Positions 1 to 64,000 of a stretch of DNA of 64,000 nucleotides are shown here, one piece after another. Position 1 is the first letter of the stretch. Each line of letters opens with the position of its first letter. Below the pieces are notes generated by a model that saw nothing but the letters and a program-made list of their open reading frames with translations, was not told the DNA's origin and made no database searches. The DNA lies in the NCBI RefSeq assembly GCF_002797685.1, contig NZ_PGFH01000001.1, positions 1,178,001-1,242,000 of the forward strand, in the 5' to 3' direction. The translations under genes and the position numbers were made by a program. Source of the stretch: Salinibacterium amurskyense. GTDB lineage: Bacteria; Actinomycetota; Actinomycetes; Actinomycetales; Microbacteriaceae.

Positions 1-1
1 C

Positions 2-940
2 CAGTTAACCGAGCAATCTTTCGCAATCTTGCGCCACGACGGCAGAACGTCGTTTAGCGATATCGCCCGCCAGCTCGACACCAACCGGGCCAGTATCGCT
101 AAGCGCATCAACCCGTTGTTGCAGTCCGGCGACATCCGCATTATTGCTGCCGTGCATCCGCGTCTCTTGGGGCTTCACGTGCTCGCGCACCTGTCGATTC
201 AGACCGAGGGGGATGCCGGGCAGCTGGCCGAACGCATCTGTCAGTTGAACTCGCCGGTGTTCGTTTCTGAGCGCACGGGAAAGTATCAACTGATCTCGGA
301 GCTCCACACCACAACCATGGCGGAGCTCCACGATGAGATTCGGGCGATCCGTGCTTGCGAGGGAGTCGTTGACGTTCAAGTGCTCGTCTACGAACGCACG
401 CTCAAGAGCTTCTTCTTGGGCGAAGAGCCAGCCTTGGCTGACCTGCCGATCGACTCGACCGACCTCAAGCTCATGGAATTACTCCAGCAAGACGGCCGTA
501 TGGGCTACGCCGAACTGGCCGAGGCCGTCGACTTGTCAATCAGCGGATGCCGCACCCGCATCAACCGTCTGACCGAGACAGGGGCGATGCGCATTGGACT
601 CATGCGCCAGCGCACCGACATGACATCGCACCTCACCTTCGGCTTCGGCTTTATCACCCAGGGGGACTTGGAGCCTCTAGTGCGGCTCATCGACGAGCAG
701 GCCGGGGTCGAGTTCATGGCACGCACGATCGGTCGCTTCGATTTCGTCTCCACCATCTCGTTCCCCACGCTGGGTGAGTTCAACGACTTCGTGGCAGCGC
801 TGCGTGGACTCGCTGGAGTGACGTCGCTAGAAACCTGGCTGCACGCCCGCATCCACAAGGAGCGTTACCAGCACAGCCTGCACCGCATCCGCGAAGGCGC
901 CGCAGTGCTTGCCGATCGCGCTGCAGTCGCAGCCCCCTAA
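2..940 (+). CDS. Lrp/AsnC-family transcriptional regulator, two-module type (5' end outside window)
   Basis: The reading frame is open to the left edge, and the residues before the first possible start (TTG at 29) still look like the first helix of an AsnC helix-turn-helix, so the gene begins upstream. Visible layout: HTH (DIARQLDTNRASIAKRI), a ligand-binding RAM-like domain, then a second HTH (AELAEAVDLSISGCRTRI) and a second RAM-like domain. This tandem architecture is common in actinobacterial Lrp proteins, about 300-330 residues long. Such proteins usually sense amino acids or related metabolites and regulate a neighbouring gene, but the target here is probably to the left and not visible. 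It ends 21 bp from the convergent acetyltransferase gene. The family is confident; the ligand is unknown. Confidence 0.88.
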   Translation, partial: QLTEQSFAILRHDGRTSFSDIARQLDTNRASIAKRINPLLQSGDIRIIAAVHPRLLGLHVLAHLSIQTEGDAGQLAERICQLNSPVFVSERTGKYQLISELHTTTMAELHDEIRAIRACEGVVDVQVLVYERTLKSFFLGEEPALADLPIDSTDLKLMELLQQDGRMGYAELAEAVDLSISGCRTRINRLTETGAMRIGLMRQRTDMTSHLTFGFGFITQGDLEPLVRLIDEQAGVEFMARTIGRFDFVSTISFPTLGEFNDFVAALRGLAGVTSLETWLHARIHKERYQHSLHRIREGAAVLADRAAVAAP

Positions 941-961
941 GTTCGAGGGCGCTGCCGCGCG

Positions 962-2032
962 CTAGCGCAACTCTTTCTTCCACGCGCCTTCGTACCCGAT
1001 AGGAACGAACCCGACGGCTTCGTTCACCGAGAGCATGGGGCGATTCTCTTCGGCGTTGTAGGTGATGACCGAGGGATGCCCCGGCGCGACGCGTTCGAGG
1101 TGGGCCAGATTCAACACCTTGAGAAGGTTGCCGAGGCGGTGACCGCGATGTTCGCCGAGCACGATGGTGTTGTCTTGGAGCACCGCGAGTTCGAGCTGTT
1201 GCGGCACCATCAGCGAGGTGTAAGCCACGAGTTCGCCCGAGGCAATGTGCTCGATGGCCGCGTAGACCGCTGTCGCCGTGCCTTCGAGCAGCCGCTGATC
1301 TTGTTCGTTCACGCGCTCCGCGGTCCATACATCCTCGGGTGGTTCGAGGCCCGCGCTTGGTTCATCCGTGCTCATGCGGGTGTAGAGCAGTGCAAGGTCA
1401 TCGCGCCACTTCTCCGGGCATGGTCCGGCCCACTCATGCACGGCGTAGTCGCGACTGCACCGCTTGATCGCGTCATCCACCAAAGAGTGCAACCCCGGAA
1501 CGGGGAGGGGGAGTCGGCTTACCCGCTCAACCTGCTCAAAGCTGTAGCGATGCGTCCCGAGAAACTGAGTTCCCGCGGCGTCGCGCGGAACCGCACCAAA
1601 GCCGGTCGGGGCGGCGAGCAGCGCACCCTCGCTCGGGAGGCTCGACACATATACATGAACTTTGCGTTTGCCCGCATCCGCCGCGACCTTCTCGAGCTCG
1701 GTAAGTAGCCGGCTGCCGATACCGCGGCGCCGATAGTCGGGATGCACGTAGGCGTTGATCCACGCGGTATCCGCTTCGTCTCCCACCTGTGTGGCGTAGT
1801 CGCCGCGGCCGACGATGCGGCCCTTGTCGCGGGCGACGAGCATCCTGCGCTCTTCGAACGTACTGGGCTGCCAGATAGCAATCTCGACAACCGGGTCATA
1901 CGCCAGTTCGGGATACGCCTGCACCGTCTCGTCGGTTTGATTACGCAGGGTGTTGGCGGCGGTGAAGTCATCCGAGCCGTCAGCGGCAAGGGCACGGGGA
2001 ATCTCGAGGGGTGAGATCTTGATCTCTGACAT
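962..2032 (-). CDS. GNAT-family N-acetyltransferase with two acetyltransferase domains
   Basis: A 356-residue protein with two GNAT folds. The first half carries the acetyl-CoA binding motif A as RRRGIGSRLL (about residues 101-110). The second half carries a diverged version, GEHRGHRLGNLLK (about residues 293-305), followed by the terminal YNAEENRPMLSVNEAVGF segment seen in tandem GNATs. MshD (mycothiol synthase) also has two GNAT domains, but the sequence is not close enough by eye to assign that activity. The substrate is unknown. The ATG start has no clear Shine-Dalgarno sequence. It is convergent with the Lrp gene and divergent from smc, with 243 bp between this gene and smc. Confidence 0.85.
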   Translation of the reverse strand: MSEIKISPLEIPRALAADGSDDFTAANTLRNQTDETVQAYPELAYDPVVEIAIWQPSTFEERRMLVARDKGRIVGRGDYATQVGDEADTAWINAYVHPDYRRRGIGSRLLTELEKVAADAGKRKVHVYVSSLPSEGALLAAPTGFGAVPRDAAGTQFLGTHRYSFEQVERVSRLPLPVPGLHSLVDDAIKRCSRDYAVHEWAGPCPEKWRDDLALLYTRMSTDEPSAGLEPPEDVWTAERVNEQDQRLLEGTATAVYAAIEHIASGELVAYTSLMVPQQLELAVLQDNTIVLGEHRGHRLGNLLKVLNLAHLERVAPGHPSVITYNAEENRPMLSVNEAVGFVPIGYEGAWKKELR

Positions 2033-2212
2033 GAGCGCACCAATCTGCGGGGGTAAGCGCTACGGAGGTAGCCGACCAGAATACGCTGCGACTCCGCCGC
2101 GCGCTAGAGGTGCGGCCCGTGTGCCGCCGAGTGTCACCGGCGGCCGGGCGCGGCGCGACACCTGCGCGGCAGAACGGCCGGGCCCCGCGCATCCGGTACC
2201 GTATAGCAAGGT

Positions 2213-2234
2213 TCTGACCAGCAACTTGGTCAGA
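2213..2234. promoter_or_regulatory. Perfect 8-bp inverted repeat in the smc leader
   Basis: TCTGACCA, a 6-base loop GCAACT, then TGGTCAGA, lying 41 bp before the smc start. A second copy of GACCAGCAAC follows at about 2252-2261. It could be a protein operator or a leader hairpin. A possible -10 (TACCGT or GTATAG, about 2197-2206) lies just upstream. The rest of the 2033-2275 gap is GC-rich, with nothing else recognised. Confidence 0.4.
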
Positions 2235-2275
2235 GATTTGACCAACGCTGAGACCAGCAACGACCGGGCGGTGAC

Positions 2276-5200
2276 GTGTACCTCAAGAGTTTGACCCTCA
2301 AAGGGTTCAAGTCGTTCGCTCAACCGACCACTTTTGCGTTCGAACAGGGCGTGACGTGTGTCGTCGGCCCCAACGGTTCGGGCAAGTCGAATGTGGTGGA
2401 TGCTCTCGCCTGGGTCATGGGTGAGCAGGGTGCCAAAACTTTGCGCGGCGGCAAGATGGAAGACGTCATCTTTGCCGGAACCGCCACCAAGGGTCCGCTG
2501 GGTCGCGCCGAGGTCATTCTCACGATCGATAACGCGGATGGCGCGCTGCCGATTGAGTACAGCGAAGTCACCATCAGCCGCACCCTGTTCCGCAACGGCG
2601 GCAGCGAATACGCGATCAACGGCACCTCATGCCGCCTGCTCGACGTTCAAGAACTCCTGAGCGACTCCGGTCTGGGTCGCGAAATGCACGTCATCGTTGG
2701 CCAAGGCCAGCTGGATGCGGTGTTGCACGCCAGCCCTGAAGACCGTCGCGGTTTCATCGAAGAAGCCGCCGGCATCCTCAAGCACCGTCGTCGCAAAGAA
2801 AAGACGCTGCGCAAGCTCGACGCGATGCAGGCGAACCTCACGCGTCTTTCCGACTTGGCGGGGGAGATCCGTCGCCAGCTCAAGCCCCTAGGCCAGCAGG
2901 CCGAGATCGCCAAAGAGGCAGCCTCGATTGCTTCGATCGTTCGGGATGCGCGCGCTCGCCTCCTTGCCGACGAAGTCGTTGAACTGCGCTCCAGCATCAA
3001 CGACTTCAGCCGCAGCGAGAGCGAACGCAAAACGCAGCGCATCGTGTTGCAAGAGCAGCTCGACCAGAACAAGTTGCGCGAAGCCCGCCTCGAACAGGCG
3101 CAGGTCGGTGACGACGTTGATGAGGCGCGTCGCGTGGCCTTCGGCCTCGAATCGGTGCAAGAGCGCCTGCGCAGTCTGTACACGCTCGCCAACCAGCGCC
3201 TCTCGCTACTCGGGCAGCAGAGCGATGCGCCCGTCTCCAACAACAGCGTCAGCCAAACCCTCGTCGACGAGGTCAATGCTGAAGCCGATCTTCTTGCCGC
3301 CGGTGTCGCGGATGCCGAGAAGGCCGTCGCCGCTGCTGCTGCCGCAACCGCCACAGCGAAGGCTGCGCTCGACTCGCTCGACGAAGAAATCGCCGCGCAG
3401 AGTGCGCTCGTGTCGCGTCACGAGTTGGAGAGCGCCGGGCTCACCGCTCGCGTTGAAGTCGCCACCTCCACTCTGACCGCAGCCCAGGGTGAACTCGTGC
3501 GTCAGCAGCAGGCGCTCGCCGAAGCGCAGGCTCGCCGCGAGGCCGCTCAGGCTGAGTTCGAAGCGCTCGAAGCCGAGGCCGGCAACTCCACGATCGAAAC
3601 CGATGGCTCGCTCGACACCGCGTACGAAGCCGCCGAAGCGAAAGTATCGAGCGTTCAGGCAGAGATCGAAGCCCTGCGCGAAGCACTCCACACCTCCGAG
3701 CGTGAGCGTGATGCGCTCGCCGCCCGCAACTCAGCGCTGTCGCTTGCGGTTGATCAGAAAGATGGCTCCAGCGCTCTCGTCGCGGCTCAGCTCTCGGGCA
3801 TCCGCGGTCTCGTTGCTGAGCACGTCAAAATCACGCCCGGCTACGAAGCGGCGATCGCTGCCGCTCTCGGCACGCTTGCGGATGCCGTACTCGCCGATGA
3901 CCGCGATTCGGCCATTGATGCGCTGGCCGAGTCTGCCTCGCGCGATTTCGGTCGCGTTGAAGTGGTTGTGGCCAACGCCGCGAAGCAGAGCGTATCGCTC
4001 GGAACGGCGGCCGGCACCGTGCCCGCCACCGACGTCGTCACCGCGCCTGATGGCGTTCACGGTCTCCTCACTCACGTGCTCATCGCCGACGATCTCGAGG
4101 CTGCTCGCGCCGCCTACGGATCGCTGTCGAACGCCGCCGACCTGACCTTCGTCACTCGCGACGGCGACGTACTCACTCAGTTCGTGCTGCGCGGAGGCTC
4201 TGGCGCCAAGCGTTCGCGCCTCGAACTCGTCGCCGAGCGGGATGCCGCCGCCGACAAACTCGGTGTCGTCACGACCCAGATTGAGCGCACGAGTTTCGAG
4301 CTCGACGAGAAGCGCCGTGAACTCACCTCCGCCAAGGCCGATGCCGAAGCCGCTCTGGTTGCCCTGCGCGAGTATGACGCCCAGCTTGCCGCGCAATCCG
4401 AATTGCTTGGCCGCCACCGCATCCAGGCCGAAGCAGCCCAGGCCGAGTGTGACCGCCTAGCCCGCGCGGTCGACGTTGCCGAAGAAGCGGTAGCCGACGC
4501 GACCACCGAAGTGGCTCGCGCGCAAACCGCGGCAGACAAGTACCAGGCTGCTCCGCGCCCCATGCTCGACGTCTCCGAACGCGAACCCATGCTGGCCGAA
4601 GTGGATGCCGCCCGGGCTCGCGAAGTCGAGCTGCGCATTCAGATGGAGACCATCCGCGAGCGGGTGCGCGCTGAGCGTGCGCGCGCCGAACAACTCGCAG
4701 CCCAGCTCGTGCGCGAGCGCGAAGCAGCGCAAGAGCAGGCCCGGCTGGCCGTTATTCGTCAACGACAGATGGCATCCGCCACCAAGGTCGTCGAGATGTT
4801 GCCCGCGGTGCTCGATTCTGTTGATCGTTCCCTATCGGAGGCACGCGTTTCGCTCGCCTCGAAAGAAGCAGAGCGCTCAGCGCAGAACGAAGAGCTTTCG
4901 GCATTGCGCCGTGAAGAGTCTGCGCTGCGTGAGCGTCTCTCGGCCGTCAGCGAAAGCGTGCACGGCCTCGAAATGCAGATCTACGAGAAGAAGCTGCATC
5001 TCTCGAGCCTGCTCGAACGATCGGGCGAAGAACTCGGTCTCGTCGAAGATGTACTCGTGGCGGAATATGGCCCCGAGGTGCCGGTTCCCGACGATCGCGT
5101 GAGCGACCCGAGCGTCGAGCCTAAGACGGCTGCTGGCGGCTCCAGTAGCGAAGAGCCCAGCGCCAGCGCCAGCGCCAACGACAACGACAGAGACAGCAAC

Positions 5201-5971
5201 GTCCGCAGTGACGACAACATCGCTGACCGCAACGACAGCGCCACCGATGGTGACTCGGATGAGACTGCCGAGCCCGTGGCATCCGGTCGCCCCTTTGTGC
5301 GTGCAGAGCAGGAAGCTCGACTGCAGAAAGCCGAGCGCAAACTTGCTCGCTTGGGCCGGGTGAACCCGCTCGCGCTCGAAGAGTTCGACGCTCTCGAACA
5401 GCGTCACAAGTTCTTGACCGAGCAGCTCACCGACCTCACGAACACCCGCAAGGACCTGCTGACAATCATCGACGAACTCGATGACAAGATGCAGTCGATC
5501 TTCGCGAGCGCTTTCGAAGACACCAAGAACGCCTTCAACGACGTGTTCCCTGTGCTGTTCCCTGGTGGCACCGGCAGCATCTTCTTGACTAACCCGGATG
5601 ACCTTCTGACGACAGGTATCGAGGTCACTGTGAAGCCCGCCGGTAAGAAGATCGAACGACTGTCTCTGCTGAGCGGTGGTGAGCGTTCGCTCGCTGCCGT
5701 CGCGCTCCTGATCGCGATCTTCAAGGCGCGCCCCAGCCCGTTCTACATCATGGACGAGGTCGAGGCCGCGCTCGATGACGCCAACCTGGGTCGCCTGCTC
5801 GCAATCTTCGAAGACCTACGCCAGACGAGCCAACTCATCGTCATCACGCACCAAAAGCGCACGATGGAAATTGCGGATGCTCTCTACGGCGTCAGCATGC
5901 GCGCCGACGGTATCAGCGCCGTTGTCGGCCAGCGCGTCGCCAAAGAGACCGCCTCAGCGGACGCGAGCTAG
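2276..5971 (+). CDS. smc: Chromosome segregation protein SMC
   Basis: A 1231-residue SMC ATPase, the core of bacterial condensin, which compacts and separates chromosomes with ScpA and ScpB. Visible parts: N-terminal Walker A GPNGSGKSN (residues 31-39), a long coiled coil, a hinge at about residues 500-645, a second coiled coil, the ABC signature LSGGE (residues 1132-1136) and Walker B ending at D1160-E1161. The GTG start gives the classic N-terminus MYLKSLTLKGFKSF. Odd feature: about residues 943-1003 form a Ser/Asp/Asn-rich low-complexity insert between the second coiled coil and the C-terminal head. The stop codon overlaps the stop of the convergent phosphatase gene in CTAG (5968-5971). 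Confidence 0.97.
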   Translation: MYLKSLTLKGFKSFAQPTTFAFEQGVTCVVGPNGSGKSNVVDALAWVMGEQGAKTLRGGKMEDVIFAGTATKGPLGRAEVILTIDNADGALPIEYSEVTISRTLFRNGGSEYAINGTSCRLLDVQELLSDSGLGREMHVIVGQGQLDAVLHASPEDRRGFIEEAAGILKHRRRKEKTLRKLDAMQANLTRLSDLAGEIRRQLKPLGQQAEIAKEAASIASIVRDARARLLADEVVELRSSINDFSRSESERKTQRIVLQEQLDQNKLREARLEQAQVGDDVDEARRVAFGLESVQERLRSLYTLANQRLSLLGQQSDAPVSNNSVSQTLVDEVNAEADLLAAGVADAEKAVAAAAAATATAKAALDSLDEEIAAQSALVSRHELESAGLTARVEVATSTLTAAQGELVRQQQALAEAQARREAAQAEFEALEAEAGNSTIETDGSLDTAYEAAEAKVSSVQAEIEALREALHTSERERDALAARNSALSLAVDQKDGSSALVAAQLSGIRGLVAEHVKITPGYEAAIAAALGTLADAVLADDRDSAIDALAESASRDFGRVEVVVANAAKQSVSLGTAAGTVPATDVVTAPDGVHGLLTHVLIADDLEAARAAYGSLSNAADLTFVTRDGDVLTQFVLRGGSGAKRSRLELVAERDAAADKLGVVTTQIERTSFELDEKRRELTSAKADAEAALVALREYDAQLAAQSELLGRHRIQAEAAQAECDRLARAVDVAEEAVADATTEVARAQTAADKYQAAPRPMLDVSEREPMLAEVDAARAREVELRIQMETIRERVRAERARAEQLAAQLVREREAAQEQARLAVIRQRQMASATKVVEMLPAVLDSVDRSLSEARVSLASKEAERSAQNEELSALRREESALRERLSAVSESVHGLEMQIYEKKLHLSSLLERSGEELGLVEDVLVAEYGPEVPVPDDRVSDPSVEPKTAAGGSSSEEPSASASANDNDRDSNVRSDDNIADRNDSATDGDSDETAEPVASGRPFVRAEQEARLQKAERKLARLGRVNPLALEEFDALEQRHKFLTEQLTDLTNTRKDLLTIIDELDDKMQSIFASAFEDTKNAFNDVFPVLFPGGTGSIFLTNPDDLLTTGIEVTVKPAGKKIERLSLLSGGERSLAAVALLIAIFKARPSPFYIMDEVEAALDDANLGRLLAIFEDLRQTSQLIVITHQKRTMEIADALYGVSMRADGISAVVGQRVAKETASADAS

Positions 5972-6531
5972 TCGATTCGCTTGAGCGGTTCGCCGTTCAC
6001 GGTGTGCACGCACCAGCCGCTGTGCAGCTTCTCGACGGTGGAGACGGAACCGTTGATGATCTGGTCGAAGTCGCGGCCAGCCAGTTCCGACAGGGTGTAG
6101 CGAATGATCGTGCCGTGGCACACGATGATCACTTTCTTGCCGGGGTAATCGTGCGTGATTTCGTTGAGGGCAGCGATGCCGCGTTCCACAACGTTGTGCA
6201 GAGATTCGAGCCCCGGGTAAACGGTGCTGTTCGGCCAGCGCTCATCGATTTCGACCTTGGTGAGGCCTTCGCCTTCGCCGTAGTGGCGCTCGATGAGTAG
6301 GTCGTAGCTGCGGCCAAGCTCGAGGCCCAAGCCGTCGGCGATGATCTGGGCAGTTTCGCGCGCACGCTGCAGGGGAGAGCTGACAATGATGTCCCACTCG
6401 GAATCGCGCAGAACTTCAACGGCCTCCCGCGCCTGCTGGCGACCGGTGTCGTTGAGCGGGATGTCGCTGGAACCTTGCATGCGTCCGGCAGCGTTCCAGT
6501 CAGTTTGGCCATGGCGAATCAATGAGAGCAT
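5968..6531 (-). CDS. Histidine phosphatase (phosphoglycerate mutase) family protein
   Basis: A 187-residue protein opening with the catalytic RHG motif (LIRHGQTDWNAAGRMQG, with the nucleophile His at residue 7) and containing the second-half motif VCHGTIIRYTL. The size fits broad-specificity cobC/GpmB-like phosphatases rather than the roughly 250-residue glycolytic dPGM enzyme, so the substrate cannot be named. It is divergent from ftsY. The stop codon shares four bases with the smc stop. The ATG is preceded at six bases by TAGGGT, so the mRNA is probably leaderless. Confidence 0.85.
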   Translation of the reverse strand: MLSLIRHGQTDWNAAGRMQGSSDIPLNDTGRQQAREAVEVLRDSEWDIIVSSPLQRARETAQIIADGLGLELGRSYDLLIERHYGEGEGLTKVEIDERWPNSTVYPGLESLHNVVERGIAALNEITHDYPGKKVIIVCHGTIIRYTLSELAGRDFDQIINGSVSTVEKLHSGWCVHTVNGEPLKRID

Positions 6532-6537
6532 CCAAAA

Positions 6538-6543
6538 ACCCTA
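6538..6543 (-). promoter_or_regulatory. -10 box TAGGGT, six bases before the phosphatase ATG
   Basis: TAGGGT-N6-ATG fits the -10 spacing of a leaderless transcript. No good -35 is seen. Confidence 0.45.
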
Positions 6544-6574
6544 GCGCGGTTAGGGAAGCGGCATGCACCTGCCT

Positions 6575-6580
6575 TAACCT
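6575..6580 (+). promoter_or_regulatory. -10 box TAACCT, six bases before the ftsY ATG
   Basis: TAACCT-N6-ATG fits a leaderless transcript. It lies in the 55-bp gap divergent from the phosphatase gene, and there is no Shine-Dalgarno sequence. Confidence 0.45.
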
Positions 6581-6586
6581 GTAGTC

Positions 6587-7456
6587 ATGGCAGCATCCTG
6601 GTCGCTCTCGGGCGCACTCAAATCTATGTTCGCGCGCGACACGATCGACGCTGATACGTGGAACGATCTCGAAGACGCGATGATCTCGGCCGACTTCGGC
6701 CCCGACATCACCGAGTCGGTCATCGATGAGTTGCGAGCAAGCGTGGCGAAGTTCCGCACCGACGACCCCGCAGACTTGAAGCGGATGCTGCGCGAAACTC
6801 TCGAGGAGCGTCTCGCTCGTCTCGACCCGACCCTCACTCTCAGCGCCCGCCCTGCGGTCGTACTGGTTGTGGGCGTCAATGGCGTCGGAAAGACCACCAC
6901 GATCGGCAAGTTCACGAAGTTCCTCGTCGGCCACGGCCGCTCGGTGGTCGTGGGTGCAGCAGACACGTTCCGCGCCGCTGCCGTTGAGCAGCTGGCGACG
7001 TGGGCCGAGCGCGGGGGAGCATCGATTGTGCGCCCGCAGCAGCAGGGCCAGGATCCGGCATCCGTTGCTTTCCAAACCGTGGAGCGCGCTCAACGCGACG
7101 GCATCGACATCGCCATCATCGACACCGCTGGTCGTTTGCAGACCAAGAGCGGTCTCATGGATGAGCTCGGCAAGATTCGTCGCGTCGTCGAGAAGCAGAC
7201 GGAGATCGCCGAGGTGTTGCTCGTGCTCGACGCGACGACAGGCCAGAACGGTGTGGCTCAGGCTGAAGCGTTCATTCAGCACGCGGGAGTGACCGGATTG
7301 GTCATCACGAAGCTCGATGGTTCAGCGAAGGGCGGTTTCGTCCTCGCCGTTCAGGAGCGCACAGGCATCCCGATCAAACTCGTTGGGCAGGGTGAGGGCA
7401 TTAACGATCTCACCGGTTTCACCCCGCACGTCTACGTGCAGGGTCTCATCGGCTAG
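6587..7456 (+). CDS. ftsY: Signal recognition particle receptor FtsY
   Basis: A 289-residue SRP GTPase that docks ribosome-nascent chain-SRP complexes at the membrane. GTPase motifs: G1 GVNGVGKT (96-103), DTFRAAA (126-132), DTAGR (179-183) and TKLD (241-244), ending in the family's GEGINDL and F.P segments. Only the NG domain is present: the long acidic N-terminal A domain of E. coli FtsY is missing, so membrane contact must rely on the first amphipathic helix. The gene lies about 1.5 kb from its partner ffh. Confidence 0.96.
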
Positions 7457-7477
7457 TTCGGGGCAAATGCCCGCTGG

Positions 7478-7999
7478 CTAGTTGCCGACTGCTTTGTGCG
7501 CGGCAGACAGCTCGAGGTAGTGCGCGGCATTCTCGCGAACGCCAGCCTTCTCTTCGTCGCTGAGTTCGCGGCGAACCTTAGCGGGCACTCCGGCCACGAG
7601 CGATCCGGGCGGGATGATGGTGCCTTCGAGAACGACGGCGCCCGCCGCCACGAGCGAGCCGGTTCCGATAACGGCACCGTTGAGCACGGTGGCGCTCATG
7701 CCGATGAGGCAGTCGTCTTCGACGGTGCAGCCGTGCAGCACAGCGCCGTGGCCCACGCTCACGCCGGATCCGACGGAGGTGGGGATGCCCTCGTCGCAGT
7801 GCACCGTGACGTTGTCTTGCAGGTTCGAGCCTTCGCCGATCGTGATGGAGTCGGTGTCGCCGCGCAGCACGGCGCCGTAGAAGATGCTCGCGCGCTCAGC
7901 GAGCGTGACCTGCCCGATAAGGGTGGCGTTGGGTGCGACGAAAGCGCTGTCGGCAACCTGGGGTGTGTGTCCGGCGAGAGTCACGATAAGAGCAGTCAT
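7478..7999 (-). CDS. Gamma-carbonic anhydrase-like hexapeptide-repeat protein
   Basis: A 173-residue left-handed beta-helix protein with repeated [LIV]-G-x4 hexapeptides throughout (for example LIGQVTLAERASIFYGAVLR). Three histidines sit at the zinc-ligand positions of gamma-carbonic anhydrases (TVHCD, VGHGAVLHGC). It may hydrate CO2, but many bacterial homologues have no proven activity. It is the second gene of a likely two-gene transcript: the upstream LLM oxidoreductase ends 4 bp before its ATG. Convergent with ftsY. Confidence 0.85.
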   Translation of the reverse strand: MTALIVTLAGHTPQVADSAFVAPNATLIGQVTLAERASIFYGAVLRGDTDSITIGEGSNLQDNVTVHCDEGIPTSVGSGVSVGHGAVLHGCTVEDDCLIGMSATVLNGAVIGTGSLVAAGAVVLEGTIIPPGSLVAGVPAKVRRELSDEEKAGVRENAAHYLELSAAHKAVGN

Positions 8000-8003
8000 G
8001 TCT

Positions 8004-8888
8004 CTAAGCTAGCGCGAAGCGCGAGGCGATCTCGGTCAGCACGCTTTCTTTGCCGGCGTAGATGCCGTCGGCGCGGGGCCAGTGCCCGATCACGTCGGTG
8101 AAGCCGAGGGCGTCGGCGCGACCGACGGCGTCTTCCCACGTGTCGACGCTTTCGAGGCTGAATTGGGGTGCGCCATCCAGATTGAGGTAGCGATCGAGGC
8201 TCGCGGATGCTCGGCCGGCCTTCTCGAGCGCGTCATCCATGCGCGCGGCGGTGTCGGCGACAATCTGCCACCACTCGTCGAGGGTGTCGGCGGTGCGGCC
8301 GAGAGTGAGCCAGCCATCGGCCAGTTCGGCGGTCAAGCGCAGGCCGCGGGGGCCTTCGGCGGCGACCACGAAGGGCATGCGTGGTCGTTGGGCAGGCGCC
8401 CCGACCATCCGAGCGTTGACGGCAGTAAACCAGTCGCCGCTGAAGCTGATGCCGCCGCTGCCGGGGTCTTCGAAGCGCAGTAGCTCGTCGAGTCCGCGCA
8501 CAAACTCGTCGAAACGGGCATGACGTTGGCGCGGAGTGAGCTCATCTTGGCCGAGCACCGTCGCGTCGAAACCTGTGCCGCCCGAGCCGACGCCGAGCAG
8601 AAAGCGGCCAGCGCTCACATCGTCGAGGGTCGCGAGTTCTTTGGCAAAGGGAACCGGATGCCGGTAGTTGGGCGAGGCGACAAAAGTGCCAAGCCCGATG
8701 CGGCTCGTCACGCTCGCGGCTGCCGTGAGCGTGGGAATGGTGGCGTACCACTGCTCATCGGCGAGAGATCGCCACGACAGGTGGTCGTAAATCCACGCGT
8801 GATCGAAGCCCATTTCTTCGGCCTGAATCCAGCGATGTTGGGCTTCAGCCCACGGCTGTTGGGGCAGTATGACGATTCCGTGTCTCAC
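8004..8888 (-). CDS. LLM-class (luciferase-like) flavin/F420-dependent oxidoreductase
   Basis: A 294-residue TIM-barrel protein of the luciferase-like family, with FDHAWIYDHL near residue 30, RIGLGTFVASPNYRHP and SAGRFLLGVGSGG, the usual cofactor-contact strands. In Actinobacteria many of these use coenzyme F420; cofactor and substrate cannot be told from sequence alone. The GTG start is preceded at six bases by TAGGGT, so it is probably leaderless. It is followed after 4 bp by the gamma-carbonic anhydrase-like gene in the same direction. Confidence 0.86.
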   Translation of the reverse strand: MRHGIVILPQQPWAEAQHRWIQAEEMGFDHAWIYDHLSWRSLADEQWYATIPTLTAAASVTSRIGLGTFVASPNYRHPVPFAKELATLDDVSAGRFLLGVGSGGTGFDATVLGQDELTPRQRHARFDEFVRGLDELLRFEDPGSGGISFSGDWFTAVNARMVGAPAQRPRMPFVVAAEGPRGLRLTAELADGWLTLGRTADTLDEWWQIVADTAARMDDALEKAGRASASLDRYLNLDGAPQFSLESVDTWEDAVGRADALGFTDVIGHWPRADGIYAGKESVLTEIASRFALA

Positions 8889-8894
8889 GTTCTC

Positions 8895-8900
8895 ACCCTA
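8895..8900 (-). promoter_or_regulatory. -10 box TAGGGT, six bases before the LLM oxidoreductase GTG
   Basis: TAGGGT-N6-GTG, the same arrangement as at the phosphatase gene. Confidence 0.45.
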
Positions 8901-8965
8901 CTCCGAGCCTCTGTCGGCGTTGTGGAGTCGCAGCACAGCAAAAGACACCTTAAACTGGTGGCATC

Positions 8966-10528
8966 ATGGCCACTTTTGGAAATCTCACCGACCGCCTCGC
9001 GGATACCTTCAAGAACCTGCGCGGCAAGGGCAAGCTCAGCGAAGCGGATGTCGATGGCACCGTTCGCGAGATTCGCCGCGCCCTGCTCGAAGCTGACGTT
9101 GCGCTCGAGGTTGTTAAGCAGTTCACGGGTCGCGTTCGCGAACGTGCTCTCGGCCACGAAGTTTCTGCTGCGCTGAACCCCGCGCAGCAGGTGGTGCAGA
9201 TCGTCAACGACGAGCTCGTCACGATTCTCGGTGGCGAAGCCCGCCGCATCCAGTTCGCTAAGAACCCGCCGACCGTCATCATGCTCGCGGGCCTGCAGGG
9301 TGCCGGTAAGACGACGCTCGCCGGAAAGCTCTCCAAGTGGCTTGCGGCTGACGGCCACACGCCGCTGCTGGTCGCTGCCGACCTTCAGCGCCCCAACGCC
9401 GTCACGCAGCTGCAGGTAGTTGCTGAGCAGGCGGGCGTAGCCGTCTTCGCGCCTGAGCCGGGTAACGGCAAGGGTGACCCGGTCAAGGTTTCGAAGCAGG
9501 CCATGAAGTTTGCCAAAGACAAGCAGCACGATGTCGTGATCATTGACACCGCTGGTCGTTTGGGTGTGGATGCCGAGCTGATGAAGCAAGCCGCCAACAT
9601 TCGCAAGGCTGTTGACCCTGACGAAGTACTTTTCGTTATTGACGCGATGATCGGTCAAGACGCCGTCACCACTGCTCGCGCCTTCCAAGAGGGCGTTGAC
9701 TTCACGGGTGTCGTGCTGTCGAAGCTTGATGGTGATGCTCGCGGTGGTGCAGCGCTGTCCGTTGCCTCCATCACCGGGCGCCCGATCATGTTCGCCTCGA
9801 CGGGTGAAGGTCTTGACGACTTCGAGCCGTTCCACCCCGACCGCATGGCGAGCCGCATCCTCGACCTGGGTGACATCCTCACCCTCATCGAGACGGCGCA
9901 GAAAACGTTTGACGAAGAAGAGTCGCGCAAGGTCGCCGAGAAGTTCGCGACTGACACCTTCACGCTTGATGACTTTCTGCAGCAGATGCAGCAGCTCAAG
10001 AACATGGGCTCGATCAAGGGCATGCTCGGCATGCTTCCCGGCGCCAAGGGTATGCGCGAGCAGCTCGACAACTTCGATGAGTCGGAAATCACGCGCACCG
10101 AGGCCATCATCCAGTCGATGACCAAGCAAGAGCGCACCACCCCGAAGCTCCTCAACGGCTCTCGTCGCGTGCGTATTGCGCGCGGTTCGGGAACGACCGT
10201 TACCGAGGTGAACGCTCTCGTCAATCGCTTCGAGCAGGCGGCCAAGATGATGAAGACCGTTGCGAAGGGTGGCGTGCCGCAGATTCCGGGCATGGGCCCG
10301 ATCCCCGGTGGCCACGGTGGTAAGTCGTCGAAGAAGAACCAGAAGAAGAAGGGCTCGAAGTCGGGTAACCCCGCCAAGCGCGCAGCGGAAGATGCTGCTC
10401 GCGCTCAGGGCGCGGTCGCCCCCTCGGCTCCCTCCGGCTCAGGCTTCGGTCTCGGCGGCGCCAAGGCTCCTGCAGGAGGTCCGTCGCCGGAAGAACTCGA
10501 GAGCCTGCAGAAGTTCCTCGGCCGCTAA
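8966..10528 (+). CDS. ffh: Signal recognition particle protein Ffh (SRP54)
   Basis: A 520-residue SRP GTPase that binds signal sequences of nascent membrane proteins. N domain at residues 1-90; G1 GLQGAGKTT (109-117); DTAGR and SKLDGD motifs; then the methionine-rich M domain (FLQQMQQLKNMGSIKGMLGMLPG) that binds 4.5S RNA and signal peptides. After the M domain there is a Gly/Lys/Ala-rich tail of about 85 residues (KSSKKNQKKKGSKSG and a Pro/Gly part), which is longer than in E. coli. A TAAACT hexamer lies nine bases before the ATG, so the mRNA may have almost no leader. Confidence 0.97.
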   Translation: MATFGNLTDRLADTFKNLRGKGKLSEADVDGTVREIRRALLEADVALEVVKQFTGRVRERALGHEVSAALNPAQQVVQIVNDELVTILGGEARRIQFAKNPPTVIMLAGLQGAGKTTLAGKLSKWLAADGHTPLLVAADLQRPNAVTQLQVVAEQAGVAVFAPEPGNGKGDPVKVSKQAMKFAKDKQHDVVIIDTAGRLGVDAELMKQAANIRKAVDPDEVLFVIDAMIGQDAVTTARAFQEGVDFTGVVLSKLDGDARGGAALSVASITGRPIMFASTGEGLDDFEPFHPDRMASRILDLGDILTLIETAQKTFDEEESRKVAEKFATDTFTLDDFLQQMQQLKNMGSIKGMLGMLPGAKGMREQLDNFDESEITRTEAIIQSMTKQERTTPKLLNGSRRVRIARGSGTTVTEVNALVNRFEQAAKMMKTVAKGGVPQIPGMGPIPGGHGGKSSKKNQKKKGSKSGNPAKRAAEDAARAQGAVAPSAPSGSGFGLGGAKAPAGGPSPEELESLQKFLGR

Positions 10529-10606
10529 TACGCACGAGAGCGTGTGCACGTTTGTGCTACCCGCGGAGCACGTGGATTTGCTCTTCGTTGTGTCGCTCGC
10601 TCGGGA

Positions 10607-10612
10607 TACTGT
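10607..10612 (+). promoter_or_regulatory. -10 box TACTGT, six bases before the second LLM oxidoreductase ATG
   Basis: TACTGT-N6-ATG, which supports the chosen start at 10619 over an upstream in-frame start. Confidence 0.4.
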
Positions 10613-10618
10613 GGAGCT

Positions 10619-11401
10619 ATGACACAGAGCCGTCCCGTTCGTATTGCCGTTCAACTTCAACCCCAGCACGCCGAATACTCGGTCATTCGTGACCGCGTAA
10701 AAGAGCTTGAACAGCTCGGAGTTGACGTTCTCTTCAACTGGGATCACTTCTTCCCGCTTTATGGCGAACCAGACGGCCTCCACTTTGAAGCGTGGACCGA
10801 GCTCGCATCGTGGGCTGAGATGACGAGCCGGGTCGAGTTCGGCACGCTCGTGAACTGCAACAGCTACCGCAACCCCGACCTGCAGGCCGATATGGCTCGT
10901 ACGCTTGACCACATCAGCGGCGGCCGCTTCATCTTCGGCACGGGCTCGGGCTGGTTCGAGCGCGACTACCAGGAGTACGGCTACGAGTTCGGCACTGCCG
11001 GTTCGCGGTTGGATGCTCTCGCTGAAGCCTTGCCGCGCATCGAGTCGCGCTGGGGCAAATTGAACCCGGCGCCGACGCGCAAGATCCCCGTGCTCATCGG
11101 TGGTGGGGGAGAGAAGAAGACTCTCAAGCTCGTAGCCAAGCACGCCGACATCTGGCACAGCTTCGCAACTGGTGACGAGCTCGTTCACAAGCTGAGCGTT
11201 CTCGCCGGCCACTGCGAGACCGTCGGCCGCGATATCAACGAAATTGAAATCTCGAACGAGCTGCGCGACAAGAGCGTTGAAGACGCCGACAGCATGCGCG
11301 AGCAGGGCATCACGCTCTTCACGTTGGGCATTACTGGCCCCGAGTACGACCTCACGGCGGCCAAGCAGTGGCTCGCGTGGCGTGACTCTCAGAACGGTTA
11401 A
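10619..11401 (+). CDS. LLM-class F420-dependent oxidoreductase (second copy type)
   Basis: A 260-residue luciferase-like oxidoreductase (MTQSRPVRIAVQLQPQHAEY, LFNWDHFFPLYGEPDG, ISGGRFIFGTGSGWFERDY). It resembles the actinobacterial F420-dependent group in which HGG/GSGW loops hold the cofactor. It is not a recent duplicate of the gene at 8004-8888: the two share only the fold. The start at 10619 is chosen because the upstream residues in frame are not family-like and because a TACTGT hexamer sits six bases before this ATG. The substrate is unknown. Confidence 0.86.
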   Translation: MTQSRPVRIAVQLQPQHAEYSVIRDRVKELEQLGVDVLFNWDHFFPLYGEPDGLHFEAWTELASWAEMTSRVEFGTLVNCNSYRNPDLQADMARTLDHISGGRFIFGTGSGWFERDYQEYGYEFGTAGSRLDALAEALPRIESRWGKLNPAPTRKIPVLIGGGGEKKTLKLVAKHADIWHSFATGDELVHKLSVLAGHCETVGRDINEIEISNELRDKSVEDADSMREQGITLFTLGITGPEYDLTAAKQWLAWRDSQNG

Positions 11402-11457
11402 CGGCACCTCTTTGGGGCTTTATTGGCGATCGGTTCCCGAAGCGCGCAAAACTCTGG

Positions 11458-11463
11458 CAGAAT
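11458..11463 (+). promoter_or_regulatory. Possible -10 (GGCAGAAT) of the rpsP operon
   Basis: CAGAAT within GGCAGAAT, the same string found before rplS, divIVA-like and FAD-oxidase genes in this window. It would give an rpsP leader of about 125 bases. The 195-bp gap otherwise shows no known leader motif. Confidence 0.3.
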
Positions 11464-11596
11464 AGGCGGTTGAGTCCTCCGTAGCCCGACCCTCTAATCA
11501 GGCCCGGATGGAATCCACTAGAGCTTTTCTGCCGAGTGTGCCCCCACGCTCACGGCTAGCGGTTCGCCACCAATAAACATTTAAATCAGGAGAATT

Positions 11597-12046
11597 GTGG
11601 CTGTAAAGATTCGTTTGAAGCGCATGGGCAAGATCCGTGCACCGTTCTACCGCATCGTCGTTGCCGACTCGCGCAAGAAGCGCGATGGTCGTGTCATCGA
11701 AGAAATCGGAAAGTACCACCCCACCGAGGAGCCCTCGTTCATCGAGGTCGAGTCCGAGCGTGCGCAGTACTGGTTGAGCGTTGGCGCCCAGCCCAGCCCG
11801 CAGGTTGAGGCTATCCTCAAGCTGACCGGCGACTGGGGCAAGTTCAAGGGTGACAAGAACGCTGTCAGCACCGTCAAGGTCAAGGAAGCTAAGGCTGAGT
11901 TCCAGGCTGACGAGAAGAAGAAGCCTGTTCTCAAGCCCAAGACTGAAAAGGCTGAGCCTAAGGCTGAAGAGGCACCTGCTGCAGAGGCTCCCGTCGCTGA
12001 CGAGGCTCCCGCTGAAGCTCCTGCCGCTGACGCAGACAAGGCTTAG
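11597..12046 (+). CDS. rpsP: 30S ribosomal protein S16
   Basis: The first about 85 residues are a standard S16 ([39 protein letters not shown]), a small-subunit assembly protein. The remaining about 60 residues are an Ala/Glu/Pro/Lys-rich tail, giving 149 residues against about 80-90 in most bacteria. The GTG start is preceded by CAGGAG. First gene of the rpsP-khpA-rimM-trmD run, with gaps of 3, 3 and 16 bp, so almost certainly one transcript. Confidence 0.97.
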
Positions 12047-12049
12047 CAA

Positions 12050-12286
12050 TTGCTCGCTCCCGCTTTAGAACATCTCGTCAAGGGAATCGTTGACCACCCC
12101 GACGAGGTCCAAGTCGTTGCGAAAAACACGCAGCGCGGTGACCTCCTCGAGGTTCGCGTGCACCCAGAGGATCTCGGCCGTGTCATCGGTCGCTCTGGTC
12201 GCACCGCGAAAGCTCTGCGCACGCTGATCACGGCTCTGGCCGATGGTCGCAAGGTGCGTGTCGACGTTGTCGACACTGACTTCTAG
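12050..12286 (+). CDS. khpA: KH-domain RNA-binding protein (KhpA family)
   Basis: A 78-residue single KH domain with the GxxG loop in RVIGRSGRTAKALRTLI. KhpA proteins bind RNA and, in Gram-positives, affect cell size and translation. The TTG start, 3 bp after rpsP, is the only start that gives the full domain. The position between rpsP and rimM is the standard one for the family. Confidence 0.93.
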   Translation: MLAPALEHLVKGIVDHPDEVQVVAKNTQRGDLLEVRVHPEDLGRVIGRSGRTAKALRTLITALADGRKVRVDVVDTDF

Positions 12287-12289
12287 CCA

Positions 12290-12979
12290 GTGAGCGAAAC
12301 AAAGATTCCCCGCGAAGGTCGCACACAGTTGCGAGTGGGGCGCTTGACGAAAGCTCACGGGCTTAAGGGAGCGATCAAAGTTGAGATGTACACGGATGCC
12401 CCGGAACGTCGTTTCGTTCCGGGCGCCGTGTTTTCTCTCCAAGTGCCCACGAGTTCTCCGTGGCACGGAAAGACACTAGAGCTCGTAGAGCTCAAGTGGT
12501 TCAACGCACAGCCGGTCGCGTTCTTCAAGGGCGTTCCTGACCGCAGTGCTGCAGAAAAGCTTGTAAAAGCTATTCTCTGGATCGATCACGATCCCAACGA
12601 GGCGCCAGAAGAGGATGCGTGGTTCAACCACCAGCTCATCGGCCTCAAGGTCATCCGTGACGGCAAACAGGTCGGTACTCTCGCGCAGGTTGATCATTTC
12701 CCCGCGCAAGATCTGCTGACTGTGACGACGGATAACGGCGATGTGCTGGTTCCGTTTGTGAAATCGATCGTGGCGAGCGTCGACATCGAAGCGGGCGAGA
12801 TGGTTGTTACGCCTCCGCCAGGACTCTTCGAAGAGATCGCTGACGAGGCTGCGGCTGCTGAAGCAGATGTTGCTGAGGCAGGCGTCACTGAGACAGAAGC
12901 CACTCAGACAGACGCCACTCAGACAGACGCCACTGAGACGGCTGCCGACGACGCAGGCAACTCCACCGAATCCGACTAA
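12290..12979 (+). CDS. rimM: 16S rRNA maturation factor RimM
   Basis: A 229-residue RimM, which assists 30S head assembly by binding S19. The N-terminal part ([23 protein letters not shown]) and the PRC-barrel part ([21 protein letters not shown]) are both present, covering about 180 residues. The last about 48 residues are a low-complexity acidic tail with a repeated QTDAT unit, encoded by a 15-bp tandem duplication near 12904-12933. The GTG start lies 3 bp after khpA. Confidence 0.96.
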
Positions 12980-12995
12980 CAGTAAGGGTCGACGA

Positions 12996-13682
12996 GTGCG
13001 CATCGACATTCTGACGATCTTCCCGGATTTCTTCGGGGTGCTAGACATTTCTCTGCTTGGTAAAGCGCGCGAGCGCGGAATCATCGAGTTGGGCGTGCAC
13101 GATCTGCGTGACTACACGCATGATCGTCACCGCACTGTCGACGACACTCCCTACGGTGGTGGCGCTGGAATGGTCATGCGCCCCGAGCCGTGGGGTGAAG
13201 CGCTGGATGCCACGCTCACGCCCGAAACGGTAGTCATCGTTCCGAGCCCTGCCGGTGTTCCTTTCACGCAGGCAGCAGCCCGCGAGTTGGCCCAAGAGAA
13301 GCATCTCGTCTTCACGTGCGGCCGCTACGAGGGCATCGACCAGCGCGTTATCGACTACGCCGCGGATACGGTTCGTGTTCGCGAGATCAGCTTGGGCGAT
13401 TATGTGCTCAACGGTGGCGAAGTCGCCACGATGGCCATGATCGAAGCGATTGGCCGTCTGGTGCCGGGCGTGGTGGGAAACCCCGAAAGCCTCACCGAGG
13501 AAAGCCACGAGAACGGCCTGCTTGAGTACCCCAGCTACACGAAACCGTCGACGTGGCGTGAACGCTCCGTGCCGCCGGTGCTGCTGAGCGGAAACCACAA
13601 GGCGATCGCCGATTGGCGTTACGAGCAGCAGCTCGAACGCACGCGTCGAGTGCGCCCCGATCTTCTGCCTGACGGCGAGTAG
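12996..13682 (+). CDS. trmD: tRNA (guanine37-N1)-methyltransferase TrmD
   Basis: A 228-residue SPOUT methyltransferase that makes m1G37 in tRNAs and prevents +1 frameshifts. Family motifs: [13 protein letters not shown] start, [29 protein letters not shown] (knot) and [15 protein letters not shown]. The GTG at 12996 is chosen because the family N-terminus begins exactly there; the open frame upstream reads the rimM tail in another phase. It is the last gene of the rpsP operon. Confidence 0.97.
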
Positions 13683-13725
13683 TACAACTCTCACCGCATT
13701 TCGGCCCGTGTGAAAACATGGACGC

Positions 13726-14334
13726 ATGACTTTCCGATCGACCCACAGTTCTTTCTTCGCCGCGATTGCCGCCATTGCCCTGCTGGCCGGATGCACCGCG
13801 ACGGCGACCGAGAAAGTCGACTCGTCGGCTGGCTCTGCGACGCCAGGGCCCGCATCCACCTCGAGTACTGAAGGCGGGGCGGGGGAGTCGAGCGATTCAA
13901 CCCTCACGACGCGGCGGATGACCGTTGACGACGTCACCTTCGCGGATCTCGCTGCGCACCCGCTGCCGAGCGGTTACACGCAGTCTGCGGTGTCGGTGGA
14001 CGCCTGGCCCGCGGTCGAGGTGCTGGTGGATGCCGACGACGACGAGGTGGTGCAGGCGCGCGGCGACCTCGCGGCGACTCTTGGCGGTGCCGACATGGTC
14101 ATCACGACCGAGGTGCAGTCGTGCGAACTCATTGCCGTCTGGGTGCTTCCACAACCCGACAGTGTTCGTGTGGGTCACGAAACCCACCCCGATTCGGCGG
14201 GTTGCACCGACACCACCACGTACGACGTGCTGTTCGCGATCCCGCAGGCGGGTACCAACAGCGAGGGCGCTTGGGATTACACGACGACGGTGCCGCCGAT
14301 TCAGCTTGAGGTTCGCGCCGGCGCTCAGAACTAG
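13726..14334 (+). CDS. Predicted lipoprotein of unknown function
   Basis: A 202-residue protein. The N-terminus is a lipoprotein signal peptide (hydrophobic FFAAIAAIALLAGC, lipobox LAGC with Cys23), so it should be lipid-anchored on the outer face of the membrane. A Ser/Thr/Gly-rich linker follows, then a compact domain with two cysteines (QSCEL, SAGCTD) that could form a disulfide. No family recognised. It lies 43 bp after trmD and could be read through from that operon. Confidence 0.75.
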   Translation: MTFRSTHSSFFAAIAAIALLAGCTATATEKVDSSAGSATPGPASTSSTEGGAGESSDSTLTTRRMTVDDVTFADLAAHPLPSGYTQSAVSVDAWPAVEVLVDADDDEVVQARGDLAATLGGADMVITTEVQSCELIAVWVLPQPDSVRVGHETHPDSAGCTDTTTYDVLFAIPQAGTNSEGAWDYTTTVPPIQLEVRAGAQN

Positions 14335-14410
14335 CGTGGGCGGCGCACGTCCGTTGCCGCTCGGTGGCTAGTCGCGTGCCGGTTCGCGCAGTTCGCTGAC
14401 TTGCGGGCGC

Positions 14411-15178
14411 TTACTTGCGCGCAGTGAGAACGAGCGGGCCATCGGGGGTAACCGCAACCGTGTGCTCGAAGTGGGCGGCGCGAGAGCCGTCGATGCTCCG
14501 CAGTGTCCAGCCGTCGTCATCCGTGTAGATGTCGTCGGTGCCGATCATGAGCCATGGCTCGATCGCAAATACGAGGCCGGGCTTCAGCGGCATGCCGCGG
14601 CGTGCCTTGCCGTCGTTGGGGATGTGCGGGTCGCCGTGCATTTCGCGGCCAACGCCGTGACCACCGAAGTCGAGGTTCACTTCGTAGCCTGCGCCGTAGG
14701 CGACGTCTCCGATGGCGGCCGAGATGGCGCCGATGCGGTTGCCAACGATGGCGGCGGCGATGCCGGCGTCCAGGGCGCGCGAGGTGGCATCCATCAGCTT
14801 GAGGTCTTCGTCGCGGGGAGTGCCCACGGCGAAGGTGATCGCAGAGTCGGCAACCCAGCCATCGACCGCAACAGCGAAGTCGAGGCTCAAGAGGTCGCCA
14901 TCTTTTAGCGTGTAGTCGTGGGGGAGTCCGTGCAGGGCGGCGTCGTTGACAGACGTGCAAATAACCTTGCCGAAGGGCGAAGCGCCGAACGAGGGGTGGT
15001 AGTCGATGTAGCAACTCTCGGCACCACGTTCGCGGATCATGCTGTGCGCGAGGGCATCAATCTCGAGCAGGTTGGTGCCCACCTTGGAGGCCGCTTCCGT
15101 TGCGGTCAGAACGCTGGCCACAAACTCGCCGGCTGCCTTCATCTCATTGATTTCGGCGGGGGTTCTCAACTCGATCAT
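14411..15178 (-). CDS. map: Methionine aminopeptidase, type I
   Basis: A 255-residue metallopeptidase that removes N-terminal Met from new proteins. The metal ligands of the pita-bread fold are visible in order: LLSLDFAVAVDGWVADSAI (two Asp), GHGVGREMHGDP (His), LVFAIEPW (Glu) and the final HFEHTVAVT (Glu). No N-terminal zinc-finger extension. The ATG overlaps the TGA of the upstream TetR gene (ATGA, 15175-15178), so translation is probably coupled to the regulator. Confidence 0.95.
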   Translation of the reverse strand: MIELRTPAEINEMKAAGEFVASVLTATEAASKVGTNLLEIDALAHSMIRERGAESCYIDYHPSFGASPFGKVICTSVNDAALHGLPHDYTLKDGDLLSLDFAVAVDGWVADSAITFAVGTPRDEDLKLMDATSRALDAGIAAAIVGNRIGAISAAIGDVAYGAGYEVNLDFGGHGVGREMHGDPHIPNDGKARRGMPLKPGLVFAIEPWLMIGTDDIYTDDDGWTLRSIDGSRAAHFEHTVAVTPDGPLVLTARK

Positions 15179-15840
15179 GCGGTAGCTGCCTCTTTCGTGT
15201 GCGGTGCCAAGAGTTGCGCAATGAACTCTCGGAGCTTGTCGATAAACGGTTCTTCACCGCGCGGGTCATACAAGAATGCACGCTCGAGGAGTGAATCGGC
15301 GATTTCTACCGTCACTTCGATATCGAAAGCGAGGGCATCCGAGGCCGGAACTTCGTAGGTGGTTACCAGAAGGTCGGTCAAAATCTCGGCCAGCGCCGTG
15401 TTGTTGCTCTTGCGATCGACGTTGAAACGGCGGTCGATGATGTTGCCGAACGACAGCACTCGAAAACCCGGCTCGGTGCGGCAGAGTTCAATGTAAACGT
15501 CGATCGCAACGTTGAGGGCGTCAAGAGCGTTGGTTGCGCGTTTATTGAGAGTTGCCGAGAGCCCGGCGCGGTACTTGTCGAAGTTGCGCGACGCCAAACC
15601 CCGAAGCAGCGACTGGATGTTGGGGAAGTAGCGGTAGATAACGCCAACAGAGGACTGCGCTCGCTTCGATACATCGCTCGTGGTGAGCGCGTCGATTCCG
15701 ACTTCATCGAGCAGTACCGCGGCCGCATCGAGGAGCACGTTGATTCGTTCTGCACTCCGCTGCTGCACTGGTTCGGTGCGAACGTTCGCGGGGTTGGGCA
15801 CGGGGGATACCTGGTCTTTCGGTCTGATGCTTCTCAGCAT
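15175..15840 (-). CDS. TetR-family transcriptional regulator
   Basis: A 221-residue protein with an N-terminal TetR HTH (AAVLLDEVGIDALTTSDVSKRAQSSVGVIYRYFPNIQSLL, about residues 35-75) and an all-helical ligand-binding remainder. It is co-transcribed with map through a 4-base start/stop overlap and divergent from a small membrane-protein gene 31 bp away, which may be its target along with itself. Ligand unknown. Confidence 0.88.
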   Translation of the reverse strand: MLRSIRPKDQVSPVPNPANVRTEPVQQRSAERINVLLDAAAVLLDEVGIDALTTSDVSKRAQSSVGVIYRYFPNIQSLLRGLASRNFDKYRAGLSATLNKRATNALDALNVAIDVYIELCRTEPGFRVLSFGNIIDRRFNVDRKSNNTALAEILTDLLVTTYEVPASDALAFDIEVTVEIADSLLERAFLYDPRGEEPFIDKLREFIAQLLAPHTKEAATA

Positions 15841-15858
15841 TCCTGATCACAACGAAGA

Positions 15859-15864
15859 TACCCT
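15859..15864 (+). promoter_or_regulatory. -10 box TACCCT, seven bases before a membrane-protein ATG
   Basis: TACCCT-N7-ATG in the 31-bp space divergent from the TetR gene. Supports the ATG at 15872. Confidence 0.35.
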
Positions 15865-15871
15865 GAGAACC

Positions 15872-16357
15872 ATGATGATTAGGCGCGCGTTCTACTACTG
15901 GCAGTTCATCGCTGTAATCGTGTTGCCGCTGTGGGTATTGATCGCCCGCGGCATCTACGGTTCGAGCGTGGGCTGGGATTTCGTACTGTTCCTTATCCTG
16001 TGCCCGATTCTGGCTTTTGCCCTGCTGGCCATCGCGGGGCTCACGGTCGCCCGTAAGAGTGTGCGCGATTCGAAGCAGGTGTCGTGGATTGATGCCGGGG
16101 TTCTTGCCGCCTGGCACGCGGCGATCATCATCTATGGCTTTGTGGATGCTCCGTTCCCGGCCGCGCTCATCGTGATTGTTGCCATCGCGGCGTTCTGGAT
16201 CGCGCTCTGGCAGCTCGTCACCGAGACCCGCAATCGCTTTACGAGCCTCGTCGAGGGCTTCGAGCGCGACGCGCAAAGGCCCTCACGGCCGGGGGAGAAC
16301 CTCGACAACGGTCGCGTCATCATCCTCGAAGCCGAAGAGAATCGCACTTTCGACTGA
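15872..16357 (+). CDS. Small integral membrane protein, unknown function
   Basis: A 161-residue protein with four predicted membrane segments: after MMIRRAFYYW (FIAVIVLPLWVLIARGIYG), VLFLILCPILAFALLAIAGL, VLAAWHAAIIIYGFV and ALIVIVAIAAFWIALW. A charged cytoplasmic tail ends in ILEAEENRTFD. No family recognised by name. The start is placed at the first of two adjacent ATGs; an earlier in-frame ATG at 15827 would overlap the divergent TetR gene. The TetR position suggests it may be regulated by that protein. Confidence 0.7.
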   Translation: MMIRRAFYYWQFIAVIVLPLWVLIARGIYGSSVGWDFVLFLILCPILAFALLAIAGLTVARKSVRDSKQVSWIDAGVLAAWHAAIIIYGFVDAPFPAALIVIVAIAAFWIALWQLVTETRNRFTSLVEGFERDAQRPSRPGENLDNGRVIILEAEENRTFD

Positions 16358-16365
16358 ATGTGTGG

Positions 16366-16371
16366 CAGAAT
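16366..16371 (+). promoter_or_regulatory. Possible -10 (GGCAGAAT) for rplS
   Basis: CAGAAT inside GGCAGAAT, about 115 bp before rplS. The leader between has no recognised structure. Confidence 0.3.
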
Positions 16372-16487
16372 TATCGATTGTGCTCGCGCACGACTCTGCC
16401 ATGAGGGCGTCGTAACCGCTTGAAGCACAAATTTTCTTATCTAACTAAGTGCGTTCGACTCATGGCGGGCGCAGAGAGCGATTACTA

Positions 16488-16835
16488 ATGCATATCCTCG
16501 ATGGCGTCGACAAGGCGTCTCTCAAAGACAACATTCCTGACTTCCGTGCCGGCGATAACGTCAAGGTTCACGTAAACATCATCGAAGGTACGCGCTCGCG
16601 TATTCAGGTGTTCCAGGGCGTTGTAATCGGTCGTTCAGGCCACGGCGTTCGCGAGACCTTCACTGTTCGTAAGATCAGCTTCCAGGTCGGCGTAGAGCGT
16701 ACCTTCCCGGTTCACTCGCCCGTAATCGACCACATTGAGGTCGTTTCGCGTGGACTCGTTCGCCGCGCCAAGCTGTACTACCTGCGCGACCTGCGCGGTA
16801 AGAAGGCGAAGATCAAAGAGAAGCGCGACAACTAA
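16488..16835 (+). CDS. rplS: 50S ribosomal protein L19
   Basis: A 115-residue L19, at the 30S-50S interface. Family motifs: [15 protein letters not shown]-like segment, [33 protein letters not shown] and [21 protein letters not shown]. The start at 16488 ([12 protein letters not shown]) matches the family; an upstream in-frame start would add 13 residues unlike L19. Followed by a hairpin terminator and then lepB. Confidence 0.97.
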
Positions 16836-16860
16836 CACTCGCGTAATTCACAAACCAATG

Positions 16861-16900
16861 GCTCCCAGCGGCATATGCTTGCTGGGAGCTTTGGGGTTTA
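16861..16900 (+). terminator. Hairpin between rplS and lepB, abutting the lepB start
   Basis: Nine-base stem GCTCCCAGC / GCTGGGAGC (16861-16889) with an 11-base loop, then TTTGGGGTTTA. The lepB ATG follows directly at 16901. The only Shine-Dalgarno-like bases (GGGAG) lie within the 3' arm, so the hairpin may both end rplS transcripts and mask lepB translation. Confidence 0.65.
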
Positions 16901-17656
16901 ATGACAAACAATACTGTTGACGACGCGCTGCCCAGCAGCAACAGCGAGCGCCACCGTGCCGCCAAGAAGACGGGCGGCTGGAAGCTGTTTCTTCGTGATC
17001 TTCTGATCATCTTCGTGGCCGCGATCGTGATTTCTTTCTTGATCAAGACGTACCTCGTGCGGTCGTTCTACATTCCGTCGTCGTCGATGGAAAACACGCT
17101 GCAAATTGACGACCGCATTCTGGTCAACCAGCTTGAGCCCGCTCTCTTCCCGGTCGAGCATGGCGACGTCGTTGTCTTCACCGATCCGGGTGGTTGGCTT
17201 CCCGCAGTTTCGAGTGAGCCTGAGAACTGGTTCGTCGGCGCTGTCGACGGTGTTCTCGCGTTCGTGGGTCTCAGCGCCCCTGACAGCAGCAATCACCTCA
17301 TCAAGCGAGTCATCGGGCTGCCCGGCGACACCGTGGAATGCTGCAACGAATTCGGCCAGATAATCGTCAACGGCATCCCGCTTGAGGAGCCCTACATTCT
17401 GCTGCCGGATGCTGTTACCAAAGCGACTCAAGTAGACTTCTCGGTCACGGTGCCCGACGACTCCATCTGGGTCATGGGTGACAACCGCTACAACTCTGCT
17501 GACTCCGCGTTTCATAAAGATGACCCCACGGGCGGTTTTGTGAAGATTGACTCTGTCGTGGGGCGTGCCTTCTTGATCAGCTGGCCCACCGAGCGGTGGA
17601 CCATGCTCGACAACTACTCCACGACGTTCCAGCGGGTCACGCAGAACGCCGAGTAG
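16901..17656 (+). CDS. lepB: Signal peptidase I
   Basis: A 251-residue type I leader peptidase that cleaves Sec signal peptides outside the membrane. One N-terminal membrane segment (about residues 30-50, LFLRDLLIIFVAAIVISFL), then box B with the catalytic serine in YIPSSSMENTL (Ser62), box D with the general-base lysine in LIKRVIGLPGD (Lys135) and box E VMGDNRYNSADS. The order lepB-rnhB-DUF2469 after rplS is typical of Actinobacteria. rnhB starts 3 bp after its stop. Confidence 0.96.
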   Translation: MTNNTVDDALPSSNSERHRAAKKTGGWKLFLRDLLIIFVAAIVISFLIKTYLVRSFYIPSSSMENTLQIDDRILVNQLEPALFPVEHGDVVVFTDPGGWLPAVSSEPENWFVGAVDGVLAFVGLSAPDSSNHLIKRVIGLPGDTVECCNEFGQIIVNGIPLEEPYILLPDAVTKATQVDFSVTVPDDSIWVMGDNRYNSADSAFHKDDPTGGFVKIDSVVGRAFLISWPTERWTMLDNYSTTFQRVTQNAE

Positions 17657-17659
17657 ATT

Positions 17660-18295
17660 GTGGCAGTGTCAGACCCGCACAGCGAGGTCGAGAGTGAACT
17701 CTTTAATGCAGGTGCGCGAGCGGTAATCGGTTGCGACGAGGTCGGTCGTGGCGCGATCGCCGGCCCTGTTGGCGTTGGCATGACGGCGATGACCCCTGCC
17801 CATGGCGTCTGGCCGGTGGGACTGCGTGACTCCAAGATGCTCAGCCAGAAACGGCGCGAACTTCTTGAGCCGCTCACGCTCGAGTGGGCACCACTTTCTG
17901 CCGTTGGCTACGCGGATGCCACAGAGATCGATGCGATCGGCATCACGGCCGCTTTGGGGCTGGCCGGCAAGCGCGCGCTCATCCAATTGCATGAAGCAGG
18001 CCTCGACGTCATGTCGAGCGTGGTGCTGCTGGACGGCAGCACCGACTGGCTCAGTGGCGCCCTGACCGTTGCGCCGCGAGTGCAGACCAGGGTGAAGGCC
18101 GACCGTGACTGTGTCTCGGTTGCTGCGGCATCCGTGGTGGCCAAGGTGCACCGGGATCGCCTCATGATTGAGGCCGACGGGGAGTACCCCGGCTATGGCT
18201 GGCCGAGCAACAAAGGCTACGGTTCGGCAGCGCATTTCGAGGCCGTGCGCAGTCTTGGTGCCACCGAACTTCATCGGCACACATGGTTGCGCTAG
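17660..18295 (+). CDS. rnhB: Ribonuclease HII
   Basis: A 211-residue RNase H type 2 enzyme, which removes ribonucleotides from DNA and RNA-DNA hybrids. Catalytic acidic residues lie in GCDEVGRGAIAGP and VLLDGSTDW; KADRDCVSVAAASVVAKVHRD and the YGWPSNKGYGSAAH motif complete the active site. GTG start 3 bp after lepB (a second GTG two codons on is possible). Confidence 0.96.
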   Translation: MAVSDPHSEVESELFNAGARAVIGCDEVGRGAIAGPVGVGMTAMTPAHGVWPVGLRDSKMLSQKRRELLEPLTLEWAPLSAVGYADATEIDAIGITAALGLAGKRALIQLHEAGLDVMSSVVLLDGSTDWLSGALTVAPRVQTRVKADRDCVSVAAASVVAKVHRDRLMIEADGEYPGYGWPSNKGYGSAAHFEAVRSLGATELHRHTWLR

Positions 18296-18317
18296 CGCGG
18301 CCTACAATAAGGGCAGC

Positions 18318-18641
18318 ATGGATGAAGACGAGTTTGAAGACTACGACCGCGAGGTCGAGCTTGCGCTGTACCGCGAATACCGCGATGTAGTGAGCCAGTT
18401 CCGTTTTGTGATTGAGACGGAACGGCGGTTTTACCTGGCCAACGAGGTCGATTTGGTGCGCCGCGATACCGAGCACGACTTCTACTTTGAGCTCTCGATG
18501 ACCGACGTGTGGGTATGGGATGTTTACCGTTCCGACCGCTTCGTGAAGAGCGTTCGCGTGCTCACGTTCAAGGACGTCAACATCGAAGAGCTCAGTGCCA
18601 AGGACCTCGAACTGCCGAAGGAACTCGCGCTCGACGAATAG
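18318..18641 (+). CDS. DUF2469 family protein
   Basis: A 107-residue acidic protein beginning MDEDEFEDYDREVELALYREY, a family found across Actinobacteria directly after rnhB (Rv2901c in M. tuberculosis, from memory). It has no known function. Soluble, no motif of known catalysis. The ATG at 18318 is chosen for family match; a TACAAT hexamer lies nine bases upstream, so the gene may also have its own nearly leaderless promoter. Confidence 0.9.
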   Translation: MDEDEFEDYDREVELALYREYRDVVSQFRFVIETERRFYLANEVDLVRRDTEHDFYFELSMTDVWVWDVYRSDRFVKSVRVLTFKDVNIEELSAKDLELPKELALDE

Positions 18642-18700
18642 CGCGTGTCGCTGGTTGGCGTACTGACACGTTGCGCGAGTGGCTGGCGTTCGCTGAGCCT

Positions 18701-21682
18701 TTAGCGCTCGGGAAGCGCAGCGGCGAGAACTTCCGCGAGGTGCTTGCCCTCGGCGTTCGCGAGTTGTGATGCTTGCGTGCGGCACGAGAAGCCGTCGGCC
18801 ACCAGCGTGCTGTCGGATGCCGCAGCGCGCAGAGCAGGCAGGATGCCGTTCTCGGCGACCGCGACCGACACGTCGTAGTGCCCTTTCTCCATGCCGAAGT
18901 TTCCGGCGAGCCCGCAGCATCCGCTGATCTCGGTGACGGTTGCTCCCGTGGCGGCGAGCAGCGCGCGATCGGCGTCGAAGCCCATGACCGCGTGCTGGTG
19001 GCAGTGCGGTTGAACGACAAAGGTCTGATCGCTGAGGCCGGGCGGTTGCCAGTTGGCTGGCCCCAGTGGTACCGGCGCGGTGAGCAGCTCGGAGAGTGTG
19101 AAGGTGGAGCGCGCGACTGCTGCCGCCGCGGGGCTGTCGGGCAGAACCTCGGTCAGGTCGGAGCGGAGCACCGCCGTGCACGAGGGCTCCATGCCGACGA
19201 TCGGGATGCCGCGGTCGGTGTAACGAGAGAACTCGCCCACCAGGTCGGTGAGTTTCTGGCGCGCGCCCGCCAACTGCCCGGTGGTGATCCAGGTGAGGCC
19301 GCAACACACATCGCGTTCCGGAAGCAGGATCTCATAGCCGGCCGCATCCAGCACGCGGATCGTGGCGCGGGCGATCTCCGGCGAGAAGTTGTCGGTGAAG
19401 GAGTCGGCCCAGAGGAGGACTTGGGGGCGTGGGGTTGCGGATGAGTTGCTGACGGTGGTCGCGGCGGTCGCAGTGGAGTCGGCGAGAGCGGAGTCGGCGA
19501 GAGCGGGGGCGGCGAGAGTGGGGGCGGCGGTTGCGGTGGCGGGGGTTGCCCGTCCTGCGGTGGCTGTCTCGGTCGGTGGCGCAGCGCGCAGGGCGCGAGC
19601 CTCGGAGCTCGAGCGGAAGGGGTGACGGGCGAAGGCGGGGAAGGTGCGCCGAGCATCCATTCCACCGGCCCAGAGGGCGATGCTTCGCACGAGTGGCACG
19701 CGCAGTAGGGCATTCGCGAGCGGGGCGATCGGCGAGATTAGGCGTGCCCAGCGCGGCAGCTGGCCGAGGAGGTAGTGGCTGCGGGGGCGCAGTTTTCCCT
19801 CGTAGCGGCGGTGCAACACTTCGGCTTTGAGGGTGGCCATGTCGACGCCAGCGGGGCAGTCGCTTGCGCAGGCTTTGCAGGAGAGGCAGAGGTCGAGGGC
19901 GTCGTGCACTTCGGGCGAGTTCACTCCGCCCGTCACGAGAGTGCCGTTGGCCATTTCTTGCAGCACGCGGGCGCGGCCGCGAGTGGAATCCTTCTCGTCG
20001 CCGGTCGCTAAGAACGAGGGGCACATGACGCCGTGGCTGGCCGAGTTGTCGGCGCGACACTTGCCAACTCCGACGCAGCGGTGGCTCGCGATGGTGAGAT
20101 CGCCATCGTCGTCGCTAAACGCGAAACCATTGATCTTGATGAGCGGCAGCGCTGCCGGGCGACGCAGAGCGGCATCGACCGGAGCCGGGTCGACAACAAT
20201 GCCCGGGTTCATCAGATTGTTCGGATCGAAGAGTCGCTTGAACTGCCCGAACAGGTCGATTGCGGCCGGCGAATACATGCGCGGCAGCAGTTCGCTGCGT
20301 GCGCGACCGTCGCCGTGTTCGCCCGACAACGAGCCGCCATGGGACGCGACAAGGGTGGCGGCGTCATCCACGAAGGCGCGCAAGACTGCGCCATCGGTCG
20401 CGAGAGGAATATCGAGTCGCACATGAACGCAACCATCACCGAAATGGCCGTACGGCATCCCCTCGATGTTGTAGTCGGCCAGCAGGGCGTCGAATTCACG
20501 CAAGTAGGCGCCGAGGCGTTCCGGAGGTACGGCGGCGTCTTCGAAGCCGGGCCACGCTTGCGTTCCGGAGGCCGTGCGCCCGGCGAGTCCGGCCCCATCT
20601 TCGCGGATGCGCCACAGTTGCTTCGCAGCTGCCGCATCGGTGATGACGCGGGCTTCGATCGCCGCAGCATCGGCGGCGAGGAGGTTCGCGCGCTGGAGGG
20701 TCTCCGCGGGGTCGTCTCCCGTGACCTCGACGAGCAACCAGCCGGCGCCAGCGGGCAGGGCGGCGACGGCGCGGGCTCCGCGGGCGCGGCTCACGGCATC
20801 CACGATTCGGGCATCGAGGCCCTCGATGGCGCTCGGGTGGTGGGCGAGCAAGGCGGGCACTGCGTCGGCGGCGGTCGCCATGTCGGGGTAGCCGAGGGCG
20901 ACGAGCAGCGGATGCTGGGGCTGAGCCACCAGATCAACGGTCGCCTCGAGAAGCGTCACGAGGCTGCCCTCGGTGCCGACGAGACTGCGCGCGAGATTAT
21001 TGCCGTGCTCGGGCAGGAGGTGTTCGAGGCTGTAGCCCGACACTTGGCGGCCGAAGCGGCCGAGCTCGGTGCGGATGATCGCGAGGTTACTGCTGACAAG
21101 GTCAGGGAGACCATCAACGATGGTCGGGTCATTAGCCGCGGTGAAGCGTCGCCCGAGGCCATCGATCACGTCAAGGCTCTTCACGTTGTCGGCCGTTTTG
21201 CCGAACTGCAGAGAATGAGCGCCGCAGGCGTTGTTGCCGATCATGCCTCCGACGGTGCAGCGCGACCACGTCGAGGGGTGAGGGCCGAAGCGCAGACCAT
21301 GAGGCTGCGCGGCGGATTGGAGAGTGGCCAACACGGTGCCCGGCTGCACGCGGGCGGTGCGGGCATCCGCATCGATCTCAAGAATCTGGTTGAGGTGGCG
21401 AGAAAAGTCGACCACGATGCCGGTTCCGATGGCATTGCCGGCGACTGACGTTCCAGCGCCGCGCGAGGTAAGGGGAGTGCCACTGTCGCGAGAAACCGAG
21501 AGCGCTGCGAGCACGTCGTCGGTGTCACGCGGAAACACAACGACTTGCGGCACAACCCGGTAGTTCGAGGCATCGCTCGAGTATTCGGCGCGGCGGCGCG
21601 TAGAGTCATCGACCTCGCCGCGCACCGCAGAACTCAGCGCGTGAACGAGGTCACGGTGCTCCGGCGATGGCGTGGTCGGCAT
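18701..21682 (-). CDS. FAD-binding and Fe-S cluster-binding oxidoreductase (D-lactate/glycolate dehydrogenase-like fusion)
   Basis: A 993-residue fusion. The N-terminal half is a PCMH-type FAD domain (SRGAGTSVAGNAIGTG, PSTWSRCTVGGMIGNNACG) plus an FAD-oxidase C domain (GEHGDGRARSELLPRMY). Then two ferredoxin-type clusters: CVGVGKC...CPSF and CLSCKACASDCPAG. The last third is a CCG-domain region with two CCG motifs (DVCCGLTW, SGCCGLAGN). Such proteins oxidise 2-hydroxy acids and pass electrons to the membrane. A roughly 50-residue Ala/Thr-rich linker (about residues 690-740) precedes the CCG part. Substrate not determinable. Divergent from the LysE gene with only 28 bp between starts. Confidence 0.88.
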   Translation of the reverse strand: MPTTPSPEHRDLVHALSSAVRGEVDDSTRRRAEYSSDASNYRVVPQVVVFPRDTDDVLAALSVSRDSGTPLTSRGAGTSVAGNAIGTGIVVDFSRHLNQILEIDADARTARVQPGTVLATLQSAAQPHGLRFGPHPSTWSRCTVGGMIGNNACGAHSLQFGKTADNVKSLDVIDGLGRRFTAANDPTIVDGLPDLVSSNLAIIRTELGRFGRQVSGYSLEHLLPEHGNNLARSLVGTEGSLVTLLEATVDLVAQPQHPLLVALGYPDMATAADAVPALLAHHPSAIEGLDARIVDAVSRARGARAVAALPAGAGWLLVEVTGDDPAETLQRANLLAADAAAIEARVITDAAAAKQLWRIREDGAGLAGRTASGTQAWPGFEDAAVPPERLGAYLREFDALLADYNIEGMPYGHFGDGCVHVRLDIPLATDGAVLRAFVDDAATLVASHGGSLSGEHGDGRARSELLPRMYSPAAIDLFGQFKRLFDPNNLMNPGIVVDPAPVDAALRRPAALPLIKINGFAFSDDDGDLTIASHRCVGVGKCRADNSASHGVMCPSFLATGDEKDSTRGRARVLQEMANGTLVTGGVNSPEVHDALDLCLSCKACASDCPAGVDMATLKAEVLHRRYEGKLRPRSHYLLGQLPRWARLISPIAPLANALLRVPLVRSIALWAGGMDARRTFPAFARHPFRSSSEARALRAAPPTETATAGRATPATATAAPTLAAPALADSALADSTATAATTVSNSSATPRPQVLLWADSFTDNFSPEIARATIRVLDAAGYEILLPERDVCCGLTWITTGQLAGARQKLTDLVGEFSRYTDRGIPIVGMEPSCTAVLRSDLTEVLPDSPAAAAVARSTFTLSELLTAPVPLGPANWQPPGLSDQTFVVQPHCHQHAVMGFDADRALLAATGATVTEISGCCGLAGNFGMEKGHYDVSVAVAENGILPALRAAASDSTLVADGFSCRTQASQLANAEGKHLAEVLAAALPER

Positions 21683-21688
21683 GCACCC

Positions 21689-21704
21689 ATTCTGCCCCTA
21701 GAGT
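21689..21704. promoter_or_regulatory. Face-to-face -10 boxes of the FAD oxidase and LysE genes
   Basis: CAGAAT on the minus strand (21689-21694) and TAGAGT on the plus strand (21699-21704), each six bases from its own start codon. The two promoters overlap, so they probably cannot fire at once. Confidence 0.45.
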
Positions 21705-21710
21705 CATCTC

Positions 21711-22331
21711 ATGCTTCCGATCTTTGCCGTCGTCGTCGCCGGGCTCGGCTTTGGGCTCTCGCTGATTATTGCGATCGGCGCCCAAAACGCGTTCGTGCTG
21801 CGGCAAGGGCTGCGGCGGGAACACGTCACCGCAGTGGTGCTCGTGTGCATGCTCTCCGACATTGTGTTGATCACCGCCGGTGTCGCAGGCCTCGGAGCGC
21901 TCATCGAGCAAGCGACGTGGCTGCTCGTGATCGCCCGCGTCGGTGGAGCGATCTTCCTCCTCGTGTATGCGTTCCTGTCGCTTCGCCGGGCGGCCCGACC
22001 GCAAGCCCTCACCGCAACAGCATCCGGAACCGGGATGACGCTCGCCGCCGCCCTCTCGACAGCGCTCGCGCTCACCTGGCTCAACCCGCACGTGTACATC
22101 GACACCGTGCTGTTGCTCGGCTCCATCGGCGGAACCTACGGCGACAACCGCTGGTGGTTCGCGCTCGGGGCCTGCCTCGGCAGCGTGATCTGGTTCACAG
22201 CGATTGGTTATGGCAGTCGCTATCTGCGACCACTGTTCGCCAAGCCGATGGCGTGGCGGGTGCTCGACATCCTGATCGCGGTAGTCATGGTCGTGCTGGC
22301 GGGTAGCTTGATTGCCGGGTTGTTCGCGTAG
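21711..22331 (+). CDS. LysE/ArgO-type amino-acid exporter
   Basis: A 206-residue membrane protein with six predicted segments and the LysE signature at the N-terminus (GLSLIIAIGAQNAFVLRQGLRREHV). LysE and ArgO export lysine and arginine, and the substrate here is likely a basic amino acid. In Corynebacterium lysE is controlled by the divergent LysR-type LysG; no such regulator lies here, the divergent gene being the FAD/Fe-S oxidase. TAGAGT lies six bases before the ATG. Confidence 0.88.
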   Translation: MLPIFAVVVAGLGFGLSLIIAIGAQNAFVLRQGLRREHVTAVVLVCMLSDIVLITAGVAGLGALIEQATWLLVIARVGGAIFLLVYAFLSLRRAARPQALTATASGTGMTLAAALSTALALTWLNPHVYIDTVLLLGSIGGTYGDNRWWFALGACLGSVIWFTAIGYGSRYLRPLFAKPMAWRVLDILIAVVMVVLAGSLIAGLFA

Positions 22332-22413
22332 TCAGTTTTCGCTATTTGAACGCTCTTTCCTGACAATTTTAGATTCTCTAGACGGATGTCGAAAGGAGTG
22401 CTAAAAATCAACC

Positions 22414-22593
22414 TTGCGTAGTGCTGGAGTCGCTCTTGTTGGCGTTGCAATCGTTCTCGGGCTCACCGGCTGTATGACGACTTCGCCACAGGCATCCGAA
22501 GGGTCGGCGCCTCTTCATGGAGTACTTCAAGCCGGAGGAAGTGCTGCGAACAAGTTGAGCGCTCAGGCGGTTGCCGAGCGCGAGTGGCTTTAG
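22414..22593 (+). CDS. Small predicted lipoprotein (59 residues), possibly a truncated remnant
   Basis: A TTG-started frame reading MRSAGVALVGVAIVLGLTGC, a good lipoprotein signal peptide with lipobox LTGC (Cys20), followed by about 39 hydrophilic residues ending at TAG. A strong AAAGGAG (22392-22398) lies upstream, but 15 bases from the TTG, which is long. Past the stop the same frame stays open for 23 more codons, so this may be the front of a longer lipoprotein gene broken by a stop. No family recognised. Confidence 0.45.
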   Translation: MRSAGVALVGVAIVLGLTGCMTTSPQASEGSAPLHGVLQAGGSAANKLSAQAVAEREWL

Positions 22594-22782
22594 CGGAATC
22601 TGAATCTGCACGATCGGGATTCGCTCGCTGATCAGCCCCGTTTTGACCAGGCTGGCGGCTAGAATGGGAGCACCCAACTGAGGTGTTCGTTCCAGTTCTC
22701 GCTTAGGCACGCACGATCACTATTGCACCTGGTAGTTGCAACCCTTGCTGGCTCGCACTGAAGATTTCTTGGCGGCACCCAT
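22594..22782. other. Gap without a recognised gene
   Basis: Continues the small-lipoprotein frame past its stop for a short way. Lower GC than the housekeeping flanks. No RNA gene, hairpin terminator or complete coding frame recognised. Confidence 0.4.
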
Positions 22783-23766
22783 CTACGAAGTTGCCTGTTC
22801 TAGGGCAGCGCGGAGGTTGTCATCATCATTCGGCGATGTCCAGACAGATGCTGTGATCGAGCCCTCAGATTGACTGACTGGGTCTAGCTGAAGCTCGATT
22901 GGTGCGATAACGATCGCCGCTTCCGCGCCCGAAGTTTCTACAAGCGAACGAATCTGTGCTGTCGCGCTCGGGCTCAACCGTTGCTGTCTCCTGTAGGACT
23001 TCACTTCCACAATGATTCGTTTTCCCTTATGGATCACAACAGCATCTGGGCGAATAAGCCGGGCACCCGACGCGCCCCTAAACGTTTCGGTGCTAACGCT
23101 GTGGGGAGGTAAAACCCTTTTCAAAGCTTGGATAACGAGAAGCTCATATAGCTGTCCCTCGATGGCAGTTGAACGGGCAGGTGTATCGCCAGCGACGTCT
23201 GCATACTTTTGAAGAAGACTTATCCTTGACTCTTCCATTGCACGGCTCGGGTCTGCGGGCAAGTCATCAGCCCCGTGTGTGTCATCTTGTTGTGCTGCCG
23301 CAACTTGGCTGATCGCGCCAACTGCTCCTCGTTGAACATCATCGGTAGCGGACTCGGTAAGACCCGTGAGTGTACTGAGAACGGCGTTATATGGCAAAGG
23401 TGTTTCATCTTTTGAAACGGGTACAGCACGTGTAGCGGCCCATTCGAAACGTGCCCACCATGCATGGCTATCGTTAGCCTCACGTTGATGTTCCAAATTT
23501 CGTTTTGCGACTGTGACTTGATTAAGAATGCCCCACAACGCCAGGCTTGCGGCGATCAAGGCACAAATTCCCGCAAAACCCGGACTTTTGATAAATTCCG
23601 ACGCCCATGCGCCAATCGGTGCACGCAGGGGACGATCAATTGCTGCAACAATCATCCCGGTCATGACTGCGGATCCGAGGCCGGCGAGAACGCAGGCCCA
23701 GATGGCTACCGAGCGACGGATCTTCGGCGGCAGTCCACTTCCATTTGCATTTTGTTTCTCACTCAC
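22783..23766 (-). CDS. Membrane-anchored PD-(D/E)XK nuclease-like protein, unknown function
   Basis: A 327-residue protein. Two hydrophobic segments (about 21-43 and 63-81) precede a long hydrophilic, helical middle and a C-terminal nuclease-like domain: helix with Glu (IEGQLYELLVIQAL, 202-215), then D241 in RPDAVVIHKG and E254-V-K256 in RIIVEVKSYRRQ. This E...D...ExK order is the restriction-endonuclease-like core. The middle (PYNAVLSTLTGL...VQRGAVGAISQVAAAQ) resembles helical repeats. GTG start. GC is visibly lower (near half in sampled stretches) than in neighbours, suggesting transfer. It could be a defence or DNA-damage protein; that is inference. Confidence 0.65.
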   Translation of the reverse strand: MSEKQNANGSGLPPKIRRSVAIWACVLAGLGSAVMTGMIVAAIDRPLRAPIGAWASEFIKSPGFAGICALIAASLALWGILNQVTVAKRNLEHQREANDSHAWWARFEWAATRAVPVSKDETPLPYNAVLSTLTGLTESATDDVQRGAVGAISQVAAAQQDDTHGADDLPADPSRAMEESRISLLQKYADVAGDTPARSTAIEGQLYELLVIQALKRVLPPHSVSTETFRGASGARLIRPDAVVIHKGKRIIVEVKSYRRQQRLSPSATAQIRSLVETSGAEAAIVIAPIELQLDPVSQSEGSITASVWTSPNDDDNLRAALEQATS

Positions 23767-23960
23767 GTGAAGTATTCTCGCAGATCTCTTAGGTCATGCC
23801 TCCCGTTCTCGGGGGCATTGGTGATCACACATGTCGACGCGTATAAAGATGATCCGACTAAACCAGATACGCAATTGGGCACTACGGAGATCCAACGCGG
23901 CAAATGGTTCGCAGGAGACTTGAGTGAAAGTAGTCCACTACGGTGTGCTTTCCAATGGAT
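23767..23960. other. Low-GC stretch with a possible coding remnant
   Basis: On the plus strand, about 23817-23960 reads as protein-like sequence (VITHVDAYKDDPTKPDTQ, then TEIQRGKWFAGDLSESSPL) without a convincing start, and it runs straight into the comM fragment. It may be the inner part of a gene cut by the same rearrangement. No family recognised. Confidence 0.3.
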
Positions 23961-24264
23961 GCTGAAGCGCCGAGTTCGCGTCGGCAGCACTGGACGCACT
24001 TCGGCAACCTCTCGAGTCAAGGATCATCAGCATCCATAGCGCCAACGCGATTGCTCACTTCCCCGGCCGGTTTCAGCTCGTGATGGCGGCGAACCCCTGC
24101 CCCTGCGGTCAGTGGGGTGCGCGCGACAGCGAATGCACGTGCCCGCCGAACAACCATCGACATCACCTCGCACGTTCGTCGGGGCCACTGCTCGACCGCA
24201 TCGACATCCGGTTTCGGGTCGAGCGCATCACGAGCGCGCAATTGCGCTTAGCGGGGGAGCGACC
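23961..24264 (+). pseudogene. Truncated, frameshifted second copy of comM (Mg-chelatase-like)
   Basis: This stretch matches the intact comM at about 25780-26084 base for base at roughly 85% by eye. It covers the end of Walker B (EAPEF), ALDALRQPLES, FPGRFQLVMAANPCPCGQW, the Cys-rich CTCPP part and RITSAQLRLAGERP. Both ends of the gene are missing, and one C is lost in the GAAGCGCC-GAG segment (about 23970), shifting the frame. The differences include many third positions, so the copy is from a related strain or an old duplication, not a recent one. Confidence 0.85.
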
Positions 24265-24293
24265 ACTGTGCGAGCGAGCGCGGGACTGCGGCA

Positions 24294-24413
24294 ATGACGA
24301 GTATTACGGAGCCGTTCGACGCTGACCCGTCCACCTTGAAGCTCAGGGTTACCGTCGACGACGGTGTGTGGTTCAGCGTCTCGGTGTTTGAAGCGGGCAG
24401 CGCGGCCGAGTAG
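24294..24413 (+). CDS. Short open frame (39 residues), doubtful
   Basis: ATG-started frame reading MTSITEPFDADPSTLKLRV then VTVDDGVWFSVSVFEAGS and stop. The composition is protein-like, but there is no Shine-Dalgarno sequence and no recognised family. It sits directly after the comM fragment and may be a remnant of another gene. Confidence 0.25.
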   Translation: MTSITEPFDADPSTLKLRVTVDDGVWFSVSVFEAGSAAE

Positions 24414-24508
24414 CCCACTAGTCCTCCCCATCGGGGCGCGTGGGTGAGTCTTCTCCCACATTGTGCCCAGCCTCGTTCACTGCTGTGCTGCGACGCGACG
24501 CTTGAGTC

Positions 24509-24865
24509 ATGGCAGCAAAAGATGAACTCGGCGCCCGTGGCGAACAGCTCGCGACCGACCACCTGACTAGTGCAGGGCTTGAGATCCTCGACCGCAATTG
24601 GCGGTGTTCGCAGGGGGAACTCGACATTGTGGCGCGCGAGCGCGACGAGCTAGTTTTCGTCGAGGTCAAAACTCGCTCGAGTGTGATGTTTGGGCATCCC
24701 TTCGAGTCAATCACTGCCACCAAACTCGCGCGGCTGCGGCGACTCGCTGCGGCCTGGTGTGATGATCATCCGGGATCTGGTGCTTCCGTGCGCATTGATG
24801 CCATTGCGGTAATCGTGCCGTCTCGTGGCGTCGTTGAGATCGAACAGTTGAAGCGCATCTCGTGA
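24509..24865 (+). CDS. YraN family (UPF0102) nuclease-fold protein
   Basis: A 118-residue small restriction-endonuclease-fold protein with E12 (GARGEQLA), GELDI (D39) and VEVKTR (E52, K54). The family is found between rnhB and comM in many bacteria; it is linked to DNA repair or uptake, but no activity is proven. Its TGA overlaps the comM GTG (GTGA, 24862-24865), so the two are translated together. Confidence 0.92.
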   Translation: MAAKDELGARGEQLATDHLTSAGLEILDRNWRCSQGELDIVARERDELVFVEVKTRSSVMFGHPFESITATKLARLRRLAAAWCDDHPGSGASVRIDAIAVIVPSRGVVEIEQLKRIS

Positions 24866-26394
24866 TCGGTAGAACGTACGCCGTTTCCCTGCTCGGGCTC
24901 GAAGGTGCGATCGTGGAGATCGAAGCAGACCTCTCCAACAACCTTCCCGGGTTCGTCCTTATTGGGTTACCCGACACCGCGCTGGGCGAGGCAAAAGATC
25001 GCGTGCGGGCAGCCGCAACGAACTCCGGATGCGGGCTGCCGAATCGCAAAATCACCGTCAACCTGTCGCCGGCTGCGCTTCCCAAACACGGTTCCGGCTT
25101 CGACCTCGGAATCGCGCTCGCGGCGCTCGCCGCCTCGGGAACAATCCCGGCAGAATCGATCGACCGAGTGCTCCACATCGGAGAGCTCGGCCTCGACGGG
25201 CGCTTGCGGCCAGTGAACGGTGTCTTGCCCGCGGTGCTTGCCGCGTCGCGGGCAGGATTCACGACGGTCATGGTTCCGAGCGGCAACGCCGATGAGGCAT
25301 CCCTCGTTCCCGACATGCGCGTGATCGCGGTGCCCTCGCTGCGGGATGCCGCCATCTGGCATGGCGGAGAGTTCGAGCCCGAACCGGTCGAGGTAATCAC
25401 CCGGCCCGCGCCCGAAGCGGCACCCGAGACTTCGGGCGATCTCGCTGACATGATCGGCGGCAGCGACGCGATCGACGCGATGCTCGTTGCTGCCGCCGGA
25501 GGCCACCACGTGTTCTTGCTTGGCCCTCCCGGCGCCGGGAAGACCATGCTCGCTGCGCGACTGCCCGGGCTCTTGCCCGATCTCGATCCGCAGGCGGCCC
25601 TCGAAGTTTCCTCCATTCGTTCGCTCGCCGGACTCCCGGTCGGCAGTAGCCTCACGACTCGACCACCGCTCGAAGCGCCCCATCACACGGCGACGGCCGC
25701 GGCGCTCGTGGGAGGCGGCAGCTCGCAGATACGTCCGGGTGCTGCCGCCCGAGCCTCCGACGGAGTGCTCTTTCTCGACGAAGCGCCCGAGTTTGCACCG
25801 GCAGCGCTGGACGCATTGCGGCAACCTCTCGAATCGGGGGTTATCAGCATCCACCGAGCGAATGCGATTGCCCACTTCCCGGGCCGCTTTCAACTCGTGA
25901 TGGCGGCCAACCCCTGCCCTTGCGGGCAGTGGGGTGCGCGCGACAGCGAGTGCACGTGTCCGCCCAACAGTCGGCGGCGGTATCTCGCACGTCTTTCGGG
26001 GCCGCTGCTTGATCGCATCGACATTCAGTTTCGAGTCGAGCGCATCACGAGCGCTCAACTGCGCTTGGCCGGGGAGCGACCCTCGCTCTCTACAGCGGAT
26101 GCCCGAGCCAAGGTCACCGCTGCTCGCGAGCGTGCCGCGGCTCGCCTCGAAGCTACGCCGTGGCGGCTCAACTCCCACGTGCCGGGTTCCTACTTGCGTG
26201 GCCGCGAGTTACGGCTGACACCCAAAGTCACCGCGGGTCTCGACCGCGCTCTCGAGCGCGGAGGCATCACTATGCGCGGGTACGACCGCGTACTCCGTGT
26301 CGCGTGGTCGCTTGCCGACCTCGCCGACGATTCCCGACCCGACGACACCCACGTTGGGCAAGCGCTCTACCTCAGAAAGGCTATGTCCCAGTGA
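24862..26394 (+). CDS. comM: ComM/YifB Mg-chelatase-like AAA+ ATPase
   Basis: A 510-residue protein: an N-terminal Lon-protease-like domain (GRTYAVSLLGLEGAIVEIE, LSPAALPKHGSGFDLGIALA), the AAA+ core with Walker A GPPGAGKT (221-228) and Walker B VLFLDEAPEF, the four-cysteine NPCPCG...CTCPP motif and the C-terminal Mg-chelatase lid. ComM is a hexameric helicase that extends strand invasion during natural transformation. Overlaps both neighbours by GTGA, giving yraN-comM-dprA as one unit. Confidence 0.95.
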   Translation: MIGRTYAVSLLGLEGAIVEIEADLSNNLPGFVLIGLPDTALGEAKDRVRAAATNSGCGLPNRKITVNLSPAALPKHGSGFDLGIALAALAASGTIPAESIDRVLHIGELGLDGRLRPVNGVLPAVLAASRAGFTTVMVPSGNADEASLVPDMRVIAVPSLRDAAIWHGGEFEPEPVEVITRPAPEAAPETSGDLADMIGGSDAIDAMLVAAAGGHHVFLLGPPGAGKTMLAARLPGLLPDLDPQAALEVSSIRSLAGLPVGSSLTTRPPLEAPHHTATAAALVGGGSSQIRPGAAARASDGVLFLDEAPEFAPAALDALRQPLESGVISIHRANAIAHFPGRFQLVMAANPCPCGQWGARDSECTCPPNSRRRYLARLSGPLLDRIDIQFRVERITSAQLRLAGERPSLSTADARAKVTAARERAAARLEATPWRLNSHVPGSYLRGRELRLTPKVTAGLDRALERGGITMRGYDRVLRVAWSLADLADDSRPDDTHVGQALYLRKAMSQ

Positions 26395-27683
26395 CCATGT
26401 TTGGACTCAAAGAATCAGAAGTAGCCACTCTCGTCAGGGCAGTCAGCGTCGGTGGCGGTGAAGACTTCGACCGCGATGCGATCGAAGAACGTTTCGCCCG
26501 CGCCACGTGGAGCGGCTTGGCCGAGCCCGGCGACCGCTTGGCCGGTCGCGCCATCCAACAGCTCGGAGCTGTGCGCGCGCTCACCGCCGTTGTCGAGCAC
26601 TGGGATCCCGAGCGGTTCGCTGCAACGCTCTCGGCTGACGGCGATGCGGTTGGCGACGACGATATGGCCCAAGCAATCGACCGGTGGATGCCACGGCTCA
26701 AGTCGAACACCGCGCTCATCGCTCTGCGTCAGGCCGCCCGTTTCGGCGCTCGGCTACTCACGCCCGACGACACGCTGTGGCCGTCGCGGCTCAACGATCT
26801 CGACTGGCACGCCCCCTCGGCGCTGTGGGTTCGTGGAACCGATGAAGCCCTTGCCGGAATCGAACGCGGCATCGCCCTCGTCGGAGCCCGCGCTGCCACC
26901 GGCTATGGCGAACACATCACGATGGAGGCTTCCGCCGGGCTCGTGGATCGTGGCTACACGATCGTGTCCGGTGCCGCCTACGGAATCGACGGCATGGCCC
27001 ACCGCGCTGCTCTAGCCAGTCACGGGCTCACCGTCGCTTTCCTCGCCGGGGGAGTAGACCGTTTCTACCCCAGCGGCCACGACGCGCTTCTCGGCCGCAT
27101 TGTCGAGAACGGCGTCGTCATTTCGGAGCTCCCGTGCGGCTCACCACCCACCAAGTGGAGGTTTTTGCAGCGCAACAGATTAATAGCTGCGGCGAGCATG
27201 GCGACGGTAGTTCTCGAAGCGGGCTGGCGATCCGGTTCTCTCAATACCGCTGGCCACGCGGCCACCTTGGGCCGACCGCTGGGAGCGGTGCCCGGCCCGG
27301 TTACCAGCGCCGCCTCCGCGGGCTGTCACCGTCTCATCCGTGACTACGACGCCGTGTGCGTCACCAACCCGGACCAGATGGCGGAACTGGCGCCGCTTGA
27401 GCACGCGCTGCTCACCATTGATGAGGTGGCGGGCGCGGAGCAGTCCGCAGCCTCTTCAAGCGCGGGCTCGGATTCCAGCAGCCCGCGTGACACTGACGCG
27501 GTCCGTCTTCTCGACGCCCTCAGCGCTCGCAGCGCCCGTTCCGCCGACGATGTAGCCGCGCGCAGCGGGCTCGCAATCTCCACGGTTCGCGCCCAGCTCG
27601 GCCTGCTCGAACTCGACGGCCGCGTCACGGAGACCGAGCGCGGTTGGAAGCGTGTGGCATCCGAACGCAGCCGCCGAGCGTGA
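26391..27683 (+). CDS. dprA: DNA-processing protein DprA
   Basis: A 430-residue DprA, which loads RecA on incoming single-stranded DNA. The Rossmann-like core shows GARAATGYGEHIT, GAAYGIDGMAHRAAL, GGVDRFYPSGH and RNRLIAAAS...EAGWRSGSLNTAGHA. The C-terminal about 70 residues form a winged helix (ADDVAARSGLAISTVRAQLGLLE). The GTG start at 26391 overlaps the comM stop exactly as comM overlaps yraN; an ATG two codons later is an alternative. The early part (about residues 1-110) is less conserved. Confidence 0.95.
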   Translation: MTMFGLKESEVATLVRAVSVGGGEDFDRDAIEERFARATWSGLAEPGDRLAGRAIQQLGAVRALTAVVEHWDPERFAATLSADGDAVGDDDMAQAIDRWMPRLKSNTALIALRQAARFGARLLTPDDTLWPSRLNDLDWHAPSALWVRGTDEALAGIERGIALVGARAATGYGEHITMEASAGLVDRGYTIVSGAAYGIDGMAHRAALASHGLTVAFLAGGVDRFYPSGHDALLGRIVENGVVISELPCGSPPTKWRFLQRNRLIAAASMATVVLEAGWRSGSLNTAGHAATLGRPLGAVPGPVTSAASAGCHRLIRDYDAVCVTNPDQMAELAPLEHALLTIDEVAGAEQSAASSSAGSDSSSPRDTDAVRLLDALSARSARSADDVAARSGLAISTVRAQLGLLELDGRVTETERGWKRVASERSRRA

Positions 27684-27696
27684 GCGCAAACTGGTG

Positions 27697-29175
27697 TCAC
27701 CGACGGGCGTTTTCGGGCGACTCGAGGCGGATCACGCCTACGATGACCGCCCCCAACATCGCCAGCACCCCCGCTCCCAAGAACAACCACGAGAAGCCGC
27801 TTGAGAGTGCGACGGGAGTCGAAGCCCCAGTTTCGAGCAGGGCATCCGTCCGCATCGCGGCCAGGCTTGCCAACACGGCAAGCCCCAACGCCCCACCGAT
27901 CTGCTGACTCGTGTTCACCAAACCACCAGCGAGACCGGCCTCGCCGCCATCGACACCAGCGACAGCGAGCTGAGTAGCAGTGACGAAGGCGGCCCCCAAA
28001 CCCACCCCAATCACGAGAGTCGGCCCGAGCAGATTCGAAGCGAAACCGGCATCCGCAGGAGCGAACGACAACCACACCAATCCACTGGCCAGTACAACGA
28101 AGGAAACACTGAGTGTGCGTCGCAGCCCCCAGCGGTTCACCGCAACAGGGGCGACCCCTGCGACCACCACCAACGCACCCGCGAGAGGCAGCTGAGTGAG
28201 CCCCGCCGTCAGAGCGTCAAAGCCCAGCACAGCTTGCATGAACACCGACAGCGCAAAGAACAACGCGACCATCGTCGCTCCCAACAGCAACATCGCTACG
28301 TTGCCGACCGCCACACTTCGGTTCGAGAAAATTGCCAACGGAACCAGCGGTTCGACAGCGCGACGCTCCACCACAATGAACACGGCGGTCAGCGCGACGG
28401 CCAGCCCGGCAAGCATCAGCGTGACCGGGTGCAGCACGCCAAGCTGTTCCGTCGCACTGAACATGCCCACCGTCGCCACGAGCGCACCCGTCACCGACAC
28501 CGCACCGGGAAGATCCAAGACACCGGATGCCGTGCGCTCGTCTCGAGAAATGAGAAACGGAATGGTCGCTAACACCAGCACTCCCACCGGCACGTTCACA
28601 AAGAACACCCACTGCCAACCCCACGATGACGTGAGTACACCACCGAGTAGAACACCTGCCGCAGACCCGATGCCCGCGACGCCTCCCCACACGCCCAAAG
28701 CGCGGGCCCGGTCACCAGGCTTGGGAAACAGGTGGGTCAGCAAGGCCAGCGCAGCAGGAGCTAGCAATGCTGCTCCTGCGCCCTGCACGGCACGAGCTGC
28801 CAGCAACATTCCGCTGGAAGCTGCAAAGCCTGCGGCTGCAGAAGCGAGCACAAATATGATGACGCCCGCCAAGAACACTCGCCGATGGCCCCACCGATCT
28901 GCCAGACGACCGCCCAACAAAAGCAGCCCGCCGAACGCGAGCACGTAAGCAGTGATCACCCACGCAAGAGCGGCCGTCGACATCTGCAACTCGACGCCCA
29001 CGACCGGTAACGCAATATTCACGATCGATGCATCGAGAACTACCAAGAACTGAGCGAGCGCCAGCACACTAAGCGCCCACCAGCGTCTACCGCTGCGAGG
29101 CAATCGAGAGGCGCCATCGCTTGCAGATGCAGCACGGCGCGCAGTCCGAGGAGGGAGAGAAGGAACAGTAGACAC
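27697..29175 (-). CDS. MFS drug-efflux transporter, DHA2 (14-helix) type
   Basis: A 492-residue major facilitator with about 14 membrane segments, motif A GGRLADRWGHRRVF after helix 2 and the ALAWVITAYVLAFG entry of EmrB/QacA-type pumps. It probably exports toxic organic compounds with protons; substrates unknown. The GTG start at 29175 is decided by a perfect AAGGAG five bases upstream. An upstream in-frame start would run through the operator at 29237-29256. The neighbouring divergent TetR gene carries the same operator. Confidence 0.9.
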   Translation of the reverse strand: MSTVPSLPPRTARRAASASDGASRLPRSGRRWWALSVLALAQFLVVLDASIVNIALPVVGVELQMSTAALAWVITAYVLAFGGLLLLGGRLADRWGHRRVFLAGVIIFVLASAAAGFAASSGMLLAARAVQGAGAALLAPAALALLTHLFPKPGDRARALGVWGGVAGIGSAAGVLLGGVLTSSWGWQWVFFVNVPVGVLVLATIPFLISRDERTASGVLDLPGAVSVTGALVATVGMFSATEQLGVLHPVTLMLAGLAVALTAVFIVVERRAVEPLVPLAIFSNRSVAVGNVAMLLLGATMVALFFALSVFMQAVLGFDALTAGLTQLPLAGALVVVAGVAPVAVNRWGLRRTLSVSFVVLASGLVWLSFAPADAGFASNLLGPTLVIGVGLGAAFVTATQLAVAGVDGGEAGLAGGLVNTSQQIGGALGLAVLASLAAMRTDALLETGASTPVALSSGFSWLFLGAGVLAMLGAVIVGVIRLESPENARR

Positions 29176-29236
29176 GAGAACTCCTTGAGGTTGAGATAAC
29201 GAACGAACAGACAAAAGAACAGACGAGCAGATTGAT

Positions 29237-29256
29237 GAGTGATTGATCACTCACTC
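29237..29256. promoter_or_regulatory. TetR operator upstream of the MFS pump (GAGTGA-N8-TCACTC)
   Basis: GAGTGA at 29237-29242 and TCACTC at 29251-29256, about 62 bp before the pump's GTG. Identical arms and spacing to the site in front of the TetR gene at 29911-29930. Confidence 0.7.
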
Positions 29257-29350
29257 TTGGAGAAAGCTAGGCGAACGGCTCCTTGGGGTAAACAAAGAAC
29301 GGAGGATGAGTGGGAAGAAGGGCGGCGACGCACCCCTCAGCGCGCTGCGC

Positions 29351-29908
29351 TCAGGGGTGCCGGATGCCGTGGGTCAAGATCTCAGCCCAAGGCTGGGTTT
29401 CGCCCTCGACGCCTGCTGTCACGATCAGGTGGCAGAGCTGCCCGTACGCCATGAAGCGCTGCACATCAGCATTGCTGCCGTTCGAGCGTTCCTTTGCAAA
29501 CGACGTGACGCGAGCCAGGCCTTCCCGCAGCCCGGCCCCGACCTCGGGAATGTGGGTGATCGACTGCGCGTGCACTTGAATACTCAAGAGTCGACGATCC
29601 CCAATGAGTTCGGCGTAGGCGTCGGCCATCGCATCGAGGATGCCGGTAGGGGACTGGTCGGATGCGGCATCCGCCCCGCTGCTGAGCGCGGCGATCACTT
29701 CGTCGAAGCAGGCTTCGAGTGCGGCAACGAAAAGCGCCTCTTTGCCGGGGAACAATTTGAAGACGTAGGCGGGGGAGATGCGTGCTTCGCGCGCAACGTC
29801 GGCGATCGTGGTGCCGTGAAAGCCGCCGCGGGCGAACTCGCTGAGGGCGGCAGCGGCGACGATAGGGCGGCGAAGCTCGGCGGTAGAGAGAGTGGTCGAA
29901 GCAGGCAT
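29351..29908 (-). CDS. TetR-family repressor of the MFS pump
   Basis: A 185-residue TetR protein: HTH in GGFHGTTIADVAREARISPAYVFKLFPGKEALF, then the ligand domain. It is transcribed in the same direction as the MFS gene, which lies downstream after a gap of about 175 bp, and both promoters carry GAGTGA-N8-TCACTC, so it very likely represses itself and the pump. The start at 29908 follows from a promoter with TTGCAC, 17 bases, TACATT and seven bases to the ATG (leaderless). Confidence 0.88.
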   Translation of the reverse strand: MPASTTLSTAELRRPIVAAAALSEFARGGFHGTTIADVAREARISPAYVFKLFPGKEALFVAALEACFDEVIAALSSGADAASDQSPTGILDAMADAYAELIGDRRLLSIQVHAQSITHIPEVGAGLREGLARVTSFAKERSNGSNADVQRFMAYGQLCHLIVTAGVEGETQPWAEILTHGIRHP

Positions 29909-29910
29909 AT

Positions 29911-29944
29911 GAGTGAATGTACACTCACTCATGGCTGGGTGCAA
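29911..29944 (-). promoter_or_regulatory. TetR gene promoter with embedded operator
   Basis: -35 TTGCAC (29939-29944), a 17-base spacer, -10 TACATT (29916-29921), ATG seven bases on. The operator GAGTGA-N8-TCACTC (29911-29930) covers the -10 and part of the spacer, so a bound repressor would block polymerase. Confidence 0.7.
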
Positions 29945-30206
29945 TCTTTGTTGCCTGCACAGGGAAGTCGTCGCCGCAAATCGAACCTCAAAGCACTCTG
30001 ACCGCATGCTGTTGAAAGTTGCACGCCACCGTCGACGGGCGCAAAACTCCTGTGTCTACGCCAAAATCTTGCGAAATCGCCGCACTCTGCGCGGTAACCA
30101 TTAGAAACTCTTACCTTTTATGTGCGTCGATTGAGATTGTTACTAATCCTTATCTCTGCAAAGGTAGACAGCCAAGCCCACCGCCGCGCAGACGAAAGGC
30201 AACACT

Positions 30207-31727
30207 GTGAACGATCTAACCTTCCAAATTATTGCGATGGTCATTTATATGGCCGCAATGCTCGGTATCGGGTGGTGGGCGTACAAGAGGACAACCGACC
30301 TCGATGACTACATGCTCGCAGGCCGCAAGCTCAGCCCCGGCGTTGCTGCGCTCAGCGCTGGCGCATCTGACATGTCCGGCTGGCTGCTCCTCGGACTCCC
30401 CGGTGCCTTCTACGTAGGAGGCCTCGTAGAGGGCTGGATCGCAATCGGTCTGACCATCGGTGCCTGGCTCAACTGGAAGTTCGTAGCCCCGCGACTGCGT
30501 GCCTACACCGAAGTATCGAAGAACTCGATCACGGTACCGAGCCTCTTCGAGAACCGCCTGCGCGATAAGACGCACATTTTGCGCATCACCGCCGGCATCA
30601 TCATCCTCGTCTTCTTCACGTTCTATGTCTCCTCCGGAATGGTCGCCGGCGGAAAGTTCTTCGAGAGCGCATTCAACTCTGAGTACCTTCTCGGAATGCT
30701 CCTTGTCGGCGGCGTCACCGTTCTCTACACCCTCTTCGGTGGCTTCATCGGTGCGACCTACACGGATGTCGTTCAGGGCATCATGATCTTCCTCGCCCTC
30801 ATCGCTGTACCGATCATCGGTATCACTCAGGTTGGTGGCGTCGACGGCGCAATTGAGTCAATCCGCGCAGTGAGCACTGAAGAAGTCGACATGCTCAACC
30901 TCTTCGGCGGGTCCGCGATTGCCGCAATCTCCGCTGCAGCGTGGGGCCTTGGCTACTTCGGTCAGCCGCACATCCTGGTTCGCTTCATGGCGCTGCGTTC
31001 ACCCGGGGATGCCGTAGCCGGTCGCCGCATCGGCATCAGCTGGATGATCGTTTCGGTCTTGGGCGCGCTCGCTTCGGCCCTCATCGGTATCGCGTACTTC
31101 CAGCAGAACCCCGAGCTCACGCTGGACGACCCCGAGAAGGTCTTCCTTGAGCTTTCGCAGATCTTCTTCCACCCGCTCATCGCCGGTTTCGTTCTCGCTG
31201 CAGTGCTCGCCGCTGTGATGAGCACGATTTCCTCGCAGTTGATCGTGTCGTCGTCGGCTCTCGTCGAGGACCTCTTCAAGATCATCGCGAAGAAGGAAGC
31301 AACTCCGAAGGCACAGGTTGTTCTTGGTCGCATTGGTGTTCTCGTCGTCTCGGTTGTCGCGATCATCATCGCGCTTGACCCGAAGGCGTCTGTGCTCGAC
31401 CTTGTCGGTTACGCCTGGGCTGGCTTCGGTGCCGCGTTCGGACCGATCGTCTTGCTGTCACTCTTCTGGCGCAAGCTCACCGCGCCCGGCGCTATCGCCG
31501 GAATGATCGCCGGTGCCGTCACCGTCGTCATCTGGGGCAACAGCGATGCGCTCTCCGGTGTCATGTACGAAATCGTGCCCGGCTTCATCCTCAACATCGT
31601 TGTCGCGATCGTCGTGAGCTTGTTCACCTTCAAGCACAGCGACAACATCGTCACAGAGTTTGACTCCGCCGTCGAAGGTGTTCGCACCGGAACGGTCACG
31701 TTGCCGGTCTTCGACAAGAAGGACTAG
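30207..31727 (+). CDS. putP: Sodium/proline symporter
   Basis: A 506-residue SSS-family transporter with about 13 membrane segments. PutP features: DYMLAGRKLSPGVAALSAGASDMSGWLLLGLPGAFY near residues 33-70 (sodium and proline site), the WLNWKFVAPRLR loop and LTLDDPEKVFLELSQ. It imports proline with Na+ for nutrition or osmotic protection. The GTG start has GAAAGG upstream. No proline dehydrogenase is nearby, which favours an osmoprotective or general uptake role (inference). No convincing promoter is seen in the roughly 260-bp leader. Confidence 0.94.
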   Translation: MNDLTFQIIAMVIYMAAMLGIGWWAYKRTTDLDDYMLAGRKLSPGVAALSAGASDMSGWLLLGLPGAFYVGGLVEGWIAIGLTIGAWLNWKFVAPRLRAYTEVSKNSITVPSLFENRLRDKTHILRITAGIIILVFFTFYVSSGMVAGGKFFESAFNSEYLLGMLLVGGVTVLYTLFGGFIGATYTDVVQGIMIFLALIAVPIIGITQVGGVDGAIESIRAVSTEEVDMLNLFGGSAIAAISAAAWGLGYFGQPHILVRFMALRSPGDAVAGRRIGISWMIVSVLGALASALIGIAYFQQNPELTLDDPEKVFLELSQIFFHPLIAGFVLAAVLAAVMSTISSQLIVSSSALVEDLFKIIAKKEATPKAQVVLGRIGVLVVSVVAIIIALDPKASVLDLVGYAWAGFGAAFGPIVLLSLFWRKLTAPGAIAGMIAGAVTVVIWGNSDALSGVMYEIVPGFILNIVVAIVVSLFTFKHSDNIVTEFDSAVEGVRTGTVTLPVFDKKD

Positions 31728-31770
31728 TTCTGCGCGATCGACTAGCGCCCCACCGGGCGTAGTAAGTACA

Positions 31771-31807
31771 GGATGCCCGTCGACCACAGCTGTGGCGGCG
31801 GGCATCC
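31771..31807. terminator. Strong inverted repeat after putP
   Basis: Outer stem GGATGCCCG / CGGGCATCC with an inner CCACAG/CTGTGG stem. No T-run follows; instead TGCGTTAAC, as also seen after gatA. Confidence 0.6.
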
Positions 31808-31886
31808 TGCGTTAACTGGCACGATTTGAGCACGCGGGCATTCGCACCGCCTCGCGAATGCCCTATTGAATGACACCAGGCAGGCC

Positions 31887-31892
31887 TAGGCT
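31887..31892 (+). promoter_or_regulatory. -10 box TAGGCT, six bases before the phosphodiesterase GTG
   Basis: TAGGCT-N6-GTG, leaderless arrangement. Confidence 0.45.
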
Positions 31893-31898
31893 GGGCGT

Positions 31899-32828
31899 GT
31901 GATTCAACTAGGTCAGTACCCTGCCCCCAGCCACGTCATCGCTCACGTGAGTGACACCCATTTGCTTGCGGGCGGCCGACCGCTCTACGGGGCGGTCAAC
32001 ACGATCGAGCACCTCGAGCAAGCTCTTGCCCAACTCGAGCGATCGACTGCCAACCCGCAAGCGATCGTCTTCACCGGGGACCTCGCCGATCTGGGGGAGC
32101 CCGACGCCTACGTACGTCTTCGCGAAATTGTGGAGCCCGCCGCAAAGCGCATGAACGCGGAAATCATCTGGGTCATGGGCAATCACGACGAGCGCGACCA
32201 GTACTCCAAGCTCCTTTTCGATGACGAATCGGATGCTCCGCAAGACCGGGTCTACATGATCGACGGGCTGCGCATCATCTCCTTCGACACCACGGTGCCG
32301 GGTTACCACCACGGCGACATTAGCGACGAGCAGTTGGAGTGGCTGCGGGCCGAACTGGCAACCCCCGCACCGCACGGCACGCTGCTCGCTGTGCATCATC
32401 CACCGATCCCCACCCCCATGCTCGAAGCAATGGGCATGCTCGAATTGCAGCGCCAAGAGCGCCTGGCGGAGGTGCTGCAGGGCAGCGACGTACGCGCGAT
32501 TCTGGCAGGGCATTTGCACTACTCCACCCACTCGACCTTCGCGGGCATTCCCGTCTCGGTCGCTTCGGCGACGTGTTACACGCTCGACTTGAGCGCCGAA
32601 GATCGGCTGCTTTCGGGCGTCGACTATGGCCAGGCCGTGAACGTGGTGCACGTGTACGAGAAGCAAACCGTCCACTCGATCATCCCGGTGGGCGACACCG
32701 CGGAGATCACGGGTCACTCAGCAGAAGCGTGGGCACAGATCGAGGCGATGACTCCCGAGCAGCGGCTCGAAACATTCTCGGCCAAGAACTCCACCTTCAA
32801 TGCTGCTGAAGTTGCTGCCTCCGACTAA
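31899..32828 (+). CDS. Calcineurin-like phosphodiesterase (CpdA type)
   Basis: A 309-residue metallophosphoesterase of the 3',5'-cyclic-nucleotide phosphodiesterase group. All five metal-site motifs are in order: HVSDTHL, GDLAD, GNHDERDQ, HHPPIPTP and GHLHYSTH. CpdA hydrolyses cAMP, and mycobacterial Rv0805 is a related enzyme; the true substrate here is not proven. The GTG start lacks a Shine-Dalgarno sequence but has a -10 box six bases upstream. Confidence 0.87.
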   Translation: MIQLGQYPAPSHVIAHVSDTHLLAGGRPLYGAVNTIEHLEQALAQLERSTANPQAIVFTGDLADLGEPDAYVRLREIVEPAAKRMNAEIIWVMGNHDERDQYSKLLFDDESDAPQDRVYMIDGLRIISFDTTVPGYHHGDISDEQLEWLRAELATPAPHGTLLAVHHPPIPTPMLEAMGMLELQRQERLAEVLQGSDVRAILAGHLHYSTHSTFAGIPVSVASATCYTLDLSAEDRLLSGVDYGQAVNVVHVYEKQTVHSIIPVGDTAEITGHSAEAWAQIEAMTPEQRLETFSAKNSTFNAAEVAASD

Positions 32829-32909
32829 AGCGCCGACGAGTGCGCGGTAGCTGTCGTCGTGAGGCACCTCGTGCATTACGTACCCAGTTGAGCGTGAAAT
32901 CATTGCGGT

Positions 32910-33797
32910 ATGACTTTGGGCTCGACACACACTGCACCGACACACACTGCACCGACCACACGCATCGAACAAGAGCAGCGCGAGATTTCGCCCGAGTTTG
33001 TCACCGACACCATTAAGGTGCTCACGAGTCACGAGTCGATTCGTAGCTTCGAAGAGACGCCGCTTGCGGCGGAAGTTCTCGAGGCCATTCTGGTCTCGGC
33101 TCGCAGCGCGCCGACATCGTCAAATCTTCAAGCCTTCAGCATCATTGTCGTTGAGGATGCCGAACGTCGTGCCCGCCTGGCCCACCTTGTCGGCGACCAG
33201 CGCTACGTCGCCGAGGCTCCCGTCATGCTCATCTTCTGTGCAGACGTGTCGCGGTTCCACTACCTGGCCGAGCGTCAGGGGCGCGCTTTCGGGGCAGACA
33301 ATCTCGAGATGTTCTTGACGGCATCCGTCGATGCCACGCTTGCGCTTCAGAACGCGCTCGTCGCCGCCGAATCCTTGGGGCTCGGCACCGTGCCCATCGG
33401 ATCGGTGCGCAATAGCCCGAGCGCGATCGCCGAAGAGCTGGGGCTGCCGCAGGGCGTCTTTGCCGTGGCGGGGCTCACGATCGGGTATCCGAAAGAGGGC
33501 GTTCGGCGGGGCACAAAGCCGCGCCTGTCCAGCGAGGCCGTCGTGCACCGCGAGCAATACTCCAGTGCGGATGTCGAAAAGCACGTGCGGGAGTACGACG
33601 ACGTCATGATCGCCAACGGCCTCTATGCGGGGCGCCAGGTTGGCGGCGGTGCTGCTGACATTCCGGATGCCGAATACGGCTGGGCTGAGCACACTGCTCG
33701 CCGCACGAGCAAGCCCGATGGGGTGACCGGGCCGTCCGCTGCCCTGCGCGATCATCTCAAGGCCGAAGTTGAGGCGCGCGGCTTTCCGATTCGCTAG
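32910..33797 (+). CDS. Nitroreductase-family NAD(P)H oxidoreductase (NfsA/Frp-like)
   Basis: A 295-residue flavoprotein: the FMN-binding nitroreductase start SHESIRSFEETPL, SARSAPTSSNLQAFS, GLGTVPIGSVRN and GLTIGYPKEGVRRGTKPRL. The length and the KPRL region suit the NfsA/FRP type, which reduces quinones and nitro compounds by NADPH. The first about 20 residues hold a THTAP duplication encoded by a 15-bp tandem repeat, so the exact start is uncertain. It shares CTAG with the stop of the convergent SDR gene (33794-33797). Confidence 0.88.
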   Translation: MTLGSTHTAPTHTAPTTRIEQEQREISPEFVTDTIKVLTSHESIRSFEETPLAAEVLEAILVSARSAPTSSNLQAFSIIVVEDAERRARLAHLVGDQRYVAEAPVMLIFCADVSRFHYLAERQGRAFGADNLEMFLTASVDATLALQNALVAAESLGLGTVPIGSVRNSPSAIAEELGLPQGVFAVAGLTIGYPKEGVRRGTKPRLSSEAVVHREQYSSADVEKHVREYDDVMIANGLYAGRQVGGGAADIPDAEYGWAEHTARRTSKPDGVTGPSAALRDHLKAEVEARGFPIR

Positions 33798-34603
33798 CCG
33801 GCAACCTTCGCGGACTCGGCGCGGCTAGATCGCGCCACCGCAACAAGAATGAGCGGCTGAGCCACCTTCATGAGTGCCCAAACCAATTTGTAGCGGATGC
33901 TCGGAACCGAGAGTCCGCGACCGCGGGCTGCCGCGCGCAGAGCCGAGCGAACCACGAAGTCCGCGTTGAGCCACATCCACTTCGGTGCCATGTCGGAGCG
34001 TTCGATGCCGAGGCGGGCATGAAATTCGGTGCGAACGAAACCGGGCGCGACCGCACTGAAAGTCACACCGCGGTGGCGGTAGTGCGCATTAGCCCAGCGG
34101 CTGAAGCTCAGCGGCCACGTCTTAGCGGCTGCATACATTCCGAGCGGCGCCCCTCCTGCGATACTCGCGACCGTCAGGATGGTGCCTGAGCCTCGGGCGA
34201 GCATGCCCCCGAGCGCAGCGTGGCTGAGGCGCATGGGCACCGTGGCCAAGATCTCGAGCATCCGCTCTTCGTCATCGACGGAGTTCTTTTCGAACTCCTG
34301 CGCAAGGCCGTAGCCCGCGTTATTCACGAGATAGCTCACCGGATGCTCCGTGGAAGCGAGCCGCTCTTCAACCGTTGCCCGCTGCTCCGGGTTAGTGAGG
34401 TCGGCGCCGAGCACCTCAACGTGCACGCCGAAAGCCGAGCGCAGCGACTCCGCCACACTCTCGAGGCGAGCGCGGTCGCGCGCCACCAGAATCAGGTTGT
34501 GGCCGGCTGAGGCGAGCTGGCGGGCGAACTCTGCGCCCAGCCCTGAGGTCGCTCCCGTCACGAGAGCGGTGCCGACGTGCTGCGCTGAAGATGGAGTGGT
34601 CAT
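33794..34603 (-). CDS. Short-chain dehydrogenase/reductase
   Basis: A 269-residue SDR with the cofactor motif TGATSGLGAEFA near residue 17, NNAGYG, the catalytic Ser in VASIAGGAPLG and Tyr-x3-Lys as YAAAKTWP. The NNAGYG and family length fit the DltE/oxidoreductase-type SDRs. The substrate is unknown. TAGCGT lies six bases before the ATG (leaderless). Divergent from xerC and convergent with the nitroreductase gene. Confidence 0.9.
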   Translation of the reverse strand: MTTPSSAQHVGTALVTGATSGLGAEFARQLASAGHNLILVARDRARLESVAESLRSAFGVHVEVLGADLTNPEQRATVEERLASTEHPVSYLVNNAGYGLAQEFEKNSVDDEERMLEILATVPMRLSHAALGGMLARGSGTILTVASIAGGAPLGMYAAAKTWPLSFSRWANAHYRHRGVTFSAVAPGFVRTEFHARLGIERSDMAPKWMWLNADFVVRSALRAAARGRGLSVPSIRYKLVWALMKVAQPLILVAVARSSRAESAKVAG

Positions 34604-34609
34604 CCCGAA

Positions 34610-34615
34610 ACGCTA
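34610..34615 (-). promoter_or_regulatory. -10 box TAGCGT, six bases before the SDR ATG
   Basis: TAGCGT-N6-ATG, leaderless arrangement. Confidence 0.45.
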
Positions 34616-34641
34616 TCGCGTCGTACACGAATGTCTGCAGC

Positions 34642-35568
34642 ATGCCGCACGATAGACACGTGAACCTGCACCGGCTCGTGGATGTGTTTGTCGAGTACCT
34701 CTCGGCAGACCGCGGCTTTAGCGTGCATACGATCCGCTCGTATCGTTCCGATCTCACCACGCTTGTCGATTTTGCTGCTGAGCGCGCTGCGACGATACCT
34801 GCCGATCTCGATCTCGAGTTGCTGCGCGAGTGGCTCTGGCAGTCGTCGCAAGACGGCCTCGCTAAGGCGACGCTCGCTCGCCGCGCAGCAGCCGCCCGAG
34901 CTTTCAGCGCCTGGCTGACTGCTAACCACCACACCGAAGTGGATGCCGCGGCGCGGCTCAAAGCGCCCAAGGCCGAGCGTCATTTGCCCCGGGTTCTCAA
35001 CCGCGACCAAATGGCCGAGATGTTGCAGAGTGTTGAGGCGCGCGCCTCTTCGTCCGACCCGATTGCGCTGCGGGACAGAGCTATTGTCGAGCTCTTGTAC
35101 GCTTCGGCACTGCGGGTGAGCGAACTCGTGGGTTTAAGCGCCAACGATGTCGACGATTCGCGACTCACCGTGCGAGTGATGGGTAAGGGCTCGAAGGAAC
35201 GTGTTGTTCCGTTCGGCATCCCGGCCCAGCGGGCACTCAGTGACTATCTCGAGCGCGGCCGGAGTCAACTGACGACGGAAAGCGGGGGAGCAGCTCCGCT
35301 GTTCGTTGGAGCCCGGGGAAAGCGGCTCAGTGCGCGAACGGTGTACGAAGTGATTGCGCACTTGCTGGCCGATGTTCCGGGGTCGGGCGGATCAGGGCCG
35401 CACACCTTGCGGCACACGGCGGCCACTCATTTGCTCGATGGCGGCGCCGACTTGCGCGCCGTGCAAGAACTCCTCGGGCACGCGAGTTTGGGCACGACTC
35501 AGCTGTACACGCACGTTTCCACCGAGCGCTTGCGTGAAAGCTACCGAACCGCGCATCCACGAGCGTGA
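34642..35568 (+). CDS. xerC: Site-specific tyrosine recombinase XerC
   Basis: A 308-residue tyrosine recombinase that resolves chromosome dimers at dif with its XerD partner. Catalytic residues: R158 (ALRVSEL), K182 (GKGSKERVVP), H254 and R257 (HTLRH), H280 (LLGHASL) and Y289 (TQLYTHVS). XerC rather than XerD is favoured because it follows the dprA region and precedes rpsB, the usual actinobacterial place for xerC. A GTG six codons in (34660) with a CACGAT six bases before it is a possible true start. The stop codon lies inside the first unit of a 20-bp tandem array. Confidence 0.9.
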   Translation: MPHDRHVNLHRLVDVFVEYLSADRGFSVHTIRSYRSDLTTLVDFAAERAATIPADLDLELLREWLWQSSQDGLAKATLARRAAAARAFSAWLTANHHTEVDAAARLKAPKAERHLPRVLNRDQMAEMLQSVEARASSSDPIALRDRAIVELLYASALRVSELVGLSANDVDDSRLTVRVMGKGSKERVVPFGIPAQRALSDYLERGRSQLTTESGGAAPLFVGARGKRLSARTVYEVIAHLLADVPGSGGSGPHTLRHTAATHLLDGGADLRAVQELLGHASLGTTQLYTHVSTERLRESYRTAHPRA

Positions 35569-35630
35569 CAGCGCACCCACGAGCGTGACCGCGCATCCGC
35601 GAGCGTGATTGCGCACCCGCGAGCGTGACC
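35551..35630 (+). repeat. Four tandem copies of a 20-bp unit at the xerC 3' end
   Basis: Units start at 35551, 35571, 35591 and 35611, consensus GCGCAYCCRCGAGCGTGAYN. The xerC stop (35566-35568) is in unit 1. No spacers, so not CRISPR. About 70 bp of plain sequence follows to the MarR gene end. Confidence 0.85.
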
Positions 35631-35697
35631 GGGCTGGGTAGCGAGACCTCGGGGGCCGAGCTCGCCGGCAGTGCGTGATGTGTGCGGCTAACGCGAT

Positions 35698-36276
35698 CTA
35701 GCTGCCGAAAATTGTCGGCCCGACCTGGGTCTCAGGCTTCCACGACGAGCGCCGCGGTCCGGGCGGATCAATCTTGGGCGGGGCGACGGCCGGCTTCGGC
35801 GCCGGAATGTCGGCGGGGTCGGGAAGTTGCTCACGATAAATCGTGACGACCTGGTTGAGGTATCGCTCGATGACCTCTTTCTCGGTGTCATCGAAGTTGT
35901 CGAGTACGCGGTCGATGCCCATAATCATCGGCATCAAAGTTGCCATAGCGGTTTCAACAGAACGCGGATTGGGTACGACGACGACGCTGCGGCGGTCGGT
36001 CGGGTGCTGTTCGCGAGTGACGTGACCGACGCCTATCAGGCGGTCAATCGAGGCGGTAACCGCCGGAGTTGAAATATTGAGGCGGCGCGAAAGTTCAGTC
36101 GGGGGCAGCGGCCCACTCATGATCAGGTGTTCCATCGCTTCGAGGTCAGTGGCATTGACGGAGAGCGTGCGGCCGACGTGCTCCTCGAACTCTTCGCTGA
36201 TGTCGAGGATGTCCCGCAGCAGTTGGGTGGGGCGGCGTGCTTGGGGGCGCTCCATGGCGGGTTCGGTGTGTTGCAT
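35698..36276 (-). CDS. MarR-family transcriptional regulator
   Basis: A 192-residue protein with a winged HTH (PLPPTELSRRLNISTPAVTASIDRLIGVGHVTRE, beta-wing HPTDRRSVVV). The last about 35 residues are a proline-rich tail (PAPKPAVAPPKIDPPGPRR), unusual for MarR proteins. Divergent from the MMPL transporter gene with 77 bp between starts, so likely its regulator. A promoter TAGACA-17-TAAAGT ends seven bases before the ATG. Confidence 0.88.
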   Translation of the reverse strand: MQHTEPAMERPQARRPTQLLRDILDISEEFEEHVGRTLSVNATDLEAMEHLIMSGPLPPTELSRRLNISTPAVTASIDRLIGVGHVTREQHPTDRRSVVVVPNPRSVETAMATLMPMIMGIDRVLDNFDDTEKEVIERYLNQVVTIYREQLPDPADIPAPKPAVAPPKIDPPGPRRSSWKPETQVGPTIFGS

Positions 36277-36283
36277 GGTGAAT

Positions 36284-36323
36284 ACTTTACCTGTATGTTT
36301 CTAACTTGTCTAATATCTAGTTA
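36284..36323. promoter_or_regulatory. MarR/MMPL divergent promoter region with imperfect palindrome
   Basis: Minus strand: -35 TAGACA (36307-36312), -10 TAAAGT (36284-36289). Plus strand: weak TTTACC (36287-36292) and TAATAT (36311-36316). TAACT...AGTTA arms at 36302-36306 and 36319-36323 overlap both and could be the MarR operator. Confidence 0.5.
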
Positions 36324-36353
36324 ATCGAAGTACTTTGCTTCAGAAGGAGAGCG

Positions 36354-38522
36354 ATGTCTCGCCTCAGGACGTTCATCACCGCCCGAAAGACTTCGTGGAT
36401 CGTGTTGGTCACCGCATTCCTCGCCGCTGGCGCGATCTTTGCTGCCGGTTCCGGCAATGAAGAGGGCGCACTTCCCGGCGTTGGTCTTCCCGATTCCGCC
36501 GAATCAGCCCAGGCCGCTGCTGCGGCAGAAGACCTGCCGGGCGCCGATTCCACAGTCGCGCTGCTCGTCTACACCCGTGAAAGCGGCGATCTCACCGACG
36601 ACGACATTGCCGCGATCACTGACGCGACGGGTTCGCTGAGCGAACTCTCCGCCGAGGGATTCGTTCCGCCGCCGTCGTTCTCTGACGATGGCACGACAGC
36701 CCTCGTCACGGTTCCGCTCGACAAGCTCACTGAAGCGGGCGAACAGGCGGAGCGTGCTGACGAGATTCGCACCGAAGCAAACGCAGACCTCCCCGATGGT
36801 CTCTCCGCTCTATTGAGTGGCCCGGAAGGGTTCGCTGTCGACATCGCTGCCGTCTTCGAGGGCGCTGACTTCACTCTTCTCCTCACGACCGTCATCGTGG
36901 TCGCTGTGCTGCTGCTCGTCACTTACCGCAGCCCGTGGTTGTGGCTCGTGCCGCTCATCGTGGTGGGTACTGCTGACGGTCTCGCGGGCATCGTTGCCGC
37001 TCGCGTTGCCACTCTTGCCGGCATCCAGTTGGATGCTTCCGTCACTGGCATCCTCTCCGTACTCGTTTTCGGTGCTGGTACTAACTACGCGCTCCTGTTG
37101 ATTGCGCGATACCGCGACGAATTGCGCCTGGTCGAGGATCGCCGTGAAGCCATGTCTCGTGCCCTGCGTGGTGCGGGCCCCGCCATCATCGCCAGCGGTA
37201 GCACCGTGGTACTCGCCCTCCTAACGCTCGTGTTTGCCGAGCTTCAGGGCAACCGTGCCCTCGGCATCGCGTGTGCCACGGGTGTAGTTATTGCCATGAT
37301 CTTTGCACTCGTTGTTCTGCCTGCCGCTCTCGTGCTCTTCGGTCGTGGCCTCTTCTGGCCCTACATTCCCAAGTTCGGCACTGAGGGCAGCGCTGAGCGC
37401 GGCGTCTGGCACAAGCTCGGTGTTCTCGTTTCCAAGAAGCCCGTGGTTGTCGCCGTCCTTGGTGCCATTGTGCTCGGAGCGCTCTCCTTGGGCGTGCCGC
37501 AGATCAAAATCGGCCTCTCGCAGACTGAGAGCTTCACGCAGGTTCCCGAAGCAGTGCAGGGCCAAGAGCTCATTGCGGATGCCTTCCCCGCCGGCAGCGG
37601 TTCGCCGGCGTCGGTCATCGTGAACTCTGACTACGCCGAAGAAGCAGCCCAGGCTGCCGAAGGTGTCGACGGCGTTGATGCTGTTCGAATCGGCGAAAGC
37701 ACCTCCACGATCACGCAGATCAGTGTGGTGTTGGATGACGCGGCCGAGACTGAAGGGTCGTTCGCCGCTATTGAGGCGCTCCGTGCTGAACTCTCCACAA
37801 TCGACGGTGCTGACGCGCTCGTCGGTGGGCTGGATGCGCAGGCTCTCGACGTCGAGCGGGCTCAGCAGTCCGACCAAGACTTGGTCATCCCGCTCATCCT
37901 CGGCCTCGTATTCATCGTGTTGGTGTTGTTGCTCCGTTCGCTGGTTGCTCCGATCCTGCTGCTGCTCACGGTTGTTGCGTCGTTCTTCGCGAGCCTCGGT
38001 GCTAGCTGGTTGCTCTTCCAGACGGTGTTCGACTTCCCGGCGATCGATACGAACGTTGTGCTGTTTAGCTTCCTGTTCTTGGTGGCGCTGGGTGTCGATT
38101 ACAACATCTTCTTGGTCACTCGCGCTCGAGAAGAAGCTGTCGAATACGGCACTCGCCAGGGCATGATTCGGGCACTCTCGTCGACTGGCGGTGTGATCAC
38201 GAGTGCCGGTATTCTGCTCGCCGCGGTCTTCGCGGTGCTCGGAGTGCTGCCGCTCATAACGCTCACACAAATCGGAATCATCGTCTGTATCGGTGTACTG
38301 CTCGACACCCTCCTCGTGCGAACCGTGATTGTTCCTTCGCTCGCGTTCATGCTGGGGGAGAAGTTCTGGTGGCCGACTCGGGTGATCTCGGTGGGCGCTG
38401 AAGTGCGCACTCCGAAGGGATCGGGCAATCACGTTCGTACCCACGCTCCGGCGCACTCGACCGAGCACACTCCGAAGCACGCCGAGGGCGACGCTGCTCC
38501 CAAGCACAAAATCGACCACTAA
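36354..38522 (+). CDS. MMPL-family (RND) membrane transporter
   Basis: A 722-residue transporter with two repeats of a large exported loop and about six membrane helices each (first cluster about residues 175-330, second about 515-660). The GAGTNYALLLIARYRDEL and LGVDYNIFLVTRAREEA segments are the diagnostic MMPL/HpnN-like proton-relay parts. MMPL proteins export lipids or drugs by proton force. The C-terminal tail is His-rich (ending HAEGDAAPKHKIDH). A strong AAGGAG lies four bases before the ATG. Probably controlled by the divergent MarR gene. Confidence 0.9.
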   Translation: MSRLRTFITARKTSWIVLVTAFLAAGAIFAAGSGNEEGALPGVGLPDSAESAQAAAAAEDLPGADSTVALLVYTRESGDLTDDDIAAITDATGSLSELSAEGFVPPPSFSDDGTTALVTVPLDKLTEAGEQAERADEIRTEANADLPDGLSALLSGPEGFAVDIAAVFEGADFTLLLTTVIVVAVLLLVTYRSPWLWLVPLIVVGTADGLAGIVAARVATLAGIQLDASVTGILSVLVFGAGTNYALLLIARYRDELRLVEDRREAMSRALRGAGPAIIASGSTVVLALLTLVFAELQGNRALGIACATGVVIAMIFALVVLPAALVLFGRGLFWPYIPKFGTEGSAERGVWHKLGVLVSKKPVVVAVLGAIVLGALSLGVPQIKIGLSQTESFTQVPEAVQGQELIADAFPAGSGSPASVIVNSDYAEEAAQAAEGVDGVDAVRIGESTSTITQISVVLDDAAETEGSFAAIEALRAELSTIDGADALVGGLDAQALDVERAQQSDQDLVIPLILGLVFIVLVLLLRSLVAPILLLLTVVASFFASLGASWLLFQTVFDFPAIDTNVVLFSFLFLVALGVDYNIFLVTRAREEAVEYGTRQGMIRALSSTGGVITSAGILLAAVFAVLGVLPLITLTQIGIIVCIGVLLDTLLVRTVIVPSLAFMLGEKFWWPTRVISVGAEVRTPKGSGNHVRTHAPAHSTEHTPKHAEGDAAPKHKIDH

Positions 38523-38548
38523 GTCTCCGTTCGGATCACGGAAAACTG

Positions 38549-38596
38549 GCCCTAGTCGGGTTCCTGCGCTTCGCGCTCGAACCCGGCTAGGGCTTT
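38549..38596. terminator. Bidirectional terminator between the MMPL and M23 genes
   Basis: A 15-base stem GCCCTAGTCGGGTTC (38549-38563) with GAACCCGGCTAGGGC (38579-38593), one wobble pair, T-run TTT on the plus side. The M23 stop codon (38587-38589) is inside the 3' arm. Confidence 0.8.
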
Positions 38597-39078
38597 CTTG
38601 TGGGCAAGAGGATCGCGCGCGGAATCGCTCCGAGGTAGTTCAGCGGCGACACGTACTCGCCATTGAGGCGCACGCCAAAATGGAGGCACGAGACGGAGCA
38701 GTGCCCTGGCTGCAGTTCGCCCACAATCTCACCCTGCGCCACGGGGTCGCCTCGAGCCAGCGCGCTCGTTACAGGCTCGTAGCTCGTGATGAGTCCGCCC
38801 GAATGCCGAATCGACAACACCGGGCGATCGACAACGGTGCCGGCGAAGTGCACCACGCCCGCGGCTGGAGCCCGCACCTCGATTGACGCACCGGCACCGA
38901 TGTCGATCCCGCGATGTCCAGCAGAGTAGGGGGTTTCGGGCGCGATATAGGGCCGGATGATCGGATGCGGTGCCTCCACCGGCCAACTCCACCCGGCTTC
39001 AGCGCTCACGGGGGCGCTCGCGCCGGTCACCACGGCGATGAGAATGGCAAGAATCATGCACAACGGGGCTCGAATCAT
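38587..39078 (-). CDS. Secreted M23-family metallopeptidase (LytM-like)
   Basis: A 163-residue protein with a signal peptide (about residues 1-27, ILAILIAVVTGASAPVSA) and a single LytM domain: HRGIDIGA (His and Asp), then SCLHFGVRLNG (second His-x-x-Gly type). Such enzymes cut peptidoglycan cross-bridges, some being regulators only. The gene just before rpsB is often an M23 peptidase in Actinobacteria (Rv2891 in M. tuberculosis, from memory). No Lys/glycan-binding domain is present, so it is a minimal form. Confidence 0.86.
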   Translation of the reverse strand: MIRAPLCMILAILIAVVTGASAPVSAEAGWSWPVEAPHPIIRPYIAPETPYSAGHRGIDIGAGASIEVRAPAAGVVHFAGTVVDRPVLSIRHSGGLITSYEPVTSALARGDPVAQGEIVGELQPGHCSVSCLHFGVRLNGEYVSPLNYLGAIPRAILLPTRKP

Positions 39079-39172
39079 CCACCCAGTGTCGAGAATTCAC
39101 GCGGGGCTCGTCGCGAGAAAACCGCTTCCGGGGAAAACGGAAATCAGTGACGTTGTTGTGGGGGAGCGATGG

Positions 39173-39206
39173 TATGATTTTGGCAGCACCGCGTGTATTC
39201 GCGGTG
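39173..39206 (+). promoter_or_regulatory. rpsB leader: -10 TATGAT and a CACCGCG hairpin
   Basis: TATGAT at 39173-39178 is the best -10 in the 321-bp gap before rpsB, though the -35 is weak. Just after lies the hairpin CACCGCG / CGCGGTG (39187-39206). The roughly 210-base leader could carry S2 autoregulation (inference). No other feature seen in this gap. Confidence 0.4.
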
Positions 39207-39399
39207 ACTACGCGTGCCCCGTTGCAGTACAACTACTTCAACACACGGCCGCTATCTCCACTCAGTCCCCTTTCGTGCAGCACTGCGATCGGGGCGGAGG
39301 TATGCCCGGGCACTAGGATTCGCGCCAACCGGTAGCGAGTATTAACTGAGAAGGCCATTGCCGCCATGCGCGCCAGTGAGCCAGAAAAGGAGAACGGCC

Positions 39400-40323
39400 A
39401 TGGCCGTCGTAACCATCCGCGAGCTGCTCGACAGCGGCGTACACTTCGGACACCAGACTCGTCGTTGGAACCCGAAAATGAAGCGCTTTATTCTGACCGA
39501 GCGCTCGGGCAGCCACATCATTGACCTTCAGCAGTCGCTGGGTCACATCGACGCAGTTTACGACTACGTCAAGGAGACCGTCGCACACGGCGGAACCATC
39601 CTCTTCGTTGGTACCAAGAAGCAGGCACAGGGTTCCATCGCGGAGCAGGCACTGCGCGTAGGCCAGCCCTACGTCAACCAGCGCTGGCTCGGTGGACTCC
39701 TCACCAACTTCCAGACGGTTTCCAAGCGTCTTGCGCGCATGAAGGAACTCGAAGAGGTCGACTTCGACGACACCACTCGTGGTTTCACCAAGAAGGAACT
39801 CCTCATTCAGAAGCGCGAGCTTGTGAAGCTGCAGAAGAGCCTCGGTGGTATCCGTAACCTCACGAAGACCCCTTCGGCCATCTGGATCGTCGACACCAAG
39901 AAGGAGCACCTCGCCATTGACGAGGCTCACAAGCTTGGTATCCCGGTTATCGCCATCCTCGACACCAACTGCGACCCCGACGACGTTGCGTACCCGATCC
40001 CGGGTAACGACGACGCCATCCGCTCGGTTGGTCTCCTCACTCGCATCGTCGCTGACGCTGCTGCTGAGGGCCTCATCCAGCGTCACCAGAAGCCAGAAGA
40101 GGGCAAAGAAGTAGAGCCCATGGCTGCATGGGAAGCTGAACTTCTTGGCCAGGCTGACGCAGATGCTGCTGCAGCAAAGACCGAAGAGCCCAAGGCTGAC
40201 GAAGCAAAGGCTGAAGAGCCCAAGGCTGACAAGGACGAGGCAAAGGCTGATGACGCTGCTGCTAAGCCCGCAGCAAAGAAGACCCCCGCGAAGGCTGCAG
40301 ATGCAGCTGACGACAAGAAGTAA
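39400..40323 (+). CDS. rpsB: 30S ribosomal protein S2
   Basis: A 307-residue S2 starting [27 protein letters not shown], with [22 protein letters not shown] and [14 protein letters not shown]. The normal protein ends near residue 250. A 50-residue tail rich in Ala, Lys, Glu and Asp follows ([16 protein letters not shown]). The ATG at 39400 has AAAAGGAG upstream; the longer frame to 39358 is not S2-like. tsf follows 11 bp later. Confidence 0.97.
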
Positions 40324-40334
40324 GGATTCGAACA

Positions 40335-41162
40335 ATGGCAGACTTTAGCCTCGAAGACCTCAAGACCCTGCGCGAGCGCCTCGGCACCGGCATGGTCGAA
40401 ACGAAGAACGCTCTCGTTGAGGCAGGCGGTGACCTCGAGAAGGCCACTGAGCTTCTTCGTCTGCGCGGTGCCAAGAGCAACGCCAAGCGTTCCGACCGTT
40501 CCACCAGCGAAGGCCTCATCGCCGCACAGTCCGCTGGATCAGCAACGACCATCATCGAGCTCGCCTGCGAGACCGACTTCGTAGCAAAGGGCGACAAGTT
40601 TGTTGCTCTCGGCGAAGCCGTTGTTGCAGCCGTTTCGGCCGCTGGTGCTTCGACTGTTGAAGAGGGCCTCGCAGCAACTGCGGGCTCGGCTACGGTTGCA
40701 GACCTGATCAGCGACGAAGCAGCAATCCTCGGTGAGAAGATCGAGCTGCGCCGCTTGGCCAAGCTCGAGGGCGACTCGTTCGAGATCTACATGCACCGCA
40801 CCAACAAGGACCTGCCTCCGCAGGTTGGCGTTGTTGTCGCGTACACGGGTGACGATGCAGAGACCGCTCGCGGAATCGCTCAGCACATCTCGTTCGCTGC
40901 TCCTTCCTACCTCTCGCGCGACGACGTTCCGGCAGAAGATGTCGAGAACGAGCGTCGCATCGTTGAGGAAATCAGCCGCGGAGAGGGCAAGCCTGACGCT
41001 GCTCTTCCCAAGATCGTAGAAGGCCGTCTCGGCGCATTCTTCAAGCAGGTTTCGCTGCTTGACCAGGATTACGCTCGTGACAACAAGCTCTCGATCGCTA
41101 AGGTCGCCGAAGCTGCAGGCATCACCGTTACCGGTTTTGCTCGCTTCAAGGTAGGCGCCTAA
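40335..41162 (+). CDS. tsf: Elongation factor Ts
   Basis: A 275-residue EF-Ts, the nucleotide-exchange factor of EF-Tu. N-terminal UBA-like module (LKTLRERLGTGMVETKNALVEAGGDLEKATELLR) then the core (TDFVAKGDKFVAL). Standard length and order after rpsB. A hairpin terminator follows. Confidence 0.97.
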   Translation: MADFSLEDLKTLRERLGTGMVETKNALVEAGGDLEKATELLRLRGAKSNAKRSDRSTSEGLIAAQSAGSATTIIELACETDFVAKGDKFVALGEAVVAAVSAAGASTVEEGLAATAGSATVADLISDEAAILGEKIELRRLAKLEGDSFEIYMHRTNKDLPPQVGVVVAYTGDDAETARGIAQHISFAAPSYLSRDDVPAEDVENERRIVEEISRGEGKPDAALPKIVEGRLGAFFKQVSLLDQDYARDNKLSIAKVAEAAGITVTGFARFKVGA

Positions 41163-41177
41163 CACTCAGTGTGATGA

Positions 41178-41210
41178 AGGCCCGAGGCTCTATTGCCTCG
41201 GGCCTTTATT
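41178..41210 (+). terminator. Intrinsic terminator after tsf
   Basis: 12-base stem AAGGCCCGAGGC / GCCTCGGGCCTT with loop TCTATT, then TTTAT. Confidence 0.85.
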
Positions 41211-41326
41211 GTGCGCGCACCACCGGTGGCGGCCCAGCGCGGCTTGCGGCGAATCTGCTGTGCGCTCGTGCTGAAGGCACCACAACGCAATAGCCTGTAT
41301 ATGAACATCAACACGGAAAGAAGACG

Positions 41327-42040
41327 ATGACAACTCAACGCAAACGCCGAGTGCTACTGAAACTATCGGGAGAAGCGTTCGGTGGTGGTCAGCTGGGTGT
41401 GAACCCGGATGTTGTCTCGGCACTCGCCAAGGAAATCGCTGCGGCATCCGCCCAGGTAGAAATCGCGATTGTCGTTGGTGGAGGTAACTTCTTCCGTGGA
41501 GCCGAACTGAGCCAGCGCGGTATGGACCGTGGCCGTGCTGACTACATGGGCATGTTGGGCACCGTCATGAACGCCCTCGCCCTTCAAGACTTCTTGGAGC
41601 AGGCCGGCGTAGCAACGCGCGTGCAGTCTGCCATTGCCATGACTCAGGTCGCTGAACCGTACATTCCGTTGCGTGCAGAGCGTCACCTCGAAAAGGGTCG
41701 CGTTGTTATCTTCGGTGCGGGCGCTGGCCTGCCTTACTTCTCGACCGACACAGTGGCCGCCCAGCGTGCCCTCGAAATCGGTGCCGAAGAAGTGCTCGTT
41801 GCTAAAAATGGTGTGGATGGCGTCTACGACGCTGACCCCCGCAACAACCCCGATGCCCGCAAGCTCGAGTCAATCAGCTTCCAAGACGCTCTCGTTCAGG
41901 GCTTGAAGGTTGTTGACTCGACTGCGTTCAGCCTGTGCATGGATAACTCGATGCCGATGCTCGTGTTCGGCATGGAGCCGGCCGGAAACCTCACGCGCGC
42001 CATTGTCGGTGAACAGATCGGCACTCGCGTGCACGGATAG
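41327..42040 (+). CDS. pyrH: UMP kinase
   Basis: A 237-residue amino-acid-kinase-fold UMP kinase: [49 protein letters not shown] and [14 protein letters not shown]. It makes UDP, feeding all pyrimidine nucleotides. Standard place between tsf and frr. It has its own leader after the tsf terminator, with GGAAAG-like bases before the ATG. Confidence 0.97.
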
Positions 42041-42148
42041 CGCTCTGCTATTCGAAAACCCACCAAGCTAAACGATTTCCGAGTGCCGCGCAACGGTTGT
42101 AGTAACGACCTCACGCTAAACTCGGGTAAGACCTAGAGGAGTGCCCCC

Positions 42149-42700
42149 GTGATCAGTGATGTTCTAGCCGAGGCTAGCGAAAAGATGAACAAGGCAGTGG
42201 ATGCTGCCAAAGAAGACTTCAGCACGGTGCGTACCGGCCGCGCTAACCCGGCGCTGTTCCAGAAGGTCCTCGTGGACTATTACGGAACACCGACCCCGTT
42301 GCAGCAGTTGGCTTCGATGGTAAACCAAGAGGCTCGTACTCTGATCATCACGCCGTTCGACAAATCAGCTCTCAAAGACATTGAGAAGGCGATTGCTGCA
42401 GCCCACCACATTGGTGCCAGCGTCGGCAACGACGGAAACGTCATCCGTGCCACGCTGCCGGAACTCACCGAAGAGCGTCGCAAGGACTTCGTCAAGGTTG
42501 TTCGCGAGAAGGCTGAGCAGGCTCGTGTCTCGCTCCGCAACGTGCGCCGCAAGGCAAAAGACGACCTCGACGCGCTGACCGAGGTCGGCGAAGACGAGAT
42601 TGCTCGCGCAGAAAAAGAACTCGAAGCGAGCACGAAGGCTCACGTTGACGCGATCGACGACGCACTCAAGCGCAAAGAAGCTGAGTTGCTCGAGGTCTAA
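42149..42700 (+). CDS. frr: Ribosome recycling factor
   Basis: A 183-residue RRF, which with EF-G splits post-termination ribosomes. Motifs: [61 protein letters not shown] and [29 protein letters not shown] start after a GAGGAG. Its TAA shares one base with the cdsA ATG (TAATG, 42698-42702). Confidence 0.97.
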
Positions 42701-43578
42701 TGGTTTCTGAATTCGAAGCTCAGGTTCGAGCAACAAACGACAAGATCAACGCCCGCACTGGGCGTCCTTTGGCGATGGCAATCATCGTTGGATTGGCTTT
42801 GGGTCTGTCGTTGTTGTTCAGCCTGATCTTCGTCAAAGAGCTCTTCATGCTCTTTGCCGGAGTGCTCGTCGCGTTCACCGCGTTCGAGCTGGCGAGTGCG
42901 CTTCGTTTCTCCGGACTCAAGATTCCCCGTGTCGGAGCGGTAATCGCTGCCGTCGCGGTGGTGCCCGCATCGTTCTACTGGCATGCGGAAGGTCAGTGGT
43001 ACATCACGCTGGCCGGCATCGCCTTCATGTGGGTCTGGCGACTGGTCGAAGTGGCCATTCTGCCGAGCCATCGAGGTTCAGTGCGTTCGATTATGCGAGA
43101 CCTCGGCGCCGGCGTCTTCGTGATGCTGTACGTGGCGTTCCTGGCGAGTTTCACTGTGATACTCACGTCGGAAGACGGCGGCCAGTGGTGGACTCTCGCC
43201 ATGTTGATCGTCGTGGTGGTCAGCGATATTGGTGCGTACGCCAGCGGATTGTCGTTCGGTAAGCATCCGATGGCTCCCACCATCAGCCCGAACAAGACGT
43301 GGGAGGGATTCGCTGGTGCAGCTGCTGCTGCCGTTACTGCCGGTGTGCTACTCGCGCTCTTTATGATCGACCAGCCGTGGTGGGTGGGGCTCATCTTCGG
43401 CCTCGTTATTCTCGGCACCGCAACGATGGGTGATCTCGCTGAATCGCTCATCAAACGAGACCTCGGCATCAAGGACATCAGCACGTGGCTGCCCGGCCAC
43501 GGAGGCTTCCTCGACCGCGTAGATTCGTCACTTTTGTCGGCCGCAGCCGGCTACGCGCTGTTTCTCATCTTTGCGTAA
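42700..43578 (+). CDS. cdsA: Phosphatidate cytidylyltransferase
   Basis: A 292-residue membrane enzyme making CDP-diacylglycerol, the root of phospholipid synthesis. About eight membrane segments and the C-terminal family signature SLIKRDLGIKDISTWLPGHG (residues about 247-266), where the Asp/Lys pair binds metal and substrate. A hydrophilic first about 20 residues. Translated together with frr through the one-base overlap. Confidence 0.95.
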   Translation: MVSEFEAQVRATNDKINARTGRPLAMAIIVGLALGLSLLFSLIFVKELFMLFAGVLVAFTAFELASALRFSGLKIPRVGAVIAAVAVVPASFYWHAEGQWYITLAGIAFMWVWRLVEVAILPSHRGSVRSIMRDLGAGVFVMLYVAFLASFTVILTSEDGGQWWTLAMLIVVVVSDIGAYASGLSFGKHPMAPTISPNKTWEGFAGAAAAAVTAGVLLALFMIDQPWWVGLIFGLVILGTATMGDLAESLIKRDLGIKDISTWLPGHGGFLDRVDSSLLSAAAGYALFLIFA

Positions 43579-43580
43579 GG

Positions 43581-43586
43581 CAGAAT
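43581..43586 (+). promoter_or_regulatory. Possible -10 CAGAAT, six bases before the DivIVA-like GTG
   Basis: GGCAGAAT with CAGAAT-N6-GTG, supporting the start at 43593 within the short gap after cdsA. Confidence 0.35.
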
Positions 43587-43592
43587 AGAACC

Positions 43593-44144
43593 GTGAGCAC
43601 CACATTTCCCCGCAGCCGTAAGTCAAAGTTGGGGTACAACGTCGACCAGGTCGAGGACTTCCTCGAAGAGGCGCGTCGTGCCTACACCGCCGATCGAAGC
43701 GACTCTTCTGTAGTGTCGTCGCGCAGCATTCGCAAGCTGGCGTTTGCCATGCAAAAGGGCGGCTATTCGCCCCTTCACGTCGACTCAGCGCTGGAACGCC
43801 TCGAGGATGCCTTTGCCGCTCGCGAACGCGACCGTGCGATTGCGGAGCTCGGCGAGACCGCGTGGTACGCCAATGCCCGTGCGGAAGCGCAGGAGATTCT
43901 GAACCGCCTCGCCCGTCACGACGGCAAAAAATTCTCTAAGGTGAGCTCGTTCACGATGGGGTACTCGGTCAAGGACGTGGATGCCTTCGCTCAAGAGCTA
44001 GCCAACTACTTTCAGCACGGTGCGCCACTCACGATTGACCGCGTTCGTACCGTTGCTTTCCGCAGCGCCAAGGGCGGTTACCGCGAGGCCCAAGTTGACT
44101 ACCTGCTCGACTCGGTAATCGACGTCATGCTGGCTGTTCGCTAG
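43593..44144 (+). CDS. DivIVA-domain protein (two DivIVA-like modules)
   Basis: A 183-residue protein with two copies of the short DivIVA module: SKLGYNVDQVEDFLEEARRAY at the start and FTMGYSVKDVDAFAQELANYF near residue 117. Each is followed by a similar segment (AFAMQKGGYSPLHVDSALERLEDAF; AFRSAKGGYREAQVDYLLDSVIDVM). It lacks the long coiled coil of polar DivIVA/Wag31, so a different role at the membrane or cell wall is likely. The start is set by family match. Confidence 0.82.
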   Translation: MSTTFPRSRKSKLGYNVDQVEDFLEEARRAYTADRSDSSVVSSRSIRKLAFAMQKGGYSPLHVDSALERLEDAFAARERDRAIAELGETAWYANARAEAQEILNRLARHDGKKFSKVSSFTMGYSVKDVDAFAQELANYFQHGAPLTIDRVRTVAFRSAKGGYREAQVDYLLDSVIDVMLAVR

Positions 44145-44188
44145 TTCTCTCTGTTTTTTCAGGTCTGTCGACTAACATCGCTCATACT

Positions 44189-44836
44189 TTGTTTATTAAT
44201 TCGCGAACGGCAATCATCCGCGCTCAGGCTAAAAGCCAGGGTGCGGATCTTTCTGGGCGCCACAAACGTGTGTCGTGGAGCCTCCCGGTCTTCGCTTCCG
44301 TCGTGAGCTTGGGCTTCGTTGCCACCCTCATGATGGCTGCTCCCACACCCGCGAGCGTCGTTTCTGCGGCTCCTGCACCGGTCAGCTCGATCGAGCGCGC
44401 TGAAGTGCAATCGCTCACCGTGGCCGAGGGATTCGTCAACGAAGTATCGCGCGACAAGCTTGCCATCAAAGAAATTGTCGTTGAACCGGTTCTCCCGGCT
44501 GCACCTGTTGCTCCGGCAGCAGGAACCCCTGACCCGGGCACTGCGCAGGCGATCGCTCAGTCCATGCTCACTGCTCGCGGGCTCGGCGCCGGGGAATACA
44601 GTTGCCTCGTGAGCCTGTGGAACCGCGAATCGGGCTGGAACGTCTACGCACAAAACCCGTCGAGTGGTGCTTACGGCATCCCGCAGTCCTTGCCGGGCAG
44701 CAAGATGGCCACGGCTGGCGCCGACTGGGCCACCAACCCTGCCACTCAGATCTCGTGGGGCCTCAGCTACATTGAAGGCCGCTACGGCACTCCCTGCGGC
44801 GCGTGGGCTCACTCAGAGTCCAACGGCTGGTACTAG
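44189..44836 (+). CDS. Secreted lytic transglycosylase-like protein
   Basis: A 215-residue protein with one membrane or signal segment (LPVFASVVSLGFVATLMMAA, about residues 31-50), an Ala/Pro-rich linker, and a C-terminal lysozyme-like domain of the aggregation-promoting-factor type (YSCLVSLWNRESGWNVYAQN, SGAYGIPQSLPG, INPxTQ-like NPATQISWGLSYIEGRYGTPCGAW). The Glu in NRESGW is the expected catalytic acid. Cell-wall remodelling is its likely role. TTG start uncertain, as the frame is open upstream without a better start. Confidence 0.8.
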   Translation: MFINSRTAIIRAQAKSQGADLSGRHKRVSWSLPVFASVVSLGFVATLMMAAPTPASVVSAAPAPVSSIERAEVQSLTVAEGFVNEVSRDKLAIKEIVVEPVLPAAPVAPAAGTPDPGTAQAIAQSMLTARGLGAGEYSCLVSLWNRESGWNVYAQNPSSGAYGIPQSLPGSKMATAGADWATNPATQISWGLSYIEGRYGTPCGAWAHSESNGWY

Positions 44837-44855
44837 ACCGCTTCGCGTCACCGCA

Positions 44856-44861
44856 TAAGCT
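44856..44861 (+). promoter_or_regulatory. -10 box TAAGCT, six bases before the gene at 44868
   Basis: TAAGCT-N6-ATG, leaderless arrangement. Confidence 0.45.
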
Positions 44862-44867
44862 TGAGTT

Positions 44868-45167
44868 ATGCCTCGTTCCAATCGTCCCCGCGGGCGACGT
44901 CGCCCCGATGATGATGAGAGCAATGACCTGAGCCATGTGCTCTTTGGTTCGCGCCGCACTGAGGTCAAACGAGACGGCGCGTGGAACGTTCAACCGGTTT
45001 CACCCACGAACGCCGTCAAGAACTACACGTGTCCCGGATGCTCGCAGACCATCTCTCAGGGCACTGCCCACACGGTGACGTGGCGAGCTGACGGCATCAT
45101 GGGCGAAGCCGACGACTTGGCAGCGCGCCGCCATTGGCACCAGCACTGCTGGAAGATCAGATTGTGA
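44868..45167 (+). CDS. Small actinobacterial protein with a possible zinc site
   Basis: A 99-residue protein: Arg/Asp-rich start (MPRSNRPRGRRRPDDDE), then a compact region with TCPGCSQTI and RHWHQHCWKI, a Cys2 plus His/Cys pair that could hold zinc. Similar proteins are widely annotated in Actinobacteria as ATP/GTP-binding proteins without a visible nucleotide motif, so I do not repeat that function. Ends 10 bp before the hydrolase gene, so co-transcribed. Confidence 0.75.
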   Translation: MPRSNRPRGRRRPDDDESNDLSHVLFGSRRTEVKRDGAWNVQPVSPTNAVKNYTCPGCSQTISQGTAHTVTWRADGIMGEADDLAARRHWHQHCWKIRL

Positions 45168-45177
45168 GTGACACCCG

Positions 45178-45954
45178 ATGAGCGAGATTTCCCCCAACGA
45201 CGAGACAGCCACGCCGCCGGAAGCCGAGCCCATTCGTGGCGCTACAGAGTTGCCCGCGGTTCGGGAGAACATCGAACTGCACACGGATGACGGTCTCACC
45301 CTGGTGGGGGAGCTATCGCTTCCCGAATCTGGCCACATTGCCGCGACGTTGGTCACGCTGCACCCGCTGCCGACCGCTGGCGGCTTTATGGACTCCCACA
45401 TCATTCGCAAGGCTGCAGCACGACTGCCGGCGCTAGCGGATGTTGCTGTACTCCGGTTCAACTTTCGCGGAGTCACCTCACCACGCGGTACCTCTGAAGG
45501 CTCATTCGGCGAGGGCACACTCGAGGAGCTCGACCTCGCAGCCGCCATGGATTTCGTGCGCGAGCGCGAGTTGCCCCACGTGTGGCTTTTGGGATGGTCG
45601 TTCGGCACGGAGGTCACCCTCAAGTACGGTCTGCAGCATCCGATCACGGGGGCAATTTTGCTGTCACCGCCGCTGCATCGTGCAACGGCGGATGATGTTG
45701 CTGCCTGGGCTGGCAATGATCGCCGGCTCGTTGCGGTAATCCCCGAACTCGATGACTACCTGCGCCCTGCCGAAGCCGCCGAAAGATTCTCTTCGGTGCC
45801 TGAACTCGAGTTTGTGGCTGTTGAGGGCGGAAAGCACTTGTGGGTGGGGGAGACCCAGACCTATCGGGTGCTCACTGAAGTCGTGGAGCGACTTAACCCT
45901 GTTGTGCTGCCGTTGCCCCGCACGTGGCCACCGGAGTCGCCCTCAGTCGTTTAG
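45178..45954 (+). CDS. Alpha/beta-hydrolase
   Basis: A 258-residue hydrolase: HPLPTAGG near the oxyanion hole, RFNFRGVTSPRGTSEG, and the nucleophile elbow GWSFG (LLGWSFGTEVTLKYG), Asp in VIPELDDYLRP and the closing His in VEGGKHLWVGE. It resembles small serine hydrolases that act on short acyl chains; substrate unknown. Its stop overlaps the convergent AI-2E gene stop in TTAG (45951-45954). Confidence 0.85.
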   Translation: MSEISPNDETATPPEAEPIRGATELPAVRENIELHTDDGLTLVGELSLPESGHIAATLVTLHPLPTAGGFMDSHIIRKAAARLPALADVAVLRFNFRGVTSPRGTSEGSFGEGTLEELDLAAAMDFVRERELPHVWLLGWSFGTEVTLKYGLQHPITGAILLSPPLHRATADDVAAWAGNDRRLVAVIPELDDYLRPAEAAERFSSVPELEFVAVEGGKHLWVGETQTYRVLTEVVERLNPVVLPLPRTWPPESPSVV

Positions 45955-47012
45955 AGGTCCGCCTGTCGCGGAATGATCACCTGTTGTACGACGATGAGAA
46001 TCGCGGCGGCAACAGGGATAGCGATGAGTGCGCCCAGAATGCCGAGCAGCGTTCCGCCGGCGAGTGCCGCGATCACAACGAGGGCGCCGGGAATCTTGAC
46101 GGCCTTGTTCATGATTCGCGGGTTGAGAACGTACGCCTCGAGCTGCATGTAGACGAGGTAGTAGATTCCCACGGCTATAACGCTCGGTGAACCGTTGAAG
46201 AGAAGCACGAGCAGCGTGATCACGATGGAACCGCTGAGGGTTCCGACGAGCGGAATCAGCGATCCCATGAAGGCGATGAAGGCCAGTAGTGCGGAGTACT
46301 TCACGGGTAAGCCGAAGGCCGGGAAAATCAGGGTGAGAACAATAAACGAGAGCACGCCGTTCACCAGGGCCAGCGAGCCCTGACCAATGACATAGCGGCC
46401 GACAGCAGCGCTGACTTGTTCAGCAAGATCTATGAACTTGGCCCGCTTCGTGGCGGGCACGAGCTGGTAGATGCCCGACTTGATCCCGTTGAGTGATGAC
46501 ACAAAGTAGATCGTGAGAATCAGCACGATGATCGCGCCGGTGATCCCGGTGGCGATTCCAATGCCCACGGCGAATACTCCGCCACCGATGGTCGTGACGT
46601 CGAGATCGGCGGCCCACTCGTTGAAGCCATCGAGCAGGTCTTGAACTCCAAGCCACGGTAGTGCGGTCTCGACGTTTTCGCGCACGGTGCCGTCAAAGAA
46701 CGCCGTGACGAGTCGAGGCGTGGCTTGAACGGCGTTTCGTACTTGTTCAGCGATGACGGGAACGATAGCAAAGATCAAGCCCGTAAAGACCCCGAGAACG
46801 CCCGCGAGTACCGTAAGGATTGCTGTCCACCGGGGAAACTTCTTGGTTTCGAGCCACGTGACCACGGGATCCAGTCCGAGAGCAAGGAACAGCGCTGCTC
46901 CCACATACGTGAGAATCGTGGCGAGCGAAATGACGGTCTGACCGATTCCGACCGCGACGAGAACCCCCAGGCCGCCGAGCAAACCAAGGCGGAACGGATT
47001 GAGGATCTTCAT
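45951..47012 (-). CDS. AI-2E family transporter
   Basis: A 353-residue membrane protein with about seven to eight helices and the family region around SLIPLVGTLSGSIVITLLVLL and IGLALG-like ends (GTLLGILGALIAIPVAAAILIVVQQ). The family includes TqsA and Na+/H+ antiporters, so transport of AI-2 itself is unproven. The last about 20 residues are hydrophilic. Confidence 0.88.
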   Translation of the reverse strand: MKILNPFRLGLLGGLGVLVAVGIGQTVISLATILTYVGAALFLALGLDPVVTWLETKKFPRWTAILTVLAGVLGVFTGLIFAIVPVIAEQVRNAVQATPRLVTAFFDGTVRENVETALPWLGVQDLLDGFNEWAADLDVTTIGGGVFAVGIGIATGITGAIIVLILTIYFVSSLNGIKSGIYQLVPATKRAKFIDLAEQVSAAVGRYVIGQGSLALVNGVLSFIVLTLIFPAFGLPVKYSALLAFIAFMGSLIPLVGTLSGSIVITLLVLLFNGSPSVIAVGIYYLVYMQLEAYVLNPRIMNKAVKIPGALVVIAALAGGTLLGILGALIAIPVAAAILIVVQQVIIPRQADL

Positions 47013-47083
47013 TGCGTGGCTCCATTCAGCCTGACCAACAAGTGTCAGGCTGAGCGCAATTCTAGAGGTCGCGCAGGCAGTTG

Positions 47084-49423
47084 CTAGTTAACTTCCTCGG
47101 CTTGGTTGAGAACTCCACGAAGGTTTTCGAAGTATCCAGCAACGGTTTCGCGCTCAGCCTTGATCTTCGTGAGACGGTCTTCCGCGTCGCTGACCAGTTC
47201 GCGCGAGCGCTTCTCGGCCTCGTCGACAGTAGCCTTGGCACGCTGTTCGGCATCGGAGAGTTCTTCGGCAGCACGAGCGGACGCATCCGCGAGTACTGCT
47301 TTCGCCTCGGCCTGCGACGACTTGGTGAGCTCTTCGGCTTCGTGGCGCTTCGCATTTGCCTCGCGCACGGCTTCGGCCAGCTGGGCCTGAGCTTCCTCGA
47401 GGTAGTTGTGCGTTTGAGCGGTCGCCTCTTTGTGCTGCGCCAAGAATTCCTTCTCGGCATCATCGCGACGCACGGCGAGCTCTTGCTCGAGGGAAATGCG
47501 AGCTTCTTCTGCTTCACGCTCAATCGTGGTGCGGGTTTCTTCAAGCTGGTGCTTGATCGTTGCCCTCGTTGATTCAACTTCGTTCGCCAGTTCAGCACGC
47601 TGACGCGCAATGTCGCGCTCGAGATCAGCGGTTTGCTTTTCCACATCGTGGGCGAGCGTCGCGCGAGTCTCGCTAACGTAGCTATCGAGTTCGGTGCGCT
47701 TGCTGTCGATATCGGCATCCAGATCGGCGTGACGGCGTGCCATCTCTTCTTCGAGCGCGGCTGTGGCGGATGCAATCTCGGCCTCGAGCTCGTTGCGACG
47801 CGTGCTCATTTCGGCTTCGAACTCGGCACGGGCTGTCGTGCTCTCGTGCTCGAATGCGGCGCGGGCGGTGTTGATCTCCTCTTCGAGGCCGGCCTGAGTC
47901 GTCTCCACGTCACTCTCGAGCGCTGCGCGCGTGCTTGAGACCTCTTTCGCCAACGCCTTCTTGGTGGAACTGACCTCGCGGTCAAGCGCCTTCTTCTGCG
48001 CGGCAACATCTGCCGCGAGTTCGCTTCGCGTGGCCTTGACGTGCGCTTCGAGCTCGGCACGAGTGGTCGTTACTTCGTCATTGAGCGCGGCCTTGGCCGT
48101 GGCAACCTCATTCTCAAGCTCGGAGCGTGTGGTCGTAACCTCTTGCTCCAGCGAAGCCTTCGTGACCTTGACCTCTTGTTCTAGGGCCGTCTTGGTCGTA
48201 GAGACTTCTTGCTCGAGGGCAGCCTGGGTGCTCGTGACTTCGTGTTCGAGAGCAGCCTTCGTCGTGGCAACTTCATCCTCGAGCTCAGCGCGCGTGCTCG
48301 TCACGTCATGTTCGAGCGCCTGACGCGCTTCACGTTCTTCGGCCTCCCAGATTTCGCGAGCTTCAGAAAGCTCGGCATCGAGGGCGGCCCGGGCTGTCGT
48401 GACGGTCTTTTCGAGTTCAGCGAGAGTGTTTGCGGCTTCTGTCGCGGCAGCGTTGCGGGTGGCCTCGGCTTCCGCTTCGAGCGCGGCGTAGCCGGCATCC
48501 AGATCTGCCTTGAGCTTGGCCTGAGCAGCTTTGGTCTCGTTGGCGAGCTTCGCGTGACCGGCTGCGGTCTCGTTGGCGAGCTTTGTGTGCGCTGCCTTCG
48601 TCTCGTTGGCGAGCTTCTCCCGAGCCGTCGTTGTCTCGGCTTCGAGTTCAGCGCGCGCAGTCTCAATCTCGCGAGCGAGATCGGTGCGGGCCTGCTCGAT
48701 GTCGCGCTCAAGGTCTTCGCGCTGCTTGGTGTTCTCTGCCTCGAACGTGGCGCGACCGAGCTCGGCGTCCCGAGCGAGGGATTCTGCTGCCTCGCGTGCT
48801 TCGGCTACTTCGGCTGCGGTGCTGGCGCGCAGCTCGGCCATTGCTCGTTCGGTTTCGGCACGCAGGGCTGCGGCTTCTCGCTTAGCGGAGGTGCGGGCAT
48901 CCGCAGCTTCGGTGGCGACGGCGCCACGGATGGTTGCTGCTTCTCGTGAGGCATCGCCGACGAGCTGTGACGCCTCGTCCTTGGCGCGTGCGACCAGTGC
49001 GTCTGCTTCGGCGCGCGACGACTTGGCGAGTGCTGCGGCGTCGCTCTGGGCATCGTTGAGAATGCGTTCGGCTTCACTCGCGGTCTCGTTGCGCAGCGCG
49101 GTGGTCTCGGCCTGAACCGCCTTGCGCATCTTCTCAGCGTCGATGTCTGCTTGGCTGATGAGCTGAGTCGAGTGCTCTTCGGCAACGCGAAGCATGCTCT
49201 CGAGCTTGGAGCCGAGCCCGCTGTACGTGGGGCTGCCTGATTCATCAAGCTCAGCCTGAAGATCTTCGTTAACGGCGAGGAGTCGCCTGACTTCCTTCGT
49301 GGAAGCGGTGCGGTCTGCTTTGGCGGCAACAAGTTCACGACGAAGCTCGCCGATAAGCTTGTCGACTTCGTCCTTCTTGTAACCGCGCATCTCTGTGCCG
49401 AAATCGGTATCGTTCGCGGCCAA
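47084..49423 (-). CDS. Giant coiled-coil protein with DivIVA-like N-terminus and 40 tandem 11-residue repeats
   Basis: A 779-residue acidic protein. Residues about 8-30 (FGTEMRGYKKDEVDKLIGELRREL) resemble the DivIVA membrane-binding start. Residues about 70-215 are helical Ala/Glu/Arg-rich. Residues 216-655 are 40 consecutive 11-residue repeats with no break (for example LEQEVSTTKTA, LEQEVKVTKAS), i.e. a hendecad coiled coil. Residues 656-779 are mixed helix ending in AGYFENLRGVLNQAEEVN. It may be a cytoskeletal scaffold like Streptomyces Scy or FilP, acting at the pole or division site (inference). TTG start with GAGGAG five bases before it. No cysteine, no membrane segment. Confidence 0.85.
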   Translation of the reverse strand: MAANDTDFGTEMRGYKKDEVDKLIGELRRELVAAKADRTASTKEVRRLLAVNEDLQAELDESGSPTYSGLGSKLESMLRVAEEHSTQLISQADIDAEKMRKAVQAETTALRNETASEAERILNDAQSDAAALAKSSRAEADALVARAKDEASQLVGDASREAATIRGAVATEAADARTSAKREAAALRAETERAMAELRASTAAEVAEAREAAESLARDAELGRATFEAENTKQREDLERDIEQARTDLAREIETARAELEAETTTAREKLANETKAAHTKLANETAAGHAKLANETKAAQAKLKADLDAGYAALEAEAEATRNAAATEAANTLAELEKTVTTARAALDAELSEAREIWEAEEREARQALEHDVTSTRAELEDEVATTKAALEHEVTSTQAALEQEVSTTKTALEQEVKVTKASLEQEVTTTRSELENEVATAKAALNDEVTTTRAELEAHVKATRSELAADVAAQKKALDREVSSTKKALAKEVSSTRAALESDVETTQAGLEEEINTARAAFEHESTTARAEFEAEMSTRRNELEAEIASATAALEEEMARRHADLDADIDSKRTELDSYVSETRATLAHDVEKQTADLERDIARQRAELANEVESTRATIKHQLEETRTTIEREAEEARISLEQELAVRRDDAEKEFLAQHKEATAQTHNYLEEAQAQLAEAVREANAKRHEAEELTKSSQAEAKAVLADASARAAEELSDAEQRAKATVDEAEKRSRELVSDAEDRLTKIKAERETVAGYFENLRGVLNQAEEVN
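47459..48778 (-). repeat. 1320-bp array of 40 x 33-bp coding repeats (hendecads)
   Basis: Codes for residues 216-655 of the giant coiled-coil protein. Consensus is Leu-Glu-x-Glu-Val-x-Thr-Thr-x-Ala-x. The units differ, so it is an old array, with no unit out of phase. Confidence 0.85.
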
Positions 49424-49622
49424 GATTTCTCCTCGATGTCAGCGGAATGAACCCTCTGAGTTTAGTGGGGCAAAGAGGCCTCCTGTCATTTTGGTCTCAT
49501 CCCCAAAAGTGGGCATTCAACGTTCTCCCAGAAAGTTCCCAGAAGAGTAACTAGGTGGCGCCAAGGCGATCGGCTATTCTTGAACGTCTTTGTTGTTGCC
49601 TACCCGAATGGATGGGGCCCTT

Positions 49623-49658
49623 ACCTCCAGACCAGCGGAGGTTTTGCCAGCGTGGCAA
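49623..49658 (+). promoter_or_regulatory. Two tandem hairpins in the leader of the gene at 49706
   Basis: ACCTCC / GGAGGT followed by TTTT (49623-49645), then TTGCCA-gcg-TGGCAA (49644-49658). Could act as an attenuator or terminator from upstream transcription. The rest of the 282-bp gap from 49424 shows only a weak -10-like TATTCT near 49572. Confidence 0.4.
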
Positions 49659-49705
49659 GGGTTGTCTTTCCGTGAGTCATCTTGGGCAACACGAAAGGAG
49701 AGATA

Positions 49706-51454
49706 GTGAGATTCGTTCTCGCCATAGTGAGCTTCATGCTCGCAGCCGTCATGATCGGCTACGGCATTGCACAGCAAACAATACTCGCGACCCCGGATGA
49801 GGTTTCAGTCTCAACGGAGACTGACGGCACTGCGCCCCTCACCGTGATCAGCGGCGAGGCGTTTAACACGTACTCGGGCAACCAGACCATCCGTATCGAG
49901 GGCCCGCGCCGGATCGTGGCCGCCTACGGCCGCTCGACCGACGTGATCGCCTGGGTTGGCGACGCCAGCTACAACATGGTCACGGTCGACCCGGAAACGG
50001 GCGATCTCGTCTCCGAGACCATCACGGGCACCGAACAAGAGGTTCCCGACCCCTATAACTCCGACCTCTGGCTTGAGAACTACGAAGCCGAAGACGAACT
50101 TGCTCTCACTGTGAAGATTCCAAGTGATGTGTCGTTCATCTTGGCATCGGATGGAGTCGACCCGGCACCCAACGCCGTCTCACTGTCGTGGCCACTCGAT
50201 AACAGCACGCCGTGGGCCGGAACGCTCATTCTTGGTGGTGCTGCCGTGCTGCTGATCGGGCTCATCTTCTTGATGTGGGCTGTGCACCACATGCGTCGTG
50301 CCGGCGGACCTCGCCGCAAGCCGCAAAAGATGCCCAAGGTTCCTAAGAAGCCTCGCTACAAGCCTTCGAAGCGCGGCGCTAAGGCAAGCGACGCACCCTC
50401 GCTCCGCACGAGCGTTCGCGTTGCTGTGCCGACCGTGCTGGTCAGCGCGCTTATTTTGAGCGGCTGCACCGCATCCACCGCTCCGAACTCCGCCGCAGAT
50501 CAGAGCGATCCCACGCCGACCCCCACCTCAACGTCAGAGGGCAGCACTGTCACAGCCCCCGCGGTCGCGGTTCGCCAGATCGAGAAGATCGTCGCTCAGA
50601 TCAGTGCCGTTTCTCAAGAAGCTGATGAGGAGCGCGACTCAGATTTGCTTGAGACTCGGTTCTCCGACGCGGCGCTCGAGTACCGTCTCGCGAACTACAA
50701 GATGCGCAAGGCCGACGACTCGATCGCTCTGCCGGTTGCGATCCCCGATGGACCGGTGCAACTGACGTTGCCGCAGCAGACCGAGACCTGGCCGCGAACG
50801 GTGTTCACGATCATCCTCGACGAGACCGACTCCACCGTCGCGCCGATCGCTCTGTTCCTTGAGCAAGCGACCCCGCGCGATAACTACAAGGTCAGCTATG
50901 CCATGAACTTGGAGCCCTCCGTGGTGTTCCCGGATGTCGCAGCAGCGAGCGTCGGAACCTCGCGTCTGCCCGCCGACAGCGGACTTCTGCGTTCGTCGCC
51001 GACCGAGGTTGCCCTCGACTACGCCGAAATCCTCGAACAGGATGTCGACAGCGACTCCTACCTCGACTTCGAAGCGGAAGGCGACAGCTTGCGCGTGAGC
51101 GTTGGCCTAGCCGTCAAGAACAAAGAGAAAGCGGCGCTCTCCAGCACCGCCACTCTGACTTACGGTCACGAACTCGGGTCTGCCGACCCCATCGCGATGG
51201 CCACGATTGACGCTGGCGCGATTGTGGCGGTGCATCTCTATGAGACCAAGGTTGCAGCGCCGAAGGAAGAGGGCTCTGCCGTCACCTTCAGCGGGCAGAC
51301 AAAGGCTCTGTCGGGAATCTCGATTACCGAAGAGGGCATTAAATCCACCTACGGCGATCAGCTACTCTTTTATGTCCCCGCAGCGGGCAGCGGCGAGAAA
51401 ATCGTTCTGCTCGGCTACACCCAAGGACTCGTTGCAGCATCGGAGTTGAAATGA
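49706..51454 (+). CDS. Membrane protein with internal lipobox-like segment, unknown function
   Basis: A 582-residue protein. First TM segment at residues about 4-24 (FVLAIVSFMLAAVMIGYG), an extracytoplasmic domain to about 168, second TM about 170-192, a Lys/Arg/Pro-rich cytoplasmic stretch (RRKPQKMPKVPKKPRYKPSK), then a third hydrophobic stretch VLVSALILSGC whose Cys254 follows a lipobox-like LSGC. The remaining about 330 residues form a secreted-looking beta-rich domain with no known family. GTG start with AAAGGAG five bases before it; a TTG eight codons upstream is unlikely. It looks like a membrane protein joined to a lipoprotein. The stop overlaps the next gene (ATGA). Confidence 0.75.
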   Translation: MRFVLAIVSFMLAAVMIGYGIAQQTILATPDEVSVSTETDGTAPLTVISGEAFNTYSGNQTIRIEGPRRIVAAYGRSTDVIAWVGDASYNMVTVDPETGDLVSETITGTEQEVPDPYNSDLWLENYEAEDELALTVKIPSDVSFILASDGVDPAPNAVSLSWPLDNSTPWAGTLILGGAAVLLIGLIFLMWAVHHMRRAGGPRRKPQKMPKVPKKPRYKPSKRGAKASDAPSLRTSVRVAVPTVLVSALILSGCTASTAPNSAADQSDPTPTPTSTSEGSTVTAPAVAVRQIEKIVAQISAVSQEADEERDSDLLETRFSDAALEYRLANYKMRKADDSIALPVAIPDGPVQLTLPQQTETWPRTVFTIILDETDSTVAPIALFLEQATPRDNYKVSYAMNLEPSVVFPDVAAASVGTSRLPADSGLLRSSPTEVALDYAEILEQDVDSDSYLDFEAEGDSLRVSVGLAVKNKEKAALSSTATLTYGHELGSADPIAMATIDAGAIVAVHLYETKVAAPKEEGSAVTFSGQTKALSGISITEEGIKSTYGDQLLFYVPAAGSGEKIVLLGYTQGLVAASELK

Positions 51455-52404
51455 CAAACGCCCCCCTGAACGCCGCTAGTCTTCGCGGAGCGGTCGACCT
51501 TTCATCGCTCGTTCGACAGCACAACACGCCCGCTCCCGCGGCTGGCGCTCCTGGCGCGGCTGGTGCCCCGCCTGCGGGTGAGGCGCCTGCGCCGAGCGGA
51601 TACGCCACGAGTGCGAATGATGCCTCGTTCGCTCAAGTGCTTGAGCTCTCTAACACGGTGCCGGTCATCGTTGAGTTCTTCGGCCAGGGGATCGAAGCGT
51701 CGCTTGAGCCGACAATTGCCCAGTACAGAGGGCGCTTCGCTCTGGTTGTCGTGGATGCAACGAGCAACCCCCAGCTCGTGCAGGCGTTCCAAGTGCAAGA
51801 GGTTCCGACCGTCGCTGCCGTTATTGGCGGGCGCCCCGTGCAGTTGTTCAGCGGCATCATGCCCGAGAACGACCTCAAGGAAGTTCTTGAACAGGTGTTG
51901 CAGCTCGCTGCCGAAAACAAGGTGACGGGCACGCTGCCGGCTCCTGATGAGGCGGCCGAGGGCGAGGCCGCGGAACCGGTTGAAGAGCCGCTTCCGCCCC
52001 TGCACCAGGAAGCTTTCGATGCAATTTCTGCGGGCGACTTCGCGAAAGCGATCGAGGCCTACAAGACCGCGATTACTCAGAACCCTCGCGACCAGCAAGC
52101 CGTCGCCGGTCTTGCTCAGGTCTCGCTGTTGGCTCGGCTTGAAGGCCACACCGCTGACTCGGTACGCAGTGCTGCAGCGCAGGCGCCGACTGATGTTGAA
52201 GCGCAGCTTGCTGTTGCTGACCTTGATGTTTCCGGTGGTCACCTCGGTGACGCTTTCGATCGTCTTCTCGAACTCTTCCCGACGGCAGACTCCGATGGCA
52301 AGAGCGCGATTCGCACTCGCTTGCTCGACTACTTCGAGATCGCAGGAGCCGAAGACCCGCGCGTGGCCGATGCTCGTCGCCGACTGACGCTGCTGCTCTA
52401 CTAG
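51451..52404 (+). CDS. Tetratricopeptide co-chaperone, YbbN/CnoX-like thioredoxin domain
   Basis: A 317-residue protein. N-terminus Pro/Ala-rich, then a thioredoxin-fold domain (PVIVEFFGQGIEASLEPTIAQYRGRFALVVVDATSNPQLVQAFQVQEVPTVAA is the core, about residues 70-125), then TPR helices (QEAFDAISAGDFAKAIEAYKTAITQNPRDQQAVAGLAQV). The redox CxxC is absent: the position reads FGQGIE, with no Cys at all. It may be a holdase without redox chemistry. Translation coupled to the membrane protein by ATGA overlap; convergent stop overlap CTAG with the deacylase gene (52401-52404). Confidence 0.85.
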   Translation: MTNAPLNAASLRGAVDLSSLVRQHNTPAPAAGAPGAAGAPPAGEAPAPSGYATSANDASFAQVLELSNTVPVIVEFFGQGIEASLEPTIAQYRGRFALVVVDATSNPQLVQAFQVQEVPTVAAVIGGRPVQLFSGIMPENDLKEVLEQVLQLAAENKVTGTLPAPDEAAEGEAAEPVEEPLPPLHQEAFDAISAGDFAKAIEAYKTAITQNPRDQQAVAGLAQVSLLARLEGHTADSVRSAAAQAPTDVEAQLAVADLDVSGGHLGDAFDRLLELFPTADSDGKSAIRTRLLDYFEIAGAEDPRVADARRRLTLLLY

Positions 52405-52877
52405 TCGCGCGCAATCGCGCCGACGTGAGCGTCGGTAGCGCGAAGAAGATCTGCGGGTGAAAGCTCGACGTCGAAACCGCGTTTGCCGCCGCTAACGAAC
52501 ACGGTGTCGAAGAGTTCGACGGTCTCATCGATCACGGTTTTGTGGGCAAGTTTTTGTCCGATCGGACTGATGCCGCCCAGCACATAGCCGGTGCGGCGCT
52601 GGGCGAGCGCAGGGTCAGCCATTGTCGCTTTCTTGCCGCCGAGGGCGGACGCCAGTGCTTTGAGGTCGAGCTTTCCTGACACGGGAACGACGGCGACGAC
52701 CATGTCGTCATCCACCATCGTCATCAGAGTCTTGAAGACCTGTTCTGGAGCAATCCCGAGCACCGTTGCGGCCTCGACGCCGTAATCCTGGTTGCTGGCG
52801 TCGTGCTCGTAAGGGTGCGCGGTGAATGTGATGCCCAGCGAATCGAGTGCGACGGTCGCGGGGGTTCCGAGCGCCAT
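52401..52877 (-). CDS. ybaK: Cys-tRNA(Pro)/YbaK-type editing deacylase
   Basis: A 158-residue YbaK/EbsC protein with the substrate-site features VFKTLMTMVDDDMVVAVVPVSGKLDLKALA and the GYVLGGISPIGQKLAHKTVIDE motif. YbaK frees Cys wrongly loaded on tRNA-Pro. ATG at 52877 chosen by family match; an upstream ATG at 52958 would add 27 non-family residues. Confidence 0.9.
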   Translation of the reverse strand: MALGTPATVALDSLGITFTAHPYEHDASNQDYGVEAATVLGIAPEQVFKTLMTMVDDDMVVAVVPVSGKLDLKALASALGGKKATMADPALAQRRTGYVLGGISPIGQKLAHKTVIDETVELFDTVFVSGGKRGFDVELSPADLLRATDAHVGAIARD

Positions 52878-52993
52878 CAGCGGTAGTCCGTGCGGGAGCG
52901 AGTGGGGGCCGGGTCGAAGCAGCAGTGCATGCGATCTAGAGTAATGACACACAGTCATCCATGCGGATGTTGTGGGGGAGTAGCGGAGTTACG

Positions 52994-54175
52994 GTGACCA
53001 TTTATCTCGATCATGCGGCAACAACGCCGATGCGCCCTGCCGTCGTGCAGGCCTTCGCGGCGGCGCTGCCGGTTGTCGGTAACCCCTCGTCGATTCACTC
53101 TCAGGGTCAAGCGGCCAAGCGAATGCTCGAGGAAGCCCGCGAGATTGTCGCTGCGAGTGTGGGTGCAGACTCCGTCGAAGTCACTTTTACCTCGGGTGGC
53201 ACCGAGGCCATCAACCTTGCGCTCAAGGGGCTGTACTGGGCGCGAAACTCGGGCTCGGTCGAACGCCGGCGAGTGCTTGTGGCGCAGGCGGAACACCACG
53301 CCACGATTGACGCAGTCGACTGGATGCAGGCCCACGAAGGCGCCGAACTCGACTGGATTCCTGTCGATGCTTTCGGTCGCATCGATGCCGACTATGTGCG
53401 CACTGCGCTCGCCGACGATGTTGCGCTGGTCTCGATGCTCTGGGCCAATAACGAAGTCGGCACCCTGCAGCCGGTGACCGAAATTGCGGCCCTCGCGGCC
53501 GCTCACGGAGTACCGGTTCACGTGGATGCCGTGTCTGCCCTCGGCTACGTTCCCATTGATTTTCATGCGGCCGGTGTCGCCGCGCTCAGCGTTTCGGCAC
53601 ACAAAATCGGAGGGCCTGTCGGCGTTGGCGCTCTCGTGATCGCGCGTTCCGCATCCGTCACTCCGCTGATTCACGGCGGTAGCCAGCAGCGTGCCCGCTC
53701 GGGAACCATGGATGCGCCCGGCGCGGTTGCCTTCGCGGCGGCCGCCAGTGAAGCCACTGCCGACTTGGCTGAGCAAGCGGCACGACTCACTATCTTGCGC
53801 GATTCGCTCATTGCGGGGGTGCAGGCTGCTGTTCCCGAGGCTGTCTTGCGCGGAGACCCGAACGATCGTTTGCCGGGAAATGCCCACTTCACATTCCCTG
53901 GTTGTGAAGGTGACTCGCTGCTCTTCTTGTTGGATGTTGCGGGCTTCAGCGTTTCGACCGGCTCGGCTTGCCAGGCGGGCGTACCCGAAGCGAGCCACGT
54001 TTTGCTGGCGATGGGTCTCGACGAACCTACGGCGCGCGGAGCGCTGCGCATCTCGCTGGGGGAGTCCACCACCACCGACGAGGTGGAGCAGTTCGTTGCG
54101 GCGCTTCCCCGCGCTGTCGAGCAGGCGCGCAGCGCTGGCTACTCCGACCGGATGACGGTGCTGGGGCGCGGCTAA
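52994..54175 (+). CDS. Cysteine desulfurase (IscS/NifS type)
   Basis: A 393-residue PLP enzyme: TIYLDHAATTPMRP start, SGGTEAINLALKG, H104-type QAEHHATI, SVSAHKIGGPVGVGAL with the PLP lysine, and the catalytic cysteine in FSVSTGSACQAGVPEASHVL. It supplies sulfur for Fe-S clusters and tRNA thiolation. Start set by GGAG five bases before the GTG; an earlier ATG gives a non-family extension. The next gene is MnmA, its usual sulfur acceptor partner (via TusA-like or direct transfer). Confidence 0.93.
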   Translation: MTIYLDHAATTPMRPAVVQAFAAALPVVGNPSSIHSQGQAAKRMLEEAREIVAASVGADSVEVTFTSGGTEAINLALKGLYWARNSGSVERRRVLVAQAEHHATIDAVDWMQAHEGAELDWIPVDAFGRIDADYVRTALADDVALVSMLWANNEVGTLQPVTEIAALAAAHGVPVHVDAVSALGYVPIDFHAAGVAALSVSAHKIGGPVGVGALVIARSASVTPLIHGGSQQRARSGTMDAPGAVAFAAAASEATADLAEQAARLTILRDSLIAGVQAAVPEAVLRGDPNDRLPGNAHFTFPGCEGDSLLFLLDVAGFSVSTGSACQAGVPEASHVLLAMGLDEPTARGALRISLGESTTTDEVEQFVAALPRAVEQARSAGYSDRMTVLGRG

Positions 54176-54253
54176 CCGGACTGCAGCCATGCGGTGGAAG
54201 GGCGGTTCGCCACTTGCCCGGCTCACCCGGAACTTGCCCAGCATCGTGTCTCG

Positions 54254-54259
54254 TACACT
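54254..54259 (+). promoter_or_regulatory. -10 box TACACT, six bases before the mnmA ATG
   Basis: TACACT-N6-ATG, leaderless arrangement; same hexamer and spacing at ligA. Confidence 0.5.
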
Positions 54260-54265
54260 GGTCTG

Positions 54266-55429
54266 ATGAAGGTTTTAGCGGCAATGAGTGGCGGAGTGGA
54301 CTCCGCCGTAGCTGCCGCGCGCGCCGTAGAGGCTGGGCACGAGGTTGTTGGGGTGCATTTGGCGCTGAGCCGGCAACCCGGAACCCTGCGCACGGGCGCT
54401 CGCGGTTGCTGCACGATTGAAGATTCGATGGATGCCCAGCGGGCCGCCAACATCATCGGGATCCCGTATTACGTGTGGGACTTTTCCGAGCGCTTCAAGC
54501 TCGATGTCGTCGATGATTTCATCGCCGAGTATTCCGCCGGCCGCACCCCGAACCCCTGCATGCGCTGCAACGAGCGCATCAAGTTCGCTGCCCTTCTCGA
54601 GAAGGCCGTGGCGCTCGGATTCGATGCGGTGGCAACCGGCCACTACGCCAACATCATCGAAGATGAGAACGGCAACCGCGAGCTGCACCGCGCTGCGGCC
54701 TGGGCCAAGGATCAGTCCTACGTTCTCGGTGTACTCACTACCGAACAGCTGGCGCACAGCATGTTCCCGCTCGGCGCTACGCCGTCCAAGGCAGAAATTC
54801 GCGCGGAAGCGGCCGAGCGCGGCTTCTCGGTAGCGAACAAGCCTGACTCCCACGACATTTGCTTCATCCCCGACGGCAACACCCGCGGCTGGCTCGCCGA
54901 CAAGGTTGGCGCGGAGCAGGGCGAAATCCTCGACCGCAACGGCGATGTTCTCGGTAAGCACGAGGGCGCTTTGGCCTTCACGATCGGCCAGCGCAAGGGC
55001 CTCAACGTCGGCTACCCCACGGATGACGGCAAGCCCCGTTTCGTACTCGAGATCCGCCCCAAGACCAATCAGGTTGTAGTCGGACCGCGCGAAGCTCTCG
55101 CGCTCTCGCAGGTCGCTGGCACTAAGTTCTCCTGGGCGGGGCTCGACCCGCAAGCATCCGGTCTCATCTCCGAACCGGGGGAGAGCTTCGAATGCCACGT
55201 GCAGGTTCGCGCTCACTCTGACCCAATGCCTGCGGTTGCGCGCATCGCCCCGTCGACCGAGGGCACTGACAACGTCGGCGACGCCACCGGGCCTGAGCTG
55301 ATCATCACACCCCACGAACCGCTCAACGGTGTCTCGCCCGGCCAGACCGCCGTGGTTTACGTCGGAACTCGCGTTTTGGGGCAGTGCACAATCGCGCGCA
55401 CCGTCTCTGCGGTTCCTGCTGGCGTCTAG
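54266..55429 (+). CDS. mnmA: tRNA-specific 2-thiouridylase MnmA
   Basis: A 387-residue enzyme making 2-thiouridine at wobble U34 of Lys, Glu and Gln tRNAs. P-loop SGGVDS near residue 8, catalytic Cys in [14 protein letters not shown] and in [16 protein letters not shown] and KDQSYVL motifs, and a C-terminal barrel. Start at 54266 is family-like and lies six bases after TACACT. Adjacent to the cysteine desulfurase it needs. Confidence 0.96.
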
Positions 55430-55443
55430 CCCGTCGCAGGCAG

Positions 55444-55475
55444 GCACGAACCCACGAACGCACGAACGCACGTAC
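55444..55475 (+). repeat. Four tandem copies of an 8-bp unit (GCACGAAC-like)
   Basis: GCACGAAC, CCACGAAC, GCACGAAC, GCACGTAC in the mnmA-ligA gap. Short and degenerate; meaning unknown. Confidence 0.6.
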
Positions 55476-55495
55476 GCTCTCTCGCACTAGCGTGA

Positions 55496-57880
<2,385 letters not shown>

Positions 57881-57913
57881 AACCTAGTAAAACGTTGGTA
57901 ATGCCTTCGGTTC

Positions 57914-57933
57914 ACCCCCGAATGGGGTTGTTT
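57914..57933 (+). terminator. Weak intrinsic terminator after ligA
   Basis: ACCCC / GGGGT with a 5-base loop then TGTTT. Short stem, low strength. Confidence 0.45.
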
Positions 57934-58008
57934 CCCCTTAGGATTAGCTGAACGTGATCGTGCGCGGGGATGGCGCACAGTTCACGGTCCTGAGGGGATC
58001 ACCCGACG

Positions 58009-59361
58009 TTGCTGATAGAAATTGCACTCGCTTTGGCTACCTCGGTTGTAGGCTTACCCGCCGCCGAGGCCTCTGGCGTGCCCTCAATCGAATTCCACTC
58101 CATCGTCACGAGTGATGCACCGGCTCCCTTTGTCGGCCCCGTCGTCGATACCACCGGTTCTCTCGGCACCGCAACGTTCAGTGCTCGTACCCTCACCTCA
58201 CTCGCGAGTATCCCCGCCGACAACATTCCCGAATTCTTCGCAGCACGACCGGGCGCGATCGAACAGATTCTCGCCTCGCAACCTCCCGCCCAAGAAGTCG
58301 CGCTCTGGTGGGGCGACTTGGCGACTGACAGCCAGGCAGCTCTAGAGATCGCTAGCCCACAACTGTTGGGCAACCTCGAAGGCGTTCCCTACACAATTCG
58401 CGACGTCAGTAACCGCACAGTTCTCGAGGAAACCATCGTTGACCTCACCGCGGTCGTTAACTCGGATGCGGGTCGTGCTGTGCAGCAGAGCGCGCGCCAA
58501 CAACTCAACATGCTCTCGTCAATCTCGGAGTCTCTCGCGTTCGATCGGGCGGCTCCCGAGCGAACCCTCATCACCCTCGACGTCACCGGCCAGGGCAAGG
58601 CCGCCATCGTGCTCGGCGACTTGAGCGAAGCCGACTACGTCAGCTTCTTGGTGCCGGGCATGTTCTTCACCATCGAAGGCCAAATGTCGTACTGGGCGGA
58701 TGCCGCCTACACGCTGTACTGCGAGCAGCAGCAGTGGCTTGACCATTTCGACTCCCAATCGGTGTTCACGCGCAACGAGACCGTCGCGACGGTCGCGTGG
58801 ATCGGCTACGACACCCCCAACCTCACCAACGTGGGCGCGATCGATAATGCGAACCAGGGCCGCGACACGCTCGCTGATGCGATTCTCGGATTGCAGGCCC
58901 TGCGCGAGGCCGACCAGCCCTACATCTCGGTCGTTGCCCACTCCTATGGAACCACCGCGGCCATGATGGCGCTATCGGAATACGACTTCGAAATCGACGC
59001 CCTCGCCATGGTTGGGTCGCCCGGCAGCCCAGCACGATCCGTGGACGACCTCCATGTTCGTGGCGGCAACGTTTTCGTGGGAGAAGCTGCGTGGGATCCC
59101 ATTCCCAATAGTTCATACTTTGGCGCCGACCCCGGTACTGATGCTTTCGGAGCAAAGTCGCTTGGCGTCGGCGGTGCGTTCGATGTTGTGATGAAGCAGC
59201 CGCTCGCCGGTTCCGTCGGTCACAACGACTACTTCACTCCGGGCACTGAATCGATGCGCAATTTTGCGCTGCTGTGCATCGGGCGCAGTGACCTCGTCAT
59301 CCCCGAGGATGCACCCACCGTTCAACGCGCGGTCGCCTCCGTGGATAACACGCAGAGCTAA
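58009..59361 (+). CDS. DUF1023-type alpha/beta-hydrolase
   Basis: A 450-residue protein with a short hydrophobic N-terminus (LIEIALALATSVVGLPAAEA), possibly a signal anchor. The nucleophile elbow is AHSYG (VVAHSYGTTAA), preceded by TVAWIGYDTPN, as in actinobacterial DUF1023 hydrolases; a late His (SVGHNDYFTPGT) can complete the triad. Probably acts on lipids or esters outside the cytoplasm. TTG start is the only one in frame (stop just upstream); GAGGGG lies 11 bases before. Shares its last base with the start of the next gene (TAATG). Confidence 0.78.
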   Translation: MLIEIALALATSVVGLPAAEASGVPSIEFHSIVTSDAPAPFVGPVVDTTGSLGTATFSARTLTSLASIPADNIPEFFAARPGAIEQILASQPPAQEVALWWGDLATDSQAALEIASPQLLGNLEGVPYTIRDVSNRTVLEETIVDLTAVVNSDAGRAVQQSARQQLNMLSSISESLAFDRAAPERTLITLDVTGQGKAAIVLGDLSEADYVSFLVPGMFFTIEGQMSYWADAAYTLYCEQQQWLDHFDSQSVFTRNETVATVAWIGYDTPNLTNVGAIDNANQGRDTLADAILGLQALREADQPYISVVAHSYGTTAAMMALSEYDFEIDALAMVGSPGSPARSVDDLHVRGGNVFVGEAAWDPIPNSSYFGADPGTDAFGAKSLGVGGAFDVVMKQPLAGSVGHNDYFTPGTESMRNFALLCIGRSDLVIPEDAPTVQRAVASVDNTQS

Positions 59362-60356
59362 TGGCTCCTCGCCCCACACGACGACTGCATCTCGCTGAGC
59401 CCTCGGCCGGCGACGAATCCCTAATCGCCCAGATACAGAATGCGGTGCGGGCGCGTCGTCACGACCGATTGAGTGTTGCGACCTTTGCTGAGGGCCAGTG
59501 GCAGACCGCACACTTCGGGGCATCGGATGCTCTGGACTACGAAATCGGCTCGGTCACGAAAACCTTCACTGCATCGCTGCTGGCGCTCGCGATCGCGCGC
59601 GGCGAGGTTGCTGCCCAGACACCAGTGGGGGAGTTGCTAGAGCTCGGATCAAGCCCTGCCGCGGCACTCGCGCTTGGCGACATTGCCACTCAGACCAGTG
59701 GGCTGCCGCGGCTCCCCGTGAGCTTTGCGGAGCTTCGGCGGGGCGCCCGTGCGGCGCGCACCGGGCTCGACCCGTACATAGCGACGGTGCCCGAATTAGT
59801 CGCGCAGGCCGCCGCCACTCCGCTCGGGCGTGCCGGCACGTTCAACTACTCCAATCTGGGCTTCGCGGTGTTGGGGCAAGCACTCGCTGCCGCCGCCGGC
59901 ACCAGTTACTCCGCACTTGTAGAGGAACGGATTGCGGTGCCACTCGGGCTGAGCGCTACCCGTTCCGCCGCGACCGTGGCCGAGCTGCCCGCCGACGCCG
60001 CCACAGGCTTCGACGCGCGGGGCAGAGTTGTCGCGCCGTGGGCTATGAACGCCTATGGGCCGGCGGGCAACATCCGTTCGACCCTGCCAGACATGATGCG
60101 CTACACGCAGGCTCAGCTCGACGGCAGTGCGCCAGGACAGGATGCCACTACGCCGCGAGTGAGCGTTCCGAAAATGGGCAGAATCGGCTATGCCTGGCTC
60201 ACAAGCCCCGTGGGGGTGACGTGGCACAACGGAATGACGGGTGGCTTCGCGAGTTTCGTGGGTTTCGACCGCCAGCGTTCTCGGGCCGTCGTCGTGCTCA
60301 GCAATACGGCCGTGAGTGTTGACGCTCTCGCCCTGTCGCTCATCGCCGACCGCTAA
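59361..60356 (+). CDS. Beta-lactamase-family serine hydrolase
   Basis: A 331-residue protein of the class C beta-lactamase/penicillin-binding fold: SxxK as GSVTKTF, YxN as YSN (FNYSNLGFAV) and HxG-like HNG near the C-terminus (TWHNGMTGGFASFVGF). No signal peptide is seen, so it may act in the cytoplasm or be a carboxylesterase or peptidase. Overlaps the upstream hydrolase by one base (TAATG), so a two-gene unit. Confidence 0.85.
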   Translation: MAPRPTRRLHLAEPSAGDESLIAQIQNAVRARRHDRLSVATFAEGQWQTAHFGASDALDYEIGSVTKTFTASLLALAIARGEVAAQTPVGELLELGSSPAAALALGDIATQTSGLPRLPVSFAELRRGARAARTGLDPYIATVPELVAQAAATPLGRAGTFNYSNLGFAVLGQALAAAAGTSYSALVEERIAVPLGLSATRSAATVAELPADAATGFDARGRVVAPWAMNAYGPAGNIRSTLPDMMRYTQAQLDGSAPGQDATTPRVSVPKMGRIGYAWLTSPVGVTWHNGMTGGFASFVGFDRQRSRAVVVLSNTAVSVDALALSLIADR

Positions 60357-60362
60357 GCCGAA

Positions 60363-60368
60363 TACACT
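60363..60368 (+). promoter_or_regulatory. -10 box TACACT of the gatCA unit (leadered)
   Basis: TACACT 39 bp before the gatC ATG, leaving a roughly 30-base leader with GGAG near the ATG. Confidence 0.4.
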
Positions 60369-60406
60369 GGAAGGGTTCCCTGTCTGTTTCCCATCTTCGG
60401 AGCTCC

Positions 60407-60721
60407 ATGACTGACACCAATCCGGGTGCGATCACTACTGAGGTCGTTACACACCTCGCATCGCTTGCCCGCATCGCCCTTACCCACGACGAAATCGAGA
60501 AGCTCACTGGTGAGCTTGGTGCGATTGTTGATTCCGTGGCCAAGGTCAGCGAGGTCGCAACCGATGAGGTTCCGGCAACGAGCCACCCGATTCCTCTGAG
60601 CAACGTTTTCCGCGCGGATGTTCCCGGCGTCACCCTCACCACCGAACAGGCGCTCGCCGGCGCCCCTGAGCACGACGGTTCACGCTTTGCCGTGAGCGCG
60701 ATTCTGGGAGAAGAACAGTAA
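60407..60721 (+). CDS. gatC: Glutamyl/aspartyl-tRNA amidotransferase subunit C
   Basis: A 104-residue GatC, which wraps the GatA-GatB interface. Family start ([38 protein letters not shown]) and SNVFRADV. One-base TAATG overlap with gatA. gatB is not adjacent downstream here; it probably starts at 63985. Confidence 0.95.
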
Positions 60722-62235
60722 TGGCAGCTTTGAACGACCTCACCACGATGTCGGCAGCAGATTTGGCCGGCAAGCTGAGCTCGGGCGAAGTCTCGTCTGT
60801 CGAAGCAACCCAGGCACACCTCGACCGCATCGCTGCCGTCGACGACCGGGTTCACGCGTTCTTGCACGTGTCGGCGGATGCTCTGGCCAACGCCAAGCGC
60901 ATCGATGAGCGTCGCGCGGCAGGGGAGTCGCTCGGCGAGCTCGCCGGTGTGCCCGTCGCCGTCAAAGACGTGCTCTGCACGATCGACATGCCCACAACCG
61001 CGGGCTCCAAGATTCTTGAAGGCTGGGTTCCGCCCTACGACGCAACGCCCGTGGCGAAGTTGCGTGCCGCTGGCCTGATCCCGCTCGGTAAGACCAACAT
61101 GGACGAATTCGCCATGGGGTCGTCAACCGAGCACTCGGCGTACGGTCCGACGCGTAACCCGTGGGATCTCGATCGCATCCCCGGCGGTTCCGGTGGTGGC
61201 TCTGCTGCGGCCGTCTCCGCGTTTGAAGCTCCGCTTGCTCTCGGTTCTGACACCGGCGGATCGATCCGCCAGCCGGCATCCGTCACGGGTTCTGTTGGTG
61301 TCAAGCCCACTTATGGCGGCGTCTCGCGCTACGGCGCGATCGCTCTTGCGTCGTCGCTCGACCAGGTTGGCCCCGTCTCGCGTACCGTTCTTGACTCCGC
61401 ATTGCTGCACGATGTGATCGGCGGGCACGACCCGCGCGACTCCACTTCGCTCAACGAGCAGTGGCCGTCGTTTGCCGCCGCAGCTCGTGCCGGTGCCGCC
61501 GCCGAAAGCCTCAAGGGCCTTCGCGTGGGTGTCATCAAGCAGCTCGACAGCCCCGGATTCCAGGCCGGTGTCTCGCAGCGTTTTCACGAAGCTCTGCAGT
61601 TGCTCACCGATTTCGGTGCCGAAATTGTTGAAGTGGATGCTCCGCACCTCGAGTACGCGGTTGAGGCGTACTACCTCATCCTCCCCGCCGAGGCATCGAG
61701 CAACCTCGCCAAGTTCGATTCGGTGCGTTTCGGCCTCCGCGTCACGCCCGAAGGCGGCGGAACCGTTGAAGACGTGATGGCCGCGACCCGTGAGGCTGGT
61801 TTCGGTGACGAGGTCAAGCGCCGCATCATCCTCGGTACCTACGCCTTGAGCGCCGGCTATTACGACGCGTACTACGGCAGCGCGCAGAAGGTGCGCACGC
61901 TCATTCAGCGCGACTTCGCTGCAGCGTTCGAGAAGGCTGACGTTCTTGTCTCGCCCTCGGCGCCCACCACCGCGTTCAAGCTCGGCGAGAAGCTCGAAGA
62001 TCCGATGGCGATGTACCTCAACGACGTCACGACGATTCCGGCCAACCTTGCGGGCATCCCCGGCATGGGTCTTCCGATGGGGCTCGCTCCTGAAGATGGA
62101 CTGCCGACTGGTTTCCAGATTATGGCTCCGGCTCGCGGCGACGCTCGCCTGTACGAGGTCGGCGCCACGCTCGAGCGTTTGCTCGAAGCTCAGTGGGGTC
62201 ACACCCTGCCGAGCCAGATTCCGGCCCTCGGCTAG
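60721..62235 (+). CDS. gatA: Glutamyl/aspartyl-tRNA amidotransferase subunit A
   Basis: A 504-residue amidase that releases ammonia from Gln for Glu-tRNA(Gln) and Asp-tRNA(Asn) conversion. Ser-cisSer-Lys triad: K82 (AVKDVLC), S157 ([12 protein letters not shown]) and S181 ([11 protein letters not shown]). Standard length. A hairpin follows the stop. Confidence 0.97.
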
Positions 62236-62251
62236 CTAGTTCCGTTTCTGT

Positions 62252-62288
62252 CAGTCGACCCGTGTTCATCATGAGCGCGGGTCGACTG
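62252..62288. terminator. Inverted repeat after gatA
   Basis: 11-base stem CAGTCGACCCG / CGGGTCGACTG, loop 15 bases, followed by CGTTAAC rather than a T-run; the same end as after putP. Confidence 0.6.
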
Positions 62289-62319
62289 CGTTAACGCGAT
62301 CGTGGTGGCGGAGGGCAGG

Positions 62320-62877
62320 CTACGCGTTGTCACTCGTTTGTCGTTCGCGGTAGGCGATTTGGTTCATCCGGTTTCCACAGCGGATGCTGCAAAAGCGGCG
62401 TGAGCCGTTGCGCGAGAGGTCGGCCATGAGGCCTTCGCAGTCGGGAGCTTCGCAGCGCCGCAACCGCCACATCGCGTCGGACCGTACAACGTCGACGAGT
62501 GCCAACCCCACTTCGGCCTGAATGCGCTCGGCGAGCGGTGCTTCGGGGTCGTTGGCGTGCAGGTGCCAGTCGAAGTCGCCGTGGCGCGCCAAGAATGGCA
62601 AGGCTTTCGCCTCAGCGAGCATTGCGTTGATCTCGATCGCGGCGTCGTCGCGCGTGAGCTTCCAAACCCCGCGGATGCGGTCTCGCACGGCCCGCACTTC
62701 GGCCACTTCAGCGTCGTTGCGGTCGATGCGGCCGCTGAATCGAAACTGCATGACGAGCTCGTGCACTTGCGCGACCGTCATGAGTTCGTCGACGCCTGAT
62801 CTGCTTGCGAGTTCATGCGTGTTTCCGAGTAAAACGGCGAACTCGAGACTCTCCACTGTGTCAGGGGCAAATTGCAA
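62320..62877 (-). CDS. CGNR zinc-finger protein (ABATE-domain family)
   Basis: A 185-residue protein with the C-terminal CGNR motif (RFCSIRCGNRMNQIAYRERQ) and two Cys in front (RRCEAPDCEGLMADL). CGNR proteins are putative stress-related transcription factors. TTG start, GGAG five bases before it. Divergent from the EamA gene with 71 bp between starts. Confidence 0.87.
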   Translation of the reverse strand: MQFAPDTVESLEFAVLLGNTHELASRSGVDELMTVAQVHELVMQFRFSGRIDRNDAEVAEVRAVRDRIRGVWKLTRDDAAIEINAMLAEAKALPFLARHGDFDWHLHANDPEAPLAERIQAEVGLALVDVVRSDAMWRLRRCEAPDCEGLMADLSRNGSRRFCSIRCGNRMNQIAYRERQTSDNA

Positions 62878-62948
62878 TTTGACTCCTTATTTGTTTCGAG
62901 ACTAGCGTCAGCAGAAATACTCGTCAATCTCGTTCAAAGTAGTTGCCC

Positions 62949-63992
62949 ATGAATCGCTCGTCCACCACCCTCGGCCTGCTCATTGCTGTGATCGCTGCGG
63001 CCAGCTTCGGGTTATCGGGCGCGCTGATTAAACCGGTACTGGAAGCCGGGTGGAGCCCGGCGGCGGCGGTGACCGTTCGCGTTCTCATCGGTGGCACCGT
63101 GCTCGCGCCGTTCGCGATTCTGGCTCTCAAGGGCCGCTGGATCGCGCTCTGGTACGCGCGTAGCCGCATCCTGCTCATGGCCATCATTGGCGTCGCCGGT
63201 ACACAACTTGTCTACTTCGCGGCCGTAGAACGCATCCCCGTGGGCATCGCCATTCTGCTCGAGTACATGGCGCCGCTCCTCCTCGTCGGTTTCGCGTGGG
63301 CGACGACTCGCCGCATGCCGAAAGCGGTCGTGTTGATCGGCTCGGTGGTGGCGCTCGGGGGCCTTATCCTCGTCGTCTCTCCTGAAGGTTCAGGCGCCCT
63401 TGACCCCATCGGCATCATCTTCGGCGCCTGCGCGGCAGTCGGGGCGGCGGTTTACTACGTGGTTGCTGCGCGCTCGAGCGAGGGCTTGCCGGCCGTCGCC
63501 CTAGCCGCAGCAGGTCTGCTTATCGGTGGCATCATCCTGGGGCTTATCGGTCTCGTGGGTATTGTGCCGTTCGATATGCCGATGGTGGATGTCTCGGTGC
63601 TGGGTTTTGTCGCGCCGTGGTGGGTTCCGCTGCTCATCGTGGGTATCGTCGCGACCGGTATCGCGTACTCCACGAGCATCATGGCGAGCGAAATGCTCGG
63701 TTCCCGACTCGCGTCGTTCGTCGGATTGCTCGAGGTTGTCACGGCAGCGATTTACGCCTGGCTCTTGATCGGCGAAAACTTGTCGATCACGCAGTTCATC
63801 GGGGGAGCGCTGATTCTGGCGGGGATCGCCTTCGTTCGTTCCGAGAAGTCGGAGCATATTGGTGACTTCACGATCGAGGCCGAGGCCTTCCCGAGCGACG
63901 AAGATGAACCAATTTTGGCCCCGGCATCCGCGCCGCTCGAACCGGGTACCGATACGGTGCCGCTGCGCCACGTACAATCGTCTGGTGGCTAA
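62949..63992 (+). CDS. EamA (DMT) family transporter
   Basis: A 347-residue membrane protein with 10 predicted helices in two EamA repeats (first ATG-start helix TTLGLLIAVIAAASFGLSGALI; GLLEVVTAAIYAWLLIGENLS near the end). Drug/metabolite transporters of this type export amino acids or metabolites; substrate unknown. An acidic cytoplasmic tail of about 45 residues follows. ATG at 62949 preferred over TTG at 62943. Its last codons overlap the next gene's promoter and start. Confidence 0.88.
   Translation: MNRSSTTLGLLIAVIAAASFGLSGALIKPVLEAGWSPAAAVTVRVLIGGTVLAPFAILALKGRWIALWYARSRILLMAIIGVAGTQLVYFAAVERIPVGIAILLEYMAPLLLVGFAWATTRRMPKAVVLIGSVVALGGLILVVSPEGSGALDPIGIIFGACAAVGAAVYYVVAARSSEGLPAVALAAAGLLIGGIILGLIGLVGIVPFDMPMVDVSVLGFVAPWWVPLLIVGIVATGIAYSTSIMASEMLGSRLASFVGLLEVVTAAIYAWLLIGENLSITQFIGGALILAGIAFVRSEKSEHIGDFTIEAEAFPSDEDEPILAPASAPLEPGTDTVPLRHVQSSGG
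63973..63978 (+). promoter_or_regulatory. -10 box TACAAT, six bases before a GTG at the right edge
   Basis: TACAAT-N6-GTG inside the end of the EamA gene. Nearly consensus hexamer. Predicts a leaderless gene running off the window. Confidence 0.55.
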
Positions 63993-64000
63993 AGCTGAAT
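63985..64000 (+). CDS. gatB: First codons of a gene cut by the window edge, probably gatB
   Basis: GTG GCT AAA GCT GAA (MAKAE) is all that is visible. GatB of related actinobacteria often starts like this, and gatC and gatA lie just upstream, so gatB is the best guess. The TACAAT box six bases before supports a real start. It overlaps the EamA stop by eight bases in another frame. Confidence 0.45.

Follow-up and report, generated by a model that had tools for sequence, protein, structure and literature searches.

The gene studied here lies in a 64,000-nucleotide stretch of Salinibacterium amurskyense DNA, referred to below as the window. Judged by its sequence, it encodes a Microbacteriaceae member of the FilP (intermediate-filament-like) family. 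The protein joins a DivIVA-like head to a long hendecad rod, and among its orthologues the length of the coil differs mostly by whole 11-residue units. We consider it probable that it is a FilP-family rod which forms polar filaments or a mesh, with a length that evolves by 33-bp units and a phase that is maintained by purifying selection. The features of the locus are given in Table 1.

Table 1. Features of the FilP-family locus and its direct neighbours, in window coordinates.
Feature	Position	Strand	Description or basis
FilP-family coiled-coil gene	47084..49423	-	779 aa, TTG start, TAG stop
GAGGAG, ribosome-binding-site-like, ahead of the TTG start	49429..49434	-	seen in the sequence
DivIVA-like head, residues 5-62	49238..49411	-	profile matches to GpsB/DivIVA structures; RGYKKDEVD is residues 13-21 (49361-49387)
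Second FilP motif PTYSGLGSKLESMLRVAEE, residues 65-83	49175..49231	-	aligned with PSYAGLGARVEKILRLAEE of Scy-neighbouring proteins
First hendecad block, residues 72-215, register unlike that of the rod	48779..49210	-	11/3 harmonic phase
Rod, 40 uninterrupted 11-residue units, residues 216-655	47459..48778	-	unit split, periodicity
C-terminal part, residues 656-779	47087..47458	-	landmark RETVAGYFENLRGVLNQAE, residues 758-776 (47096-47152), and Scy-neighbour alignment
AI-2E family transporter gene, 71 bases downstream, same strand	45951..47012	-	Pfam PF01594, 166.5 bits
Divergent upstream gene, 590 aa, weakly SCO2278-lipoprotein-like	49682..51454	+	NCBIfam NF053531, 32.6 bits, below the cut-off of 210

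The assignment to the FilP family is based on both ends of the protein. As FilP reference we used the RGY protein that adjoins Scy, found in six of the eight fetched loci with a reading frame of 326-333 codons and taken to be FilP from the gene context described in the available text of PMC9858780. Residues 1-110 aligned with six Scy-neighbouring proteins over 97-103 residues at 33-34% identity (E 1e-11 to 6e-11 for the six-protein set), and the RGY and P[ST]YxGLG motifs fell on their counterparts. Both conserved stretches of the head match the family-defining motifs of FilP as far as the available part of PMC2680258 describes them. The C-terminal part aligned with the same reference over 89 residues at a similar identity of 33-34% (E 1e-6 to 7e-6, again for a set of six), which is weaker evidence than the head match due to its biased composition. 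The head alignment with both motifs and the C-terminal alignment together place the protein in the FilP family. The first-pass annotation had seen a relation in idea to Scy or FilP; by the head alignment this turned out to be sequence homology to FilP, although the low identity of only 33-34% counts against our model. The closest named relatives are proteins of Salinibacterium and of marine actinobacterium PHSC20C1 (81-88% identity, five loci). A search of a plasmid collection for a named FilP gave one weak match from Nonomuraea, which carried no annotation. Open reading frames on the plus strand across the gene, for example at 48209-48949, were judged to be shadow ORFs of the repeat.

The DivIVA-like N-terminus proposed in the first-pass annotation was supported by profile searches. 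Using a profile of 40 heads, the PDB returned GpsB at E 7e-5 and DivIVA (2wuj) at E 9e-5, with nine distinct GpsB/DivIVA sequences between 7e-5 and 9e-4; at E > 0.02 another GpsB and Wag31 (6lfa, 0.076) occurred among unrelated coiled coils. When residues 1-130 were submitted as a single sequence, the sole match was GpsB 6gqa at E 0.22. The domain models scored below threshold: DivI1A_domain reached 18.7 bits with the complete sequence and 21 with residues 1-215 alone (cut-off 22), and PF05103 reached 21.2 bits (cut-off 28). The RGYKKDEVD sequence agrees with the DivIVA-like motif RGYDxxEVD at six of seven fixed positions, the capping D being K. G69, L70 and G71 are invariant across the 40 heads. 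The RG[YF] motif was present in 88 of 88 orthologues, at 59 residues from the end of GLG in 87 of them and at 66, one heptad more, in the remaining one; orthologues lacking a DivIVA-like N-terminus were looked for and not found. For the heptad coil that follows the motif in DivIVA-like domains (PMC9858780) the signal was mixed: residues 23-66 had an amplitude of 4.69 at 7/2 and 2.44 at 11/3, and for residues 1-44 the order was reversed (1.74 and 4.41). The extra seven residues found in one of the 88 Microbacteriaceae heads and in four of 40 heads from other families (spacing 66; 59 in the other 36) fit a heptad coil.

DivIVA or Wag31 proper was rejected as an identity for the protein (NF050102, 30.7 bits against a cut-off of 260), and the genome has a separate DivIVA gene (PF05103, 50.9 bits). 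DivIVA/Wag31 and GpsB share the head domain with the 779-residue protein and differ from it in rod and tail. The window also encodes a DivIVA-domain repeat protein at 43485-44144 on the plus strand, which scores 195.4 bits with TIGR03543 (cut-off 154.2). Nearby are genes that we take, from inspection of the sequence, to be pyrH (UMP kinase), frr and cdsA. This fits the PolyDIV family, whose genes are mostly located near UMP kinase according to the available text of PMC9858780. With the FilP-family protein, the window thus carries two different DivIVA-like proteins.

The repeat structure of the rod was confirmed. Exactly 40 units of 11 residues fill the stretch from residue 216 to 655 with zero phase breaks, as had been stated in the first-pass annotation, and a hydrophobic residue leads nearly every unit (L 33, F 3, I 2, W 1, A 1; 39 of 40 within LIVMFWY). 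The best register of each of 2000 shuffled sequences gave at most 17 such leads. The unit consensus is L-E-x-E-V-x-T-T/A-R-A-x. The power of the LIVMFYW residues over this region was 62.3 at a period of 3.667 (11/3) and 0.4 at 3.5 (7/2). With the Kyte-Doolittle scale, the largest peak (42.9) was at 5.49, corresponding to the second harmonic of 11; the values at 3.667 and 3.5 were 14.9 and 0.4. Both scales are low at 3.5, so by either measure a heptad fits worse than a hendecad; an equally good heptad fit was sought and not found. The length of about 65 nm calculated earlier for the 440 residues is arithmetically correct.

Two details of the earlier description needed adjustment. Val, Thr or Ala had been placed near positions 5 and 10 of the unit; position 5 indeed belongs to the hydrophobic seam, which is formed by positions 1 (L), 5 (V/I) and 8 (T/A) with 4-3-4 spacing, but position 10 (A) faces the opposite side. 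Small residues occur in the core, with T, A or G at position 8 in 32 of the 40 units, and the seam is flanked by an acidic position 4 (E/D) and a basic position 9 (R/K). Further, the 40 units stand as a rod of constant register, but the hendecad region extends on both sides of it. Windows starting at residues 67 to 177 had the same 11/3 period with a phase of 50-74 degrees versus 97-133 degrees in the rod, and weaker hendecads continue beyond residue 655. The hendecads of different register in these windows show that the 40 units are the constant-register part rather than the entire coil. Between GLG and the C-terminal motif lie 689 residues, equal to 62 units plus 7; with 0.1485 nm for each residue this amounts to about 102 nm.

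Amphipathic 11-residue repeats are also characteristic of group 3 LEA proteins. The protein could be a lipid-surface protein of the apolipoprotein or group 3 LEA type, and the Pfam Apolipoprotein family (PF01442) scored 83 bits, under its gathering score of 90. We consider this highly improbable and rejected the family: the score is too low, the hydrophobic face is narrow (three of 11 positions) with E/D at 4 and R/K at 9, a coiled-coil seam pattern, and the head bears both FilP motifs.

To follow the protein through related genomes we collected orthologues. A match was found in all 26 other genomes of the genus that were searched and in 126 of 150 genomes drawn from the family, which include the own genome and two of the same genus. 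The 88 orthologues measured comprise the own protein, 25 from the genus (G019 was dropped because its contig ends within the gene) and 62 of the 123 other-genus matches, taken where both ends were listed, a sample that favours strong matches and leaves out 61 others. The C-terminal landmark was found in all 88. Gene order was compared at 86 loci, of which L038 and L109 seem to be one contig counted twice and eight represent the window's clade. The AI-2E transporter gene was found at 85 of these and the divergent upstream gene at 86, and this conservation supports orthology. The transporter gene lies 3' of the FilP-family gene at the 85 loci; the conserved pair may form an operon and have a role in common.

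The proteins range from 450 to 969 residues. Between GLG and the C-terminal motif there were 42 distinct lengths from 355 to 876 residues, holding 32 to 79 units. Modulo 11 these lengths fell almost entirely into two classes: 69 of 88 gave 7, and 18 gave 3, which corresponds to one heptad more or four residues less. The last one, L074, gave 2; it is the only orthologue that fits neither 11n nor 11n+7, and it also has a long branch. On a tree computed by a quick method from the head and tail parts, at least 54 length changes were required versus at least three changes of length class; with 37 of its 85 inner branches weakly supported, these are minimum counts on an uncertain tree. Among 29 cherries, some weakly supported, 15 differed in length, 14 of these by 11n and one by 40 (33 + 7). 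For 14 of 15 the binomial probability is 4e-14 under an expectation of 1 in 11.

This variation bears on the first-pass idea that the protein may be a polar or septal ruler. In a strict molecular ruler, selection would fix an exact number of units that sets a polar or septal distance. The 11 genomes of the window's clade are identical in landmark-to-landmark length, as a ruler would require. With 1.4 changes expected on the short branches of the clade, the probability of seeing none is 0.25, which is not significant, and a unit count of 32 to 79, with 42 lengths in 88 orthologues, is at odds with a fixed length. We therefore regard a ruler as very unlikely; the data support a phase-locked rod whose length varies.

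The 11-residue steps were also found by counting alignment gaps, which does not depend on the tree. In 57 nearest-neighbour pairs with at least 50% identity (six of 63 pairs fell below this and were dropped), 65 of the 77 gaps before the tail, that is in head and rod, were multiples of 11; 73 of the 77 were in the rod. Eight of the other 12 pair up within one alignment to a sum of 33 or 99 (48 + 51, 15 + 18 twice, 8 + 25), three (18, 7 and 7) have the form 11n+7, and a gap of 5 between L074 and L142 fits neither pattern. The eight gaps in the tail were 1, 1, 2, 4, 8, 10, 13 and 17. As controls we used the two neighbouring genes in 55 nearest-neighbour pairs, which for the most part join the same genomes; no identity filter was applied here. 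The window's clade (L003-L013, no flanks) was excluded, as were L106 from the upstream-gene set and L082 from the transporter set. Multiples of 11 were rare in these genes (4 of 239 gaps in the upstream gene and 1 of 62 in the transporter gene), so the 11-residue habit is not general to these genomes.

A possible cause of such steps is a purely mutational habit, in which adjacent 33-bp repeats recombine or slip without any selection on phase. DNA repeats with a period of 33 or 66 do occur (71-82% matches). Gain of a tandem unit was seen once clearly: L096 and L123 are 88% identical, and the extra 11-residue unit that separates them is a perfect copy of the preceding stretch when the gap is allowed to slide. 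For most of the other insertions tested, agreement with the adjacent units is only 42-73%, in some cases no higher than with distant ones. Mutational bias can add 33-bp steps but should not delete those of 3-12 bp, and gaps of 1-4 residues, which are the most frequent kind in the two control genes (183 of 239 in one, 44 of 62 in the other, mostly 1-3 residues), numbered 0 of 77 in head and rod, while the tails of the same proteins accept them (4 of 8). The lack of short indels points to selection on phase, and mutation alone seems an unlikely explanation. In L139, residues ~373-427 form a 55-residue insertion of five near-identical 11-residue units, seen in the DNA as a tandem repeat with a period of 33 bp, 4.8 copies and 80% matches.

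We infer that the phase of the coil is maintained by selection and not by mutation alone. The constant head combined with a phase-keeping rod suggests that selection sees the register of the ends, or at least an unbroken core. The distribution of invariant positions agrees with this: in 11 orthologues of equal length, 133 of 200 seam and flanking positions were invariant versus 96 of 240 outer positions (Fisher 4e-8).

Outside the Microbacteriaceae the pattern was weaker. Of 119 genomes in the order, 94 had a match to the head profile. From these, 40 of the best places outside the family, covering eight families, were taken; three of these proteins had no C-terminal landmark and were left unmeasured. 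The 37 measured lengths gave, modulo 11, 28 in class 0 (nine lengths), five in class 10, three in class 4 and one in class 2. One family spans three classes, and in another one of five members (L188) breaks the class of its family. Three families show one length each and are uninformative on steps; one of the eight has a single measured member. In view of the exceptions the 11-residue rule is strong but not absolute, and the test is weaker at this level than within the Microbacteriaceae. Some FilP-type proteins come close to the length of Scy, namely L069 (969 residues) and L105 (945 residues) in the Microbacteriaceae and, elsewhere in the order, L188 (1182 codons if counting starts 12 before RGY).

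The relation to Scy of Streptomyces needs separate consideration, since the available text of PMC9858780 describes FilP and Scy as probable paralogues, so that their functions could overlap. Instead of forming filaments as FilP does, the protein could be a Scy-like tip-organizing scaffold for other proteins. Its 779 residues, and up to 969 in orthologues, lie between FilP and Scy, and a search of the own genome with the NCBIfam Scy model (NF041483) gave no match, so the role might have been taken over. Of 148 genomes in the class, 10 passed the model's cut-off of 1040 bits, and these ten belong to one genus. Scy is, like our protein, a long hendecad rod of the same superfamily. The best score of the protein with the model, for residues 62-215, was 23.4 bits, on which identity with Scy was rejected, and both of its ends align with FilP. 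A scaffold function of this kind is possible but doubtful.

The closest known systems include FilP/AbpS of Streptomyces (SCO5396) and the FilP family of actinomycetes (Bagchi 2008, PMC2680258; Javadi 2019, PMC6599971). The available text of PMC6599971 describes FilP rods of 37 nm that form striated filaments and meshes with 60 nm repeats, in which the major bands mark the heads. According to the accessible part of PMC4255298, FilP is an interaction partner of DivIVA and lends mechanical strength to hyphae, and its orthologues are widespread in simple actinobacteria. The Janibacter and M. bovis members of the family also assemble into filaments in vitro (PMC2680258, available text). Compared with FilP/AbpS, the 779-residue protein is about two and a half times longer, has K instead of D after RGY, and has an AI-2E transporter gene as its constant neighbour, with Scy not found in the own genome. 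FilP proteins of Micrococcales were placed by Martinez-Goikoetxea and Lupas (2023, PMC9858780) in a FilP/Scy group of DivIVA-like proteins, likewise actinobacterial, with lengths from below 200 to above 1000 residues and expansion by hendecads, as given in the available text. The pattern used there to collect sequences, GY[DN]xx[QE]V[DN] in the text available, misses the 779-residue protein due to the K after RGY and matches 29 of the 88 orthologues. The same available text contains no report of lengths that differ by multiples of 11, nor did a literature search covering titles, abstract openings and few subscription journals reveal one. Length evolution in 11-residue steps seems to be new. 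According to the available part of PMC5344682 (Buermann 2017), the arms of SMC proteins are likewise functional only in periodic regimes of coil length, which natural lengths mirror. Those arms are heptad coils of an ATPase with a multimodal length distribution, whereas the FilP-family rod has many lengths one hendecad apart.

In our model two chains would pair via their heads and along a hendecad coil that is long, almost without twist and held together by the seam. The coil would be parallel, with the head at one end, in a polar or subapical network. A higher oligomer than a dimer is possible because, from the geometry, Leu points most directly at the axis, a place where dimers favour a small residue (PMC9858780, available text). 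By analogy with FilP, the rods may self-assemble to filaments or a mesh close to where the poles grow, with a coupling to DivIVA. Such a network would stiffen a cell that has no MreB: in the own genome, which is given as 99.99% complete, the only match to an MreB model was at G000:C1:401438-402424 (L145), which is HSP70 and was rejected as MreB, so MreB seems absent. Rod length would change through gain or loss of whole 33-bp units, with purifying selection clearing indels that break the phase, so that head and tail keep their register while the coil between both motifs drifts from ~53 to 130 nm.

A further reading, which we put forward only tentatively, is that FilP in Micrococcales is a phase-locked, length-evolvable strut. 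Selection would preserve the register between head and tail, allowing steps of 11 and rarely 7, while rod length would be tuned by lineage and set the period or mesh size of the polar network, and lengths like those of Scy would be reached by unit gain without a Scy paralogue. The lack of a Scy match on which this reading draws refers to the window's own genome.

The orthologues provide a natural series of 42 lengths in 88 proteins, mostly separated by whole steps of ~1.6 nm, with a constant head and a recognizable tail. If FilP filaments repeat with the length of the rod, as is suggested by Streptomyces FilP with its rods of 37 nm and its repeat of 60 nm (PMC6599971, available text), the series could be used to test its effect on filament period, stiffness and cell shape. 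The family looks like a clear natural case of a long coiled coil that drifts in length but whose phase is preserved by selection.
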